From assembly GCA_027487075.1 (NCBI GenBank), contig JAIYEG010000012.1:1-42077 (forward strand): a stretch of DNA of 42,077 nucleotides, given 5' to 3'. The notes beneath the pieces are model-generated. The model was not told where the DNA came from, searched no databases, and saw nothing but the letters and a program-made list of their open reading frames with translations. The position numbers and the translations under genes were made by a program. This document shows, piece by piece, positions 1 through 42,077 of the stretch (the stretch's first letter is position 1; every line of letters begins with the position of its first letter). The DNA is from a bacterium. GTDB lineage: Bacteria > Patescibacteriota > Minisyncoccia > Phycocordibacterales > CALRBL01.

Positions 1-897
1 GCGAAAGCCTTTAATGAGTGCACCACCCCCGATAAGATAGACACCACGCTGCATCACATCAGCAAGAATTTCTGGTGGTGTCGTCTCTAGTACTTCACGA
101 ATTCCTTCGATAAGCGTATCAATCGATCCCGACATCGCCGCTCGAATATCAGCATCAGTCACCACCACTTCACGTGGAAGTCCCGTTGCAAGGTCGCGAC
201 CGCGGATCGTCATACTATTTTGCTCGCCCCCAAGTGCGCTTCCGATAGACATCTTGATGTGTTCTGCGGTTTTTTCACCAACCAGAATTTTGAATTCACT
301 ACGCATATAGGAAATGATGTCGGTATTGAGTTTATCTCCAGCAACCTTGAGATTTTTTGCTTTCACAATACCGCCAAGAGAAATCACTGCGATATCAGTG
401 GTACCTCCCCCAATATCCACCACCATACTTCCCACCGGATCGTTGATCGGAAGGTTGATGCCGATTGCTCCCGCCATCGGCTCTTCTACAATATAAACTT
501 TGCGTGCGCCCGCACTTTTTGCCGCATCACGTACCGCACGTCGTTCGACGTTCGTCGTTTCGGATGGCACACCTACCACCACAATCGGACCGAGCCACTT
601 TTTTGACCCGCTTTCTGCCTGACGAATCAGATATCCGAGCATTTCTTCACTCACCTCAAAATCCGAGATCACTCCATCAACAAGAGGACGCACGGCTTTG
701 ATGTGCGCAGGAGTACGTCCAAGCATGTCACGCGCCTCCTTTCCCACCGCTACCACCTGCCCCGTCTTTTGATTGATCGCCACCACTGAAGGTTCATTAA
801 TGATGATTCCCTTTCCACGAAGATACAGAAGCGTGTTAGCAGTTCCGAGGTCGATGCCGATATAGTTTGAAAACGGTGAATGAAATGCTTTTGCCAT
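1..897 (-). CDS. mreB: Rod shape-determining protein MreB (first copy, C-terminus cut by window edge)
   Basis: Actin-like ATPase that forms membrane-associated filaments and guides lateral cell-wall synthesis. The start is ATG at 895-897, five bases after the proS stop, so the two genes are probably co-transcribed. The 299 visible codons start MAKAFHSPFSNYIGIDLGTA and contain the phosphate-1 motif (GIDLGTANT), the MVDIGGGTTDIAVI phosphate-2 motif and the YLIGGGALIKGF adenosine motif near the edge. Only the last ~40 residues are missing. A second MreB lies at 5709-6722, so this organism has at least two paralogues. The family assignment is firm. What separates the jobs of the two copies cannot be told from sequence. 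Confidence 0.96.
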   Translation of the reverse strand, partial: MAKAFHSPFSNYIGIDLGTANTLLYLRGKGIIINEPSVVAINQKTGQVVAVGKEARDMLGRTPAHIKAVRPLVDGVISDFEVSEEMLGYLIRQAESGSKKWLGPIVVVGVPSETTNVERRAVRDAAKSAGARKVYIVEEPMAGAIGINLPINDPVGSMVVDIGGGTTDIAVISLGGIVKAKNLKVAGDKLNTDIISYMRSEFKILVGEKTAEHIKMSIGSALGGEQNSMTIRGRDLATGLPREVVVTDADIRAAMSGSIDTLIEGIREVLETTPPEILADVMQRGVYLIGGGALIKGFR

Positions 898-902
898 AAT
901 AA

Positions 903-2162
903 TTATCCGTGAAAGTGAGTGACAATATCGGGAACAGAGATAGCGAGTGTCTTCACTTCGCCCGTGTGACGATCGGTGATTTCGACGGTACCATCCGCAA
1001 GACCTTTTGAGCCCACCACGATACGCATCGGGATACCGATAAGATCTGCGTCAGCAAATTTTGCTCCCGCACTGACATGACGATCATCGAGAAGCACTTC
1101 GATGCCAGCAGTGCGAAGAAGCTGGTAGATATTCTCTGCTTCAGCGAGCACTTTTCCTTCAGCGTCGTTGAGTGCGATAAGGTGTACTTCAAATGGCGCC
1201 ACGCTCTTTGGCCACACAAGCCCCTTTTCATCAGAAAAGACTTCTGCGATGGTTCCCATAAGACGTCCGATACCAATGCCATAGCTTCCCATAATCACCG
1301 GATAACGATCACCTTTTTCATCTTTGAAGGTAAGTCCGAGCGGTTCAGAAAACTTGGTACCAAGGTTGAAAATATTTCCCACTTCCACCGTCTTGAGTTC
1401 TTCGGCTGTTGCTTTGTCGACACCGATTTCATTGCTGATGTCGTCGCTCATGATTTCTTTGTTGATAGCGAGTTTGCTCTTGCGATCAAGATAAATGACA
1501 TCCTCACCGGCATCAGTGATGGTCTGAAACTCAAGTGAAAACTGACTGAAGATACCCCCTGTTGCATACGTTGGGAAGGTAATGTCGCCAAGTCCTACGC
1601 GCTGAAAGATGCGCATATATGCATCCTTCGCACGATTATAAAATGCAGCATGTTCTTCGTCTGTTGCAGAAAAAGAATAAAGATCTTTCATCAAAAATTC
1701 GCGGCCGCGCATGATACCGCTCTTTGCGCGAAGCTCATTGCGAAACTTTGTCTGAAATTGAAAGACAGCTACTGGCAGATCTTTGTATGATGAGACATGC
1801 TCGGCAAGCATGTTGGTGATCGGCTCTTCGTGTGTGATACCAAGACCAAGCTCACCTCCACTCTTGAGCGTGGTCTTAAACCAATTGTCTACCACCGCAT
1901 CATCCCACCGTCCTGTCTTTTCCCAAATTGCCTTTTCTTGAAATGCAGACATCGAAAGCTCTGCTGCACCGAGCGATTCCATTTCCTCACGAACAATTGC
2001 CTTAATTTTTTCGATCACCCGAAGACCAAGTGGCAAAATAGAGTACACTCCTGCCATTTCTTTGTGGATAAATCCCGCCTGAATGAGAAGTCGTGCATTG
2101 AGCGACACTTCATCTTTTGGTGCGTCTTTGCGGGTCTTAAATGGCAAGGTGGATTGCTTCAT
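903..2162 (-). CDS. proS: Prolyl-tRNA synthetase, short form without editing insertion
   Basis: Class II aminoacyl-tRNA synthetase that charges tRNA-Pro in the cytosol. Residues 1-200 carry the catalytic start, including the motif 2 region (KFRNELRAKSGIMRGREFLMKDLYSF is its core). The motif 3 region is VIMGSYGIGIGRLMGTIAEV, followed by an anticodon-binding domain (about 325-419, DDRHVSAGAKFADADLIGIP). At 419 residues it is about 150 shorter than standard bacterial ProS (~570). The missing part is the INS editing domain, which normally sits between motifs 2 and 3; short forms like this occur in some other bacteria. An extended -10 box (TGCTATAGT, 2172-2180 on the minus strand) ends 9 nt before the ATG, with no Shine-Dalgarno. 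Confidence 0.97.
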   Translation of the reverse strand: MKQSTLPFKTRKDAPKDEVSLNARLLIQAGFIHKEMAGVYSILPLGLRVIEKIKAIVREEMESLGAAELSMSAFQEKAIWEKTGRWDDAVVDNWFKTTLKSGGELGLGITHEEPITNMLAEHVSSYKDLPVAVFQFQTKFRNELRAKSGIMRGREFLMKDLYSFSATDEEHAAFYNRAKDAYMRIFQRVGLGDITFPTYATGGIFSQFSLEFQTITDAGEDVIYLDRKSKLAINKEIMSDDISNEIGVDKATAEELKTVEVGNIFNLGTKFSEPLGLTFKDEKGDRYPVIMGSYGIGIGRLMGTIAEVFSDEKGLVWPKSVAPFEVHLIALNDAEGKVLAEAENIYQLLRTAGIEVLLDDRHVSAGAKFADADLIGIPMRIVVGSKGLADGTVEITDRHTGEVKTLAISVPDIVTHFHG

Positions 2163-2171
2163 AGATTAATT

Positions 2172-2180
2172 ACTATAGCA
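2172..2180 (-). promoter_or_regulatory. Extended -10 box of proS
   Basis: Read on the minus strand, TGCTATAGT fits the extended -10 pattern TGnTATAAT and ends 9 nt before the proS ATG at 2162. No good -35 is visible at 17 bp. The implied transcription start is at or next to the start codon, so the mRNA would be essentially leaderless. Confidence 0.5.
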
Positions 2181-2202
2181 AAATTATGAAAAATCCATAC
2201 CA

Positions 2203-2340
2203 TTGACTTTTGTGTAAAATGTGATAATATTCATGTAAAATTGGCCAGTGACAAGACACGCGCCTTTCTGGGTCATGGTGACCTACAAGAGCAAAAATCA
2301 ATCGCGCAGCCCTTTCATCGGGAGCTGCGCGGTTTTTCTT
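2203..2340 (+). ncRNA. Short promoter-to-terminator transcription unit, possible small RNA
   Basis: Between proS and rseP the plus strand has TTGACT at 2203-2208, then an extended -10 (TGTGATAAT, 2220-2228) or alternatively TAATAT at 2225-2230. About 75 bases later comes a GC-rich terminator (2304-2330, stem GCGCAGC/GCTGCGC, followed by GGTTTTTCTT). In between is a small inverted repeat GGTCA-TGG-TGACC (2271-2283). The only ORF, from ATG 2275, runs through the terminator and looks non-coding. A ~100-nt small RNA is the simplest reading, but it is not assigned to a known family and a degraded orphan cassette is equally possible. Confidence 0.4.
2304..2337 (+). terminator. Rho-independent terminator of the short plus-strand unit
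   Basis: GCGCAGC (2304-2310) pairs with GCTGCGC (2324-2330) around a 13-nt loop and is followed by GGTTTTT. It ends the putative small RNA. Confidence 0.75.
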
Positions 2341-2353
2341 GTTTGTTTTGTTG

Positions 2354-2390
2354 TTTTTTCTAAGGTCACGATGTGTGACCTTAGAAAAAA
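2354..2390. repeat. Perfect 16-bp inverted repeat with 5-nt loop
   Basis: The arms TTTTTTCTAAGGTCAC (2354-2369) and GTGACCTTAGAAAAAA (2375-2390) are perfectly complementary around GATGT. The T-run lies on the 5' side and the A-run on the 3' side of the hairpin on both strands. This is opposite to a normal bidirectional terminator, so it is a poor intrinsic terminator either way. It lies 69 bp downstream of the rseP stop. It could be an RNA-end protection hairpin or a protein-binding palindrome; the role is unknown. Confidence 0.7.
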
Positions 2391-2458
2391 ACGTTAAAAA
2401 GACATTAAAAAACCCTCCTCCTCAACTCCATACACCTCTTCCGCAATAAGATCAAAAA

Positions 2459-3565
2459 TTATTTTACAAACATCTTCGCCACGTCATGATAGGTGATCAC
2501 CAACATGAGAAGAAGGAGAAGCACAAAGCCGACGGCATTTGCGGTATTCGCTACTTTAGGTGAAATCTGCTTGCGAGTGATCGCTTCGATCGCCACAAAG
2601 AGGAGTCGTCCTCCGTCGAGTGCTGGAAACGGCAAAATATTAATGATGGCAAGGTTGATCGAGATGAGTGCGGTGAAGAAGAGAAGATATGAAAGTCCTG
2701 ACGCCGACGCATTCCCTACCATTCCCACAATTCCCACAGGACCCGCTACTTGTCCGAAGTCTGCTTTACCCGTTACTGCCTGCACAAGGAACGTACCTAA
2801 GCCTTGCGCTGTGAGCACCGTTGCTCGATAAGTCGTCTTCAAGCCTTCAATCGGCGCTTGATACCACGGAATACGCACCACTTCACCTGAATCCATTGAG
2901 ATGCCGATCGCAGCCTTATCTGCAATCACGCCAGTTGCGGGAGTTACTTTGATTGTTTTTGATTCGGTGCCACGATTTACGATAAATGAAATTTCCTGCT
3001 TCTCATCTTGAGCAATGAGGCGCTGTACGGCTGGTACCGTCAATTCTGCTCCCATAATCTCTTCATCTTTATCTGATACTTTGATGATAAGGTCACGCGA
3101 TTGAAAACCCGCTTGTGCTGCAGGAGAATTTTCTACCACCTGTGTCACCAATACTTTCCCTGTTGTCTGTGCTTGTGAATCAGACGTGAAGTTGGCAACG
3201 GGAGAAATACCAAGTGCGAGGGTAAGTGAGATGAGGATCCACGCGAAGATGAGGTTCATCGTTACCCCCGCGACGAGCACTGCTGCCTGAATAGCACGAT
3301 TTTTGCGTGCCATACTTCGTGAGCTGTCAGGACCATTGAGTGATGCATCATCAGGATTTTCTCCGAAGATACTCACATATCCTCCGAATGGAATAATGTT
3401 GAGTTTGTAGGTAGTCTCGCCATGTTTTTTGCTGACGAGTGTGGGAGGAAAGCCGAGCGCGAATTCATCCACACGAATCTTTGAAAGTTTTGCAACGGTG
3501 AAATGCCCGAGCTCATGAACAAAGATGAGTGCGGCGAGGATGAGCAGGAAGAGGATGAATGACAT
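2459..3565 (-). CDS. rseP: RIP metalloprotease RseP (site-2 protease)
   Basis: Intramembrane zinc metalloprotease of 368 residues. The zinc site HELGH (residues 17-21) lies in the first membrane segment, a PDZ domain covers roughly residues 125-215, and the second catalytic motif with NILPFPALDGG lies near residue 310. The family cleaves transmembrane anti-sigma factors or leftover signal peptides, but the substrate here is unknown. It lies 20 bp downstream of frr and holB on the same strand and probably shares their transcript. The start is ATG 3563-3565 and the length is close to the shorter Gram-positive homologues. The assignment is secure. Confidence 0.95.
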   Translation of the reverse strand: MSFILFLLILAALIFVHELGHFTVAKLSKIRVDEFALGFPPTLVSKKHGETTYKLNIIPFGGYVSIFGENPDDASLNGPDSSRSMARKNRAIQAAVLVAGVTMNLIFAWILISLTLALGISPVANFTSDSQAQTTGKVLVTQVVENSPAAQAGFQSRDLIIKVSDKDEEIMGAELTVPAVQRLIAQDEKQEISFIVNRGTESKTIKVTPATGVIADKAAIGISMDSGEVVRIPWYQAPIEGLKTTYRATVLTAQGLGTFLVQAVTGKADFGQVAGPVGIVGMVGNASASGLSYLLFFTALISINLAIINILPFPALDGGRLLFVAIEAITRKQISPKVANTANAVGFVLLLLLMLVITYHDVAKMFVK

Positions 3566-3585
3566 ATATATGTGTGGTTATGCTG

Positions 3586-4137
3586 TTATGACTGAATTTC
3601 TTTTTCTTTCTTTGCGAGGATATCGTCGAGTTTTGCGTTGGCTTCCTTGGTGAGTTTTTCTACTTCGGCTTTGTTGCGTTCTGCTTCGTCTTTGCCGTAC
3701 TCACCGGCTTTTTCTTGTGCCTGTATATCCTTTATCACTTTCTCGCGCTCTTGGCGAATGCGCACGCGACCATCCTCGAGTTTTTCCTTAGCAAGCTTCA
3801 AAAGCGCGGTGCGGCGATCTGAGGTGAGCTCAGGGAAAATCACACGAAGACCTTTTTCGTCAACGACTGGTGAAATACCAAGCGGTGATGCAACAATCGC
3901 TTTCTCAATCTCTTTGATCTGTGAAGAATCCCATGGCGTGATGCGGATCGAGCGTGCATCTTCGACAGAAAGGTTTGCGACCGCATTGAGCGCCATACGA
4001 GAACCATATGAATCCACCTGAATACCATCGAGCAATGCGAGGGTGGCGCGGCCGGTACGAAGACCAGAAAATTCGCGCACTATCCACTCCTCTGCTTCTT
4101 TAAGTCCTTGTTTGAATGTAGAAAAATTATAGGGCAT
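3586..4137 (-). CDS. frr: Ribosome recycling factor
   Basis: Releases the ribosome from mRNA after termination, together with EF-G. The start at ATG 4135-4137 (MPYNFSTFKQGLKEA) gives 183 residues, which matches the family (~185). Starting further upstream would add an unlikely 12-residue leader. Hallmarks are the central LRTGRATLALLDGIQVDSYG segment, the VANLSVEDARSIRITPWD strand and the C-terminal charged helix ending in KKEKEIQS. The gene starts 7 nt after the holB stop and ends 20 nt before rseP, so holB-frr-rseP forms a tight operon. It is normally paired with tsf/pyrH, which are absent here. Confidence 0.96.
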   Translation of the reverse strand: MPYNFSTFKQGLKEAEEWIVREFSGLRTGRATLALLDGIQVDSYGSRMALNAVANLSVEDARSIRITPWDSSQIKEIEKAIVASPLGISPVVDEKGLRVIFPELTSDRRTALLKLAKEKLEDGRVRIRQEREKVIKDIQAQEKAGEYGKDEAERNKAEVEKLTKEANAKLDDILAKKEKEIQS

Positions 4138-4144
4138 GCCTGGA

Positions 4145-4816
4145 TTATGCCACAAGTGCCAAGTATTCCACAATCATCTTGAGGGACGCTGATTGGTCGC
4201 GTGCATACCCTGCTGCTTGAGCCATATCTTTCAAAGTTGTTCCTGCTTGTTGGAGTTCAGACATATGCGTGTCGTGATAATACTTCACCAGCTGCTCGAC
4301 AAAGTCAGCCATATCCGCCCGAGACTCCATCTCTTTCACTTTTGCTATGCGTTCACCCGGTGAAAGCGCAAAGAAATCTTGAGGGGACATCAGAACATGC
4401 CCAACTTCTGACCCTGCACCCTCTTTATCCTCGACATATTCCACCACACGTACCCGAGAGATGATCGTCGGAAGCACGCGCGTCACTGAAGGTACCACCA
4501 TAAAAAAGTGTGTATCATCTGCTGGTTCTTCGAGCGTCTTCAGAAGTGCGTTACTTGCTTCACGGGTGATGCCGTTAGCGACAATAATAAAGACACGCTT
4601 CCCCTCACCCACTTTACGCTGTGCTGCCGCTTCCTTAAGCTCGCGAGCATCATCGATTGCAAAGGTCTCATACACACGGTGCCACACATCGGGATTTCCT
4701 TTCATGGTCAGCCCATGTTCCTGTTCAAGATGTGCCACAAGCTCTGCTTGAATGAGCGACGATGGACCATGAATCACATAGGCGTGGTAAAGAGGAGAAA
4801 AGTGGATGGGATTCAT
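4145..4816 (-). CDS. holB: DNA polymerase III clamp-loader subunit (delta'-like)
   Basis: AAA+ family protein of 223 residues, matching the DnaX/HolB type by NALLKTLEEPADDTHFFMVV and ISRVRVVEY (the SRC-like sensor region). There is no Walker A motif, which fits the ATP-independent delta' subunit rather than tau/gamma. It is shorter than E. coli delta' (334), and the C-terminal collar domain seems reduced. I chose the start ATG 4814-4816 (MNPIHFSPLYHAYVIHGP). A longer reading frame upstream encodes an implausible basic/Tyr-rich leader and would overlap the promoter. A TACACT -10 box (minus strand, 4823-4828) ends 6 nt before this ATG. First gene of holB-frr-rseP. Confidence 0.85.
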   Translation of the reverse strand: MNPIHFSPLYHAYVIHGPSSLIQAELVAHLEQEHGLTMKGNPDVWHRVYETFAIDDARELKEAAAQRKVGEGKRVFIIVANGITREASNALLKTLEEPADDTHFFMVVPSVTRVLPTIISRVRVVEYVEDKEGAGSEVGHVLMSPQDFFALSPGERIAKVKEMESRADMADFVEQLVKYYHDTHMSELQQAGTTLKDMAQAAGYARDQSASLKMIVEYLALVA

Positions 4817-4852
4817 GTAGAAAGTGTAACAAAATAGCAATAAGTACTTATA

Positions 4853-4881
4853 TTGACAAATATACTTTTTTAGTGTATTAT
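4853..4881 (+). promoter_or_regulatory. Strong sigma-70-type promoter of orphan gene
   Basis: TTGACA (4853-4858) and TATTAT (4876-4881) are separated by exactly 17 bp. The predicted start is near 4888. The 5' leader of about 55 nt can form a stem TCCAAG/CTTGGA (4891-4896 with 4921-4926). The identical box pair with identical spacing occurs at 37263-37291 before another orphan gene. Confidence 0.8.
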
Positions 4882-4943
4882 ATATACAAATCCAAGTTGG
4901 TGACCGGAACAACTCCCGTCGCTTGGAATGCAAAATCTACATC

Positions 4944-5519
4944 GTGAAAAAAGTAACCATCCAAGGCGTCCTGTGCGCCATCCTCTTCGTCGCCCTCACG
5001 GCGACGATTTCCATCCACATCATCAGCAGCCGCGCGTCAAATAAGGCGCTCGCTGAGATGACGACCAAATTCGAGCAGGAGGAAGAAAAATTCCGAAAGC
5101 TCAGCAACATCGTCAATCAGAACCGCGTCATCAAAGAGGCGGAGACCGGAAAGGACTACCGCCTCCTTGCAACCAAGCAATTCGGAAACGTCAGCGTCAA
5201 CCTGATCGAAGACCAGGACGGCAAGCTCCTGATGACGGATCGCGAACTGACGGAAGTAAGGATTGGTTCGCTTTTCAAACTCCGAATGGACACGGACTGG
5301 AAAAAAGCCGACGTGATCAAAACAAACAATCGCGTTGAATACTATCTCACTACCAAGTGGTATCTCCGCACGATTCTCCTTGGAGAAATGGGAGAGTGTT
5401 CGCGCGCTTACAATCTGTGTTCACCCTCAATGCGTTCACCCTCAATGCGTCCGCCTTCAAGGTGTTTCGAGCCAAGGGGCTTAGCGAAACCTCCACACCT
5501 GCCCCAACGCTGGTACTAA
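4944..5519 (+). CDS. Orphan membrane-anchored protein, possibly frameshifted at its C-terminus
   Basis: I do not recognise this protein. The likely start is GTG 4944 (MKKVTIQGVLCAILFVALTA); a TTG at 4923 in the same frame is an alternative. One N-terminal membrane segment (about residues 5-30) is followed by a short coiled-coil-like stretch (KFEQEEEKFRKLSNIVNQN) and a soluble beta-rich part. Codon use is clearly more GC-rich than its neighbours. From about position 5390 the reading frame becomes Cys/Arg/Pro-rich and unlikely (CSPSMRSPSMRPPSRCF). The +2 frame reads naturally there (FTLNAFTLNASAFKVFRAKG), which suggests a one-base deletion. It stands alone between a strong promoter and a terminator. 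Confidence 0.6.
   Translation: MKKVTIQGVLCAILFVALTATISIHIISSRASNKALAEMTTKFEQEEEKFRKLSNIVNQNRVIKEAETGKDYRLLATKQFGNVSVNLIEDQDGKLLMTDRELTEVRIGSLFKLRMDTDWKKADVIKTNNRVEYYLTTKWYLRTILLGEMGECSRAYNLCSPSMRSPSMRPPSRCFEPRGLAKPPHLPQRWY
5411..5457 (+). repeat. Short tandem repeat of a 15-bp unit
   Basis: The unit TTCACCCTCAATGCG occurs twice back to back, and a diverged third copy (TCCGCCTTCAAGGTG) follows. It lies in the C-terminal coding part of the orphan gene, next to the suspected frameshift. Confidence 0.65.
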
Positions 5520-5539
5520 AGACCATTCGCCTATTAAAC

Positions 5540-5573
5540 CCGCCTGCGACCTCGTGTCGCGGGCGGTTTTTTT
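5540..5573 (+). terminator. Rho-independent terminator of the orphan gene
   Basis: CCGCCTGCGAC (5540-5550) pairs with GTCGCGGGCGG (5556-5566) over 11 bp with one G-U pair around CTCGT, followed by seven Ts. It begins 20 nt after the orphan-gene stop. Confidence 0.9.
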
Positions 5574-5599
5574 ATTATTTTGAAAACGAATAAGTAAAC

Positions 5600-5718
5600 A
5601 AAAAGATAGATAATAGTGCTTTTGAGAGAGCCTTGCGAGGCTCGACGGAGCGAGCACGAGGAATGTTCTAGCAAGAAAATATCCGTGGTCTCTCGGAAGC
5701 ACTATTATCTATCTTTTT
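5600..5718. repeat. 119-bp long imperfect hairpin, MITE-like
   Basis: The outer arms 5600-5621 and 5697-5718 are perfectly complementary over 22 bp (AAAAAGATAGATAATAGTGC is the start of the left arm). Pairing continues through two G-U pairs and GAGAGA/TCTCTC to about 30 bp. The 57-nt centre contains smaller stems (CCT-TGCG-AGG and CTCG/CGAG). The right arm covers the last three codons and stop of the minus-strand mreB. On the minus strand the hairpin is followed by TTTTTGTTT, so it can also end that transcript. Either an exceptionally long terminator or a small non-autonomous palindromic element. Confidence 0.75.
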
Positions 5719-6722
5719 GAGATCACACTCTTCTTATACGTATCCAAATGCTCGAGCGCCACACCAGTTCCCTTCACCACACAATAGAGCGCATCTTCTG
5801 CGAGCGTTGCTTTCACTCCCGTGCGACGAAGCACAAGCTCGGTGAAATTGCGGAGTTGCGATGAGCCGCCCGTCATGATGATACCGTTATCAATAATATC
5901 TGATGCAAGTTCGGGAGGAGTTTCTTGAAGCACGTCTTTCATGGCGCGGATCATTTCGCGCAATTCTTTGGTGATGGCTTTCACCACTTCATTGGTACGG
6001 ATTTCGACTGAGCGAGGAAGGCCAGTCATGAGGTCACGTCCTTTCACCATAAGCGAGAGCTCATCGATCACCGGAATCGCTGAACCAATTTTGATTTTGA
6101 TTTCTTCGGCGGTCTTGTCACCAATTGAGAGATTGTATGTTTTCTTTACGTGGTCGACAATCGCGGCATCAACGCGATTCCCTGCACACTTCACCGAAGT
6201 AGATGCCACGATACCTCCGAGCGAAATCACCGCCACGTCAGTGGTACCTCCACCGATGTCGACGATCATATGCCCCACCGCTTCATTGATCGCAATACCC
6301 GCACCGATTGCGGCAAGAATGGGCTCCTTCACCACGTAGGCATTTTTTGCTCCCGCACGCACTGCTGCTTCGATCACGGCACGTCGCTCGGTCGAGCTCA
6401 CGCCCGCTGGCACCGACACCATCACCTCAGGCCGTGAGATATTCCACTTACCAAGCGCCTTTTGCATGTAGTAGCGAAGCATAGCTTCCGTCACACGATA
6501 ATCAGCAATCACCCCATCCTTCATGGGGCGGTATGCCACAATACTATCGGGAGTTCGTCCCACCATTTCTTTGGCTTCAAGTCCTACCGCGAGGATGCGA
6601 TTATCTTCTTTTGACACCGCTACCACCGACGGCTCATTGAGCACAATTCCCTTTCCAGGCAAAAACACGAGTGTGTTGGCTGTGCCGAGGTCGATACCGA
6701 GTTTCTTATTGAAAATTCCCAT
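5709..6722 (-). CDS. mreB: Rod shape-determining protein MreB (second copy)
   Basis: Complete 337-residue actin-like protein beginning MGIFNKKLGIDLGTANTLVF. It has the nucleotide-binding motifs GIDLGTANT, MIVDIGGGTTDVAVISLGG and GIIMTGGSSQLRNF in the expected places, and its length is normal for MreB. It is clearly paralogous to the MreB at 1-897 (shared KGI.LNEPSVVA, RDLATGLPR/RDLMTGLPR). No mreC or mreD is nearby, unlike the usual mreBCD cluster. Transcription starts from a -10 box (TATAGT, minus 6731-6736) that overlaps the -10 of the divergent priA. The 3' end is buried in the right arm of the long hairpin at 5600-5718. Confidence 0.96.
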   Translation of the reverse strand: MGIFNKKLGIDLGTANTLVFLPGKGIVLNEPSVVAVSKEDNRILAVGLEAKEMVGRTPDSIVAYRPMKDGVIADYRVTEAMLRYYMQKALGKWNISRPEVMVSVPAGVSSTERRAVIEAAVRAGAKNAYVVKEPILAAIGAGIAINEAVGHMIVDIGGGTTDVAVISLGGIVASTSVKCAGNRVDAAIVDHVKKTYNLSIGDKTAEEIKIKIGSAIPVIDELSLMVKGRDLMTGLPRSVEIRTNEVVKAITKELREMIRAMKDVLQETPPELASDIIDNGIIMTGGSSQLRNFTELVLRRTGVKATLAEDALYCVVKGTGVALEHLDTYKKSVISKR

Positions 6723-6730
6723 AATGTGAG

Positions 6731-6738
6731 ACTATACT
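6731..6738. promoter_or_regulatory. Overlapping divergent -10 boxes of mreB and priA
   Basis: On the plus strand TATACT (6733-6738) ends 5 nt before the priA ATG (6744). On the minus strand TATAGT (6736-6731) ends 8 nt before the mreB ATG (6722). The two hexamers share four base pairs, and the start codons are 21 bp apart, so the two promoters cannot be opened at the same time. Both mRNAs would be leaderless. Confidence 0.55.
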
Positions 6739-6743
6739 AGCAC

Positions 6744-8477
6744 ATGAACGTTATCACCGTCATTCCAATGAGTCGAGGCATCGGCAAAGAGACGTTGAGC
6801 TATTACACAGCGTCTCCGGTTGAGCTTGGCTCTATCGTGTCGGTACCCCTTCGCTCGAAGATGGTCGAAGCTCTCGTGGTGTCAATCGCTGATGCACGAA
6901 GCATGAAAGCTGAACTTCGAAGCGCCACGTTTTCTCTCAAAAAAATTGATAAGCTTGTGTCACGGCCATATCTCTCTCCCGCATTTATGAAAACCGTCGA
7001 AGACACGGCGCGCTATCATGCTGCCACTATTGGCGCCACCTTGCATGTCCTGCTTCCAAAAGTTCTCAAGAAAGCTTCAACAACATATAAAAGGAAAGAA
7101 CATGTGTCAGAGATAGCACCACGCATCGCTCGCTATCTTTCACTTATTGCTGAAGAGCCGAACACCGTGATTGTGGCACCGACAAAAGAGCGCCAAGAAT
7201 CACTATCAAAAAAGGTGCCTGTCCCCATTATGCTTCCAAGCGCCGTAAGCACTATTCCACTCGACACCTCACTCATCATCATCGATGAAACAGAAAGCAC
7301 AGCATATAAAAGCATTGGTCGACCTTTTATTGATTTTCGTTTTGTGATCGAGCGATATGCGACACACATAGGAGCGCGTATCGTAAAAGAAACATCGATC
7401 CTCGATCCACACATCAAAAAAATTATCGACCATCACACCAAGAACGACACCACTCCCTATAGCTCTATCGGCGCCCACCTCGAACAAGAACTTCTCTCAC
7501 TCAAAGAGCGCCCCAAACATCTTTTCATACTCGGGGCACGCAAAGGTCATTCGGGCACCGTACTGTGCCAAGACTGCGGACATATCTTCAACTGCACCCG
7601 GTGTTCGGCACCACTTACCCTTCATGCCCGCAGCCACACCGAGCGACTGAATTCCCTCCTCTGTCATCATTGTGGCTTCAAGAGTGAAGCGGCGACTTCG
7701 TGTCCAACGTGTGGAGGATGGCGTCTCAAAGCATATGGGCTTGGCACACAAAAAATCGAGGAAGATGTGGCCATGCTTGTGCAGAAAAAACATATTCGCA
7801 CCTATATACAGCGCATCGACAGCACTCTCAAGCTCACGCCAAAGCGTATTCGTGAATTCATCACCACTCACTACAGCAAACCGTCGGCCATCCTCATTGG
7901 TACCGAACTACTCATTCCCTACCTCGTCGACGCATCATGGGATGGTCATCACAACGACGCATCATACATCGCTTCACTCGACACCCTCCTCGCACTTCCC
8001 GACTTCTCAATCACTGACCGTATCTTCCATCTGTTCACCCAGCTCGACGCCACCACAAAAAAGAAAGTTGTGCTCCAGACACGTTCGGCTTCATATCCAC
8101 TTTTTGATGCATGGCAGAGAAGCACGAGTGATAAAGACAGCGCCCCTTCGGCACTCAGTGAGTTTTGGAAACAAGAACACGAGCTTCGGAAAGCGCTTTC
8201 ATATTCACCGTTTGGTACCCTCATCAAAATCACGGTGAGAGGGTCAAAACCTTCGGTCGGCGCACAGATGAAAAAGATCGAGGCACTTCTTGCACCATGG
8301 AAACCGCTCGTATTCCCTGCATTCATTAAAACCGTACGTAACCAACATCTTCTTCATGCACTCATCACACTTCCTCATGATCGTGAATCAGGCTGGGTTA
8401 ATGAAGAACTCCTCACCCTTCTTCGCTCACTCCCCCCATCAGTCATCATTGATATCAACCCCAAAAGTATGTTATAG
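6744..8477 (+). CDS. priA: PriA-like primosomal protein lacking ATPase motifs
   Basis: PriA restarts stalled replication forks by remodelling them and loading the replicative helicase. This 577-residue version (E. coli 732) keeps the N-terminal DNA-binding domain (about 1-105). It also keeps all eight cysteines of the paired zinc sites (CQDCGH, NCTRC, CHHCG, CPTCGG; about 275-330), the GLGTQKIEEDV motif and the C-terminal PPF-like segment (YSPFGTLIKI). The helicase lobe is shrunken. No GxTGSGKT Walker A is present, DEEH is replaced by IIDETES, and the arginine-finger motif QVAGRAGR is replaced by QLDATTKKK. It is therefore probably ATPase-dead. First gene of priA-def-fmt. Confidence 0.88.
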   Translation: MNVITVIPMSRGIGKETLSYYTASPVELGSIVSVPLRSKMVEALVVSIADARSMKAELRSATFSLKKIDKLVSRPYLSPAFMKTVEDTARYHAATIGATLHVLLPKVLKKASTTYKRKEHVSEIAPRIARYLSLIAEEPNTVIVAPTKERQESLSKKVPVPIMLPSAVSTIPLDTSLIIIDETESTAYKSIGRPFIDFRFVIERYATHIGARIVKETSILDPHIKKIIDHHTKNDTTPYSSIGAHLEQELLSLKERPKHLFILGARKGHSGTVLCQDCGHIFNCTRCSAPLTLHARSHTERLNSLLCHHCGFKSEAATSCPTCGGWRLKAYGLGTQKIEEDVAMLVQKKHIRTYIQRIDSTLKLTPKRIREFITTHYSKPSAILIGTELLIPYLVDASWDGHHNDASYIASLDTLLALPDFSITDRIFHLFTQLDATTKKKVVLQTRSASYPLFDAWQRSTSDKDSAPSALSEFWKQEHELRKALSYSPFGTLIKITVRGSKPSVGAQMKKIEALLAPWKPLVFPAFIKTVRNQHLLHALITLPHDRESGWVNEELLTLLRSLPPSVIIDINPKSML

Positions 8478-8490
8478 AATAAGGACATAT

Positions 8491-9012
8491 ATGATTCACA
8501 TTCTCCAGCAAGCAGAGCCTGTCCTTCGCGAACTCGCGCAAGATGTTCCTGTCACAGACATTACCTCGCCTCGTATCAAAAAAATCTTGACCGACATGAA
8601 GACCGCACTCGACTCACAGTCTGACGGCGTAGCGATTGCCGCACCGCAGATCGGTGTACCACTCCGCATCTTCCTCGTATCTGGTGCCGTCCTCGACATG
8701 ATCAAGTACGAAAAGAATGAGCTCGATCGCACCGTGCCTGACATGGTCTTCATCAATCCCACCATCGACAAACTTTCAAAGACCACCGAATGGATGGATG
8801 AAGGATGTCTTTCAGTGCGCTATCTTTACGGCAAAGTAAAGCGTGCTACCAAAGCCACCGTCACGGCCTATGATGAACATGGCAAAAAGTTTACTCGCGG
8901 AGGATCAGGTATCCTTGCGCAGATTTTCCAACACGAGACCGATCACCTTGACGGCATCCTCTTTATCGACAAAGCAAAAGAGGTTGAAGAATTAAAACCA
9001 CAACAACAATAA
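8491..9012 (+). CDS. def: Peptide deformylase
   Basis: Metal-dependent hydrolase that removes the formyl group from the N-terminal methionine of new proteins. The three family motifs are present: GVAIAAPQIG (46-55), EGCLSV (104-109, metal-binding C106) and HETDH (148-152, two metal-binding His and the catalytic Glu). The 173-residue length is typical. The start ATG 8491 has a clear Shine-Dalgarno, AAGGA, at 8481-8485. In-frame codons upstream lie inside priA and would give an unconserved 67-residue leader. It lies 13 nt after priA and 2 nt before fmt, its natural partner in the formyl-methionine cycle. Confidence 0.96.
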   Translation: MIHILQQAEPVLRELAQDVPVTDITSPRIKKILTDMKTALDSQSDGVAIAAPQIGVPLRIFLVSGAVLDMIKYEKNELDRTVPDMVFINPTIDKLSKTTEWMDEGCLSVRYLYGKVKRATKATVTAYDEHGKKFTRGGSGILAQIFQHETDHLDGILFIDKAKEVEELKPQQQ

Positions 9013-9014
9013 CA

Positions 9015-9872
9015 ATGATACCTTTCGTATTTTTTGGCACATCACGTTTCTCGGTCATCCTTCTCGACCGTTTGCATGTGCTTGGTATCACCCCTTCACT
9101 CATCGTAACCGCACCCGATCGTCCTGTGGGGCGAAAGCAACTCATCACACCACCACCCATCAAAGTGTGGGCGGATGAACACCACATTCCCACCATCCAA
9201 CCCGAAAGCCTCAAAGAAGCTTCAATAGATCTCGCACACCTTAAAACACTCAAGCAGTACAAACTTTTTATTGTGGCTTCGTACGGAAAAATCATTCCAC
9301 GCTATATCTTAGATATCCCTGAACATGGTGCGCTCAATATTCACCCTTCACTCCTTCCGAAGTATCGTGGTGCATCGCCCATTCAGTATCAGATCAAACA
9401 GAACGAACAACACATCGGCACCAGCATCATGCTCATGGATGAAGAGATGGATCATGGTCCGCTTCTTGTACAAAATGAAGTAGCCGAGGCACGAAGTGGC
9501 GACCTCCCACTTCCCTACGACACCACCGAAGATATTCTCGCGCGGGAAAGCGCAGACCTTCTTGCTTCTGTTATTGAACCATGGCTTCAAGGGACACTCA
9601 CCCCCACACCACAAGACGACAGCGCTGCTACCTACACTCACATCATCACCAAAGCAGATGGCGAAATCTCTCTCACTAATAATCCCCTCACTACCTATCT
9701 TACCTATCTTGCCTTTTATACGTGGCCCAAAGTATTTTTCTTCCACGAGAAAGACGGCGTGAAGCAACGTGTCATCATCACCGATGCCTCATACGAAAAT
9801 AACACGTTTGTGATCAAACGCGTTATTCCCGAGGGTAAGACCGAACGTCCCTACGATTCGTTTATTCAATAG
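9015..9872 (+). CDS. fmt: Methionyl-tRNA formyltransferase
   Basis: Transfers a formyl group from 10-formyl-tetrahydrofolate to initiator Met-tRNA. The N-terminal domain has FFGTSRFSVILLDRL at its start, the catalytic region NIHPSLLPKYRGASPIQYQI (about 106-125) and the MDEEMDHGPLL segment. The C-terminal OB-fold is short, and the protein (285 residues) lacks the last ~25 residues of typical enzymes. The start ATG 9015 is 2 nt after the def stop, so translation is coupled. The last 11 bases overlap the end of a tiny minus-strand gene. Formylated initiation is therefore expected to operate, which matters for leaderless mRNAs. Confidence 0.95.
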   Translation: MIPFVFFGTSRFSVILLDRLHVLGITPSLIVTAPDRPVGRKQLITPPPIKVWADEHHIPTIQPESLKEASIDLAHLKTLKQYKLFIVASYGKIIPRYILDIPEHGALNIHPSLLPKYRGASPIQYQIKQNEQHIGTSIMLMDEEMDHGPLLVQNEVAEARSGDLPLPYDTTEDILARESADLLASVIEPWLQGTLTPTPQDDSAATYTHIITKADGEISLTNNPLTTYLTYLAFYTWPKVFFFHEKDGVKQRVIITDASYENNTFVIKRVIPEGKTERPYDSFIQ

Positions 9873-10020
9873 ATATTGTATAGTCTGCGAGCTTACCTCC
9901 AATTGCTTGTGCTTTAAAAGCGGTGTATACCAATACCCCCGTAATAACCACGCATCCGAGAAGCACGACGACCGACACCCATTTATCTGCCCGCTTTTTC
10001 AAATATGCATCTTTACCCAT
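9862..10020 (-). CDS. Small single-pass membrane protein (52 residues)
   Basis: An ORF from ATG 10018-10020 to TAA 9862-9864, beginning MGKDAYLKKRADKWVSVVVL. A basic N-terminus is followed by one clear membrane helix (about 14-34) and a short tail ending in ADYTISIE. I do not recognise a family. It starts 17 nt after the hpf stop on the same strand, so it is probably the second gene of the hpf transcript. Its 3' end overlaps the end of fmt by 11 bp. The positive-inside pattern and the compact fit between two genes support it as real. Confidence 0.6.
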   Translation of the reverse strand: MGKDAYLKKRADKWVSVVVLLGCVVITGVLVYTAFKAQAIGGKLADYTISIE

Positions 10021-10037
10021 ATAAAATTTTTATTACA

Positions 10038-10409
10038 TTATTTTTTAAAGAACTTTCTCACAAACTCTTTTGCCATCGAACCACCTCGTCTGATTGCTGA
10101 ACGTTTTTTGTCACGCACCTTCTTCGCTTCAGCAGTCACTTTGTCGCGCACGTCGTCGATTGCAGCATACAAATCTTGCTGCTCTGAAACGGCGTACAAC
10201 GGCACACCTTCCATATCCGCACTGACCTCCGCACGGAAGATGTCGCCTGAGCGGTGATGGTTGGTAGTTTTACCGACTTCTACATTGACGAGGAGATCAT
10301 TGCCTGGTGTTTCGGCAATTTTTTGCAGACTATCAAGACGCTTATGAATATACTCACGGATTGCATCAGTAATTTCCATGCCATTCGTCGTTTTGATGGT
10401 GATGTTCAT
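10038..10409 (-). CDS. hpf: Ribosome hibernation promoting factor (HPF/RaiA family)
   Basis: Binds the 30S decoding region during stationary phase and blocks translation. The start ATG 10407-10409 (MNITIKTTNGMEITDAIREY) gives 123 residues with the beta-alpha-beta-beta-beta-alpha pattern of the family (YIHKRLDSLQKI; DLYAAIDDVRDKVTAEAKKVRDK). It is the short type without the C-terminal dimerisation domain of long HPF. The tail is very basic (RDKKRSAIRRGGSMAKEFVRKFFKK). A promoter TTGCGA-17 bp-TATAAT (minus, 10444-10416) ends 6 nt before the start codon. This supports the chosen start and implies leaderless translation. Confidence 0.92.
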   Translation of the reverse strand: MNITIKTTNGMEITDAIREYIHKRLDSLQKIAETPGNDLLVNVEVGKTTNHHRSGDIFRAEVSADMEGVPLYAVSEQQDLYAAIDDVRDKVTAEAKKVRDKKRSAIRRGGSMAKEFVRKFFKK

Positions 10410-10415
10410 ACTTCT

Positions 10416-10444
10416 ATTATATGTCTCGTGGAGTGCGGTCGCAA
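10416..10444 (-). promoter_or_regulatory. Promoter of hpf
   Basis: Read on the minus strand, TTGCGA (10444-10439) is followed after 17 bp by a perfect TATAAT (10421-10416), which ends 6 nt before the hpf ATG. An 8-bp inverted repeat GCGCGTGG/CCACGCGC (10464-10488) lies just upstream, between this promoter and that of tRNA-Asn. Confidence 0.7.
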
Positions 10445-10492
10445 TGAGGTTATCCACTATTATGCGCGTGGCATGGAAGCCCACGCGCCGGG

Positions 10493-10520
10493 TTTACAAA
10501 CATGCGTTTTTTGATAGTAT
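10493..10520 (+). promoter_or_regulatory. Promoter of tRNA-Asn
   Basis: TTTACA (10493-10498), a 16-bp spacer and TAGTAT (10515-10520). The predicted start near 10527 is about 25 nt before the mature tRNA 5' end. Confidence 0.5.
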
Positions 10521-10585
10521 GACTAACGTTCCTTACAAAGAACAACCACATTCCGCGGTAGCTCAGTGGTAGAGCAAGCGACTGT

Positions 10586-11145
10586 AGATATACATGTTAA
10601 AATAGCGTGTATATGCCAGATAGACGAACCTATCAAGATCGCAAGGAAGCATTAAAGCTAGCCGTTATAAAGAGAAGAAAGAAAATAAAACAGCTTTCTA
10701 TCGAATATAAAGGTGGCAAATGCCAACTGTGCGGATATAACCGATGTGAAGCAGCTTTAGAATTGCATCACCTCAATCCCCTCACCAAATCATTTGGTAT
10801 TGGAGAAAAAGGTTATACCCGAGCATGGACTAAAGTCCGTGCCGAACTTGATAAGTGCATTCTCTTATGTGCGAATTGCCATAGAGAAGTCGAAGCTGGT
10901 ATCTTGCAGCTTCCAGGCGAAAGCTTGGTTGAAAAACAAGGTGAATTCGGGGAAACCCCAACTTTGAAACAAGTGGGTAATCCCGAGCCAAGTCTGATCC
11001 ACGATCAGAAAGGTGTAGAGACTATCCCGAACGGGAGTAGCTCACAGAAATGTGCGCGAAGCGCCTTGTCCCTAACATTGTTAGAACTCTCTGACAATCA
11101 TGGGAATAATATAGTCCGTCCCTTTTAGTAATAAGAGGATAAACG
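10586..11145 (+). mobile_element. Group I intron (560 nt) in tRNA-Asn
   Basis: Self-splicing ribozyme. The 5' exon ends in U (CTGT, 10585) and the intron ends in G (11145), the two obligate group I residues. P1 can form between exon CTG and intron CAG (10617-10619), with a U-G pair to G10615 if one C is bulged, plus an extension ATATACAT/GTGTATAT. Core elements are Q AATCCCGAGCCAAG (10979-10992), the R region GGTGTAGAGACTA (11012-11024) and S ATATAGTCC (11109-11117). P7 pairs GACTAT (11020-11025) with ATAGTC (11111-11116). P6 is TCTGATC/GATCAGA (10993-11009). An HNH gene starts 27 nt inside the intron. Confidence 0.92.
10613..11128 (+). CDS. Intron-encoded HNH homing endonuclease
   Basis: Probable homing enzyme that cuts intronless tRNA-Asn alleles to spread the intron. 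Residues 1-100 form the recognisable part: a basic helical N-terminus (MPDRRTYQDRKEALKLAVIK), CQLC (37-40), LELHHLNP (HH 52-53) and CILLCANCHREVEAG (C86, C89, H90). Together these make an HNH fold with a structural zinc. The remaining ~70 residues run in frame through the ribozyme core (Q, R, P7) and end at 11128. They look like translated ribozyme rather than an evolved domain. The chosen start is ATG 10613; GTG 10607 in the same frame is possible. No Shine-Dalgarno is visible. Confidence 0.88.
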   Translation: MPDRRTYQDRKEALKLAVIKRRKKIKQLSIEYKGGKCQLCGYNRCEAALELHHLNPLTKSFGIGEKGYTRAWTKVRAELDKCILLCANCHREVEAGILQLPGESLVEKQGEFGETPTLKQVGNPEPSLIHDQKGVETIPNGSSSQKCARSALSLTLLELSDNHGNNIVRPF

Positions 11146-11224
11146 TAATCGCTTGGTCGTAGGTTCGATCCCTACCCGCGGAGCAATTGTAAAGCAAAGT
11201 AAAATATTATTATGCCTCCTATTT

Positions 11225-11233
11225 TGATACAAT
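11225..11233 (+). promoter_or_regulatory. Extended -10 box of the GNAT gene
   Basis: TGATACAAT, ending 7 nt before the ATG at 11241. The same motif family (TGATACA[A/C]T) precedes the genes at 12510, 20576 and, on the minus strand, 37225. Confidence 0.5.
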
Positions 11234-11240
11234 ACAAAAT

Positions 11241-11681
11241 ATGAGCGTAGTGTTTAGGAAGATCACAAATACTAAAGATCTACAAAAACTAGTCGCTGTG
11301 TTTGATGTCGTTTTCAAAAAAAAGACTAACCTTAGTGAAGAACATTTGAACATTCTCTTATTGAATTATGTCGTTTTCAATCTTGGAGCTTTTATCGATA
11401 ATGTTCTTGTGGGTGGTATTTCTGCTCATGAACTATCACTTATATCTGGAAATAAAGAATTTTACATATACGATATTGGAGTGCTACCAGAATACCAAAA
11501 GATGGGCATAGGAACAGGTCTCATTAAAGAATTAAAAAAGGAAGCTAAGATAAGGGGCATCTCTACAATTTTTGTAGAAGCGGAATCAGATGACGAGGGG
11601 GCAGTTGCTTTTTATCGTTCCTTGAATGAAGAGGAAGTTGCTGTGAAGCATTTCAATCTATCAGTGTCACGAGACTACTAA
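11241..11681 (+). CDS. GNAT acetyltransferase, AAC(3)-I-like
   Basis: Acetyl-CoA-dependent N-acetyltransferase of 146 residues. The acetyl-CoA binding loop is YQKMGIGTGLIKELK (motif A, Q/RxxGxG/A), preceded by the strand FYIYDIGVLPE. It is followed by GISTIFVEAESDDEGAVAFYRSL, which resembles aminoglycoside 3-N-acetyltransferase type I (IFVQAD..DEPA.ALY). The similarity to AAC(3)-I is by motif only, so the substrate and any drug resistance are unproven. First gene of an AT-rich stretch directly after tRNA-Asn. An extended -10 box 7 nt upstream suggests a leaderless mRNA. Confidence 0.85.
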   Translation: MSVVFRKITNTKDLQKLVAVFDVVFKKKTNLSEEHLNILLLNYVVFNLGAFIDNVLVGGISAHELSLISGNKEFYIYDIGVLPEYQKMGIGTGLIKELKKEAKIRGISTIFVEAESDDEGAVAFYRSLNEEEVAVKHFNLSVSRDY

Positions 11682-11749
11682 GATTAGTACTTTTTGTATC
11701 TTATTTTACTAGTTTAGACTGTTTTGTTTGGTTGTGGTAACATAATTTT

Positions 11750-12472
11750 ATGAAAGACAGTTTAGTCCTTATCCCTGGTGCAACAGGAAAAATGGGTCAG
11801 GAGTATGCCGTCGCTTTTTCCAAAATTGAAGGCTTTGAGGTAATTGGCTTTACCTCAAATCAGAATAAGGTTACTGATTCTACTTTGCATTGCGATTTTC
11901 TTAATCCAGAAAGTGTTTCGAGCACATTTAATAAAATTGATTTCGAAAGATATGGTGATGTCTATGTAATCCATTCAATAGGACCTTTTTTATTTGAAGA
12001 GAACGGGTGCATTACTACGGAGATAGACAACACTATCTTTAATCTAAACTATCAAACTTTTGTAAATGCTTGCGAAGAATTAAAGAAAAGAATAAAAAAA
12101 GACCAAAATCTTATAATATGTGCGTTTGGCTCTATAAGCGACAGGCTTGTCATACCTTTGTGGAAATCATATTCTGTTAGTAAAAATAGACTCCGAGAAT
12201 ATATAATAGAAAATATTAACACTAACACCAGATGTGTGTTTGTTGATGTTAGCAGCACAGAAAAGGAAGAGGAGAGACCTTTCGCAGATAAGTCCTACTG
12301 GCTTAAATGTTCCGAAGTCGTTGAGAGAACTATAGACAGTATCTTAAACTCTAAATTAAACTTCCAAGAGCTCTTTGTTATTAACCCACATCCAAGCTAT
12401 GACAAAAACTATTTCAAGGATTTAGATAAACTGAAGAAAAAATGGCTGAAGGAAATGTACGGTAATAGCTAA
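11750..12472 (+). CDS. Short-chain dehydrogenase/reductase-like protein
   Basis: Rossmann-fold protein of 240 residues. The N-terminus VLIPGATGKMGQEYAVAF is a nucleotide-binding glycine motif. CAFGSISDR is followed by the YSVSK (YxxxK) catalytic pair about 20 residues later, as in classical SDR enzymes. The substrate is unknown. The sequence is AT-rich and Asn/Lys/Ile-rich, unlike the housekeeping genes around it. A TAACAT box (11738-11743) ends 6 nt before the ATG. It shares its surroundings with a GNAT and two VOC genes, which suggests a small detoxification or modification island, but nothing shows they act together. Confidence 0.75.
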   Translation: MKDSLVLIPGATGKMGQEYAVAFSKIEGFEVIGFTSNQNKVTDSTLHCDFLNPESVSSTFNKIDFERYGDVYVIHSIGPFLFEENGCITTEIDNTIFNLNYQTFVNACEELKKRIKKDQNLIICAFGSISDRLVIPLWKSYSVSKNRLREYIIENINTNTRCVFVDVSSTEKEEERPFADKSYWLKCSEVVERTIDSILNSKLNFQELFVINPHPSYDKNYFKDLDKLKKKWLKEMYGNS

Positions 12473-12494
12473 AGTGTCGAAATAACATGACTTT

Positions 12495-12503
12495 TGATAC
12501 ACT
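12495..12503 (+). promoter_or_regulatory. Extended -10 box of the VOC gene pair
   Basis: TGATACACT, ending 6 nt before the ATG at 12510. It is nearly identical to the box before the GNAT gene (11225-11233), with the same TTTTGATACA context. Confidence 0.5.
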
Positions 12504-12509
12504 TTACCT

Positions 12510-12887
12510 ATGGGAAATATAAAACTCGGATCGCTTCTTATCGGTGTATCTGACCTACATAAGGCTCGCACTTTTTACGAGAAGGTTTTTGGAATGAACA
12601 CCGTTGAATTTCGTCCTCCCTTTATGCAGGCTAATTTAAATGGAATTGAATTTAATATAGAAGAAGATGCTGAGTATCGAAGTAAAGATTGGTCAAAAAA
12701 TAACATAGGTGGAAGGAAAGTTTTTAGTTTTTATGTCGATGATATTTTTGAATTTCTAAATGAAGCTAGGACTAACGGAGCTACTGTCGTTGAAGAACCA
12801 AAAAAGGAACCTTGGGGTTGGTATGATGCAGTTATTGCAGATCCTGATGGTAATGAGTTTGTTATTTCTCAGGAAATAAAATCATGA
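12510..12887 (+). CDS. VOC (glyoxalase/bleomycin-resistance) family protein
   Basis: 125 residues with the vicinal-oxygen-chelate pattern: an LLIGVSDLHKARTFYEKVFGMN opening (strand, helix, FYxxvlG), the HVxV-like SFYVDDIFEFLNEA repeat, and the typical end WYDAVIADPDGNEFVISQE. Family members bind metal or sequester drugs. The exact activity is not deducible, and the usual first metal-binding His is not present at the start. The stop TGA is 1 nt before the next ATG, so it forms an operon with a second VOC gene. AT-rich, like its neighbours. Confidence 0.85.
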   Translation: MGNIKLGSLLIGVSDLHKARTFYEKVFGMNTVEFRPPFMQANLNGIEFNIEEDAEYRSKDWSKNNIGGRKVFSFYVDDIFEFLNEARTNGATVVEEPKKEPWGWYDAVIADPDGNEFVISQEIKS

Positions 12888-12888
12888 T

Positions 12889-13290
12889 ATGAAAATTGAT
12901 CCACGACTTCATCATTATTGTCAGAACATAACAAGAGGAAATCTGGATGCAGTAGTTGAGATGTATAAGTTATTAAATTTCAAGGTTGTGTATACACCAC
13001 CAACAAAAGACTGGATAATGGTAGGACAGGATGAGCCACGCTTTGCCATTCAAATAACACAAGTAGACGATAAGCCGATTGAAGACATAGAAAACAAAAG
13101 ACAGACACATATAGCGTTTCTTTCTGATGATCCGCAGACAACAATAGACCAAGTTGAAGAATGGGCTAAAAGTAAGGGTATTGAATTTAGGCAAGGAGGT
13201 TGGTCATCGAGTGAACTATACTTTGACTTGCCTGATATTTTTGTCAATTTCGTAGTTGAGGTAATGCATACATCGATTGAAGAAGAGTAA
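12889..13290 (+). CDS. Second VOC-like protein
   Basis: 133 residues. The beta-alpha-beta pattern MYKLLNFKVVYTPPTKDWIMVG, THIAFLSDDPQTTIDQVEEWAKSKGIEF and the closing strand ELYFDLPDIFVNFVVEVMH fit a VOC domain. They match less closely than in the preceding gene. It starts 1 nt after that gene's stop and is probably translationally coupled. It may act as a heterodimer with its neighbour, since VOC domains pair to build the active site, but this is inference. No terminator is evident in the ~60 bp before the next promoter. Confidence 0.7.
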   Translation: MKIDPRLHHYCQNITRGNLDAVVEMYKLLNFKVVYTPPTKDWIMVGQDEPRFAIQITQVDDKPIEDIENKRQTHIAFLSDDPQTTIDQVEEWAKSKGIEFRQGGWSSSELYFDLPDIFVNFVVEVMHTSIEEE

Positions 13291-13351
13291 GTTCGCTCCT
13301 GATTCTTTTTCAATTCAAAGTTCTGAACTCGTCCACGAAGGGAGCACAGCT

Positions 13352-13380
13352 TTGACACACTAAGCATCAGATAGTATTTT
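13352..13380 (+). promoter_or_regulatory. Promoter of small zinc-ribbon gene
   Basis: TTGACA (13352-13357), a 17-bp spacer and TATTTT (13375-13380). The -10 box ends 8 nt before the ATG at 13389, so the mRNA is predicted to be leaderless. Confidence 0.6.
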
Positions 13381-13388
13381 TATTGCAG

Positions 13389-13577
13389 ATGCGTAAAAGA
13401 CACGTTATTTTTACCCTCAAGATAACCGGTAGGCAGCGTGGTGGGAGTGGGCACACATCCAAAAGCACAATGGTTCATGTGGGATGTGGAGGCACAATCA
13501 GAACAACACTTGGCCGAGGTCAGAAACTCGGTACCCATGCTTGCATGAAATGCCTGGCATTTCTCAACATATACTAA
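13389..13577 (+). CDS. Small putative zinc-ribbon protein (62 residues)
   Basis: Unrecognised basic protein beginning MRKRHVIFTLKITGRQRGGS. It contains VGCGGTIRTTLGRGQKLGTH followed by ACMKCLAF. A Cys-x-Gly-Gly knuckle and a CxxC knuckle about 20 residues apart suggest a small zinc ribbon. A good TTGACA-N17-TATTTT promoter lies directly upstream and a GC-rich terminator (13632-13666) downstream, so it forms a closed one-gene cassette. The start could also be TTG 13383. The 55 nt between stop and terminator contain a small stem TAGTAG/CTACTA (13580-13596). Confidence 0.55.
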   Translation: MRKRHVIFTLKITGRQRGGSGHTSKSTMVHVGCGGTIRTTLGRGQKLGTHACMKCLAFLNIY

Positions 13578-13631
13578 AATAGTAGTCGAGCTACTAAGTT
13601 CGAGGAAACTTACCAAACCCTCACGAAACCA

Positions 13632-13670
13632 AACCACCTCAAAGGTTCAATTCCTGCGAGGTGGTTTTAT
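13632..13670 (+). terminator. Terminator of zinc-ribbon cassette, with T-loop-like loop
   Basis: AACCACCTC (13632-13640) pairs with GAGGTGGTT (13658-13666), followed by TTATTATA. The 17-nt loop contains AGG-TTCAATT-CCT, a short stem with a 7-nt loop resembling a tRNA T-arm. The terminator at 15588-15623 carries a very similar loop. Confidence 0.85.
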
Positions 13671-13812
13671 TATATCCACTTCTCCACCCAAACCCATGCT
13701 ATGATTTTCCTTATAAGAAAATAATTGCCGCAATGAGTATGACCCTCAATCTCATAAAGACAAAGACGTTTGATTGTGGGGTGGTGACACTTTACTATGA
13801 GCCGGCAAAAAT

Positions 13813-13839
13813 TTGACACGTACACAAAGTGGTTATAAA
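13813..13839 (+). promoter_or_regulatory. Promoter of orphan gene at 13879
   Basis: TTGACA (13813-13818) and TATAAA (13834-13839) are separated by 15 bp (TAAATT would give 17). A Shine-Dalgarno-like AGGAAG lies at about 13861-13866. Between the previous terminator and this promoter (13671-13812) I see only a possible 27-codon ORF from ATG 13733, whose stop overlaps the -35 box. Nothing else is supported there. Confidence 0.5.
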
Positions 13840-13878
13840 TTTGTGACGAAACCTTAACCTAGGAAGAACAAACAAACT

Positions 13879-14445
13879 ATGCCAACGATAAGAGCGGGGC
13901 GCATTCTCTCTGATGAAGTGCGCTCCAAACTCACCTCATTCCGGAAACTCGATCCCGACGGGCTTTACGGACAATTTCCGACAATTACGAATGGGTTCCA
14001 AACATTCCAAGCCTCCATTGCGAGCATGCTCGTGGAAGCCGACGAAATAATTCGCACCATCTTGGACACCCCTGAGTTTACCCTCCTTAAAGAACACTTG
14101 GGGGAGAAGCGTTATCGCGCATCTGCAGCACAGTCGCTTGATGAACTCTTCTTCCGAAAGGAAGGAGCCAAGCAGGTGTTTGTCCTGTGGTCTATTCAGC
14201 AACACAACATCAACCGCAACCTGATTTTGGCACTGATCGACCGCAAGCTCACCCTCTGCACGAGCGAGTATGTGTACCAGACCCAACACATGAATACAGG
14301 GTTTCACTGGTATCGCATCCTGAGCGACATGGAAGCACAGGAAGCGGATAGCTATCGTCTACACCAAGCACTGACGGTACTCTCGAATCCGCAAAGCGCC
14401 TGGCACTACCTCATTGCTCGTGCCTACTCAATCGAAATGGGATAG
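13879..14445 (+). CDS. Orphan soluble protein, cassette type
   Basis: 188 residues, not recognised. It starts MPTIRAGRILSDEVRSKLTS, has no signal peptide or membrane segment, and looks mostly alpha-helical (IASMLVEADEIIRTILDTPE; SAAQSLDELFFRKEGAKQVF). It has several Trp/His/Tyr residues in the C-terminal half. Codon use is richer in G/C at third positions than in the neighbouring AT-rich island. This matches the other orphan cassettes (4944, 15049, 37382) rather than the housekeeping genes. It has its own promoter, a Shine-Dalgarno-like site and a terminator immediately after the stop. Confidence 0.7.
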   Translation: MPTIRAGRILSDEVRSKLTSFRKLDPDGLYGQFPTITNGFQTFQASIASMLVEADEIIRTILDTPEFTLLKEHLGEKRYRASAAQSLDELFFRKEGAKQVFVLWSIQQHNINRNLILALIDRKLTLCTSEYVYQTQHMNTGFHWYRILSDMEAQEADSYRLHQALTVLSNPQSAWHYLIARAYSIEMG

Positions 14446-14463
14446 GAGGGCAACAATCAACTT

Positions 14464-14500
14464 GAGGGTGGTCTGACCTTGTGTCGGACCGCCCTCTTTT
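14464..14500 (+). terminator. Terminator of the orphan gene at 13879
   Basis: GAGGGTGGTC (14464-14473) pairs with GACCGCCCTC (14487-14496) over 10 bp with one G-U pair, followed by TTTTAATAT. Confidence 0.88.
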
Positions 14501-14531
14501 AATATAAGTAATTTAGCATCATAATAAAATC

Positions 14532-15023
14532 ATGACCCTCCTCGAAACAAAAATTCAGCGAGCTCGAGAGCTTATCCGCACGTCAAAGCATATTGCACTC
14601 GCCACCACCAATGCAGATGGCTCCCCTCACAATAGCCCAGTAAGATTTTTCTACGACACCACACTTGAACATATCTTCTGGGGTTCAGCTACAGAGGCAC
14701 AGCATTCACAAAACATTGTGCACACGGGTCAGGTATTTGCAGTCTTATATGATCGCATCGAAACTGGCGGCGTGTTTATGCAATGCAACGAGGGTCGAAT
14801 CCTCGAAGAAAGTGAATTAGAAGCAGCGCTCGATATCGTAAACAACGAGAGAATAAAAGACGGTCAGCAACCCGTTAGTTTGGACTATTACACCTCAGGA
14901 GGCCCTCAAAAAATGTGGTCAGCACGAATCGTCAATATATGGATCAATATGCCTGTGCGTGACGAACGTGGTTTTATACTGCGCGATGAGCGTGTTGAAT
15001 TGGAGAGAAATATGTTATGGTAG
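14532..15023 (+). CDS. Pyridoxamine 5'-phosphate oxidase-like flavin-binding protein
   Basis: 163 residues with a split-barrel flavin fold: IALATTNADGSPHNSPVRFFYD at the start is the classic first hairpin (TxxxDGxPxxxPV), followed by HIFWGSATEAQHSQNI and a helical YTSGGPQKMWSARIVNIWIN region. Such proteins reduce or oxidise small molecules with FMN, F420 or haem. The cofactor cannot be told here. The start is ATG 14532, right after the previous terminator (an AATATAAGTAATTT region may serve as -10). The gene ends 25 nt before the next orphan gene. Confidence 0.82.
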   Translation: MTLLETKIQRARELIRTSKHIALATTNADGSPHNSPVRFFYDTTLEHIFWGSATEAQHSQNIVHTGQVFAVLYDRIETGGVFMQCNEGRILEESELEAALDIVNNERIKDGQQPVSLDYYTSGGPQKMWSARIVNIWINMPVRDERGFILRDERVELERNMLW

Positions 15024-15048
15024 TGCAAATTCAGCCCTTTTAACACTC

Positions 15049-15582
15049 ATGAATATCACCACTGAAATGATCGCTAGAACGGTCAGTTCGCACGATGAGC
15101 ACATCATCATCCCTCACCTCAATGAGGTGCGCGAGATGCTCTTGAATCACCCATGGGGAGAGCGGATGCTATTCCTCCTCGGACGCCAAGATCTTGCAAA
15201 AACAAAGGTACACCGAATCGTAGATGGTGAGGTTAATTTTCGGCCACCCAACTGCGTCGGTACTGCGCTCTACGTGGCGGGCGTTGGAGAACTTCCTACG
15301 CCGTATCACGGATATTCGTTTGACCTCGACCCTCACGTGGGAATCGAGTATCTGGGACCACTTAAGCATCCGCTGCTCGTGCTTTCTGTCAATTTCGAAA
15401 GTAGTGGTTGGCACGCAGGTGTGTTTCTTGGCAGTATTGGCTACGAAGCGATTGCATTCGCCCAGCAAGGAGCTGGAAAACCATTCGGAGTTGAGACCGT
15501 GAGAAGGAATTATGTGGTACCACGTTTTTACACTCCTGCTCCCAACATTCGTCTCGTTGCTCCCCCAAGCCACGTCGAGTAA
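15049..15582 (+). CDS. Orphan protein with possible NlpC/P60-like Cys-His pair
   Basis: 177 residues starting MNITTEMIARTVSSHDEHII. The family is not recognised with confidence. The segment PPNCVGTALYVAGVG (Cys69 at the start of a helix) followed by SSGWHAGVFLGSIG (His122 in a beta strand) resembles the catalytic Cys...His-x-Gly-Ile-Tyr-Leu-Gly layout of NlpC/P60 cysteine peptidases. A third polar residue cannot be fixed by eye. No signal peptide is visible, so a cytoplasmic role is more likely than wall hydrolysis. A terminator follows at once. The start at ATG 15049 avoids overlap with the preceding gene. Confidence 0.6.
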   Translation: MNITTEMIARTVSSHDEHIIIPHLNEVREMLLNHPWGERMLFLLGRQDLAKTKVHRIVDGEVNFRPPNCVGTALYVAGVGELPTPYHGYSFDLDPHVGIEYLGPLKHPLLVLSVNFESSGWHAGVFLGSIGYEAIAFAQQGAGKPFGVETVRRNYVVPRFYTPAPNIRLVAPPSHVE

Positions 15583-15587
15583 CCCCC

Positions 15588-15623
15588 ACCACCCTTGAGG
15601 TCCAATCCCTCTGGGTGGTTTTT
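15588..15623 (+). terminator. Terminator with T-loop-like loop
   Basis: ACCACCC (15588-15594) pairs with GGGTGGT (15613-15619), then TTTTT. Nested inside is GAGG-TCCAATC-CCTC (15597-15611), a 4-bp stem with a 7-nt loop close to the loop in the 13632-13670 terminator. Confidence 0.85.
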
Positions 15624-15629
15624 ATTTGC

Positions 15630-15635
15630 TATACT
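15630..15635 (+). promoter_or_regulatory. -10 box of zinc-ribbon membrane protein
   Basis: TATACT, ending 8 nt before the ATG at 15644. The -35 region would fall inside the preceding terminator and is not consensus. Confidence 0.4.
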
Positions 15636-15643
15636 ACAAATAT

Positions 15644-16171
15644 ATGCAATGTCCTATATGTACCGCGGAGGTACCCGAACAAAGCACGGTATGTCCGCAC
15701 TGCGCGAACCCGATTTCACAACCCGAGATCACTCAGTCTTCCGCCTCAAAAGAGACAATAACCTGGGGATGGTCAAGAATAGTAGCCCTCATCATTATGT
15801 TACTTATAGCGGGTTTTCTCATACGAGCGCTCATCAATCGAAATTCAGATGATTCAAAGCAGCAATACATTCATCAGATGGTCACATGGGTCCGCGAACA
15901 AACCACACTTCCCCGCATTATTGACGACAATGTGACATGGGAAAGCATTGAAGAAGAACAAGGTGCGATTGTATATACGTATACCATTAAGGCAGCTCAG
16001 AACAATAGTGTTACCAACGAAAGCCTCAAAGCATACTTAGCACCAAACCTCTGCGAAAACAGTGACACCCGTCAGATCCTCGATAAAGGTATTGAAATGC
16101 ACTATGCCTATCACATCGATAACACATCCGAAGATTACCTTGCGGTGATCAGTGCATCTGATTGTAAGTAA
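15644..16171 (+). CDS. Zinc-ribbon protein with one membrane segment
   Basis: 175 residues. The N-terminal zinc ribbon is MQCPICTAEVPEQSTVCPHC (two CxxC knuckles), followed by an acidic/Ser linker and one membrane helix at about 52-68 (IVALIIMLLIAGFLIRALIN). An extracellular domain of about 100 residues follows (HQMVTWVREQTTLPRIIDDN...). It contains two further Cys, which may form a disulfide. Cytosolic zinc ribbon plus a single anchor is a common layout for small regulatory or assembly proteins in this group, but the function is unknown. The start ATG 15644 was chosen because the zinc knuckle begins at residue 3. Confidence 0.75.
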   Translation: MQCPICTAEVPEQSTVCPHCANPISQPEITQSSASKETITWGWSRIVALIIMLLIAGFLIRALINRNSDDSKQQYIHQMVTWVREQTTLPRIIDDNVTWESIEEEQGAIVYTYTIKAAQNNSVTNESLKAYLAPNLCENSDTRQILDKGIEMHYAYHIDNTSEDYLAVISASDCK

Positions 16172-16193
16172 GTTCTTTATTAAAATTTTGCGC

Positions 16194-16199
16194 TATAAT
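16194..16199 (+). promoter_or_regulatory. -10 box of the beta-helix gene
   Basis: Perfect TATAAT ending 9 nt before the ATG at 16209. The region 17 bp upstream has no good -35. Confidence 0.5.
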
Positions 16200-16208
16200 G
16201 AAGAGTGT

Positions 16209-17777
16209 ATGAATATAAAATATAAAAAAATTAGTTTAGTACTGTTATTAGCTGTCGGTGTATTGTTTCCTGTGTATCAGTCAGAGGCTGCAACAACCGT
16301 TACTGCAGACATTACCAGCGACAAAACATGGGACACCAACGGAAGCCCGTACCTTATTTCTAACTCAATCTCTATTGCTTCAGGAGCAAAACTTACCATC
16401 AACCCGGGAGTAGTGGTGCAATTTGCTACAGGAACACAAATGACAGTTGATGGATCAATCGTGACGGGAAATAAGTATGATTTTTTGAATAAGAAAGTAT
16501 ACTTCACTTCACAAGGGGACAACATCTCCACACTATGGTGGGAAGATCTTTTTAAGAAGAATCGGAACACATCTACCGCAAACACGGGAGACTACATTGG
16601 ACTCGTATTCAATCCAGGATCGAGTGCAGTACTTAAAAATGCTGAGATCAGGTTTGCAGATACGGCAATTACCGCAACCGACGCACATCTTACCCTTTCT
16701 GATGTAGATTTCATCAAGAACAACAATCCGCTCGTCCTCGACTATGCAACTACTTTTATCCCTAACGACCTTACCTACTCAAACAACACCAATAACACTA
16801 TTTCTATCAGTGGTGATGTGACTGAAAGTTATACGTTTAAACAGAGTGCCATTCCTTACACCCTTCAGTCTAGCCTCACCATCACGTCAGGCACTATTCT
16901 TACCCTTGAAAGAGGAGTGGATCTTATCGGTTCTGGAACGACAATCAATGTCGATGGAGGTGTAATCAATGCGTTTGATACACGCGCAGGCATTATCTTC
17001 GATAATGTGAATATTCAAGCATTCAACGGTGCTGACCTTAATTTCACGGGAGTCACCATAAAAAATCTCAATGCATCTGCGATTGAAATTCATGATGACA
17101 GTACACTTGATGCAGACCAACTTGCCATTATTGATGTGTCAGGAGATGGTATCATTGCGTTCAACAACACTACACTTACCATTAAAAATAGTTCTATAAC
17201 CAATGTTGGTTCATCTCGTAGTGGTATCACCCTCTTTGCTAGCAGCACAGCCAATATACAGAGGACTTCTATTAGCAAAGGAGGTAACGGTATCGTAGCC
17301 TTTAACCAAGCAACACTTAATGCTGATCGCCTCACCATCAAGAATGCTTCCGATGGTGCAATTATTAGCTTTGGTTCAGATCCATTTTCTGATAACAATA
17401 TCAGGGTACAAAATAGCGAATTCACTGCAAACGGATTTGCATTCTACCCTGTCAGCAAAACCACGATCAGTGCAACCAATAACAGCATTTATGGAAACGA
17501 CATCGGTGTACTCCTCAATCCAGGCACTACCTACGACTTCTCAAAGAACTGGTGGGGTGACAGAACGGGACCATTTAATGCAGCAAGTAACCCAACCGGT
17601 ACAGGAGATGAAGTATCAGACAGTGTTATCTTCAGACCATTCCTCACCCGAGATCCACTTACCAATAGACAGTACCGTGGTGGCAAAGGACGATGTGACG
17701 ATGATCAACGAAAAGAATATAGAAGAAAAGTAGAAGACTTGGTTGAAAAGCTCAGAGAATATAAGCATTATCGATAG
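16209..17777 (+). CDS. Secreted right-handed beta-helix repeat protein
   Basis: 522 residues. The signal peptide is MNIKYKKISLVLLLAVGVLF...SEA, with predicted cleavage after SEA. The body consists of repeated short strands rich in Asn, Thr and Ile (LTLSDVDFIKNN, LTIKNSSITNVGSS, ANIQRTSISKGGNG, LNADRLTIKNASDG, ISATNNSIYGNDIGV), typical of parallel beta-helix/NosD-like folds. A WWG motif (FSKNWWGDRTGPF), common after such repeats, is present. The C-terminus is a charged helix (DDDQRKEYRRKVEDLVEKLR). The likely role is a surface or adhesion protein, perhaps carbohydrate-binding. No catalytic residues are identified. Followed by a perfect terminator. Confidence 0.88.
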   Translation: MNIKYKKISLVLLLAVGVLFPVYQSEAATTVTADITSDKTWDTNGSPYLISNSISIASGAKLTINPGVVVQFATGTQMTVDGSIVTGNKYDFLNKKVYFTSQGDNISTLWWEDLFKKNRNTSTANTGDYIGLVFNPGSSAVLKNAEIRFADTAITATDAHLTLSDVDFIKNNNPLVLDYATTFIPNDLTYSNNTNNTISISGDVTESYTFKQSAIPYTLQSSLTITSGTILTLERGVDLIGSGTTINVDGGVINAFDTRAGIIFDNVNIQAFNGADLNFTGVTIKNLNASAIEIHDDSTLDADQLAIIDVSGDGIIAFNNTTLTIKNSSITNVGSSRSGITLFASSTANIQRTSISKGGNGIVAFNQATLNADRLTIKNASDGAIISFGSDPFSDNNIRVQNSEFTANGFAFYPVSKTTISATNNSIYGNDIGVLLNPGTTYDFSKNWWGDRTGPFNAASNPTGTGDEVSDSVIFRPFLTRDPLTNRQYRGGKGRCDDDQRKEYRRKVEDLVEKLREYKHYR

Positions 17778-17797
17778 TCGATAGTAGAACGTTATAC

Positions 17798-17835
17798 AAC
17801 AAAAACACCGGCGGAGTTCCGCCGGTGTTTTTGTT
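17798..17835. terminator. Perfect 17-bp terminator hairpin
   Basis: AACAAAAACACCGGCGG (17798-17814) and CCGCCGGTGTTTTTGTT (17819-17835) pair perfectly around AGTT. It lies 20 nt after the beta-helix stop and has A- and T-flanks, so it can work in both directions. Confidence 0.92.
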
Positions 17836-17859
17836 ATGAAAACAGTATATGATTAGTAT

Positions 17860-18471
17860 GTGTTCAACCTCACTCCCTCAGAACTGAAAAAGCTCAAAAC
17901 ACTCTCCACCCCCATCAAGATTCAAGATTTTCTTGATACTCTTACCATGAATTTCGAGATCGGTGAAGAAACCGCCATGTCGCCCCGACGTGTCTTACGC
18001 TCGAAGACCGCTCACTGTATGGAAGGGGCACTTCTTGCCGCAACGGCATTGTGGCTTCAAGGAAGAGACCCTCTTCTTCTCGATCTTGTAGCATCACCTC
18101 ACGATGACGATCATGTGGTCGCACTCTACAAAGAAAACGGATACTGGGGTGCAATATCAAAAACAAATCATGCCACCCTTCGCTTTCGTGACCCGATATA
18201 CAAGACCATTCGCGAACTCGTGCTCTCCTACTTTCATGAATATATTCACGATGACACGGGCAAAAAAGTATTGAAAAGCTATTCACGACCATTCAATATG
18301 AAAAAATTTGGGACGAGCTGGATCACCTCTGAAGATGAGTTGTGGAATATCACTAATGCTATTGATAATGTTCCGCATTTCCCCATCGTACCATCACAAA
18401 ATAAAAGAAAAATCAGACCTGCAGATACGATGGAACGAAAAGCCGGAACACTCCGCGAGTGGAACCCTTAG
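17860..18471 (+). CDS. Transglutaminase-like cysteine protein
   Basis: 203 residues. The start is GTG 17860, since no in-frame ATG precedes the conserved part; a TATGAT box ends 6 nt before it. The core KTAHCMEGALLAATALWLQG (Cys53), DDDHVVALYKENGYWGAISK (His85) and NHATLRFRDP (Asp111) fits the Cys-His-Asp layout of the transglutaminase-like superfamily. In bacteria these are often amidases or peptidases. The tail (RPADTMERKAGTLREWNP) is basic. Its stop lies 6 bp from the stop of convergent pyrG, with no terminator between them. Confidence 0.72.
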   Translation: MFNLTPSELKKLKTLSTPIKIQDFLDTLTMNFEIGEETAMSPRRVLRSKTAHCMEGALLAATALWLQGRDPLLLDLVASPHDDDHVVALYKENGYWGAISKTNHATLRFRDPIYKTIRELVLSYFHEYIHDDTGKKVLKSYSRPFNMKKFGTSWITSEDELWNITNAIDNVPHFPIVPSQNKRKIRPADTMERKAGTLREWNP

Positions 18472-18477
18472 CAACAC

Positions 18478-20118
18478 CTAACCTCGTCGCTTGAGCGAAG
18501 CAGCGATAAATTCAGTGAAGAGCGGATGCGGACGAAGTGGTCGTGCCAAAAATTCTGGATGAAATTGTACCCCTAAAAAGAAATCGTGTCCCGGAAGCTC
18601 GGCAATTTCCATGAGATGTCCGTCAGGTGATGTTCCTGAAAAGACAAGTCCAGCCTTTGTCAGTGGGGCAATATAATCAGGATTCACCTCATAGCGATGA
18701 CGGTGACGCTCGATCACGGTATCAGCTTGATATGCTCGTGCCGCCACACTACCCTTTTTGAGTACACACTTATATGAACCAAGACGCATCGATGCACCGT
18801 AGCGACCTTCTGCAAGATGGATCTTTTGTTGCTCCATAATATCAATCACTTTCTGTGAAGCTTTTGGCTGAATCTCTGCGGTGTGTGCATGTGTGAGCCC
18901 TGCAACATTGCGTGCAAACTCGATCACCAAAAGTTGCATGCCGTAACACAATCCGAAATATGGAATACGTCGTTCGCGCGCATACCGAATCACATTAAGC
19001 TTTCCTTCGATACCTGTCTCGCCAAATCCTCCGGGCACCAAGATACCATCAATATCTGCAAAATGTTTTTTGAGTGATGTAAGGACTTTTTCTGGACTAC
19101 CTTCGAAATCTCCGGCGTGAAGCCATACGAGGACTGGCTTTGCTCCTTTTTCGTAAGCAGAATACTTGATTGCTTCAATCACCGATACATACGCATCTGA
19201 AAGCACAAAGTCCCCAGTCGAAAAATATTTTCCCACCACCGCAATACGGACTTCTTTTTTTGTTTGTTTCGTCTTTTGCACAAAACGCTTCCACTTTGAT
19301 AGGTCAGTTTTTCTCTTCGGCAGGTGAAGAGCTCGCGAGAGAAGCTCACTTGTTTTGTCCCGCTCAAAGTTGAGGGGCACATCGTAGACACTGTCAATAT
19401 CTGGTGCGGAGATGACATGATCCATCGGCACATTACATGAAAAGGCAATTTTTTCTTTACGCTTTTGATCGAGAGGTACCTCACTTCGCGCGATAATGAA
19501 TTCTGCTTGAACACCGTATGATTGTAATTGCTTGATCGCATTTTGTGTTGGCTTTGATTTCATTTCTCCAAGCTTTGAAGGAATCGGCATATACGACACC
19601 ATAATGAAGGTCACATCATCTGGATGTTGGAGCTTGAGGACACGTGCCGCCTCGATGAACATGACATTTTGGTAGTCGCCCACCGTCCCGCCGATCTCGA
19701 TAATCGTAATATCCGACCGTTTCTTTCGTGCTGCATCTTGATACCGATAGAGAATTTCATCGCGAATCGTATCAGCATCGATACACTTTCCTTTGTAACC
19801 AAGACTCCGCTCTTTATCGAGTACATGCTTATACACCATTCCCGAGGTCATATAGTCTTCACCTGACAGATCGCGATTCATGAATCGCTCGTAGTTCCCC
19901 ATATCCTGATCAGTCTCAAGTCCACTCCCCAAAACAAAAACCTCACCGTGTTCGGTGGGGTTCATAGTACCAGCGTCGACGTTCAAGTAAGGGTCGGCTT
20001 TTGCAATATTTACCTTGTATCCCTGCGCTTCAAAAATGGTTCCGAGCGATGAGGTCGTGATGCCTTTTCCTACGCCCGACATCACCCCTCCCACCACGAA
20101 GATATATTTATGCTTCAT
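18478..20118 (-). CDS. pyrG: CTP synthase
   Basis: Makes CTP from UTP, ATP and glutamine. It has 546 residues, full length. The N-terminal synthase domain has the P-loop GGVMSGVGKGITTSSLG, and the ATP/Mg site is KADPYLNVDAGTMNPTEHGE. The C-terminal class I glutaminase domain has PGGFGETG, the nucleophile in GLCYGMQ and the HPE triad end (VQFHPEF). Some usually invariant positions differ: VDAGTMNP for VDPGTMSP, and ETDQDMGNYERF where ETDLDLGHYERF is usual. A perfect TATAAT (minus, 20127-20132) ends 8 nt before the ATG and overlaps the stop of the SET gene. Confidence 0.97.
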   Translation of the reverse strand: MKHKYIFVVGGVMSGVGKGITTSSLGTIFEAQGYKVNIAKADPYLNVDAGTMNPTEHGEVFVLGSGLETDQDMGNYERFMNRDLSGEDYMTSGMVYKHVLDKERSLGYKGKCIDADTIRDEILYRYQDAARKKRSDITIIEIGGTVGDYQNVMFIEAARVLKLQHPDDVTFIMVSYMPIPSKLGEMKSKPTQNAIKQLQSYGVQAEFIIARSEVPLDQKRKEKIAFSCNVPMDHVISAPDIDSVYDVPLNFERDKTSELLSRALHLPKRKTDLSKWKRFVQKTKQTKKEVRIAVVGKYFSTGDFVLSDAYVSVIEAIKYSAYEKGAKPVLVWLHAGDFEGSPEKVLTSLKKHFADIDGILVPGGFGETGIEGKLNVIRYARERRIPYFGLCYGMQLLVIEFARNVAGLTHAHTAEIQPKASQKVIDIMEQQKIHLAEGRYGASMRLGSYKCVLKKGSVAARAYQADTVIERHRHRYEVNPDYIAPLTKAGLVFSGTSPDGHLMEIAELPGHDFFLGVQFHPEFLARPLRPHPLFTEFIAASLKRRG

Positions 20119-20126
20119 GGAATACT

Positions 20127-20132
20127 ATTATA
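20127..20132 (-). promoter_or_regulatory. -10 box of pyrG
   Basis: TATAAT on the minus strand, ending 8 nt before the pyrG ATG. It overlaps the stop codon of the upstream SET gene. No clear -35 is visible. Confidence 0.55.
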
Positions 20133-20553
20133 CCTTACCCTTTTTCTCCGCGCACTTTGCACAACGGCATCCATGTGGCTCAATGTATTCCTTCCAGTAT
20201 TCTTTACCATAGTCATACGTGATTTCTTCGCCTGCTTTGATACCACGACGCGACATGATAAACACTCGTCCCTTACGTATCTCAGGTTCGGCATTCGGTC
20301 GACAGGAGTGATTGATATACCCCGCTTTATTAACCCGAGGCTTTCCATCGATGGTCTTTTTCTTGCTCACCTCAAACAGATATTTACTATTGATGGTATA
20401 TTCTTCCGCTTCAGAAATAGTGCGTCCCACATATTCGATGATACATTTCCCTTTTGGTATGTTATCCACCGCAAAAAGGCCGAGTCCAGCACTCGATCGC
20501 CGTACAGCAGTATCATAATCCCCTGGTTCAAACTTTGTTTTACGCTTTTTCAT
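20128..20553 (-). CDS. SET-domain protein (putative lysine methyltransferase)
   Basis: 141 residues forming a minimal SET domain. It opens with RRSSAGLGLFAVDNIPKGKCIIEY (AdoMet-binding GxGlfa). INHSCRPNAEPEI (80-92) is the SET knot motif NHSCxPN. EEITYDYG (109-116) holds the catalytic tyrosine, and the post-SET cysteines are C129, C131 and C134, which with C84 can bind zinc. SET enzymes methylate protein lysines with S-adenosylmethionine. Bacterial targets are mostly unknown. I prefer ATG 20551-20553; GTG 20565 is four codons earlier. Only 22 bp separate it from divergent vanY. Confidence 0.9.
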   Translation of the reverse strand: MKKRKTKFEPGDYDTAVRRSSAGLGLFAVDNIPKGKCIIEYVGRTISEAEEYTINSKYLFEVSKKKTIDGKPRVNKAGYINHSCRPNAEPEIRKGRVFIMSRRGIKAGEEITYDYGKEYWKEYIEPHGCRCAKCAEKKGKV

Positions 20554-20557
20554 AAAG

Positions 20558-20566
20558 TGATACACT
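20558..20566 (+). promoter_or_regulatory. Extended -10 box of the VanY-like gene
   Basis: TGATACACT, ending 9 nt before the ATG at 20576. It lies inside the 22-bp gap to the divergent SET gene, whose own promoter must overlap this site. Confidence 0.5.
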
Positions 20567-20575
20567 CTTATTATT

Positions 20576-21493
20576 ATGGATCAATCGAACTATACTACAC
20601 ACCGTTGGCTTTATCCGTCAATCACCATCTTTGCTATCTTGCTCCTTGCGAGCGGAGGAGGATATGGTTGGTATCAATTACATCTGACCAAAGTTGCACT
20701 AGAAAAAGCTGACCATCAAATAACCGAGACCCGATCACGTACAAGTATTCTTGAACAACAAAATGCAGATATGAGCATCACTCTTATGACAGCTCAATCT
20801 GAAAAAGAACAACTTGAAGCCGACCTTAAAGCACAGAAACGGCAGAATGCTATTCTTACAAATGATAAAGAAGATCTCGAAGATCAGCGTGAAATACTTC
20901 AAAAACTTACTCAGACCGACAAACAACTTCTCGCAAAATATTCGAAGGTTTATTTTCTGAATGAAAACTATGTACCAGCACAGCTTGTCACTATCGACAA
21001 AGCATATACCACTCAAGAGAAGCAACTACAATTTTTGAAGGATGCATATCCTTACCTCGAAGAACTTCTCAAAGACGCTGCAGAGGATGGTATCCCATTA
21101 CGCATCGCATCAGCATATCGTTCGTATAATGAGCAAAAGGCACTCAAATCAGCCTATAAAGCAATGTATGGTGCGGGAGCGAATACTTTTTCTGCCGATC
21201 AAGGATATTCTGAACATCAACTTGGGACAACTGTAGACTTTACCACTCCAGAACTTATTGGAGCGGTACCAGCATTCGAGAACACAACCTCGTATACGTG
21301 GCTTAAAAATAATGCTTACAAATATGGCTTTATCCTTTCGTATCCAAAGTCAAATGCATACTATATCTACGAACCATGGCATTGGCGCTTCGTAGGTGTA
21401 AAATTAGCACGCACACTTCACGAAGATAACAAAAACTTTTATGATCTTGACCAGCGTGAAATAGATAGCTATCTCATCCACCTCTTTGACTAA
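20576..21493 (+). CDS. D-alanyl-D-alanine carboxypeptidase, VanY/LAS family
   Basis: Zinc peptidase that trims peptidoglycan stem peptides outside the membrane. It has 305 residues: an N-terminal anchor (about 12-32), a long coiled coil (about 40-115) and then the LAS domain. The substrate-binding segment is RIASAYRSYNEQ. The zinc ligands are His214 and Asp221 in SEHQLGTTVDF and His269 in EPWHWRFVG, with Glu266 next to it. All catalytic residues are present, so it should be active. The coiled coil could hold the enzyme at a set distance from the membrane or pair it with a partner. It overlaps the next peptidase gene by 8 bp. Confidence 0.92.
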   Translation: MDQSNYTTHRWLYPSITIFAILLLASGGGYGWYQLHLTKVALEKADHQITETRSRTSILEQQNADMSITLMTAQSEKEQLEADLKAQKRQNAILTNDKEDLEDQREILQKLTQTDKQLLAKYSKVYFLNENYVPAQLVTIDKAYTTQEKQLQFLKDAYPYLEELLKDAAEDGIPLRIASAYRSYNEQKALKSAYKAMYGAGANTFSADQGYSEHQLGTTVDFTTPELIGAVPAFENTTSYTWLKNNAYKYGFILSYPKSNAYYIYEPWHWRFVGVKLARTLHEDNKNFYDLDQREIDSYLIHLFD

Positions 21494-22409
21494 ATTTATT
21501 ACTACTATTGCATTAATAGCCCTTATCGCCGGCACCGGATATTATTATCGTGCTACATGGAAAGAGTATTTTTTCCCTACAAAACCTTGTGAACAACCAA
21601 TCACGTACTCAATTACACAACTTGATGAACGATTCGGACTAAGTGAAGATGAAATACTCACCGTGACCAAGGAGGCTGAAGATGTGTGGGAGGCGGCATT
21701 TGGAAAAGACTTGTTTGCGCATAGCGCGACAGGCACTCTTGGCATAAATCTTATATATGATTATCGACAAGAGGCAACTGATAAACTTTCTAGTATTGGT
21801 TCTAGCATCACGAACGACAGACAACAGTACGATATGTTGAAATCACGATTACAGTCACTCAGACGTACCTATGACACCTCAAAGGCCACTTACGAAAAAG
21901 CGGCAACATTGTACGAAGCAGCTATTATCAGACACAATGAGGAAGTGGCTGAGTGGAATAGCAAAGGAGGTGCCCCCGAAGATGAGTACAATCGTCTTGA
22001 ACGTGAAAGAAAGTCACTTAATCGACAAGAGCAATCTCTTAAAGAGGATGTCGATGAGCTATACTCAATTCAAAATAGTATTACCACGACGATCAATGAT
22101 ATCAACAAGCTTGCACACAAACTCAACGTTAAGGTGGAAGATTTTAATACCGTTGGTGCTTCAACGGGAGAAGAATTCAATGAAGGTGAGTATATTCGAG
22201 ACAAACAAGGTGAGCGCATTAATGTGTATCAATTCCAAACTCGTGCCCAATTAAGAAGGCTTCTTGCACATGAACTCGGACACGCTCTCGGAATGAACCA
22301 CGTTGATGACAGCGCGGCTATCATGTATCGACTCAACTCAAGCACTAATGAAATGCTCACCGATGCAGATATTCAAGAATTAATGAGGGTGTGTAGTACA
22401 CAGAACTAG
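21486..22409 (+). CDS. Membrane-anchored matrixin-like metalloprotease
   Basis: 307 residues from TTG 21486, which overlaps the end of the VanY-like gene, so translation is probably coupled. One N-terminal membrane segment (about 5-22) is followed by a region with homology to zincin pro-domains and a coiled coil (about 100-210). The protease motif is HELGHALGMNH (His262, Glu263, His266, His272), with a following Met-turn (AIMYRL). This HExxHxxGxxH-plus-Met pattern is that of metzincins/matrixins. The substrate is unknown. Paired with the carboxypeptidase it suggests envelope remodelling or attack on host or prey surfaces. Confidence 0.88.
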   Translation: MTKFITTIALIALIAGTGYYYRATWKEYFFPTKPCEQPITYSITQLDERFGLSEDEILTVTKEAEDVWEAAFGKDLFAHSATGTLGINLIYDYRQEATDKLSSIGSSITNDRQQYDMLKSRLQSLRRTYDTSKATYEKAATLYEAAIIRHNEEVAEWNSKGGAPEDEYNRLERERKSLNRQEQSLKEDVDELYSIQNSITTTINDINKLAHKLNVKVEDFNTVGASTGEEFNEGEYIRDKQGERINVYQFQTRAQLRRLLAHELGHALGMNHVDDSAAIMYRLNSSTNEMLTDADIQELMRVCSTQN

Positions 22410-23497
22410 CTCTTTCCAGCTTTTCGCATAGTTGCCATATATGAATGTATCTTTTCTTTGCTTGTTTCTTCTTGTATTTGTATCGTAGCAAATTCTTGCT
22501 CAATCATCTCAACATCTTTTTGAATCTTTTCAATATCAGCTTCTAACTTCCAGACATCTGCTTCGATAGTGCGTAACTTTGTATCAAGCTGCCAACGCTG
22601 CTGTTCGAGCGCATGTCGAGAAGCTTCTTCAATTGAAGATACTTCCTTCTTTTCTATCTCATCAATTTCTTTGCGCACGGAAAGAGCTTCGGCATTTATC
22701 TTATCCATCCGTGTTATTAAATTCTTGAGGTCTTCTTTTTTCTTTGTCCAGTCAGATTCAAATTTTCGCTTTCGTGCCTGAATACCGGCATATACCACAT
22801 CTTCTTCAATCTTAAGTAGCCGTGCCTCATCAGCTTCAACCCCGATAAGCTCACGGTATTTTGATGAAATTGACGCATCTACATGATCAATTTTTTGATG
22901 GGTTTCCCAACGCTCTTGTTCGGTCTTTTGTCGCTGATCTTCTATCACCCATCGCTTCTGTTCTAAAGCTTTTGCTGCAATTACTGTTGCCCCCTGCTCT
23001 TCTTTACGAATAGCCATTTCTTCTGCTTCAAGCGTTCGCTCTTTTTGCCTTAATACATCAAGATGATGAAGGAGTGTATTACGCTCCATATGCGATCGTC
23101 GCAGTGATTCGTTAATGTCGTCTTTATGTTTTTTAAGCTGCTCTTTCGCTGATAATTTTGGTTCGGGTTTAGCAACAACCTTAATTTCTATTTTAGGTTC
23201 TGGTTTTGGTTCAGGTTTAGGTTCGGGTTTAGGTGGTATGACCGGCTCTGGAACAACAGTGGGAGGTACTTGCCGAGGAACTTCTACTTTTTGTGGATGT
23301 GTAATAGATATCTGTTCTTCTGCCTGTGCAAGAACGGTAGAAGCATATGCAATAACCTCATTGCGAAACGCGGGATCCATCTTCGCCAAATCCTCTTTAG
23401 TAAGTTTGTTTTGCTTAAGCAACTTTGCGGTATCCGCAACAATCGTGCGAGCTTTAACATCAACTTTAGGAGGTGTAGGGTTCGTCTTTTGATCCAT
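22406..23497 (-). CDS. Proline-rich and coiled-coil protein
   Basis: 363 residues, no recognised enzyme domain. Residues 1-65 contain a small helical region (LKQNKLTKEDLAKMDPAFRNEVIAYAS). About 70-105 form a Pro/Lys/Glu tandem stretch (PKPEPKPEPKPEP). Residues ~115-355 are one long charged coiled coil with regular Glu/Lys/Gln heptads. There is no signal peptide or membrane helix, so it may be a cytoplasmic scaffold. A GATAAT box (minus, 23505-23510) ends 7 nt before the ATG. Its stop overlaps the stop of the convergent matrixin gene (shared CTAG at 22406-22409). Confidence 0.75.
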   Translation of the reverse strand: MDQKTNPTPPKVDVKARTIVADTAKLLKQNKLTKEDLAKMDPAFRNEVIAYASTVLAQAEEQISITHPQKVEVPRQVPPTVVPEPVIPPKPEPKPEPKPEPKIEIKVVAKPEPKLSAKEQLKKHKDDINESLRRSHMERNTLLHHLDVLRQKERTLEAEEMAIRKEEQGATVIAAKALEQKRWVIEDQRQKTEQERWETHQKIDHVDASISSKYRELIGVEADEARLLKIEEDVVYAGIQARKRKFESDWTKKKEDLKNLITRMDKINAEALSVRKEIDEIEKKEVSSIEEASRHALEQQRWQLDTKLRTIEADVWKLEADIEKIQKDVEMIEQEFATIQIQEETSKEKIHSYMATMRKAGKS

Positions 23498-23539
23498 TGC
23501 TTACATTATCCTGCATATTTGACGTTTTATCAATATGAA

Positions 23540-24004
23540 TCATTTGGTAAGCACAATATCTTTAAATGGCTCAATTTCGCTTCGAGCACTTACGGTTACT
23601 CGACCATCAGCATCCTGAAAAATATAGTAACCCGTATTATATGAAGAAGTGCTAGTATAGAAATACTGAGATGCATTCATCGGATCATAAGGAAGTTGTG
23701 CTAAGTAGTTCGGCACAAGACATCGAGCCAGATTGTATGAACTAGTGGCATTCATACTCGTGATGAGTGACTTTGATGTAGGCAGTGCTTCAGGAACATC
23801 ACCACAACTAAACACACCCTGATGCTCTATGGAGTTCTGCGAAACGGCGGTGAGTAGCGTAGCCAAATGTGCCTTGCGCTGAGCATCATGGGCAAAGCGA
23901 AACTGACGCGCAGGATTCACCGATACCAACACTGCTGTTGCAAGAAGCGAAATAAGCCCAATTACTACTATCATTTCTACTAACGTAAAACCTTTTGTAT
24001 ACAT
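23540..24004 (-). CDS. Type IV prepilin-like protein (major pilin or pseudopilin)
   Basis: 154 residues from ATG 24002-24004: MYTKGFTLVEMIVVIGLISL. This is a class III leader with cleavage at G|F and Glu at +5, the canonical prepilin signal. The mature part has a long N-terminal helix followed by a small domain with Cys pairs and Tyr/Ser-rich loops (YFYTSTSSYNTGYYIF), reminiscent of the GspG/GspH type. A longer reading frame would add 11 residues before the leader. It is the last gene of the pilus cluster, 79 bp from the preceding ORF, and may have its own promoter (TAGTAAT box close to the ATG). Confidence 0.9.
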   Translation of the reverse strand: MYTKGFTLVEMIVVIGLISLLATAVLVSVNPARQFRFAHDAQRKAHLATLLTAVSQNSIEHQGVFSCGDVPEALPTSKSLITSMNATSSYNLARCLVPNYLAQLPYDPMNASQYFYTSTSSYNTGYYIFQDADGRVTVSARSEIEPFKDIVLTK

Positions 24005-24082
24005 AATTACTATTGCTATGAATAATAACCCTAGCATACCGACACGAGGTCAATTCACATGCAAAATATCTTCAAGTTACGT

Positions 24083-24304
24083 TCAATATTCTGGATCATA
24101 TGTTCGATAGAGCGCATCTAACTGTTTTTGGGAATAGACATCAAACTGATGTTGTCGATATAAAGTATGAGCTTGCATAAGATATCGTAAACTATCGATT
24201 TTGTATCCTACGATGAATGCATACAAAACTATAAAAACACTCCCCATCAACAAAGGAATGAGTACTATAAAACCTCTATGGTAATGACGTGAGATATTGT
24301 TCAT
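24083..24304 (-). CDS. Small PilX-like pilin-related membrane protein
   Basis: 73 residues: MNNISRHYHRGFIVLIPLLM, then a membrane helix to about residue 34 and a Gln/Tyr/His-rich tail (LYRQHQFDVYSQKQLDALYR). The R-G|F-I-V-L-I start resembles a prepilin leader but lacks the Glu at +5, like PilX-type minor pilins. It overlaps the preceding tiny ORF by 29 bp. Because it sits inside the pilus operon, a role as an accessory pilin is likely but unproven. Confidence 0.65.
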   Translation of the reverse strand: MNNISRHYHRGFIVLIPLLMGSVFIVLYAFIVGYKIDSLRYLMQAHTLYRQHQFDVYSQKQLDALYRTYDPEY

Positions 24305-24428
24305 AAAGATTTGTTACCTTCACATCAAGTAATACTTCAACATGCACCACATGCACCATTGTCAACATAAGCGTCGGCAATAGTATCGATGCTAGTATCA
24401 TATATATAAGTACTTCAAATAGTGTCAT
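24276..24428 (-). CDS. Tiny pilin-like membrane protein (50 residues)
   Basis: ORF from ATG 24426-24428, overlapping the stop of the beta-propeller gene as ATGA, to TAG 24276-24278. It begins MTLFEVLIYMILASILLPTL, which looks like the mature N-terminus of a pseudopilin (FTLxEVLI...P) without the leader and the Gly-Phe cleavage site. The rest is a short Val/Leu-rich tail. The tight ATGA coupling argues for translation. Whether it can enter a pilus without processing is unclear. Confidence 0.6.
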   Translation of the reverse strand: MTLFEVLIYMILASILLPTLMLTMVHVVHVEVLLDVKVTNLYEQYLTSLP

Positions 24429-25720
24429 ATGGGGGCAATAATACTTAAACTACTTTTGTCATCATAAATAACAAAAAACTTCTCTTTATCACAATCCATT
24501 GCTAGTGGGTAACCCGGCAAACTAAGAGGTGATCGGAGTTGGTTAAGTGTTTTGCGGTTTAAAAACAACATATTGTGTGTATCAGTATTTTGAACGGTCA
24601 CAAGCATGTTCTTGTATGCCAATATCCCCTGTACACTCGATGCGGTGCGAATACCTGATATTTTTTGAGAAGTACGTGCGTAAATACCCAGCACTTCTTG
24701 ATGATAAAACGTATATGTTTTTCCAAGGTACACAGTACTATCAAAGAATGAAAGACGCTTACCATTTCCCGTGCTCCCACGATCATTAAAATTGTATAGT
24801 GGCACAAGCAAACCAGCTGATAATAGTGTGAAGGCTTTTAATTCATCTGCATGAGGACTGGCAACATAGACGAAGTTTCTGAACGCAAAAATGTCATTAA
24901 TCCCATGACCTATTTCAACTGAGCTGTTTAGATGAGGCGAGGTTGGCAATGACACATCGATAACAAATAATTCTGATATCTGACTTTTCTGAGTGCCCAA
25001 AAACACCAATCCAGCCTTATAAAATACTGCGTTACCGATTGTGGTCGAGTCGCTATACAATCCAGGCAATTTATAGGAAGATACCACTCGTGGCTTGAAG
25101 CGATCTTCGATGGATATAATTTGAAGTTGTGCATTGATACTGGTATGTGCTGCATACACAAATGAACCAGCAACGGCAATAGAAGCGATACCTGGTCCAG
25201 TATCAATGCTACTCACCAATACCATATTGTATGGATCTGATACATCATAGATAAATAAATCAGAAGAAGATGCTCGAGCATCATTTGATGATATATATGC
25301 ATATGAACCAACAACATCAATATCAGTGGGAGCGATAGGTATGCTATTTGTTTTTAGTTCAGTAGTGACAATATTCACCCTACTCCATACTGATAGTTCA
25401 TCTCGGGGTCGACACGAGCTCTGCCCCTCACTTTCACGAATATCCGTGATGAGTGTCCGATACTCGACCGTACCTCTGCGCACTTTTACCTCCTTAGTAA
25501 AATTATCAACAAATGATATCATCACATCTTTGGGTGTTGCATCAAAGTTTAATGATAATTCTTTTAGAGAGTGTTCAAGTATCTCCCGTGCTTCCATTGC
25601 ATCAGTGGTATATGTAGCAATCTGCTGAAATGCATTATGAAGTGAAAAAATAAAACCCAACGTTGGCACAACAATCACAGCAAATAATATGACACTTATG
25701 TAGAGTTCCTCAATTTTCAT
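24425..25720 (-). CDS. Membrane-anchored beta-propeller (LVIVD-like repeats) in pilus operon
   Basis: 431 residues. The N-terminus MKIEELYISVILFAVIVVPT is a pilin-like hydrophobic helix with Glu at the start but no leader and no Gly cleavage site. A linker helix (about 35-60) follows. From residue ~130 there are repeats of the form DIDVVGSYAYISSND...DLFIYDVSDP, SIAVAGSFVYAAHT...LQIISIEDRFKP and AVFYKAGLVFLGTQ...LFVIDVSLPTSP. These match LVIVD-type propeller blades, with about six or seven in total. The start ATG 25718-25720 overlaps the pilC stop (ATGA). Likely an exported adhesin or tip-like component anchored like a minor pilin. Confidence 0.75.
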   Translation of the reverse strand: MKIEELYISVILFAVIVVPTLGFIFSLHNAFQQIATYTTDAMEAREILEHSLKELSLNFDATPKDVMISFVDNFTKEVKVRRGTVEYRTLITDIRESEGQSSCRPRDELSVWSRVNIVTTELKTNSIPIAPTDIDVVGSYAYISSNDARASSSDLFIYDVSDPYNMVLVSSIDTGPGIASIAVAGSFVYAAHTSINAQLQIISIEDRFKPRVVSSYKLPGLYSDSTTIGNAVFYKAGLVFLGTQKSQISELFVIDVSLPTSPHLNSSVEIGHGINDIFAFRNFVYVASPHADELKAFTLLSAGLLVPLYNFNDRGSTGNGKRLSFFDSTVYLGKTYTFYHQEVLGIYARTSQKISGIRTASSVQGILAYKNMLVTVQNTDTHNMLFLNRKTLNQLRSPLSLPGYPLAMDCDKEKFFVIYDDKSSLSIIAPI

Positions 25721-26775
25721 GGCATTGAACTTAGGGATGAAGTCATCTGATACATAGGCCCCATAAGTGAAAATGAGATACCCCCTACCAAACCACCAAG
25801 AGATATCATGAGTAAGGGTTCGATGAGGGCAAGCATCGTGCGTTGAATTGAAGAAAGCTCATACTCAATCATGCGCGATGCTTGGAGCAATGTCTGAGCA
25901 AGTGTACCGGATTCTTCACCCATAGAAGCAAAATGAATCACATCTCGAGGAAATAACTTTACTTCGTGCATAAGTGTGGTAGACATTCTTTTGCCTCCCC
26001 TCACCCCATCAAGAATTCTTTTACATGCTTTTTTATAGACTATATCTTTTTCATGCAACTCTATGTAATACAGTGCTTCTGACAAAGAAAATCCTGTCCC
26101 CACAAAGAGCGCCACTTGTGAGGCAAATCGTTTTCCTTTACTCAATACATACAAGTGTTTTATATAAGGTATGCGTAACAGCATCATGTTCACATACTTT
26201 GTAGGCAGAGGTGAAGTACGAGCCCAATACCTTATTGCTCCACATATGATAAGAGATACAATGATAAGCCCTACGCCATACTGACGAATAAAGTCTGATA
26301 CGTTCAAAAGTGCGCGGGTCGTGAACGGCAATACCACTCCTGAACTTGAAATGATTGCGAGTATTTTGGGGAATACAAAAACTAAAAGAATAATAACGAG
26401 TACAATAGCTAAACAGAGAATCAGCCCTGGATACACCAAAGAAACAACCAGTGATGTACGTTGTCTCAAAAGACCCTCAAGATCATCGGCAATCCTTACA
26501 CACGTTGCACTTAATGTCCCTGTAAGTTCTCCATGTTCCATCAAGCGAAGCGATGATGCATCTACAATATAGGGACTACTATCAAATGCCTGCGAAATCC
26601 GACTACCTGCATGAATACGCTTGAGAACAGTACGGAGATGCATCGAAATCTTTTGCTTGGACTCTTTTTCTTGCGCAAAGTGTAGTGCTTCAATGAACGG
26701 GATACCTGTACTCACCAGAAAAGACATAGTTTTCATAAAACGTACCCGTGTTGATAAAGGAAACATATTACGCAT
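25717..26775 (-). CDS. pilC: Type IV pilus/type II secretion inner-membrane platform protein (PilC/GspF)
   Basis: 352 residues with two T2SSF domains, each ending in membrane helices: RFMKTMSFLVSTGIPFIEAL at the start, the repeat RFASQVALFVGTGFSLSEAL, and LIEPLLMISLGGLVGGISFS near the end. It couples the cytoplasmic ATPase to pilin extraction. I chose ATG 26775 (MRNMFPLST), which overlaps the pilB stop by 8 bp; longer readings would overlap pilB by almost 100 bp. Its position after pilB is the usual arrangement. Confidence 0.92.
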   Translation of the reverse strand: MRNMFPLSTRVRFMKTMSFLVSTGIPFIEALHFAQEKESKQKISMHLRTVLKRIHAGSRISQAFDSSPYIVDASSLRLMEHGELTGTLSATCVRIADDLEGLLRQRTSLVVSLVYPGLILCLAIVLVIILLVFVFPKILAIISSSGVVLPFTTRALLNVSDFIRQYGVGLIIVSLIICGAIRYWARTSPLPTKYVNMMLLRIPYIKHLYVLSKGKRFASQVALFVGTGFSLSEALYYIELHEKDIVYKKACKRILDGVRGGKRMSTTLMHEVKLFPRDVIHFASMGEESGTLAQTLLQASRMIEYELSSIQRTMLALIEPLLMISLGGLVGGISFSLMGPMYQMTSSLSSMP

Positions 26776-27865
26776 AAGAGATTCGAAGTACTTCCGAAAA
26801 TGGAATAATTCCTGAACACGCACGATGATAGACCTCTTTCTGCAAAGAGGCATCGTGTCCGGCAATTTCCGCTACAATAGTACGCCCTGAGATACCAGTT
26901 TGATTACACTCACCACAGCCCGCTCCTTTTTTGAAAAACATTGATGGCATACTAATGCCCTCATACTCGAACCATGGTGCATACGTGTCCATAGATGCAT
27001 CATTCACCATACAGCGAGTACACACTTTTGATACTAATCTCTGAGACATTGAACATATAAGTGTGGCATCTAAAAGATATGAGGGAACACCCATATGCAA
27101 AAGACGTTCTCTGATACCTTCTGCTGACATGGCATGAATAGTACTGATCACAAGATGACCAGTAAGAGCGCTTTCAATTGCAAGTTCTGCGCTTTCATTA
27201 TCTCGAATCTCTCCAATCATAATGACGTCTGGATCTTGTCGAAGAACGGAACGGAGTACGGAAGCATACTCGAGTTTAGAGTATCCACCAACCTCAATTT
27301 GTCGTACATCATCAATACGTCGCTCAACTGGATGCTCAATGGTCACTACAAGTCTGTGAGAACTCCGGATGTGTTTGAGAGAGGAATATAAGGTTGTTGT
27401 TTTGCCTGAACCCGTTGGCCCAGCAATCATAATAAGTCCTGCGTGTGCGTCGAGCGCTTTACAAAGTGCTACCTCCTGAGGCTTTGAGAAACCAAGATCA
27501 GACAAACTAAAAATACTAATGAGTGGATCAAATAATCGAAGTACGGCATTTTCACCGTATATGGTAGGCATCATGGAAACACGCACCTCTGCAGAGCGCG
27601 CTCCATCCCTGCTCCTCCATACAAACTTCCCATCTTTTGGTAGCCTCTTTTCATCAAAAGGCAATCGAGCAAGCACCTTAATGCGCAACATAACACCCTC
27701 ATGGATATCTATAGAAAAATCCCTGTAGTGTCGTATGACTCCATCAATACGAAATGACACTACCAGCGCCTCCAACATGGGATCAATATGAATATCAGAA
27801 GAGCGCACATCAAGTGCGCTCTCGATAATGGTGTCTACTATTACTTCAATATTGTTGTGCTCCAT
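26768..27865 (-). CDS. pilB: Type IV pilus assembly/secretion ATPase (PilB/GspE), short form
   Basis: 365 residues. It keeps the N2 domain (SSDIHIDPMLEALVVSFRIDG) and the C-terminal ATPase with Walker A GPTGSGKTT (149-157), an Asp box, Walker B VIMIGEIRD (about 214-222) and the His box GHLVISTIHA. A tetracysteine zinc site (CTRC 282-285, CGEC 317-320) is typical of the PilB/GspE extension ATPases and absent from PilT. The N1 domain that normally binds the platform proteins is missing. It heads the operon pilB-pilC-propeller-small pilins. No pilT, pilMNO or prepilin peptidase lies in this window. Confidence 0.94.
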   Translation of the reverse strand: MEHNNIEVIVDTIIESALDVRSSDIHIDPMLEALVVSFRIDGVIRHYRDFSIDIHEGVMLRIKVLARLPFDEKRLPKDGKFVWRSRDGARSAEVRVSMMPTIYGENAVLRLFDPLISIFSLSDLGFSKPQEVALCKALDAHAGLIMIAGPTGSGKTTTLYSSLKHIRSSHRLVVTIEHPVERRIDDVRQIEVGGYSKLEYASVLRSVLRQDPDVIMIGEIRDNESAELAIESALTGHLVISTIHAMSAEGIRERLLHMGVPSYLLDATLICSMSQRLVSKVCTRCMVNDASMDTYAPWFEYEGISMPSMFFKKGAGCGECNQTGISGRTIVAEIAGHDASLQKEVYHRACSGIIPFSEVLRISYA

Positions 27866-27915
27866 GCACCAACACTACACAAAGCACACTCAACAAATGA
27901 CTAACAAAACTTCAA

Positions 27916-28290
27916 TTATTTCTCAGGTGTAGGAGTGGTAGCTTCAACGTGACGGAGCTTGTTGATCTGTCGTACGATAAGGAAGATCACAAATGAAACG
28001 ATGAAAAACTGAATGAGGTTAGTGATGAAGATTCCGTAGTTCAATGTAGGAACACTTGCAGCTTTTGCATCTGCAATGGTCTTGAATTCAGTTGAAGTGG
28101 CGCTAAGTACGATAAATCGATCAGAGAAATCGATGCTTCCTGAAATAAGACCGATAAGAGGATTGATAAGGTCATTAACAATAGAGTTAACGATATTGGT
28201 AAACGCTGCTCCGATCACCACCGCGATAGCAAGCTCAAGAGCATTACCCTTAATCGCAAACTGCTTGAATTCGTGAATTAAATTTTTCAT
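27916..28290 (-). CDS. mscL: Large-conductance mechanosensitive channel
   Basis: 124-residue membrane protein that opens under membrane tension to release solutes on osmotic downshock. It begins MKNLIHEFKQFAIKGNALEL (amphipathic N-terminal helix). The first membrane helix with the gate is LAIAVVIGAAFTNIVNSIV, followed by a periplasmic loop. The second helix is FITNLIQFFIVSFVIFLIVR, with a short basic cytoplasmic tail. Length and pattern are standard. An extended -10 box (minus, TGGTATATT, 28298-28306) ends 7 nt before the ATG, so it has its own promoter despite being close to the YibE/F-like gene. Confidence 0.95.
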   Translation of the reverse strand: MKNLIHEFKQFAIKGNALELAIAVVIGAAFTNIVNSIVNDLINPLIGLISGSIDFSDRFIVLSATSTEFKTIADAKAASVPTLNYGIFITNLIQFFIVSFVIFLIVRQINKLRHVEATTPTPEK

Positions 28291-28297
28291 ACCGTCG

Positions 28298-28306
28298 AAT
28301 ATACCA
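28298..28306 (-). promoter_or_regulatory. Extended -10 box of mscL
   Basis: Minus-strand TGGTATATT, ending 7 nt before the mscL ATG at 28290. It lies between the YibE/F-like stop and mscL. Confidence 0.5.
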
Positions 28307-28310
28307 CACT

Positions 28311-29483
28311 CTAGTGATGATGACCATGTGAATGCTCCAGTGCAGCAAGCTTCTCAAGCTGTTCTTCGATCTCTTCCTTTGAAAGTTCTTGTGTTGGTTT
28401 TTTGATGAGCATCATCACCGCAATAAAAGTCGTGATAGGTACCGCAAGTACGAGACCGATAGAACCGATCATGGTGCGCACAATCTCCGTTGCAAAGACC
28501 TCCATATTCATAATACTACCCACACTTTGCGCTGATGAGGTATAGAACAACAAAAGAAGTGGCAACGAGGCGCCTACATACGCAATCGCAAGCGTATTCA
28601 CAAGTGCGCCGATATGCTCACGGCCAATGCGCACCGCTCGCTCATACACTTTTCTTCGAGGCGCATGGGGTGCCATGAGCTTAAGTTCTTCCACTGATAT
28701 AGCTTGACCTATCGCCACATCATAGAGCACACCCAAAAGTCCGATGATGATACCACTGAGAAGAAGCCCGACGATATCAAGCGAACCTCGTGTATTAAAA
28801 TTCAAATACACTACCTCTTCGGATGAAAAGCCACTCAACTTCGTCCATATCACCGCAAGATATGCAAACAACCCCGTAATCACCACCGTCACAATCATAC
28901 CGATAACCGCAGAAGAGGTCGTCTTATTAAAGCCGTGCGTCACATACGAACCAAGAATAATAATGAGCGATGATACGGCGATCACAATAACAAGCGGTGA
29001 ATACCCACTCAAAATCCCCGGCAAGAGCACGTACAAAATCAATACAAAACTTCCCACCAAACTCACCAACCCACGAATACCCTGAATTCCTCCAAAGATA
29101 AGCACCAGCGCAACAAATATCACTACCAGGGTAATAATCTGCGGCAATCGATATGGTTCTTTGACTGAAAAATACTCCACGTTATCCACAGTATTCGTGG
29201 TATGAAGAAGATAGAATGTTTCTCCTTTTTTCAGCATGAGGTAATCGTTTTCTACGGTTACCTCTCTTCCCTTGCTTTCCCCTTCTAGTAATTTGATACG
29301 GATGGTTTGTACATCACCCGACACATCAGTACCTGCAACTGGTTCGTGTTTTTGTTCAAGCACCTCAAGCACTTCTGCTTTTACGATTTCTTGCTTATCT
29401 GGTACCACTTCTGATTTTGCAAAAGCAACCTGTCCAACACTCAGGAAGATTCCCACAATAACAAGAGATAAAAGCTGTTTCAT
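28311..29483 (-). CDS. YibE/F-like multi-pass membrane protein
   Basis: 390 residues. A signal-like N-terminus (MKQLLSLVIVGIFLSVGQVA) is followed by an extracytoplasmic domain of about 90 residues with small beta strands (VQTIRIKLLEGESKGREVTV). Then come about eight membrane helices (from IITLVVIFVALVLIFGGIQG on) and a His-rich C-terminus (HSHGHHH). This architecture matches the YibE/YibF family, whose function is not established. It starts 7 nt after the HupE-like gene in a transcript headed by a Fur/Zur-type regulator. The terminal histidines fit a metal-related role, which is inference. Confidence 0.85.
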   Translation of the reverse strand: MKQLLSLVIVGIFLSVGQVAFAKSEVVPDKQEIVKAEVLEVLEQKHEPVAGTDVSGDVQTIRIKLLEGESKGREVTVENDYLMLKKGETFYLLHTTNTVDNVEYFSVKEPYRLPQIITLVVIFVALVLIFGGIQGIRGLVSLVGSFVLILYVLLPGILSGYSPLVIVIAVSSLIIILGSYVTHGFNKTTSSAVIGMIVTVVITGLFAYLAVIWTKLSGFSSEEVVYLNFNTRGSLDIVGLLLSGIIIGLLGVLYDVAIGQAISVEELKLMAPHAPRRKVYERAVRIGREHIGALVNTLAIAYVGASLPLLLLFYTSSAQSVGSIMNMEVFATEIVRTMIGSIGLVLAVPITTFIAVMMLIKKPTQELSKEEIEEQLEKLAALEHSHGHHH

Positions 29484-29489
29484 ATATGG

Positions 29490-30584
29490 CTATGCTATCA
29501 GACGCTGAACCAACCAGAAGAGCGACACGACAGCAATCGCTGTTGAAGCAATAATAAAGATGACATTACGTCGTCGGTGCTTATCGAGATCCATAAGGAG
29601 AGGTACTACTACCAACAATATAATGATCTGACCAAGTTCGATACCAACATTAAACGATATGAGGGACGACACAAAAAATTCTTGGGGGATATTGGTTTCA
29701 GTGAGTGATCCTGCAAAACCGAGTCCGTGAATAAGTCCAAATCCAAAGGTAGTGATCCAACGCTCTGCGACATGCTCATGCTCTTTCTTAAACCACAAGA
29801 AATGCATGTTGCGCAATGTCATATACAAGATAGATAAGGCAATGAGAGGTTCGACAATAGATGGAGAAATATTTATTTTGCCAAACGCAGCAAGGAGGAG
29901 TGTGATCGTATGAGCAATCGTAAATGATGTTACCAATATCAAAATACTACGCGGTGATCGCATCAACAAAATTGCTGCGAGAAGGAAAAGAATGTGATCA
30001 TATCCGGTAAAGATATGCTTCATACCCATCCACAAAAATTCCCATACCACAGTCATAAAATGACCCAAAGGTGATGAGTGCTGCACCAGTGCTACCGTAT
30101 CAGGGTATATCTGACGCTCAGCATTAAAAGCAAGTTGCCACACATTCTTACCCGATGTAATAGTCACAAAGTGATCATAGGTTGGAAAAATATCAGAAAA
30201 GAGTGTCGATGAAATACGCACATTGTTCACATCTATTGTTTCTGAACAGGTAATACGCCCCTGAAATGTTGTTTCAAGCTTTTCTTCCGATAATGCGATT
30301 GATGTAATCGTAACGGGACACAGCGAACCATTCTGAGCGATCTGAAAGTTCTCAGAAAAGACACCACTCATAATCTCATTTTTTTCAGACTCAGGTGTGC
30401 TTTCGTCCCCAGCAGAAATAAGCTCAGGCGCAACCGTTACAAAGTCGGCTGAAGCCCCATTCAAAGTAAGAGAGGAGGTGATTGATGCATACTGTACATC
30501 ATGCGCCGACACTACCATAGCTCCCCCGCACAACATTATGACCACCAACCCAATATATATTACATATTTTTTCATATGTGCCAT
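29490..30584 (-). CDS. HupE/UreJ-like membrane protein with extracytoplasmic domain
   Basis: 364 residues from ATG 30582-30584 (MAHMKKYVIYIGLVVIMLCG), with AAGAGA just upstream as ribosome-binding site. A reading frame extending further overlaps the regulator gene and is not used. Signal peptide, then a beta-rich outside domain (about 30-190), then six or seven membrane helices containing GYDHILFLLAAILLM, VTSFTIAHTITLLLA and FGLIHGLGFAGSL. These His-containing motifs define the HupE/UreJ_2 group, linked to nickel/cobalt or other metal uptake. It follows the regulator by 1 nt, so it is expected to be metal-controlled. Confidence 0.85.
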   Translation of the reverse strand: MAHMKKYVIYIGLVVIMLCGGAMVVSAHDVQYASITSSLTLNGASADFVTVAPELISAGDESTPESEKNEIMSGVFSENFQIAQNGSLCPVTITSIALSEEKLETTFQGRITCSETIDVNNVRISSTLFSDIFPTYDHFVTITSGKNVWQLAFNAERQIYPDTVALVQHSSPLGHFMTVVWEFLWMGMKHIFTGYDHILFLLAAILLMRSPRSILILVTSFTIAHTITLLLAAFGKINISPSIVEPLIALSILYMTLRNMHFLWFKKEHEHVAERWITTFGFGLIHGLGFAGSLTETNIPQEFFVSSLISFNVGIELGQIIILLVVVPLLMDLDKHRRRNVIFIIASTAIAVVSLFWLVQRLIA

Positions 30585-30585
30585 T

Positions 30586-30987
30586 TTATCTCTTTGCGCA
30601 AGATTTGCATACCCCGAAGAATTCAAAAGAATGATCTTGAATGACATTAAAATTTTTTGAATTTTTAAGCAACATACTTGAAATGTCTTCAGCGTTACAA
30701 TCATTAAAGCCCTCCACAATATTACATTTTGTACATACGATGTGATGGTGGTGGTGACCAGCAAGCTCATATACATCTGATCCGCTTCGTACGTCTACCT
30801 TACGGATAATTCCCTGTTCTTCAAAAGTCTCAAGTGTACGATATACCGTCGCTAAATCTGTCCCCTTCTTCTTTACTTTTGCAAAAATATCTTCTGCTCG
30901 AAGCAAGGTATGACGCTCATTAAAAAGAGCGAGGATGTCTCGGCGTGCCTGTGTCGATTTGAGACCCTTTGCTTTGAGTAGCTCCAT
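30586..30987 (-). CDS. Fur/Zur-family metal-responsive repressor
   Basis: 133 residues from ATG 30985-30987 (MELLKAKGLKSTQARRDILA). It has the winged helix TDLATVYRTLETFEEQGIIRK, the His-rich metal loop AGHHHHHIVCTKC (His78-82, Cys85, Cys88) and a second CxxC (Cys127, Cys130) forming the structural zinc site. The ORF could start at 31041, but that start would lie beside the palindromic operator and add a Cys-rich leader, so I reject it. It sits divergent to a ZIP transporter. Zinc is the most likely co-repressor, but iron or manganese cannot be excluded by sequence. Confidence 0.9.
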   Translation of the reverse strand: MELLKAKGLKSTQARRDILALFNERHTLLRAEDIFAKVKKKGTDLATVYRTLETFEEQGIIRKVDVRSGSDVYELAGHHHHHIVCTKCNIVEGFNDCNAEDISSMLLKNSKNFNVIQDHSFEFFGVCKSCAKR

Positions 30988-31025
30988 ATGTTGACAGCCT
31001 ACCACCACATGCGCTACATTACAAG

Positions 31026-31040
31026 TGCAAATTATTTGCA
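31026..31040. promoter_or_regulatory. Palindromic operator between metal regulator and ZIP gene
   Basis: TGCAAAT-T-ATTTGCA is a perfect 7-1-7 inverted repeat centred at 31033, with A/T matches continuing one step further out. It lies 11 bp before the ZIP ATG (31052) and 38 bp before the regulator ATG. Fur-family proteins bind AT-rich 7-1-7 palindromes of this size, so one dimer could repress both directions. No other copy was noticed in the window. Confidence 0.65.
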
Positions 31041-31051
31041 TTTAAAACACT

Positions 31052-31786
31052 ATGGTAATTCCACTTATTATTGCATCGACGTTTATTACCACGATTCTGG
31101 GAGGGATGTTTGCACTTAGATTCAAAGATCGCTTACACCTTGTGCTCGGTTTCAGCGCAGGAGCAGTTATAGGTGTTGCCTTTTTTGACCTGATTCCAGA
31201 AGCGATCGAGCTTGGAGGCACCGTACATGAGGTTTCAACTATCACTTCTCTCGTGGCGCTAGGTTTTGTTGGTTATATGCTTATCGATCGATTTGTAGCG
31301 AGTCACCATCATGTGGACGAGACTCACGAAGAACACACACTTCATGCGCGAGGCATATTAGGCGCAGGCAGTCTTTCCGTTCACAGTTTTCTTGATGGTG
31401 CCGCAATCGGCCTCGCATTCAAGGTATCCCCTACCGTTGGAGCTATTGTTGCGAGTGCGGTTCTTGTCCACGACTTTTCAGATGGTATCAATACCGTGAA
31501 CATGATTTTAAAAAATGGTGGCACCAAAAGACAGGTATATAAGTGGCTCTTTATTGACGCCATCGCTCCTGTGGCAGGTATTTTGTCGACACTCTTTATC
31601 ACCATCTCTGGTCCCTCACTCGGAGTTGTACTCGCACTCTTCGCTGGATTCTTCCTCTATATTGGTGCAAGCGATCTTCTCCCTGAAAGCTATCATCGTC
31701 ATCCTCGCACCCTCACTACTATCATGACTCTTATTGGTATGGGCGTGCTCTATGCCGTCATACACATGGCTGGTCATAGCCACTAA
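31052..31786 (+). CDS. ZIP-family metal transporter
   Basis: 244 residues with about eight membrane helices. The metal-binding helices carry HSFLDG (His111, Asp115) and HDFSDG (His140, Asp141, Asp144), the bacterial ZIP signature. A His-rich cytoplasmic loop (HHHVDETHEEHTLH, about 85-98) lies between helices 3 and 4, as usual. It imports zinc or a similar divalent metal. Divergent from the Fur/Zur-type regulator with a shared palindrome, so it is probably induced when metal is scarce. The stop is 1 bp from the convergent MacB-like gene. Confidence 0.93.
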   Translation: MVIPLIIASTFITTILGGMFALRFKDRLHLVLGFSAGAVIGVAFFDLIPEAIELGGTVHEVSTITSLVALGFVGYMLIDRFVASHHHVDETHEEHTLHARGILGAGSLSVHSFLDGAAIGLAFKVSPTVGAIVASAVLVHDFSDGINTVNMILKNGGTKRQVYKWLFIDAIAPVAGILSTLFITISGPSLGVVLALFAGFFLYIGASDLLPESYHRHPRTLTTIMTLIGMGVLYAVIHMAGHSH

Positions 31787-31787
31787 T

Positions 31788-33020
31788 CTATTCGTATCGT
31801 AAGGCTTCAATCGGACTCTTACGAGCAGCCTGTCGTGCAGGATACACCCCAAAGATAAGTCCGATAATGGTGGAGACTACAATACCCAACACTGCACCAC
31901 CAATAGGAAATATAAATGTCCACTCAAATGAGGCAAGGCGTCCGATAACGACAGATGCAACAAATGACGCTGTAGTCCCTAAGATAATACCAATGATGCC
32001 TCCAAGAAGGGTGAGTACCACTGACTCAAATAAAAACTGAAGAAGAATATTTTTTGTGGTAGCACCGACCGCCTTACGAAGACCGATTTCTCTTGTGCGT
32101 TCAGTTACTGATACCAACATAATATTCATAATACCGATACCTCCCACCAATAACGAAATTGCCGCAACCGCTGCTAAGAAATACGTAAGTGCCGTAGTAA
32201 TTACCCCGACTCGATCCGCAAGATCTTTTTGATTCACGATACTAAAGTCGTCTTTAGTTGGATCATCAATATCATGTGTCATACGAAGCGTCTGCTTAAC
32301 ATCTTCGATCGTAATATCTATGTTTGCCTCAGTATCAACATCAACCAAAATACGATCAAAGTGCTTGGTACCAAACAAATAATTTTGTGCTGCCGTGTAA
32401 GGAATAATCACCCCATCATCAAAGTTGATAAGTGAAGATGCACCTTTTGATGGCAGAATACCTACCACCTTAAATGACTTGTCTTTAATCTTTATACGAC
32501 TCCCCAAACCGCCACCGTTAGGAAACAATTCAGTATTAACCTTCGAACCGATAACTACCACATTTGCGCTTCCTACCACATCGTCCTGTGAGAAAAACAT
32601 ACCTTCAACGGGATCTGCATCAAAGATAACAGGCATTTGATCAGAGGATCCATATATTTGAGCTCGAAAATTCTCACTTTCATACTCGGTAATATCGTTT
32701 CCAAAAATAAGAGGAATAACATGAGCAGCGTGTGGCACATTGTATGGCTTTGACAATTCTTCAAGATCACGCTTTTTGAGTGACTCGAGTCCAACAGTAG
32801 ACGGTGGACCCTCGAGCTGGCGCCCTGGCACCACTACAACCGATTTAGTGCCCAGACCCTGTACTTGTGAAAGAATAAGTTTTTGTGCACCCTTTCCCAA
32901 TGACATGATAAGAATGATGGCTGCAATACCGATGACAATTCCAAGGATCGTAAGCCCCGTACGAGAACGATTGCGCTTGAGTGCTGATAATGATGTTTGT
33001 AAATATTGTTCGAAGGTCAT
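31788..33020 (-). CDS. MacB-like ABC transporter permease
   Basis: 410 residues. The N-terminal membrane helix LTILGIVIGIAAIILIMSLG is followed by a large extracytoplasmic domain (about 45-280). Three C-terminal helices follow, with VGGIGIMNIMLVSVTERTREIGLRKAVGATTKNILLQFL, the FtsX/MacB_PCD signature. MacB-type permeases do not carry lipids through the membrane but pull substrates or signals by mechanotransmission. It starts 5 nt after its ATPase. Last gene of a five-gene operon running from 37225 to 31788. Confidence 0.92.
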   Translation of the reverse strand: MTFEQYLQTSLSALKRNRSRTGLTILGIVIGIAAIILIMSLGKGAQKLILSQVQGLGTKSVVVVPGRQLEGPPSTVGLESLKKRDLEELSKPYNVPHAAHVIPLIFGNDITEYESENFRAQIYGSSDQMPVIFDADPVEGMFFSQDDVVGSANVVVIGSKVNTELFPNGGGLGSRIKIKDKSFKVVGILPSKGASSLINFDDGVIIPYTAAQNYLFGTKHFDRILVDVDTEANIDITIEDVKQTLRMTHDIDDPTKDDFSIVNQKDLADRVGVITTALTYFLAAVAAISLLVGGIGIMNIMLVSVTERTREIGLRKAVGATTKNILLQFLFESVVLTLLGGIIGIILGTTASFVASVVIGRLASFEWTFIFPIGGAVLGIVVSTIIGLIFGVYPARQAARKSPIEALRYE

Positions 33021-33025
33021 AGCGG

Positions 33026-33754
33026 TTATTTGAGATATTCGTCAGAAGCGGTACGACGACGTTTTACCTTCTCATCGGACGCAATCTCTCCATCATAAAT
33101 ACGAATGATGCGTTCTGCATGCTCTGCAGTCGCTGTTTCGTGAGTAATAAGAAGAATAGTGTGACCTTTGTTTTCATTGAGATCTTGGATGAAGTCCATG
33201 ATAATTTTCCCAGAACGTGAATCGAGGTTTCCCGTAGGTTCATCGGCAAAAATAATATCAGGCTCATTTACGAGCGCACGCGCGATCGCTACACGCTGCT
33301 TCTCTCCTCCCGACAAATCTCCTGACTCTTGATTAATACGATGTGAGAGTCCCACAAGTTCGATAGCGGCCGTCGCTTTTTTGTCCCATTCACTGCGAGG
33401 AACATCCGAATACAGAAGCGGAAGCTTCACGTTCTCGAGCACTGTTGTTTTAGGAAGAAGATTGAATGATTGAAAAATAAATCCAATGCGCTGATTACGA
33501 AGTTTTGAAAGTGCTTCTTCAGAAAAACCTTTTGAGTTATGTCCTGCAAAAATATAGTCACCTGAGGTTTGTTCATCAAGAAGTCCAAGAATATGAAGGA
33601 GTGTCGACTTCCCTGATCCCGATGGACCCATGATTGCCACGAACTCCCCTTTTTTTACGGTAAACGAAATACCTTTCAGCACTTTGGTCGATGTTTCGCC
33701 CTCAGTGTAGGTCTTGGTGATATGGTTAACTTCAATAAGATTAGGAGTGTGCAT
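33026..33754 (-). CDS. MacB-type ABC transporter ATPase
   Basis: 242 residues. Walker A is [18 protein letters not shown], the Q-loop [19 protein letters not shown], the signature [19 protein letters not shown], Walker [14 protein letters not shown] and the switch His LLITHE. The sequence is typical of the LolD/MacB/FtsE group. A basic C-terminal tail ([15 protein letters not shown]) is extra. Its ATG at 33754 lies 14 bp inside the preceding ATPase gene, so translation is coupled. It pairs naturally with the permease directly downstream. Confidence 0.94.
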
Positions 33755-34433
33755 TGATGGTGTCTTCTATTATAACACCATCTGCAAGCAACACGGTACG
33801 ATCCGTTATTTTTCCATAGTCTGCTTCGTGTGTCACCATTACAATTGTCTGCCCCTGCTTGTGAAGTTCCTTAAAAATCGAAATCACGTTTTCTGAAGAC
33901 TCGCTATCGAGGTTTGCTGTCGGCTCATCGGCAAACAATATTTTCGGATCATGTGCAATGGAGCGTGCAATCGACACACGTTGTTGCTCTCCTCCCGACA
34001 ATTTATTCGACAGGCTATACATGCGCTTTTCGAGTCCAACTCTCATAAGAGCTTGCTTAGACTTTTCATAGGCTATATCATCCGGCACATTTTGCATGAG
34101 GAGAGGAAGCACCACATTTTCGATAGCGGTTAGATCAGGAAGCAATGCATAATCCTGAAAGACATACCCCAGACGCTCAAGACGAAATCGCGTACGTTCT
34201 TCACTCTTTAATTTCAAAATATCTACTCCATCAAGCATGAGCTCACCACTCGTCGGATGATCAAGAAGTCCGAGCTGGTACAAGAACGTCGACTTACCAG
34301 CTCCTGAGCGACCCATGATTGCCACAAACTGTCCCTTCGGCACACTAAATGACACACCCTTAAGCACCTCGGTGACACGATCGCCGTCTTTGAATGATTT
34401 TGTGATATTGGTTACTTCAATAATATTGCTCAT
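33741..34433 (-). CDS. LolD-like ABC transporter ATPase
   Basis: 230 residues. Walker A is GRSGAGKSTFLYQLGLLD, the Q-loop FQDYALLPDLTAIENVVLP, the signature LSGGEQQRVSIARSIAHDP, Walker B KILFADEPTANLD and switch VTHE. It is similar to but distinct from the ATPase at 33026, so the operon has two ATPase-permease pairs. It follows its presumed permease (34443-35696) by 9 nt. Confidence 0.93.
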   Translation of the reverse strand: MSNIIEVTNITKSFKDGDRVTEVLKGVSFSVPKGQFVAIMGRSGAGKSTFLYQLGLLDHPTSGELMLDGVDILKLKSEERTRFRLERLGYVFQDYALLPDLTAIENVVLPLLMQNVPDDIAYEKSKQALMRVGLEKRMYSLSNKLSGGEQQRVSIARSIAHDPKILFADEPTANLDSESSENVISIFKELHKQGQTIVMVTHEADYGKITDRTVLLADGVIIEDTINAHS

Positions 34434-34442
34434 ATATATGTA

Positions 34443-35696
34443 TTAACGTCCCAGAATGGCATTCAAGGTATTTTGTCGCACGATCAATTTGGCGGGTAAG
34501 TATCCTGCAATGATAGTGGTGATCATAAGAGTCAACACACGAAGCATGGTACCACTTATCGGTACAAACAAAATTCCATCACTAAAAGGAAAGTTGATAG
34601 GGTTTACATCGATATAAGGCTTCAATATACCGTACACCACAAAAAGTCCGATGAGTGTCCCGCATCCCGCATAAAAAAGTGACTGAATTACATACGAAAA
34701 CTCAATTGCTCGTGAGCTAATACCAATACCTTTCAAAATTCCAATGAACTTACGACGCGTGAGCGCATTCACGAAAATCACAATAAAGATCGTGATTGAC
34801 GCTACCACGAGTCCTATTGATCCAATCAAATTACCCATGAGTCCGAATGTCTTTTCGACATCCTGGAGAAACTTCGGCTTAGCTTCATCTGCAAGAAGAA
34901 CTTTAGCTTTCTTATCAAACCCCGCATCGATGAGTGCTTGCTTCACGACCGACGCATCAGCACCTGGTTCAAGGCGTATCGATATCTCATCTACATTGTA
35001 GTCAAAACGATTAATGAGTGAGCGGAGTTGATTGTCAATCATAAAAATACGCGAATCTACTTCTCCCACTTTTGCTTTTACCACCCCCTTGATGGTCACC
35101 TCACGTTCGATATCACCAATCACCAAACGCACTTTTGATCCCGCTTCGGTATCACGCAAGGTCTTCACTCCAGGAGAATCAATCTGAGCATACTTAAAGA
35201 GCAGATCTGAACCCACCAAGATCTGGTCATAGTCACCTTCTTCAAGATATGAACCTTCGATAATTTTCGAAGAAAGCTGGGTCACCATATCTTCATCATC
35301 AGGGTTGATACCCACAATCTGACCACCAGCATCATTGATAAGGTCAGTCTGACGTAGTCTGGTTTTATAGTTTGCCTCTAGTCTTCCTGATTCAATATAT
35401 CGTGCACTTACCGCTACTACACCATTCTGTGCTTCAGCCATGCGCACAATATCAGCACTTCTCTCAATAAATGATTTCTCACGAAGCGGCGACACAATCA
35501 CATCACCCGAATAAAATTTGTTATTCGCATTTGTTTTTACCAAACCCACGAGAATACCGTTCACCACCACAAGATTAAGAAACGTGAGCGTCATCACCGA
35601 GATAATCAAAGCTGTTGTGAGAAAGCTCGCGTGACGTACCTGCCGCAACGCAAGGAAGGTTCCGACTTTAATATCAATACGATTCATTATCATCAC
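34443..35696 (-). CDS. FtsX/LolC-like ABC permease
   Basis: 417 residues. An N-terminal helix (ALIISVMTLTFLNLVVVNGI), a large outside domain (about 50-285), then three helices including LIGSIGLVVASITIFIVIFV and the coupling segment RRKFIGILKGIGISSRAIEF. This is the layout of LolC/E and FtsX-type permeases. It probably works with the LolD-like ATPase that follows. Without an outer membrane in CPR bacteria, classical lipoprotein delivery is not expected. Export of peptides, lipids or drugs, or envelope stress signalling, is more plausible. Confidence 0.88.
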   Translation of the reverse strand: MMIMNRIDIKVGTFLALRQVRHASFLTTALIISVMTLTFLNLVVVNGILVGLVKTNANNKFYSGDVIVSPLREKSFIERSADIVRMAEAQNGVVAVSARYIESGRLEANYKTRLRQTDLINDAGGQIVGINPDDEDMVTQLSSKIIEGSYLEEGDYDQILVGSDLLFKYAQIDSPGVKTLRDTEAGSKVRLVIGDIEREVTIKGVVKAKVGEVDSRIFMIDNQLRSLINRFDYNVDEISIRLEPGADASVVKQALIDAGFDKKAKVLLADEAKPKFLQDVEKTFGLMGNLIGSIGLVVASITIFIVIFVNALTRRKFIGILKGIGISSRAIEFSYVIQSLFYAGCGTLIGLFVVYGILKPYIDVNPINFPFSDGILFVPISGTMLRVLTLMITTIIAGYLPAKLIVRQNTLNAILGR

Positions 35697-35707
35697 AGAT
35701 TCTCATT

Positions 35708-37225
35708 TCACTTAGGTGGATTGGTAATAATAGTATCACCTTCAGAAACTCCATTTATGATTTCAATATTTCCATTGGTATCAACTGAACCTGTTTTGAT
35801 ATTTTTTTCTTCAACATTTCCATTCATATCTTTGATCAACACCATACGCTTTCCATCTTTGCTAATTACCGCTGATTGTGGAATCGAGAGGACTCCTTGG
35901 CGTGTTTCACTCACCACATCAATATTAGCTGTCATGCCTGAACGAATACGCTCATCCTGTATAAAAAACTGAAGCATTGTCTTATACGTAGCAACTCCAT
36001 CAACTTCTGTTTCTGAAAGATCAATACCTGTCACCACTACTCCAAATTGCACACTTTCTCCATATGCATCGAGTGTAGTAGTACCCACATCTCCAACATG
36101 AATACTCGCTATATCTGCTTCAGGAATATAACTTTCGATTTCAAAGTTAGCATTACTAATCATACTGATAACAGGAGAACCTGACATAACTTGTTCTCCT
36201 ACTTTCAAATCTACTTTTGTAATAAGGCCATCAAACGGTGCAACGATCGTTGTCTTTGAAAGTGATGCTTGTGCCTGCAACAAATTTGCCTGAGCGCTTC
36301 GTACATCAGCTTCTGCACGAGCAATTTCTTCTGGAGTAGAACCTTCAGCTGAAAGCTCAAGAGCATCTTGTGCATTTATATATGCCTTATACGATGCATT
36401 CAAACTACTAATTGCACTTGAGATGGATGCACGTCCTGCTGATATACCGTTGATATATTGTGTACGCACTGTATCTGAAAGTTGATCGGCATTTTTAAAA
36501 TAGCTTGATGCCTCTCCAAGAAGATCAAGGAATGCCTTCATGGTCTGGAGATTCTCCTGTGCTTCGTTACGATATGAGTCGCTATAAGCTGAAGATTGGA
36601 GTGAGGGGGTCGACTTTTGCCACTCATCAATCATATCGCCCACCTCTAATCTCATTTTTTCAATTTTTTCCCTACGAGACACATCATCGAAGCTGAAGAA
36701 ACGAGGATAAGGACCTGTGGGATTAGTAAACATGACATCAACGTTACTACGAAGCACGTCGTCAGAGGTAACATATGCATCCTGGATTGCTTGCCTCAAA
36801 TCTTCGAACGCACGCGCTTCGTTATTTTTAAGATTTTGCAATTCCGTTGGACGAGTTCCTCGGCGAGCTTCAGCTAATTGTGCTTCAGCCGAAGAAAGTC
36901 GTGCCTGCTGGACAAGATAAGAGGCGTATTGGTCTCCACTATTAGTGCGAGCGAGAACGGTACCTTGTGTGACCTTGTCACCTACTTTTGCAGTAATACT
37001 TGCAACTCTTCCTCCTGTTTCAAATGCGAGTGACACATCATTTGCTGCGACCACTTTTCCTGTCACCGACACAATATTAGAAAACTCACTTCGCTCAACT
37101 TGAGCAGTTTGATATTCAGGCTTGTTAAACATTGAGTATACAGAAGAAGCACCAAAAATAAGTATCACCGCTGCAATTGGTAAATAAACTGCTTTCTTTT
37201 TTAAGAATTGAGGAACTTTATTCAT
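35708..37225 (-). CDS. MacA/HlyD-type periplasmic adaptor protein
   Basis: 505 residues from ATG 37223-37225 (MNKVPQFLKKKAVYLPIAAV): an N-terminal membrane anchor (about 10-31), a barrel-sandwich/lipoyl half (GRVASITAKVGDKVTQGTVLARTN), a long helical hairpin (about 100-300), the second lipoyl half (TTIVAPFDGLITKVDLKVGEQV), a beta-barrel and a membrane-proximal domain (EEKNIKTGSVDTNGNIEI). The helical hairpin is longer than in E. coli MacA. An extended -10 box (minus 37233-37241) ends 7 nt before this ATG, which decides against the longer reading frame. Heads the five-gene export operon and probably serves both permeases. Confidence 0.9.
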   Translation of the reverse strand: MNKVPQFLKKKAVYLPIAAVILIFGASSVYSMFNKPEYQTAQVERSEFSNIVSVTGKVVAANDVSLAFETGGRVASITAKVGDKVTQGTVLARTNSGDQYASYLVQQARLSSAEAQLAEARRGTRPTELQNLKNNEARAFEDLRQAIQDAYVTSDDVLRSNVDVMFTNPTGPYPRFFSFDDVSRREKIEKMRLEVGDMIDEWQKSTPSLQSSAYSDSYRNEAQENLQTMKAFLDLLGEASSYFKNADQLSDTVRTQYINGISAGRASISSAISSLNASYKAYINAQDALELSAEGSTPEEIARAEADVRSAQANLLQAQASLSKTTIVAPFDGLITKVDLKVGEQVMSGSPVISMISNANFEIESYIPEADIASIHVGDVGTTTLDAYGESVQFGVVVTGIDLSETEVDGVATYKTMLQFFIQDERIRSGMTANIDVVSETRQGVLSIPQSAVISKDGKRMVLIKDMNGNVEEKNIKTGSVDTNGNIEIINGVSEGDTIITNPPK

Positions 37226-37232
37226 GTGCACC

Positions 37233-37241
37233 ATTGTATCA
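37233..37241 (-). promoter_or_regulatory. Extended -10 box of the ABC export operon
   Basis: Minus-strand TGATACAAT, identical to the box before the GNAT gene at 11225-11233. It ends 7 nt before the adaptor ATG, so the long operon would start with a leaderless mRNA. Confidence 0.5.
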
Positions 37242-37262
37242 GAATGTGTTCTATATTTATGA

Positions 37263-37291
37263 TTGACACTATAATAAAAATGATGTATTAT
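37263..37291 (+). promoter_or_regulatory. Strong sigma-70-type promoter of orphan membrane gene
   Basis: TTGACA (37263-37268), a 17-bp spacer and TATTAT (37286-37291), identical in boxes and spacing to 4853-4881. The ~85-nt leader (37298-37381) contains GC-rich segments, but no single clear hairpin was found by eye. Confidence 0.8.
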
Positions 37292-37381
37292 ATGTGCGGA
37301 ATTACAGGCCAACGTATTCCGACGAGACTCGCGGATTCCTCCCGTTCTCGCAACAACAATCTGGCATAATAGTCCTTTCAC

Positions 37382-37975
37382 ATGAACACGATCAACTTCA
37401 TAAAAGCCGCATACCATATCATGGGAGTGTGCTTCAGCAACCAAGTCGATCCAGAGACCACACTATTCACCAAAAGCGCTGAGTTTTACTTCGATAAGGT
37501 CAGGCGCTATACCAACTTGCGGAGCAAGTGGTATGCAGTGATTGCTGTAATCATCATTATCATCGTCCTCTTCGGTGGATACACAGTGTACAACCATCGT
37601 GTGCTGCCACTGTTGGGATTCATGATGATCGCTGCGACAATGGCGATTTTCTACATCCACTTTGGCGTGATTCGCGTACACGTTCCAAAACTGGAGGAAA
37701 TGCTGCTGGCATCGGAATGGGGAGAACTTCGAGAACTTCAACCCACACAAAACATCGCACTGCAACTTGCCGACGCGCTGCGCGAGGAGACGTCCGCGCA
37801 CAACATACTCAACTACGGCAATTATGCGAACGAAGCGTTGAACGAGCTTCTGCAGCAGGTCGTTCGACAACACTGGCAGAATGCCACCTCGGAGCAGCAG
37901 GAGAATGAATCCTACATCTGCACCCTCAACGAGGTAATCGACAAGCTCGGCATCGAAGTATCAGCACTCAGCTGA
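37382..37975 (+). CDS. Orphan protein with two membrane helices
   Basis: 197 residues, not recognised. It starts MNTINFIKAAYHIMGVCFSN. Two adjacent membrane helices (about 51-70, IAVIIIIIVLFGG; 74-93, LPLLGFMMIAATMAIFYI) divide a short N-terminal part from a ~100-residue C-terminal helical domain rich in Gln, Glu and Asn (ALREETSAHNILNYGNYANE). Codon use is GC-rich compared with the flanking genes. It is a closed cassette: a strong promoter shared in design with the orphan gene at 4944, and a 13-bp terminator after the stop. Confidence 0.65.
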   Translation: MNTINFIKAAYHIMGVCFSNQVDPETTLFTKSAEFYFDKVRRYTNLRSKWYAVIAVIIIIIVLFGGYTVYNHRVLPLLGFMMIAATMAIFYIHFGVIRVHVPKLEEMLLASEWGELRELQPTQNIALQLADALREETSAHNILNYGNYANEALNELLQQVVRQHWQNATSEQQENESYICTLNEVIDKLGIEVSALS

Positions 37976-37990
37976 TCCTCCAACCTCATC

Positions 37991-38031
37991 CAGGCGCAAC
38001 GTCTCACCCGACGTTGCGCCTGTTCTTTTTT
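37991..38031 (+). terminator. Terminator of orphan membrane gene
   Basis: CAGGCGCAACGTC (37991-38003) and GACGTTGCGCCTG (38010-38022) pair perfectly over 13 bp around TCACCC, followed by TTCTTTTTTT. Confidence 0.95.
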
Positions 38032-38051
38032 TGTGTTTTAATGAACGCCTT

Positions 38052-39857
38052 ATGTCACAACCCACCACACCTCCAAAAGAGATTCGAAATATTGCCATTA
38101 TTGCTCACGTAGACCACGGAAAGACCACCCTCACCGACGCCCTCATGAAGCAGACCGGCATGGTAGAAGAAGGCTTCTCAATGGACTCAAATGACCTCGA
38201 AAAAGAGCGTGGTATCACTATTTACGCTAAGAACACATCCCTTTTTTATAAAGACACAAAAATCAACATCGTAGACACACCAGGTCACGCTGACTTTGGT
38301 TCAGAAGTAGAGCGCGTACTCCGTTCTATTGACTGCGTGCTCCTTGTAGTGGATGCGCAGGAAGGTCCTATGCCTCAGACACGTTTCGTACTCAAGAAAT
38401 CTCTCGAACTTGGCCTCAAACCAATCGTGGTGATCAACAAGATAGACAAGCCCGCAGCTGATGCGGACCGCGTACACGAAGAAGTCTTCGAACTCTTCCT
38501 CGACCTTGGTGCCACCGACGAACAGCTCGACTTTACTACGGTATATGCTATCGGTCGTGAAGGTGTCGCAAAAATGAAACTCGATGAAGTCTCGACCAAC
38601 CTCAATCCCCTTCTCGACACCATTCTCGAGAAAGTTCCTGCAGCAAAAGCAGATGCAACAACCGCACTCAAGGCACAACCATTTAACCTCGCCTACGACA
38701 ACTTCCTCGGACGCATGTCAGTAGTACGCATCTATGAAGGAACCATCAAGATGGGTCAAACTCTCTTTGTGAAGAAGCCTAACGGCGAAACTCGTCAAGG
38801 ACGCGTCACCAAGCTCTACACCTTCGAAGGCATGAGCAAGAAAGAAGTTGCTGAAGCATATGCGGGAGACATCGTTATGATTGCCGGATTCCCCGACATC
38901 TTCATCGGAGAAACTTTCACCGACAATGAAGCAACTGAACCACTTCCAGCTATTGCTATCGACGAGCCAACCATCTCTCTCCAATTCCTCGTGAACGACT
39001 CACCATTCGCAGGGCGCGAAGGAAAATACGTTACCTCACGTCAGATCCGTGATCGTCTCGAAAAAGAACTCGAAGTGAACGTCGGCCTTAAGGTGGACTT
39101 CGGAAACAACGAATCATTCAAGGTATACGGACGTGGAGAACTTCACATTGCGGTACTTCTCGAAAACATGCGTCGTGAGGGATTCGAACTTCAGGTGTCA
39201 CAACCCGAAGTAATCATCAAGGAAGAAAACGGCGTAAAGGTAGAGCCGTATGAAGAAGCGGTGATCGAGGTGCCCGAAGCAGCATCTGGTGTGGTTATCG
39301 AAAAGCTTGGTAAGCGAAAAGGTATTATGCAAAATATGAAGCAAGATCGCAGCATTGTGCGCATGATCTTCGACATCCCTACCCGAGGACTTCTCGGCTA
39401 CCGAAACCAGTTCGTGATCGACACAAAGGGAGAAGGAATACTTTCATCGCGCTTCACTGATTTCAAACCATTCGCGGGAGTTATCGAAAAGCGCGACGTG
39501 GGATCAATGGTATCTATGGAAGCTGGAAAGGTGCTTGCGTTTGCTCTTGGAAACCTCCAAGAGCGTGGTGTGCTCTATGTCGTACCGGGAGATGAAGTAT
39601 ATATCGGTCAGGTAATCGGAAACGTGACCAAGGGTGAAGAAATGGATGTGAACCCAACTAAGGGCAAGCAACTCACCAACATGCGTGCATCTGGTTCTGA
39701 CGGAATGACCTTCCTCAACCCTGCTATTTCTATCACCATTGAACGCGGACTCGAAATCATGAACGAAGACGAATACCTCGAAATTACCCCTGAATCAACT
39801 CGCATTCGAAAGAAGGCACTTACCAAGACTGATCGCGCAAAACTAGCAAGAAAGTAA
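38052..39857 (+). CDS. typA: GTP-binding protein TypA/BipA
   Basis: Translational GTPase of the EF-G family that helps ribosome assembly and stress adaptation. It has 601 residues from ATG 38052 (MSQPTTPPKEIRNIAIIAHV). G1 is AHVDHGKTT, the switch I region ends KERGITI, G3 is DTPGHADFG, G4 is NKIDK. Domains II, III and V follow, with the specific C-terminal part (PTRGLLGYRNQFVIDTKGEG, MRASGSDGMTFLNP). The length is normal. A TTTAAT box (38036-38041) ends 10 nt before the ATG and overlaps the T-run of the preceding terminator. Confidence 0.97.
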   Translation: MSQPTTPPKEIRNIAIIAHVDHGKTTLTDALMKQTGMVEEGFSMDSNDLEKERGITIYAKNTSLFYKDTKINIVDTPGHADFGSEVERVLRSIDCVLLVVDAQEGPMPQTRFVLKKSLELGLKPIVVINKIDKPAADADRVHEEVFELFLDLGATDEQLDFTTVYAIGREGVAKMKLDEVSTNLNPLLDTILEKVPAAKADATTALKAQPFNLAYDNFLGRMSVVRIYEGTIKMGQTLFVKKPNGETRQGRVTKLYTFEGMSKKEVAEAYAGDIVMIAGFPDIFIGETFTDNEATEPLPAIAIDEPTISLQFLVNDSPFAGREGKYVTSRQIRDRLEKELEVNVGLKVDFGNNESFKVYGRGELHIAVLLENMRREGFELQVSQPEVIIKEENGVKVEPYEEAVIEVPEAASGVVIEKLGKRKGIMQNMKQDRSIVRMIFDIPTRGLLGYRNQFVIDTKGEGILSSRFTDFKPFAGVIEKRDVGSMVSMEAGKVLAFALGNLQERGVLYVVPGDEVYIGQVIGNVTKGEEMDVNPTKGKQLTNMRASGSDGMTFLNPAISITIERGLEIMNEDEYLEITPESTRIRKKALTKTDRAKLARK

Positions 39858-39870
39858 GAGCCACATCTTC

Positions 39871-40104
39871 TTACGCGGTTCGTTCTTCAAGGACAGTAAT
39901 TCTCCGTTCGTGGTCTCGTATGAAATCTGCCATAGCGGTAAATCCTTCTTGGAGCTTTTCGATAGCTATTTCGTTGCGATCAAATCTATCCATCATTTCG
40001 GTACGAAGATCTGAAAGTGAGTTTTCAAGACGTGTCATACGCCCATCTAAACCACCGAGCTTACGGAGTTCTTGGAGTATGTAATCTTCAGTACTTTTCT
40101 TCAT
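39871..40104 (-). CDS. Small coiled-coil protein (77 residues)
   Basis: Starts MKKSTEDYILQELRKLGGLD and is almost entirely heptad-patterned (MTRLENSLSDLRTEMMDRFD; ERRITVLEERTA). No membrane segment. Function unknown; proteins of this size and style are common accessory or scaffolding peptides. A GATACC box with TG before it lies about 8 nt upstream of the ATG. Convergent with typA (13 bp between the stops). Confidence 0.7.
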   Translation of the reverse strand: MKKSTEDYILQELRKLGGLDGRMTRLENSLSDLRTEMMDRFDRNEIAIEKLQEGFTAMADFIRDHERRITVLEERTA

Positions 40105-40183
40105 AGCATGATGGTATCACACGCAAAAATATAGACGCAAGCAAAATCTTGTATTATTTTATTTAAATTTTATGTCCATAAAG

Positions 40184-40212
40184 AAACGGCGCTCCACAAG
40201 GAAGCGCCGTTT
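40184..40212 (-). terminator. Terminator after the 40213-40503 gene
   Basis: AAACGGCGCT (40184-40193) and AGCGCCGTTT (40203-40212) pair over 10 bp. On the minus strand the hairpin begins directly after the stop codon and is followed by CTTTA, a weak T-run. Confidence 0.75.
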
Positions 40213-40503
40213 TCAGTGCCATCGATACAAATCAAGGATCTCCTCACTTGCAATACTCCATCCTTCTGTACGGAGTACATCAAGATGTTCACGCGACTGA
40301 GTTTCGATTGTTCGCCTTACCGTCACCACGGCACCATCTTGCGAAACAACTACTCCATTCAGATAAACTCCTAAATGAACGAAGCTGATTGGCTGCTTTT
40401 TTGCAACACGTTGAAGCAAGTTTTGATTTGCTTCAACAACAATCGTTTTTTCTGCAATGGTGGGATTTTCTCGTTCCCACAAGAGATCCTCCGTATGCGC
40501 CAT
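40213..40503 (-). CDS. Hypothetical protein (96 residues)
   Basis: Not recognised. The likely start is ATG 40501-40503 (MAHTEDLLWERENPTIAEKT); an upstream in-frame ATG at 40530 would add MTLTIRFCL. Small alpha/beta protein with VHLGVYLNGVVVSQDGAVVT and a C-terminal helix ending EEILDLYRWH. No membrane segment. It has its own terminator and lies between two terminators, so it is probably transcribed alone. Confidence 0.6.
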   Translation of the reverse strand: MAHTEDLLWERENPTIAEKTIVVEANQNLLQRVAKKQPISFVHLGVYLNGVVVSQDGAVVTVRRTIETQSREHLDVLRTEGWSIASEEILDLYRWH

Positions 40504-40544
40504 CAGGCAAAAGCGGATAGTAAGGGTCATAATTCAAAATAATA

Positions 40545-40586
40545 AAAACACAAAAACCACTTTTTGTAAAGTGGTTTTTGTGTTTT
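40545..40586. terminator. Perfect 19-bp bidirectional terminator
   Basis: Arms 40545-40563 and 40568-40586 (AAAACACAAAAACCACTTT and its complement) pair perfectly around TTGT. Flanking A and T runs suit termination of the minus-strand RRM gene, which ends 24 bp away. Confidence 0.9.
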
Positions 40587-40609
40587 GACTAACGACCTAC
40601 CTGAGCTCC

Positions 40610-40888
40610 TTAGAAGCTTCGGCGAGGACCGTCTGTGCGAGGGGTCATGGGTCGAGCTTCGTTGACAGTGAGGACACGTCCTCCCATATCTTTTCCATTG
40701 AACATGTTGATGGCATTATCCATGTCAGCATCTTCAATTTCTACGAAACCAAATCCACGGCTCTTTCCAGTCATTTTGTCGGTGATGATGCTTGTTGAGA
40801 TCACTGTTCCAGCCTTTGAAAATTCTTCCTTAAGGCTGTCAGCGGTCACAGACCAAGGCAGGTTACCAACGTACAACTTTTTTGCCAT
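40610..40888 (-). CDS. RRM-type RNA-binding protein
   Basis: 92 residues forming one RNA recognition motif: RNP2 LYVGNLPW (5-12) and RNP1 KSRGFGFVEI (about 42-51), with a short Arg/Pro tail (RPMTPRTDGPRRSF). Such single-RRM proteins are common in cyanobacteria and CPR bacteria, where they act as cold-shock or RNA-chaperone proteins. Unlike most genes here it has a ~100-nt 5' leader after a consensus-like promoter, which suggests control at the RNA level. Confidence 0.95.
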   Translation of the reverse strand: MAKKLYVGNLPWSVTADSLKEEFSKAGTVISTSIITDKMTGKSRGFGFVEIEDADMDNAINMFNGKDMGGRVLTVNEARPMTPRTDGPRRSF

Positions 40889-40998
40889 GTTCGATTTGCT
40901 TTTGAATTATCTATTATTGATTCCTTAAGCCGACCCTCTCCCAACTACTGCGAAGATTGACTGCGCTGCGCTAGAGAATAACCTACTGAATCAATAGT

Positions 40999-41027
40999 AC
41001 TATACCTTAGGCCACAATAAATAGCAA
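40999..41027 (-). promoter_or_regulatory. Promoter of the RRM protein gene
   Basis: On the minus strand TTGCTA (41027-41022), 17 bp, then TATAGT (41004-40999). The start near 40992 leaves a leader of about 104 nt before the ATG at 40888. It contains GCGCAGCGCAG (about 40966-40976), unlike the leaderless genes elsewhere in the window. Confidence 0.65.
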
Positions 41028-41028
41028 G

Positions 41029-42077
41029 TTATCGCCCTGATATAACTGCAGCGCGAGTAATTGGTCCAAACAAACCTGATGCTGGGACAATACCTCGAGA
41101 CTGCTGGTATCTGATGAGGGCATTTCTTGTATTCAGTCCAAAGTAAGTAGTTTCATTACCTGGAGATCCGACCCCAGACGAACTCACGGTGAATCCCTTT
41201 GCGTTTAGGAACTTTTGAAGCTCCTTGACGTCAGCCCCTGAAGATCCAGTGCTTAAGGTGCGGCTAAATGTTGTAGAGGGTACAGGTGATGTAGGAGCTG
41301 TTGGGGCAGATGACTGATTTGATGCAATAAATGCATTATATGCAGCGTTGGTAAGTGGTCCGAAATATCCTGGTGCTACTCCCGGCGGAATCACGAGAAA
41401 GCCCTTCTCGACAAGCATCTGTTGAAGCTGGACTACCGCTTGACCCGTTTGACCAATAGATGGTCGTGGTGGAACGGTGTTTGTAGCCACTGAAGATGAC
41501 GGTACCGCTGGAGTCTGAGAGGTTGATTGTGTAGTTTGAACACGTGAACTACTTCCACCTCCTCCCCCACCGCTACTTCTAGATTGAGCGGTCGTGGTAG
41601 CAATAATATCTTGTGAAGTTGATGTTGAATTTCCAAGTGCATCAGATACAGTGATTTTGAAGTAGTACGCTGTTCCGTCATCCAAGTTGCTGACTGTATA
41701 TGAATGGTTTGTTGAAAGAGAATTTGAGACTACACTGCTTCCAAATGAGGGGCTTGGACCATACTCAAGCGTACTCGTTGAAGCCTCATTTGTTAAAAAC
41801 TCCACACCTGCGCTATTTTTCATAGTCGACGTCGCAACACCCGAAATCACCGGCGCGGTTTTGTCGAGAGTGACACTCACAGCCGATGAAGTTGCTCTGT
41901 TACCTGCCGCATCTCGAGCAACTGCAGTAAGTGAGTAGGTACCGTCAGCAACTGAAGTAGTGTCCCAGCTCACGCTGTATGGTGATGAGGTGTCTTCGAC
42001 GCCGATGGTGGTGGTACCTCGGTAGAAGGTGACACCTGAGACGGAGATGTTATCTGAAGCTGTCGCGCTTACCGTAA
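41029..42077 (-). CDS. C-terminal part of large surface protein with Ig-like and peptidoglycan-binding domains
   Basis: The frame is open to the window edge, so at least 349 residues of a longer protein are seen. In order: a bacterial Ig-like domain (SGVTFYRGTTTIGVEDTSSP ... DGTYSLTAVARDAAGNRATS), then a fibronectin type III-like domain (TNEASTSTLEYGPSPSFGSS ... GTAYYFKITVSDALGNST). A Gly/Ser/Pro-rich linker follows with seven consecutive glycines. Two peptidoglycan-binding_1 domains close the protein (QAVVQLQQMLVEKGFLVIPP ... GYFGPLTNAAYNAF; ADVKELQKFLNAKGFTVSSS ... LFGPITRAAV). It is anchored to the wall by its C-terminus and exposes repeats outward, so an adhesion or structural role is likely. 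Confidence 0.88.
   Translation of the reverse strand, partial: TVSATASDNISVSGVTFYRGTTTIGVEDTSSPYSVSWDTTSVADGTYSLTAVARDAAGNRATSSAVSVTLDKTAPVISGVATSTMKNSAGVEFLTNEASTSTLEYGPSPSFGSSVVSNSLSTNHSYTVSNLDDGTAYYFKITVSDALGNSTSTSQDIIATTTAQSRSSGGGGGGSSSRVQTTQSTSQTPAVPSSSVATNTVPPRPSIGQTGQAVVQLQQMLVEKGFLVIPPGVAPGYFGPLTNAAYNAFIASNQSSAPTAPTSPVPSTTFSRTLSTGSSGADVKELQKFLNAKGFTVSSSGVGSPGNETTYFGLNTRNALIRYQQSRGIVPASGLFGPITRAAVISGR

Follow-up and report, generated by a model that had tools for sequence, protein, structure and literature searches.

The window analysed here, an entire contig of 42,077 bases (G000:C3) from a 676-kb genome in 12 contigs that is 92% complete, encodes a protein that is PriA, the factor that sets stalled replication going again, by descent, fold and context, and its sequence strongly supports the loss of ATPase and helicase activity. 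The original prediction treated loss of the motor as a peculiarity of this protein; instead, it extends across the order and nearly across the class, and has a published precedent elsewhere. We think it likely that the helicase core of this PriA ortholog has been turned into an ATP-independent, fork-binding scaffold (a pseudohelicase) for the reloading of DnaB.

Results

Identity and neighbourhood of the priA gene

The gene lies in an uninterrupted, stop-free forward frame of 577 amino acids, flanked as follows:

5709..6722, minus strand: mreB, divergent neighbour; the mreB/priA pairing recurs in relatives
6744..8477, plus strand: priA, predicted motor-dead PriA (pseudohelicase), 577 aa; assigned by profile matches, alignment and model
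8491..9012, plus strand: def, peptide deformylase, 13 bases past priA; start inferred from the ATG at 8491
9015..9872, plus strand: fmt, methionyl-tRNA formyltransferase, giving the order priA-def-fmt

The mreB / priA-def-fmt arrangement is common to relatives from the same order, as far as their loci extend. Elsewhere in the window, a VanY-like carboxypeptidase (20576-21493) has as its neighbour, at 21486-22409, a 307-aa protein that carries a matrixin (M10) peptidase domain.

The presence of a priA gene at 6744-8477, as originally proposed, is borne out by the frame itself together with three concordant sets of matches. The PriA 3′-end DNA-binding domain (3′BD) was recognised above the Pfam cut-off (PF17764, residues 20-105, E 5.3e-9), so that the predicted retention of the N-terminal DNA-binding domain stands. 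The zinc region (PF18319) scored 23.3 bits, slightly below its 26-bit cut-off, and the PriA C-terminal domain (PF18074) gave a weak, below-cut-off match at residues 489-573. NCBIfam PriA models matched with E-values down to 1e-46, all below their curated equivalog cut-offs; TIGR00595 reached 131 bits where its equivalog cut-off is 230; this model spans the helicase core, the part of the window PriA that has decayed. The nearest solved chains were those of Klebsiella and Escherichia coli PriA (6.5e-19).

Loss of the motor motifs

Alignment with E. coli PriA, the motif scan and the structural model divide the protein into the following parts, all on the plus strand:

6744..7082: 3′-end DNA-binding domain, residues 1-113 (PF17764 at 20-105; E. 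coli PriA alignment)
7083..7478: degenerate, shortened RecA-like lobe 1, about residues 114-245 (alignment; low-confidence model stretches at 112-124 and 148-157)
7122..7124: codon of Arg127, in the Walker A lysine column (E. coli K230), which holds Arg in every one of the 78 order members
7284..7295: degenerate motif II, DETE for DEEH, residues 181-184 (alignment, motif scan)
7524..7547: motif IV-like FILGARKG, residues 261-268, kept (alignment with E. coli PriA)
7566..7712: cysteine-rich zinc region with eight Cys, inserted in lobe 2, residues 275-323 (Pfam, motif scan); across the order these Cys vary little or not at all
7737..7751: GLGTQ, residues 332-336, a kept PriA signature (alignment, motif scan)
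7890..7904: start of motif V, ILIGT, residues 383-387, kept; the following KG is lost (alignment)
8040..8063: motif VI position, QLDATTKK, residues 433-440, replacing QVAGRAGR (alignment, motif scan)
8208..8474: PriA C-terminal domain, residues 489-577 (weak PF18074, alignment, model)

The cysteines number exactly eight (275, 278, 284, 287, 307, 310, 320 and 323), in the register of E. coli PriA, in agreement with the original prediction, and the GTQ-like motif that it listed as retained is present as GLGTQKIEE. The motor motifs have fared otherwise. Motif I (GVTGSGKT in E. coli PriA) is replaced, with Arg127 in the Walker lysine column, and motif III (GSATP) is gone; the P-loop and the QVAGRAGR sequence are missing, as had been claimed. 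The claim that DEEH is absent holds in part: an intact DExH has gone and its His is lost, but the degenerate DETE remains, with the Asp and first Glu kept. Similarly, the helicase lobe is shortened, but not by the more than 100 residues first estimated, lobe 1 falling short of its E. coli counterpart by about 75-90 residues and of that in relatives from its own order by about 60. The other large gap relative to E. coli PriA corresponds to the winged-helix domain, the loss of which is a separate reduction, since this domain is also missing from PriAs of the Candidate Phyla Radiation (CPR) that retain an intact P-loop.

An intact P-loop in a shifted position, or a second intact priA, had been named as findings that would overturn this reading. 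The patterns GxxxxGK[TS], DExH and QxxGRxxR do not occur in any of the six frames of 6501-8600, and thus there is no shifted or frameshifted P-loop around the gene. Six-frame searches of the 676-kb genome revealed no second priA, although the remainder beyond its 92% completeness could hold one; the other matches to PriA models were UvrB, RecG and weak matches to helicase lobes. Because Walker A, motif II and motif VI, the three defining motifs tested, all fail, the window protein does not qualify as a PriA helicase.

Distribution of motor-dead PriA

The order belongs to the Nomurabacteria/Taylorbacteria-type Paceibacterota, ultrasmall bacteria of the CPR; 148 of its genomes were surveyed and 78 PriA sequences read. 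When the window protein alone was used as the query on relatives' contigs, no relative was found, whereas an alignment from the order recovered 80 named loci, from Ca. Nomurabacteria, Taylorbacteria, Zambryskibacteria, Yonathbacteria and others. PriA models matched in 127 of the 148 genomes, none with a P-loop PriA, and every profile match began at position 6 or later (positions 1-3 in intact proteins). The P-loop (GKT) is absent from all 78 sequences read, so its loss from the window PriA is not a chance event, and the proposed survey of CPR PriAs for loss of motif I shows it lost in every sequence read from this order. In the same 78 proteins, the Walker lysine column is invariably Arg, 74 have Glu at the third position of DEEH, and the former motif I follows the consensus Q-x4-[ED]-R-x3-Y-K. 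Other motor-dead lineages have Arg in the same column in 21 of 38 cases. At the threshold of the survey, about 20 of the 148 genomes gave no match to PriA, and since many of these are more than 95% complete, PriA appears dispensable in some lineages.

In a phylum-wide sample of 287 genomes, counted by hand, PriA was intact in about 89, dead or degenerate in about 54 and not detected in the rest; most of the dead or degenerate cases were confirmed by reading, and the remainder gave only matches at the level of other helicases. A quick tree of motor state required at least three changes, two of them forced by starred (well-supported) branches, which speaks against a single origin of motor loss; as the deep branches are weak, the number of independent losses is uncertain.

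Several individual cases were recorded during the survey. The only class-level PriA read that has a P-loop (GPAAAGKT) is that of genome G282 (L123 / L306), which also has motif VI; it groups with intact proteins from another part of the phylum, for which horizontal transfer and retention are both possible. Two motor-dead PriAs, L009 (G240) and L127 (G387), still have a motif II reading DEEH or DEES, which looks like an intermediate step of decay. G387 carries two priA copies (L127 and L128) that are 88% identical; this genome has 3% contamination, and the copies probably represent two strains. In one family of the phylum (f28; G008, G048, G066, G080 and others), PriA models matched frames of ~320 aa, some with TAA or TAG in frame, which may be decaying genes or assembly errors.

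A PriA cut down to the 3′-binding domain and a tail of ~100 aa was found in two genomes of the same order, G231 and G384 (L286:1111-1953, minus strand; L287:1468-2235, plus strand). These proteins total 256-281 aa, the tail has no family assignment, and the L286 copy is directly upstream of def. The idea that the tail is a partner domain was dropped, because a search of 60 relatives recovered the tail from just one (G231).

Selection and predicted structure

The dead motor is kept by purifying selection across the order, in all domains. Among order pairs with computable synonymous distances, several of the larger of which are near saturation, dN/dS for the dead lobe 1 was about 0.05-0.12, close to that of the other domains, and several residues within this lobe are invariant across the order.

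A comparison of the predicted structure with E. coli PriA had been suggested, and the models point to a retained PriA fold. With 61 relatives from the order as additional input, AlphaFold2 modelled the window protein at a pLDDT of 84.8 and a pTM of 0.84, the uncertain stretches being in lobe 1; for a typical member of the order the values were 89.1 and 0.86, and a RecA-like lobe 1 was still predicted. All top Foldseek matches of the window model were PriA structures, the best being fork-bound E. coli PriA (PDB 8fak; E 2.6e-35, TM 0.74), which was also the best match of the typical order member (E 8.3e-40, TM 0.76).

Discussion

The reading of the window PriA as ATPase- and helicase-dead, strongly supported at the level of sequence, rests on the Arg found in the Walker lysine column of all 78 order members, on the loss of motif VI and of the motif V KG, and on E. 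coli PriA, in which, according to earlier work as summarised in PMC4504706, the K-to-R change by itself abolishes both ATPase and helicase activity. That E. coli variant, priA K230R, carries the identical change at the Walker lysine, but as an engineered single substitution rather than as the natural state of an entire order. Relative to E. coli and Klebsiella PriA (PDB 8fak, 6dgd and 4nl4; TIGR00595), the window protein shares the fold, 3′BD, two lobes, eight-Cys region and C-terminal domain, but lacks the ATP site, the arginine finger and the winged-helix domain, and the residues of the aromatic-rich loop are not conserved.

The closest parallel is PriA of Deinococcus radiodurans, which has neither ATPase nor helicase activity, binds forks and DnaB, and has been termed a pseudohelicase (PMC4504706). 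Like the window protein, it is a PriA ortholog that has kept its DNA-binding parts, with Arg for the Walker A Lys and a poor Walker B; however, its motifs I and II were reported to fit poorly (PMC4504706), whereas the window PriA has lost motifs I, Ia, III, VI and part of V, has no winged-helix domain and has a shortened lobe 1. The inactivity of the D. radiodurans protein and its binding of forks and DnaB were demonstrated biochemically, while the window PriA is known from its sequence and a model. With its PriA ancestry and lost catalytic residues, the window protein fits, as judged from the alignment, a pseudohelicase of the D. radiodurans type, and by analogy it most likely works in the same way, though in a more reduced form and throughout an order. 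Actinobacterial PriA may be a further precedent.

Two lines of evidence favour the structural role proposed in the original prediction, namely the purifying selection that acts on the dead lobe and the example of D. radiodurans; the accompanying role as a loader is our inference. Since selection has kept the dead motor, PriA is probably a passive docking platform. It would recognise abandoned forks via its 3′-binding domain and dead core, would be unable to unwind the lagging arm, and would recruit DnaB, for which this genome has a gene, to DNA that is already single-stranded there. Recruitment would be direct or via an unrecognised partner, because neither DnaC/DnaI nor DciA was found: DciA had no match over cut-off in the genome that holds the window, and among 31 relatives a single weak one, and the over-cut-off matches of the DnaC/IstB type were all the size of DnaA, except for one IstB-like protein in another genome. 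The loader search covered DciA and DnaC/DnaI (IstB-type); among these no known helicase loader was recognised, and a divergent one may exist. In Mycobacterium tuberculosis, PriA is listed as essential although DnaC, DnaT, PriB and PriC are absent (PMC5694481). Any fork remodelling that is needed could fall to other motors, RecG for example, which this genome encodes along with UvrB, or the cell may do without it.

Part of the evidence could be read as simple decay, with PriA function lost in the lineage and the window copy an eroding, non-functional remnant. The protein is only 30-33% identical to same-genus PriA, as against 80% for MreB, and has two lobe-1 deletions beyond those of order members; several relatives have no PriA, or the 3′BD alone. 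Because it is thus more eroded than its relatives, the window PriA might be on its way out in its own species. We nevertheless consider decay unlikely, given a 577-aa frame that is still open, the eight Cys and 13 order-invariant residues of A1 that it has kept, the purifying selection on every domain in order relatives, a fold modelled with confidence outside lobe 1, and the preserved priA-def-fmt order.

The conservation within the former ATP site could also be taken to mean that its invariant Arg and conserved Glu bind another or ATP-like ligand without hydrolysis, toggling fork binding, and the motif-I-like consensus would suit such a switch. The phosphate-loop glycines and Thr are lost, however, the window PriA itself lacks the Gln and, with DETE, the motif II Glu register, and an Arg-Glu salt bridge would explain the conservation equally well, making a repurposed site improbable. 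More improbable still is an active ATPase helicase whose nucleotide site has diverged so far that it goes unrecognised: the RecA-like lobes predicted for the typical order member would allow it, but the Walker Lys and Thr, the phosphate-loop glycines, motif III, the motif VI arginines and the motif V KG have been lost jointly, and the K-to-R change alone silences the ATPase of E. coli PriA (PMC4504706). The ATP-independent scaffold therefore remains our preferred reading of the window PriA.

For Paceibacteria-type CPR as a whole, we tentatively suggest a history that we hold to be almost evenly balanced: the ATPase may have been lost at an early stage and its site rebuilt as a fixed structural element, with the invariant Arg where the Walker Lys had been and the conserved Glu of motif II, leaving a conserved ATP-independent restart scaffold that operates without DnaC, DnaI or DciA and that some lineages then trimmed to the 3′BD or lost.

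A PriA pseudohelicase was already known from D. radiodurans; what is new here is a more reduced form that spans a whole order. Open-licence full text, in which most subscription journals are not covered, yielded no literature on the PriA of CPR bacteria. The helicase motifs of PriA are conserved in most bacteria, yet the activity is dispensable in laboratory E. coli (PMC4504706), and the reason for keeping it has been an open question. An order without the PriA motor, in which the rest of the protein is nevertheless under selection, amounts to a natural experiment that sets fork recognition and DnaB recruitment apart from unwinding, and it bears on how replication may be restarted in minimal CPR genomes that have no recognisable helicase loader.
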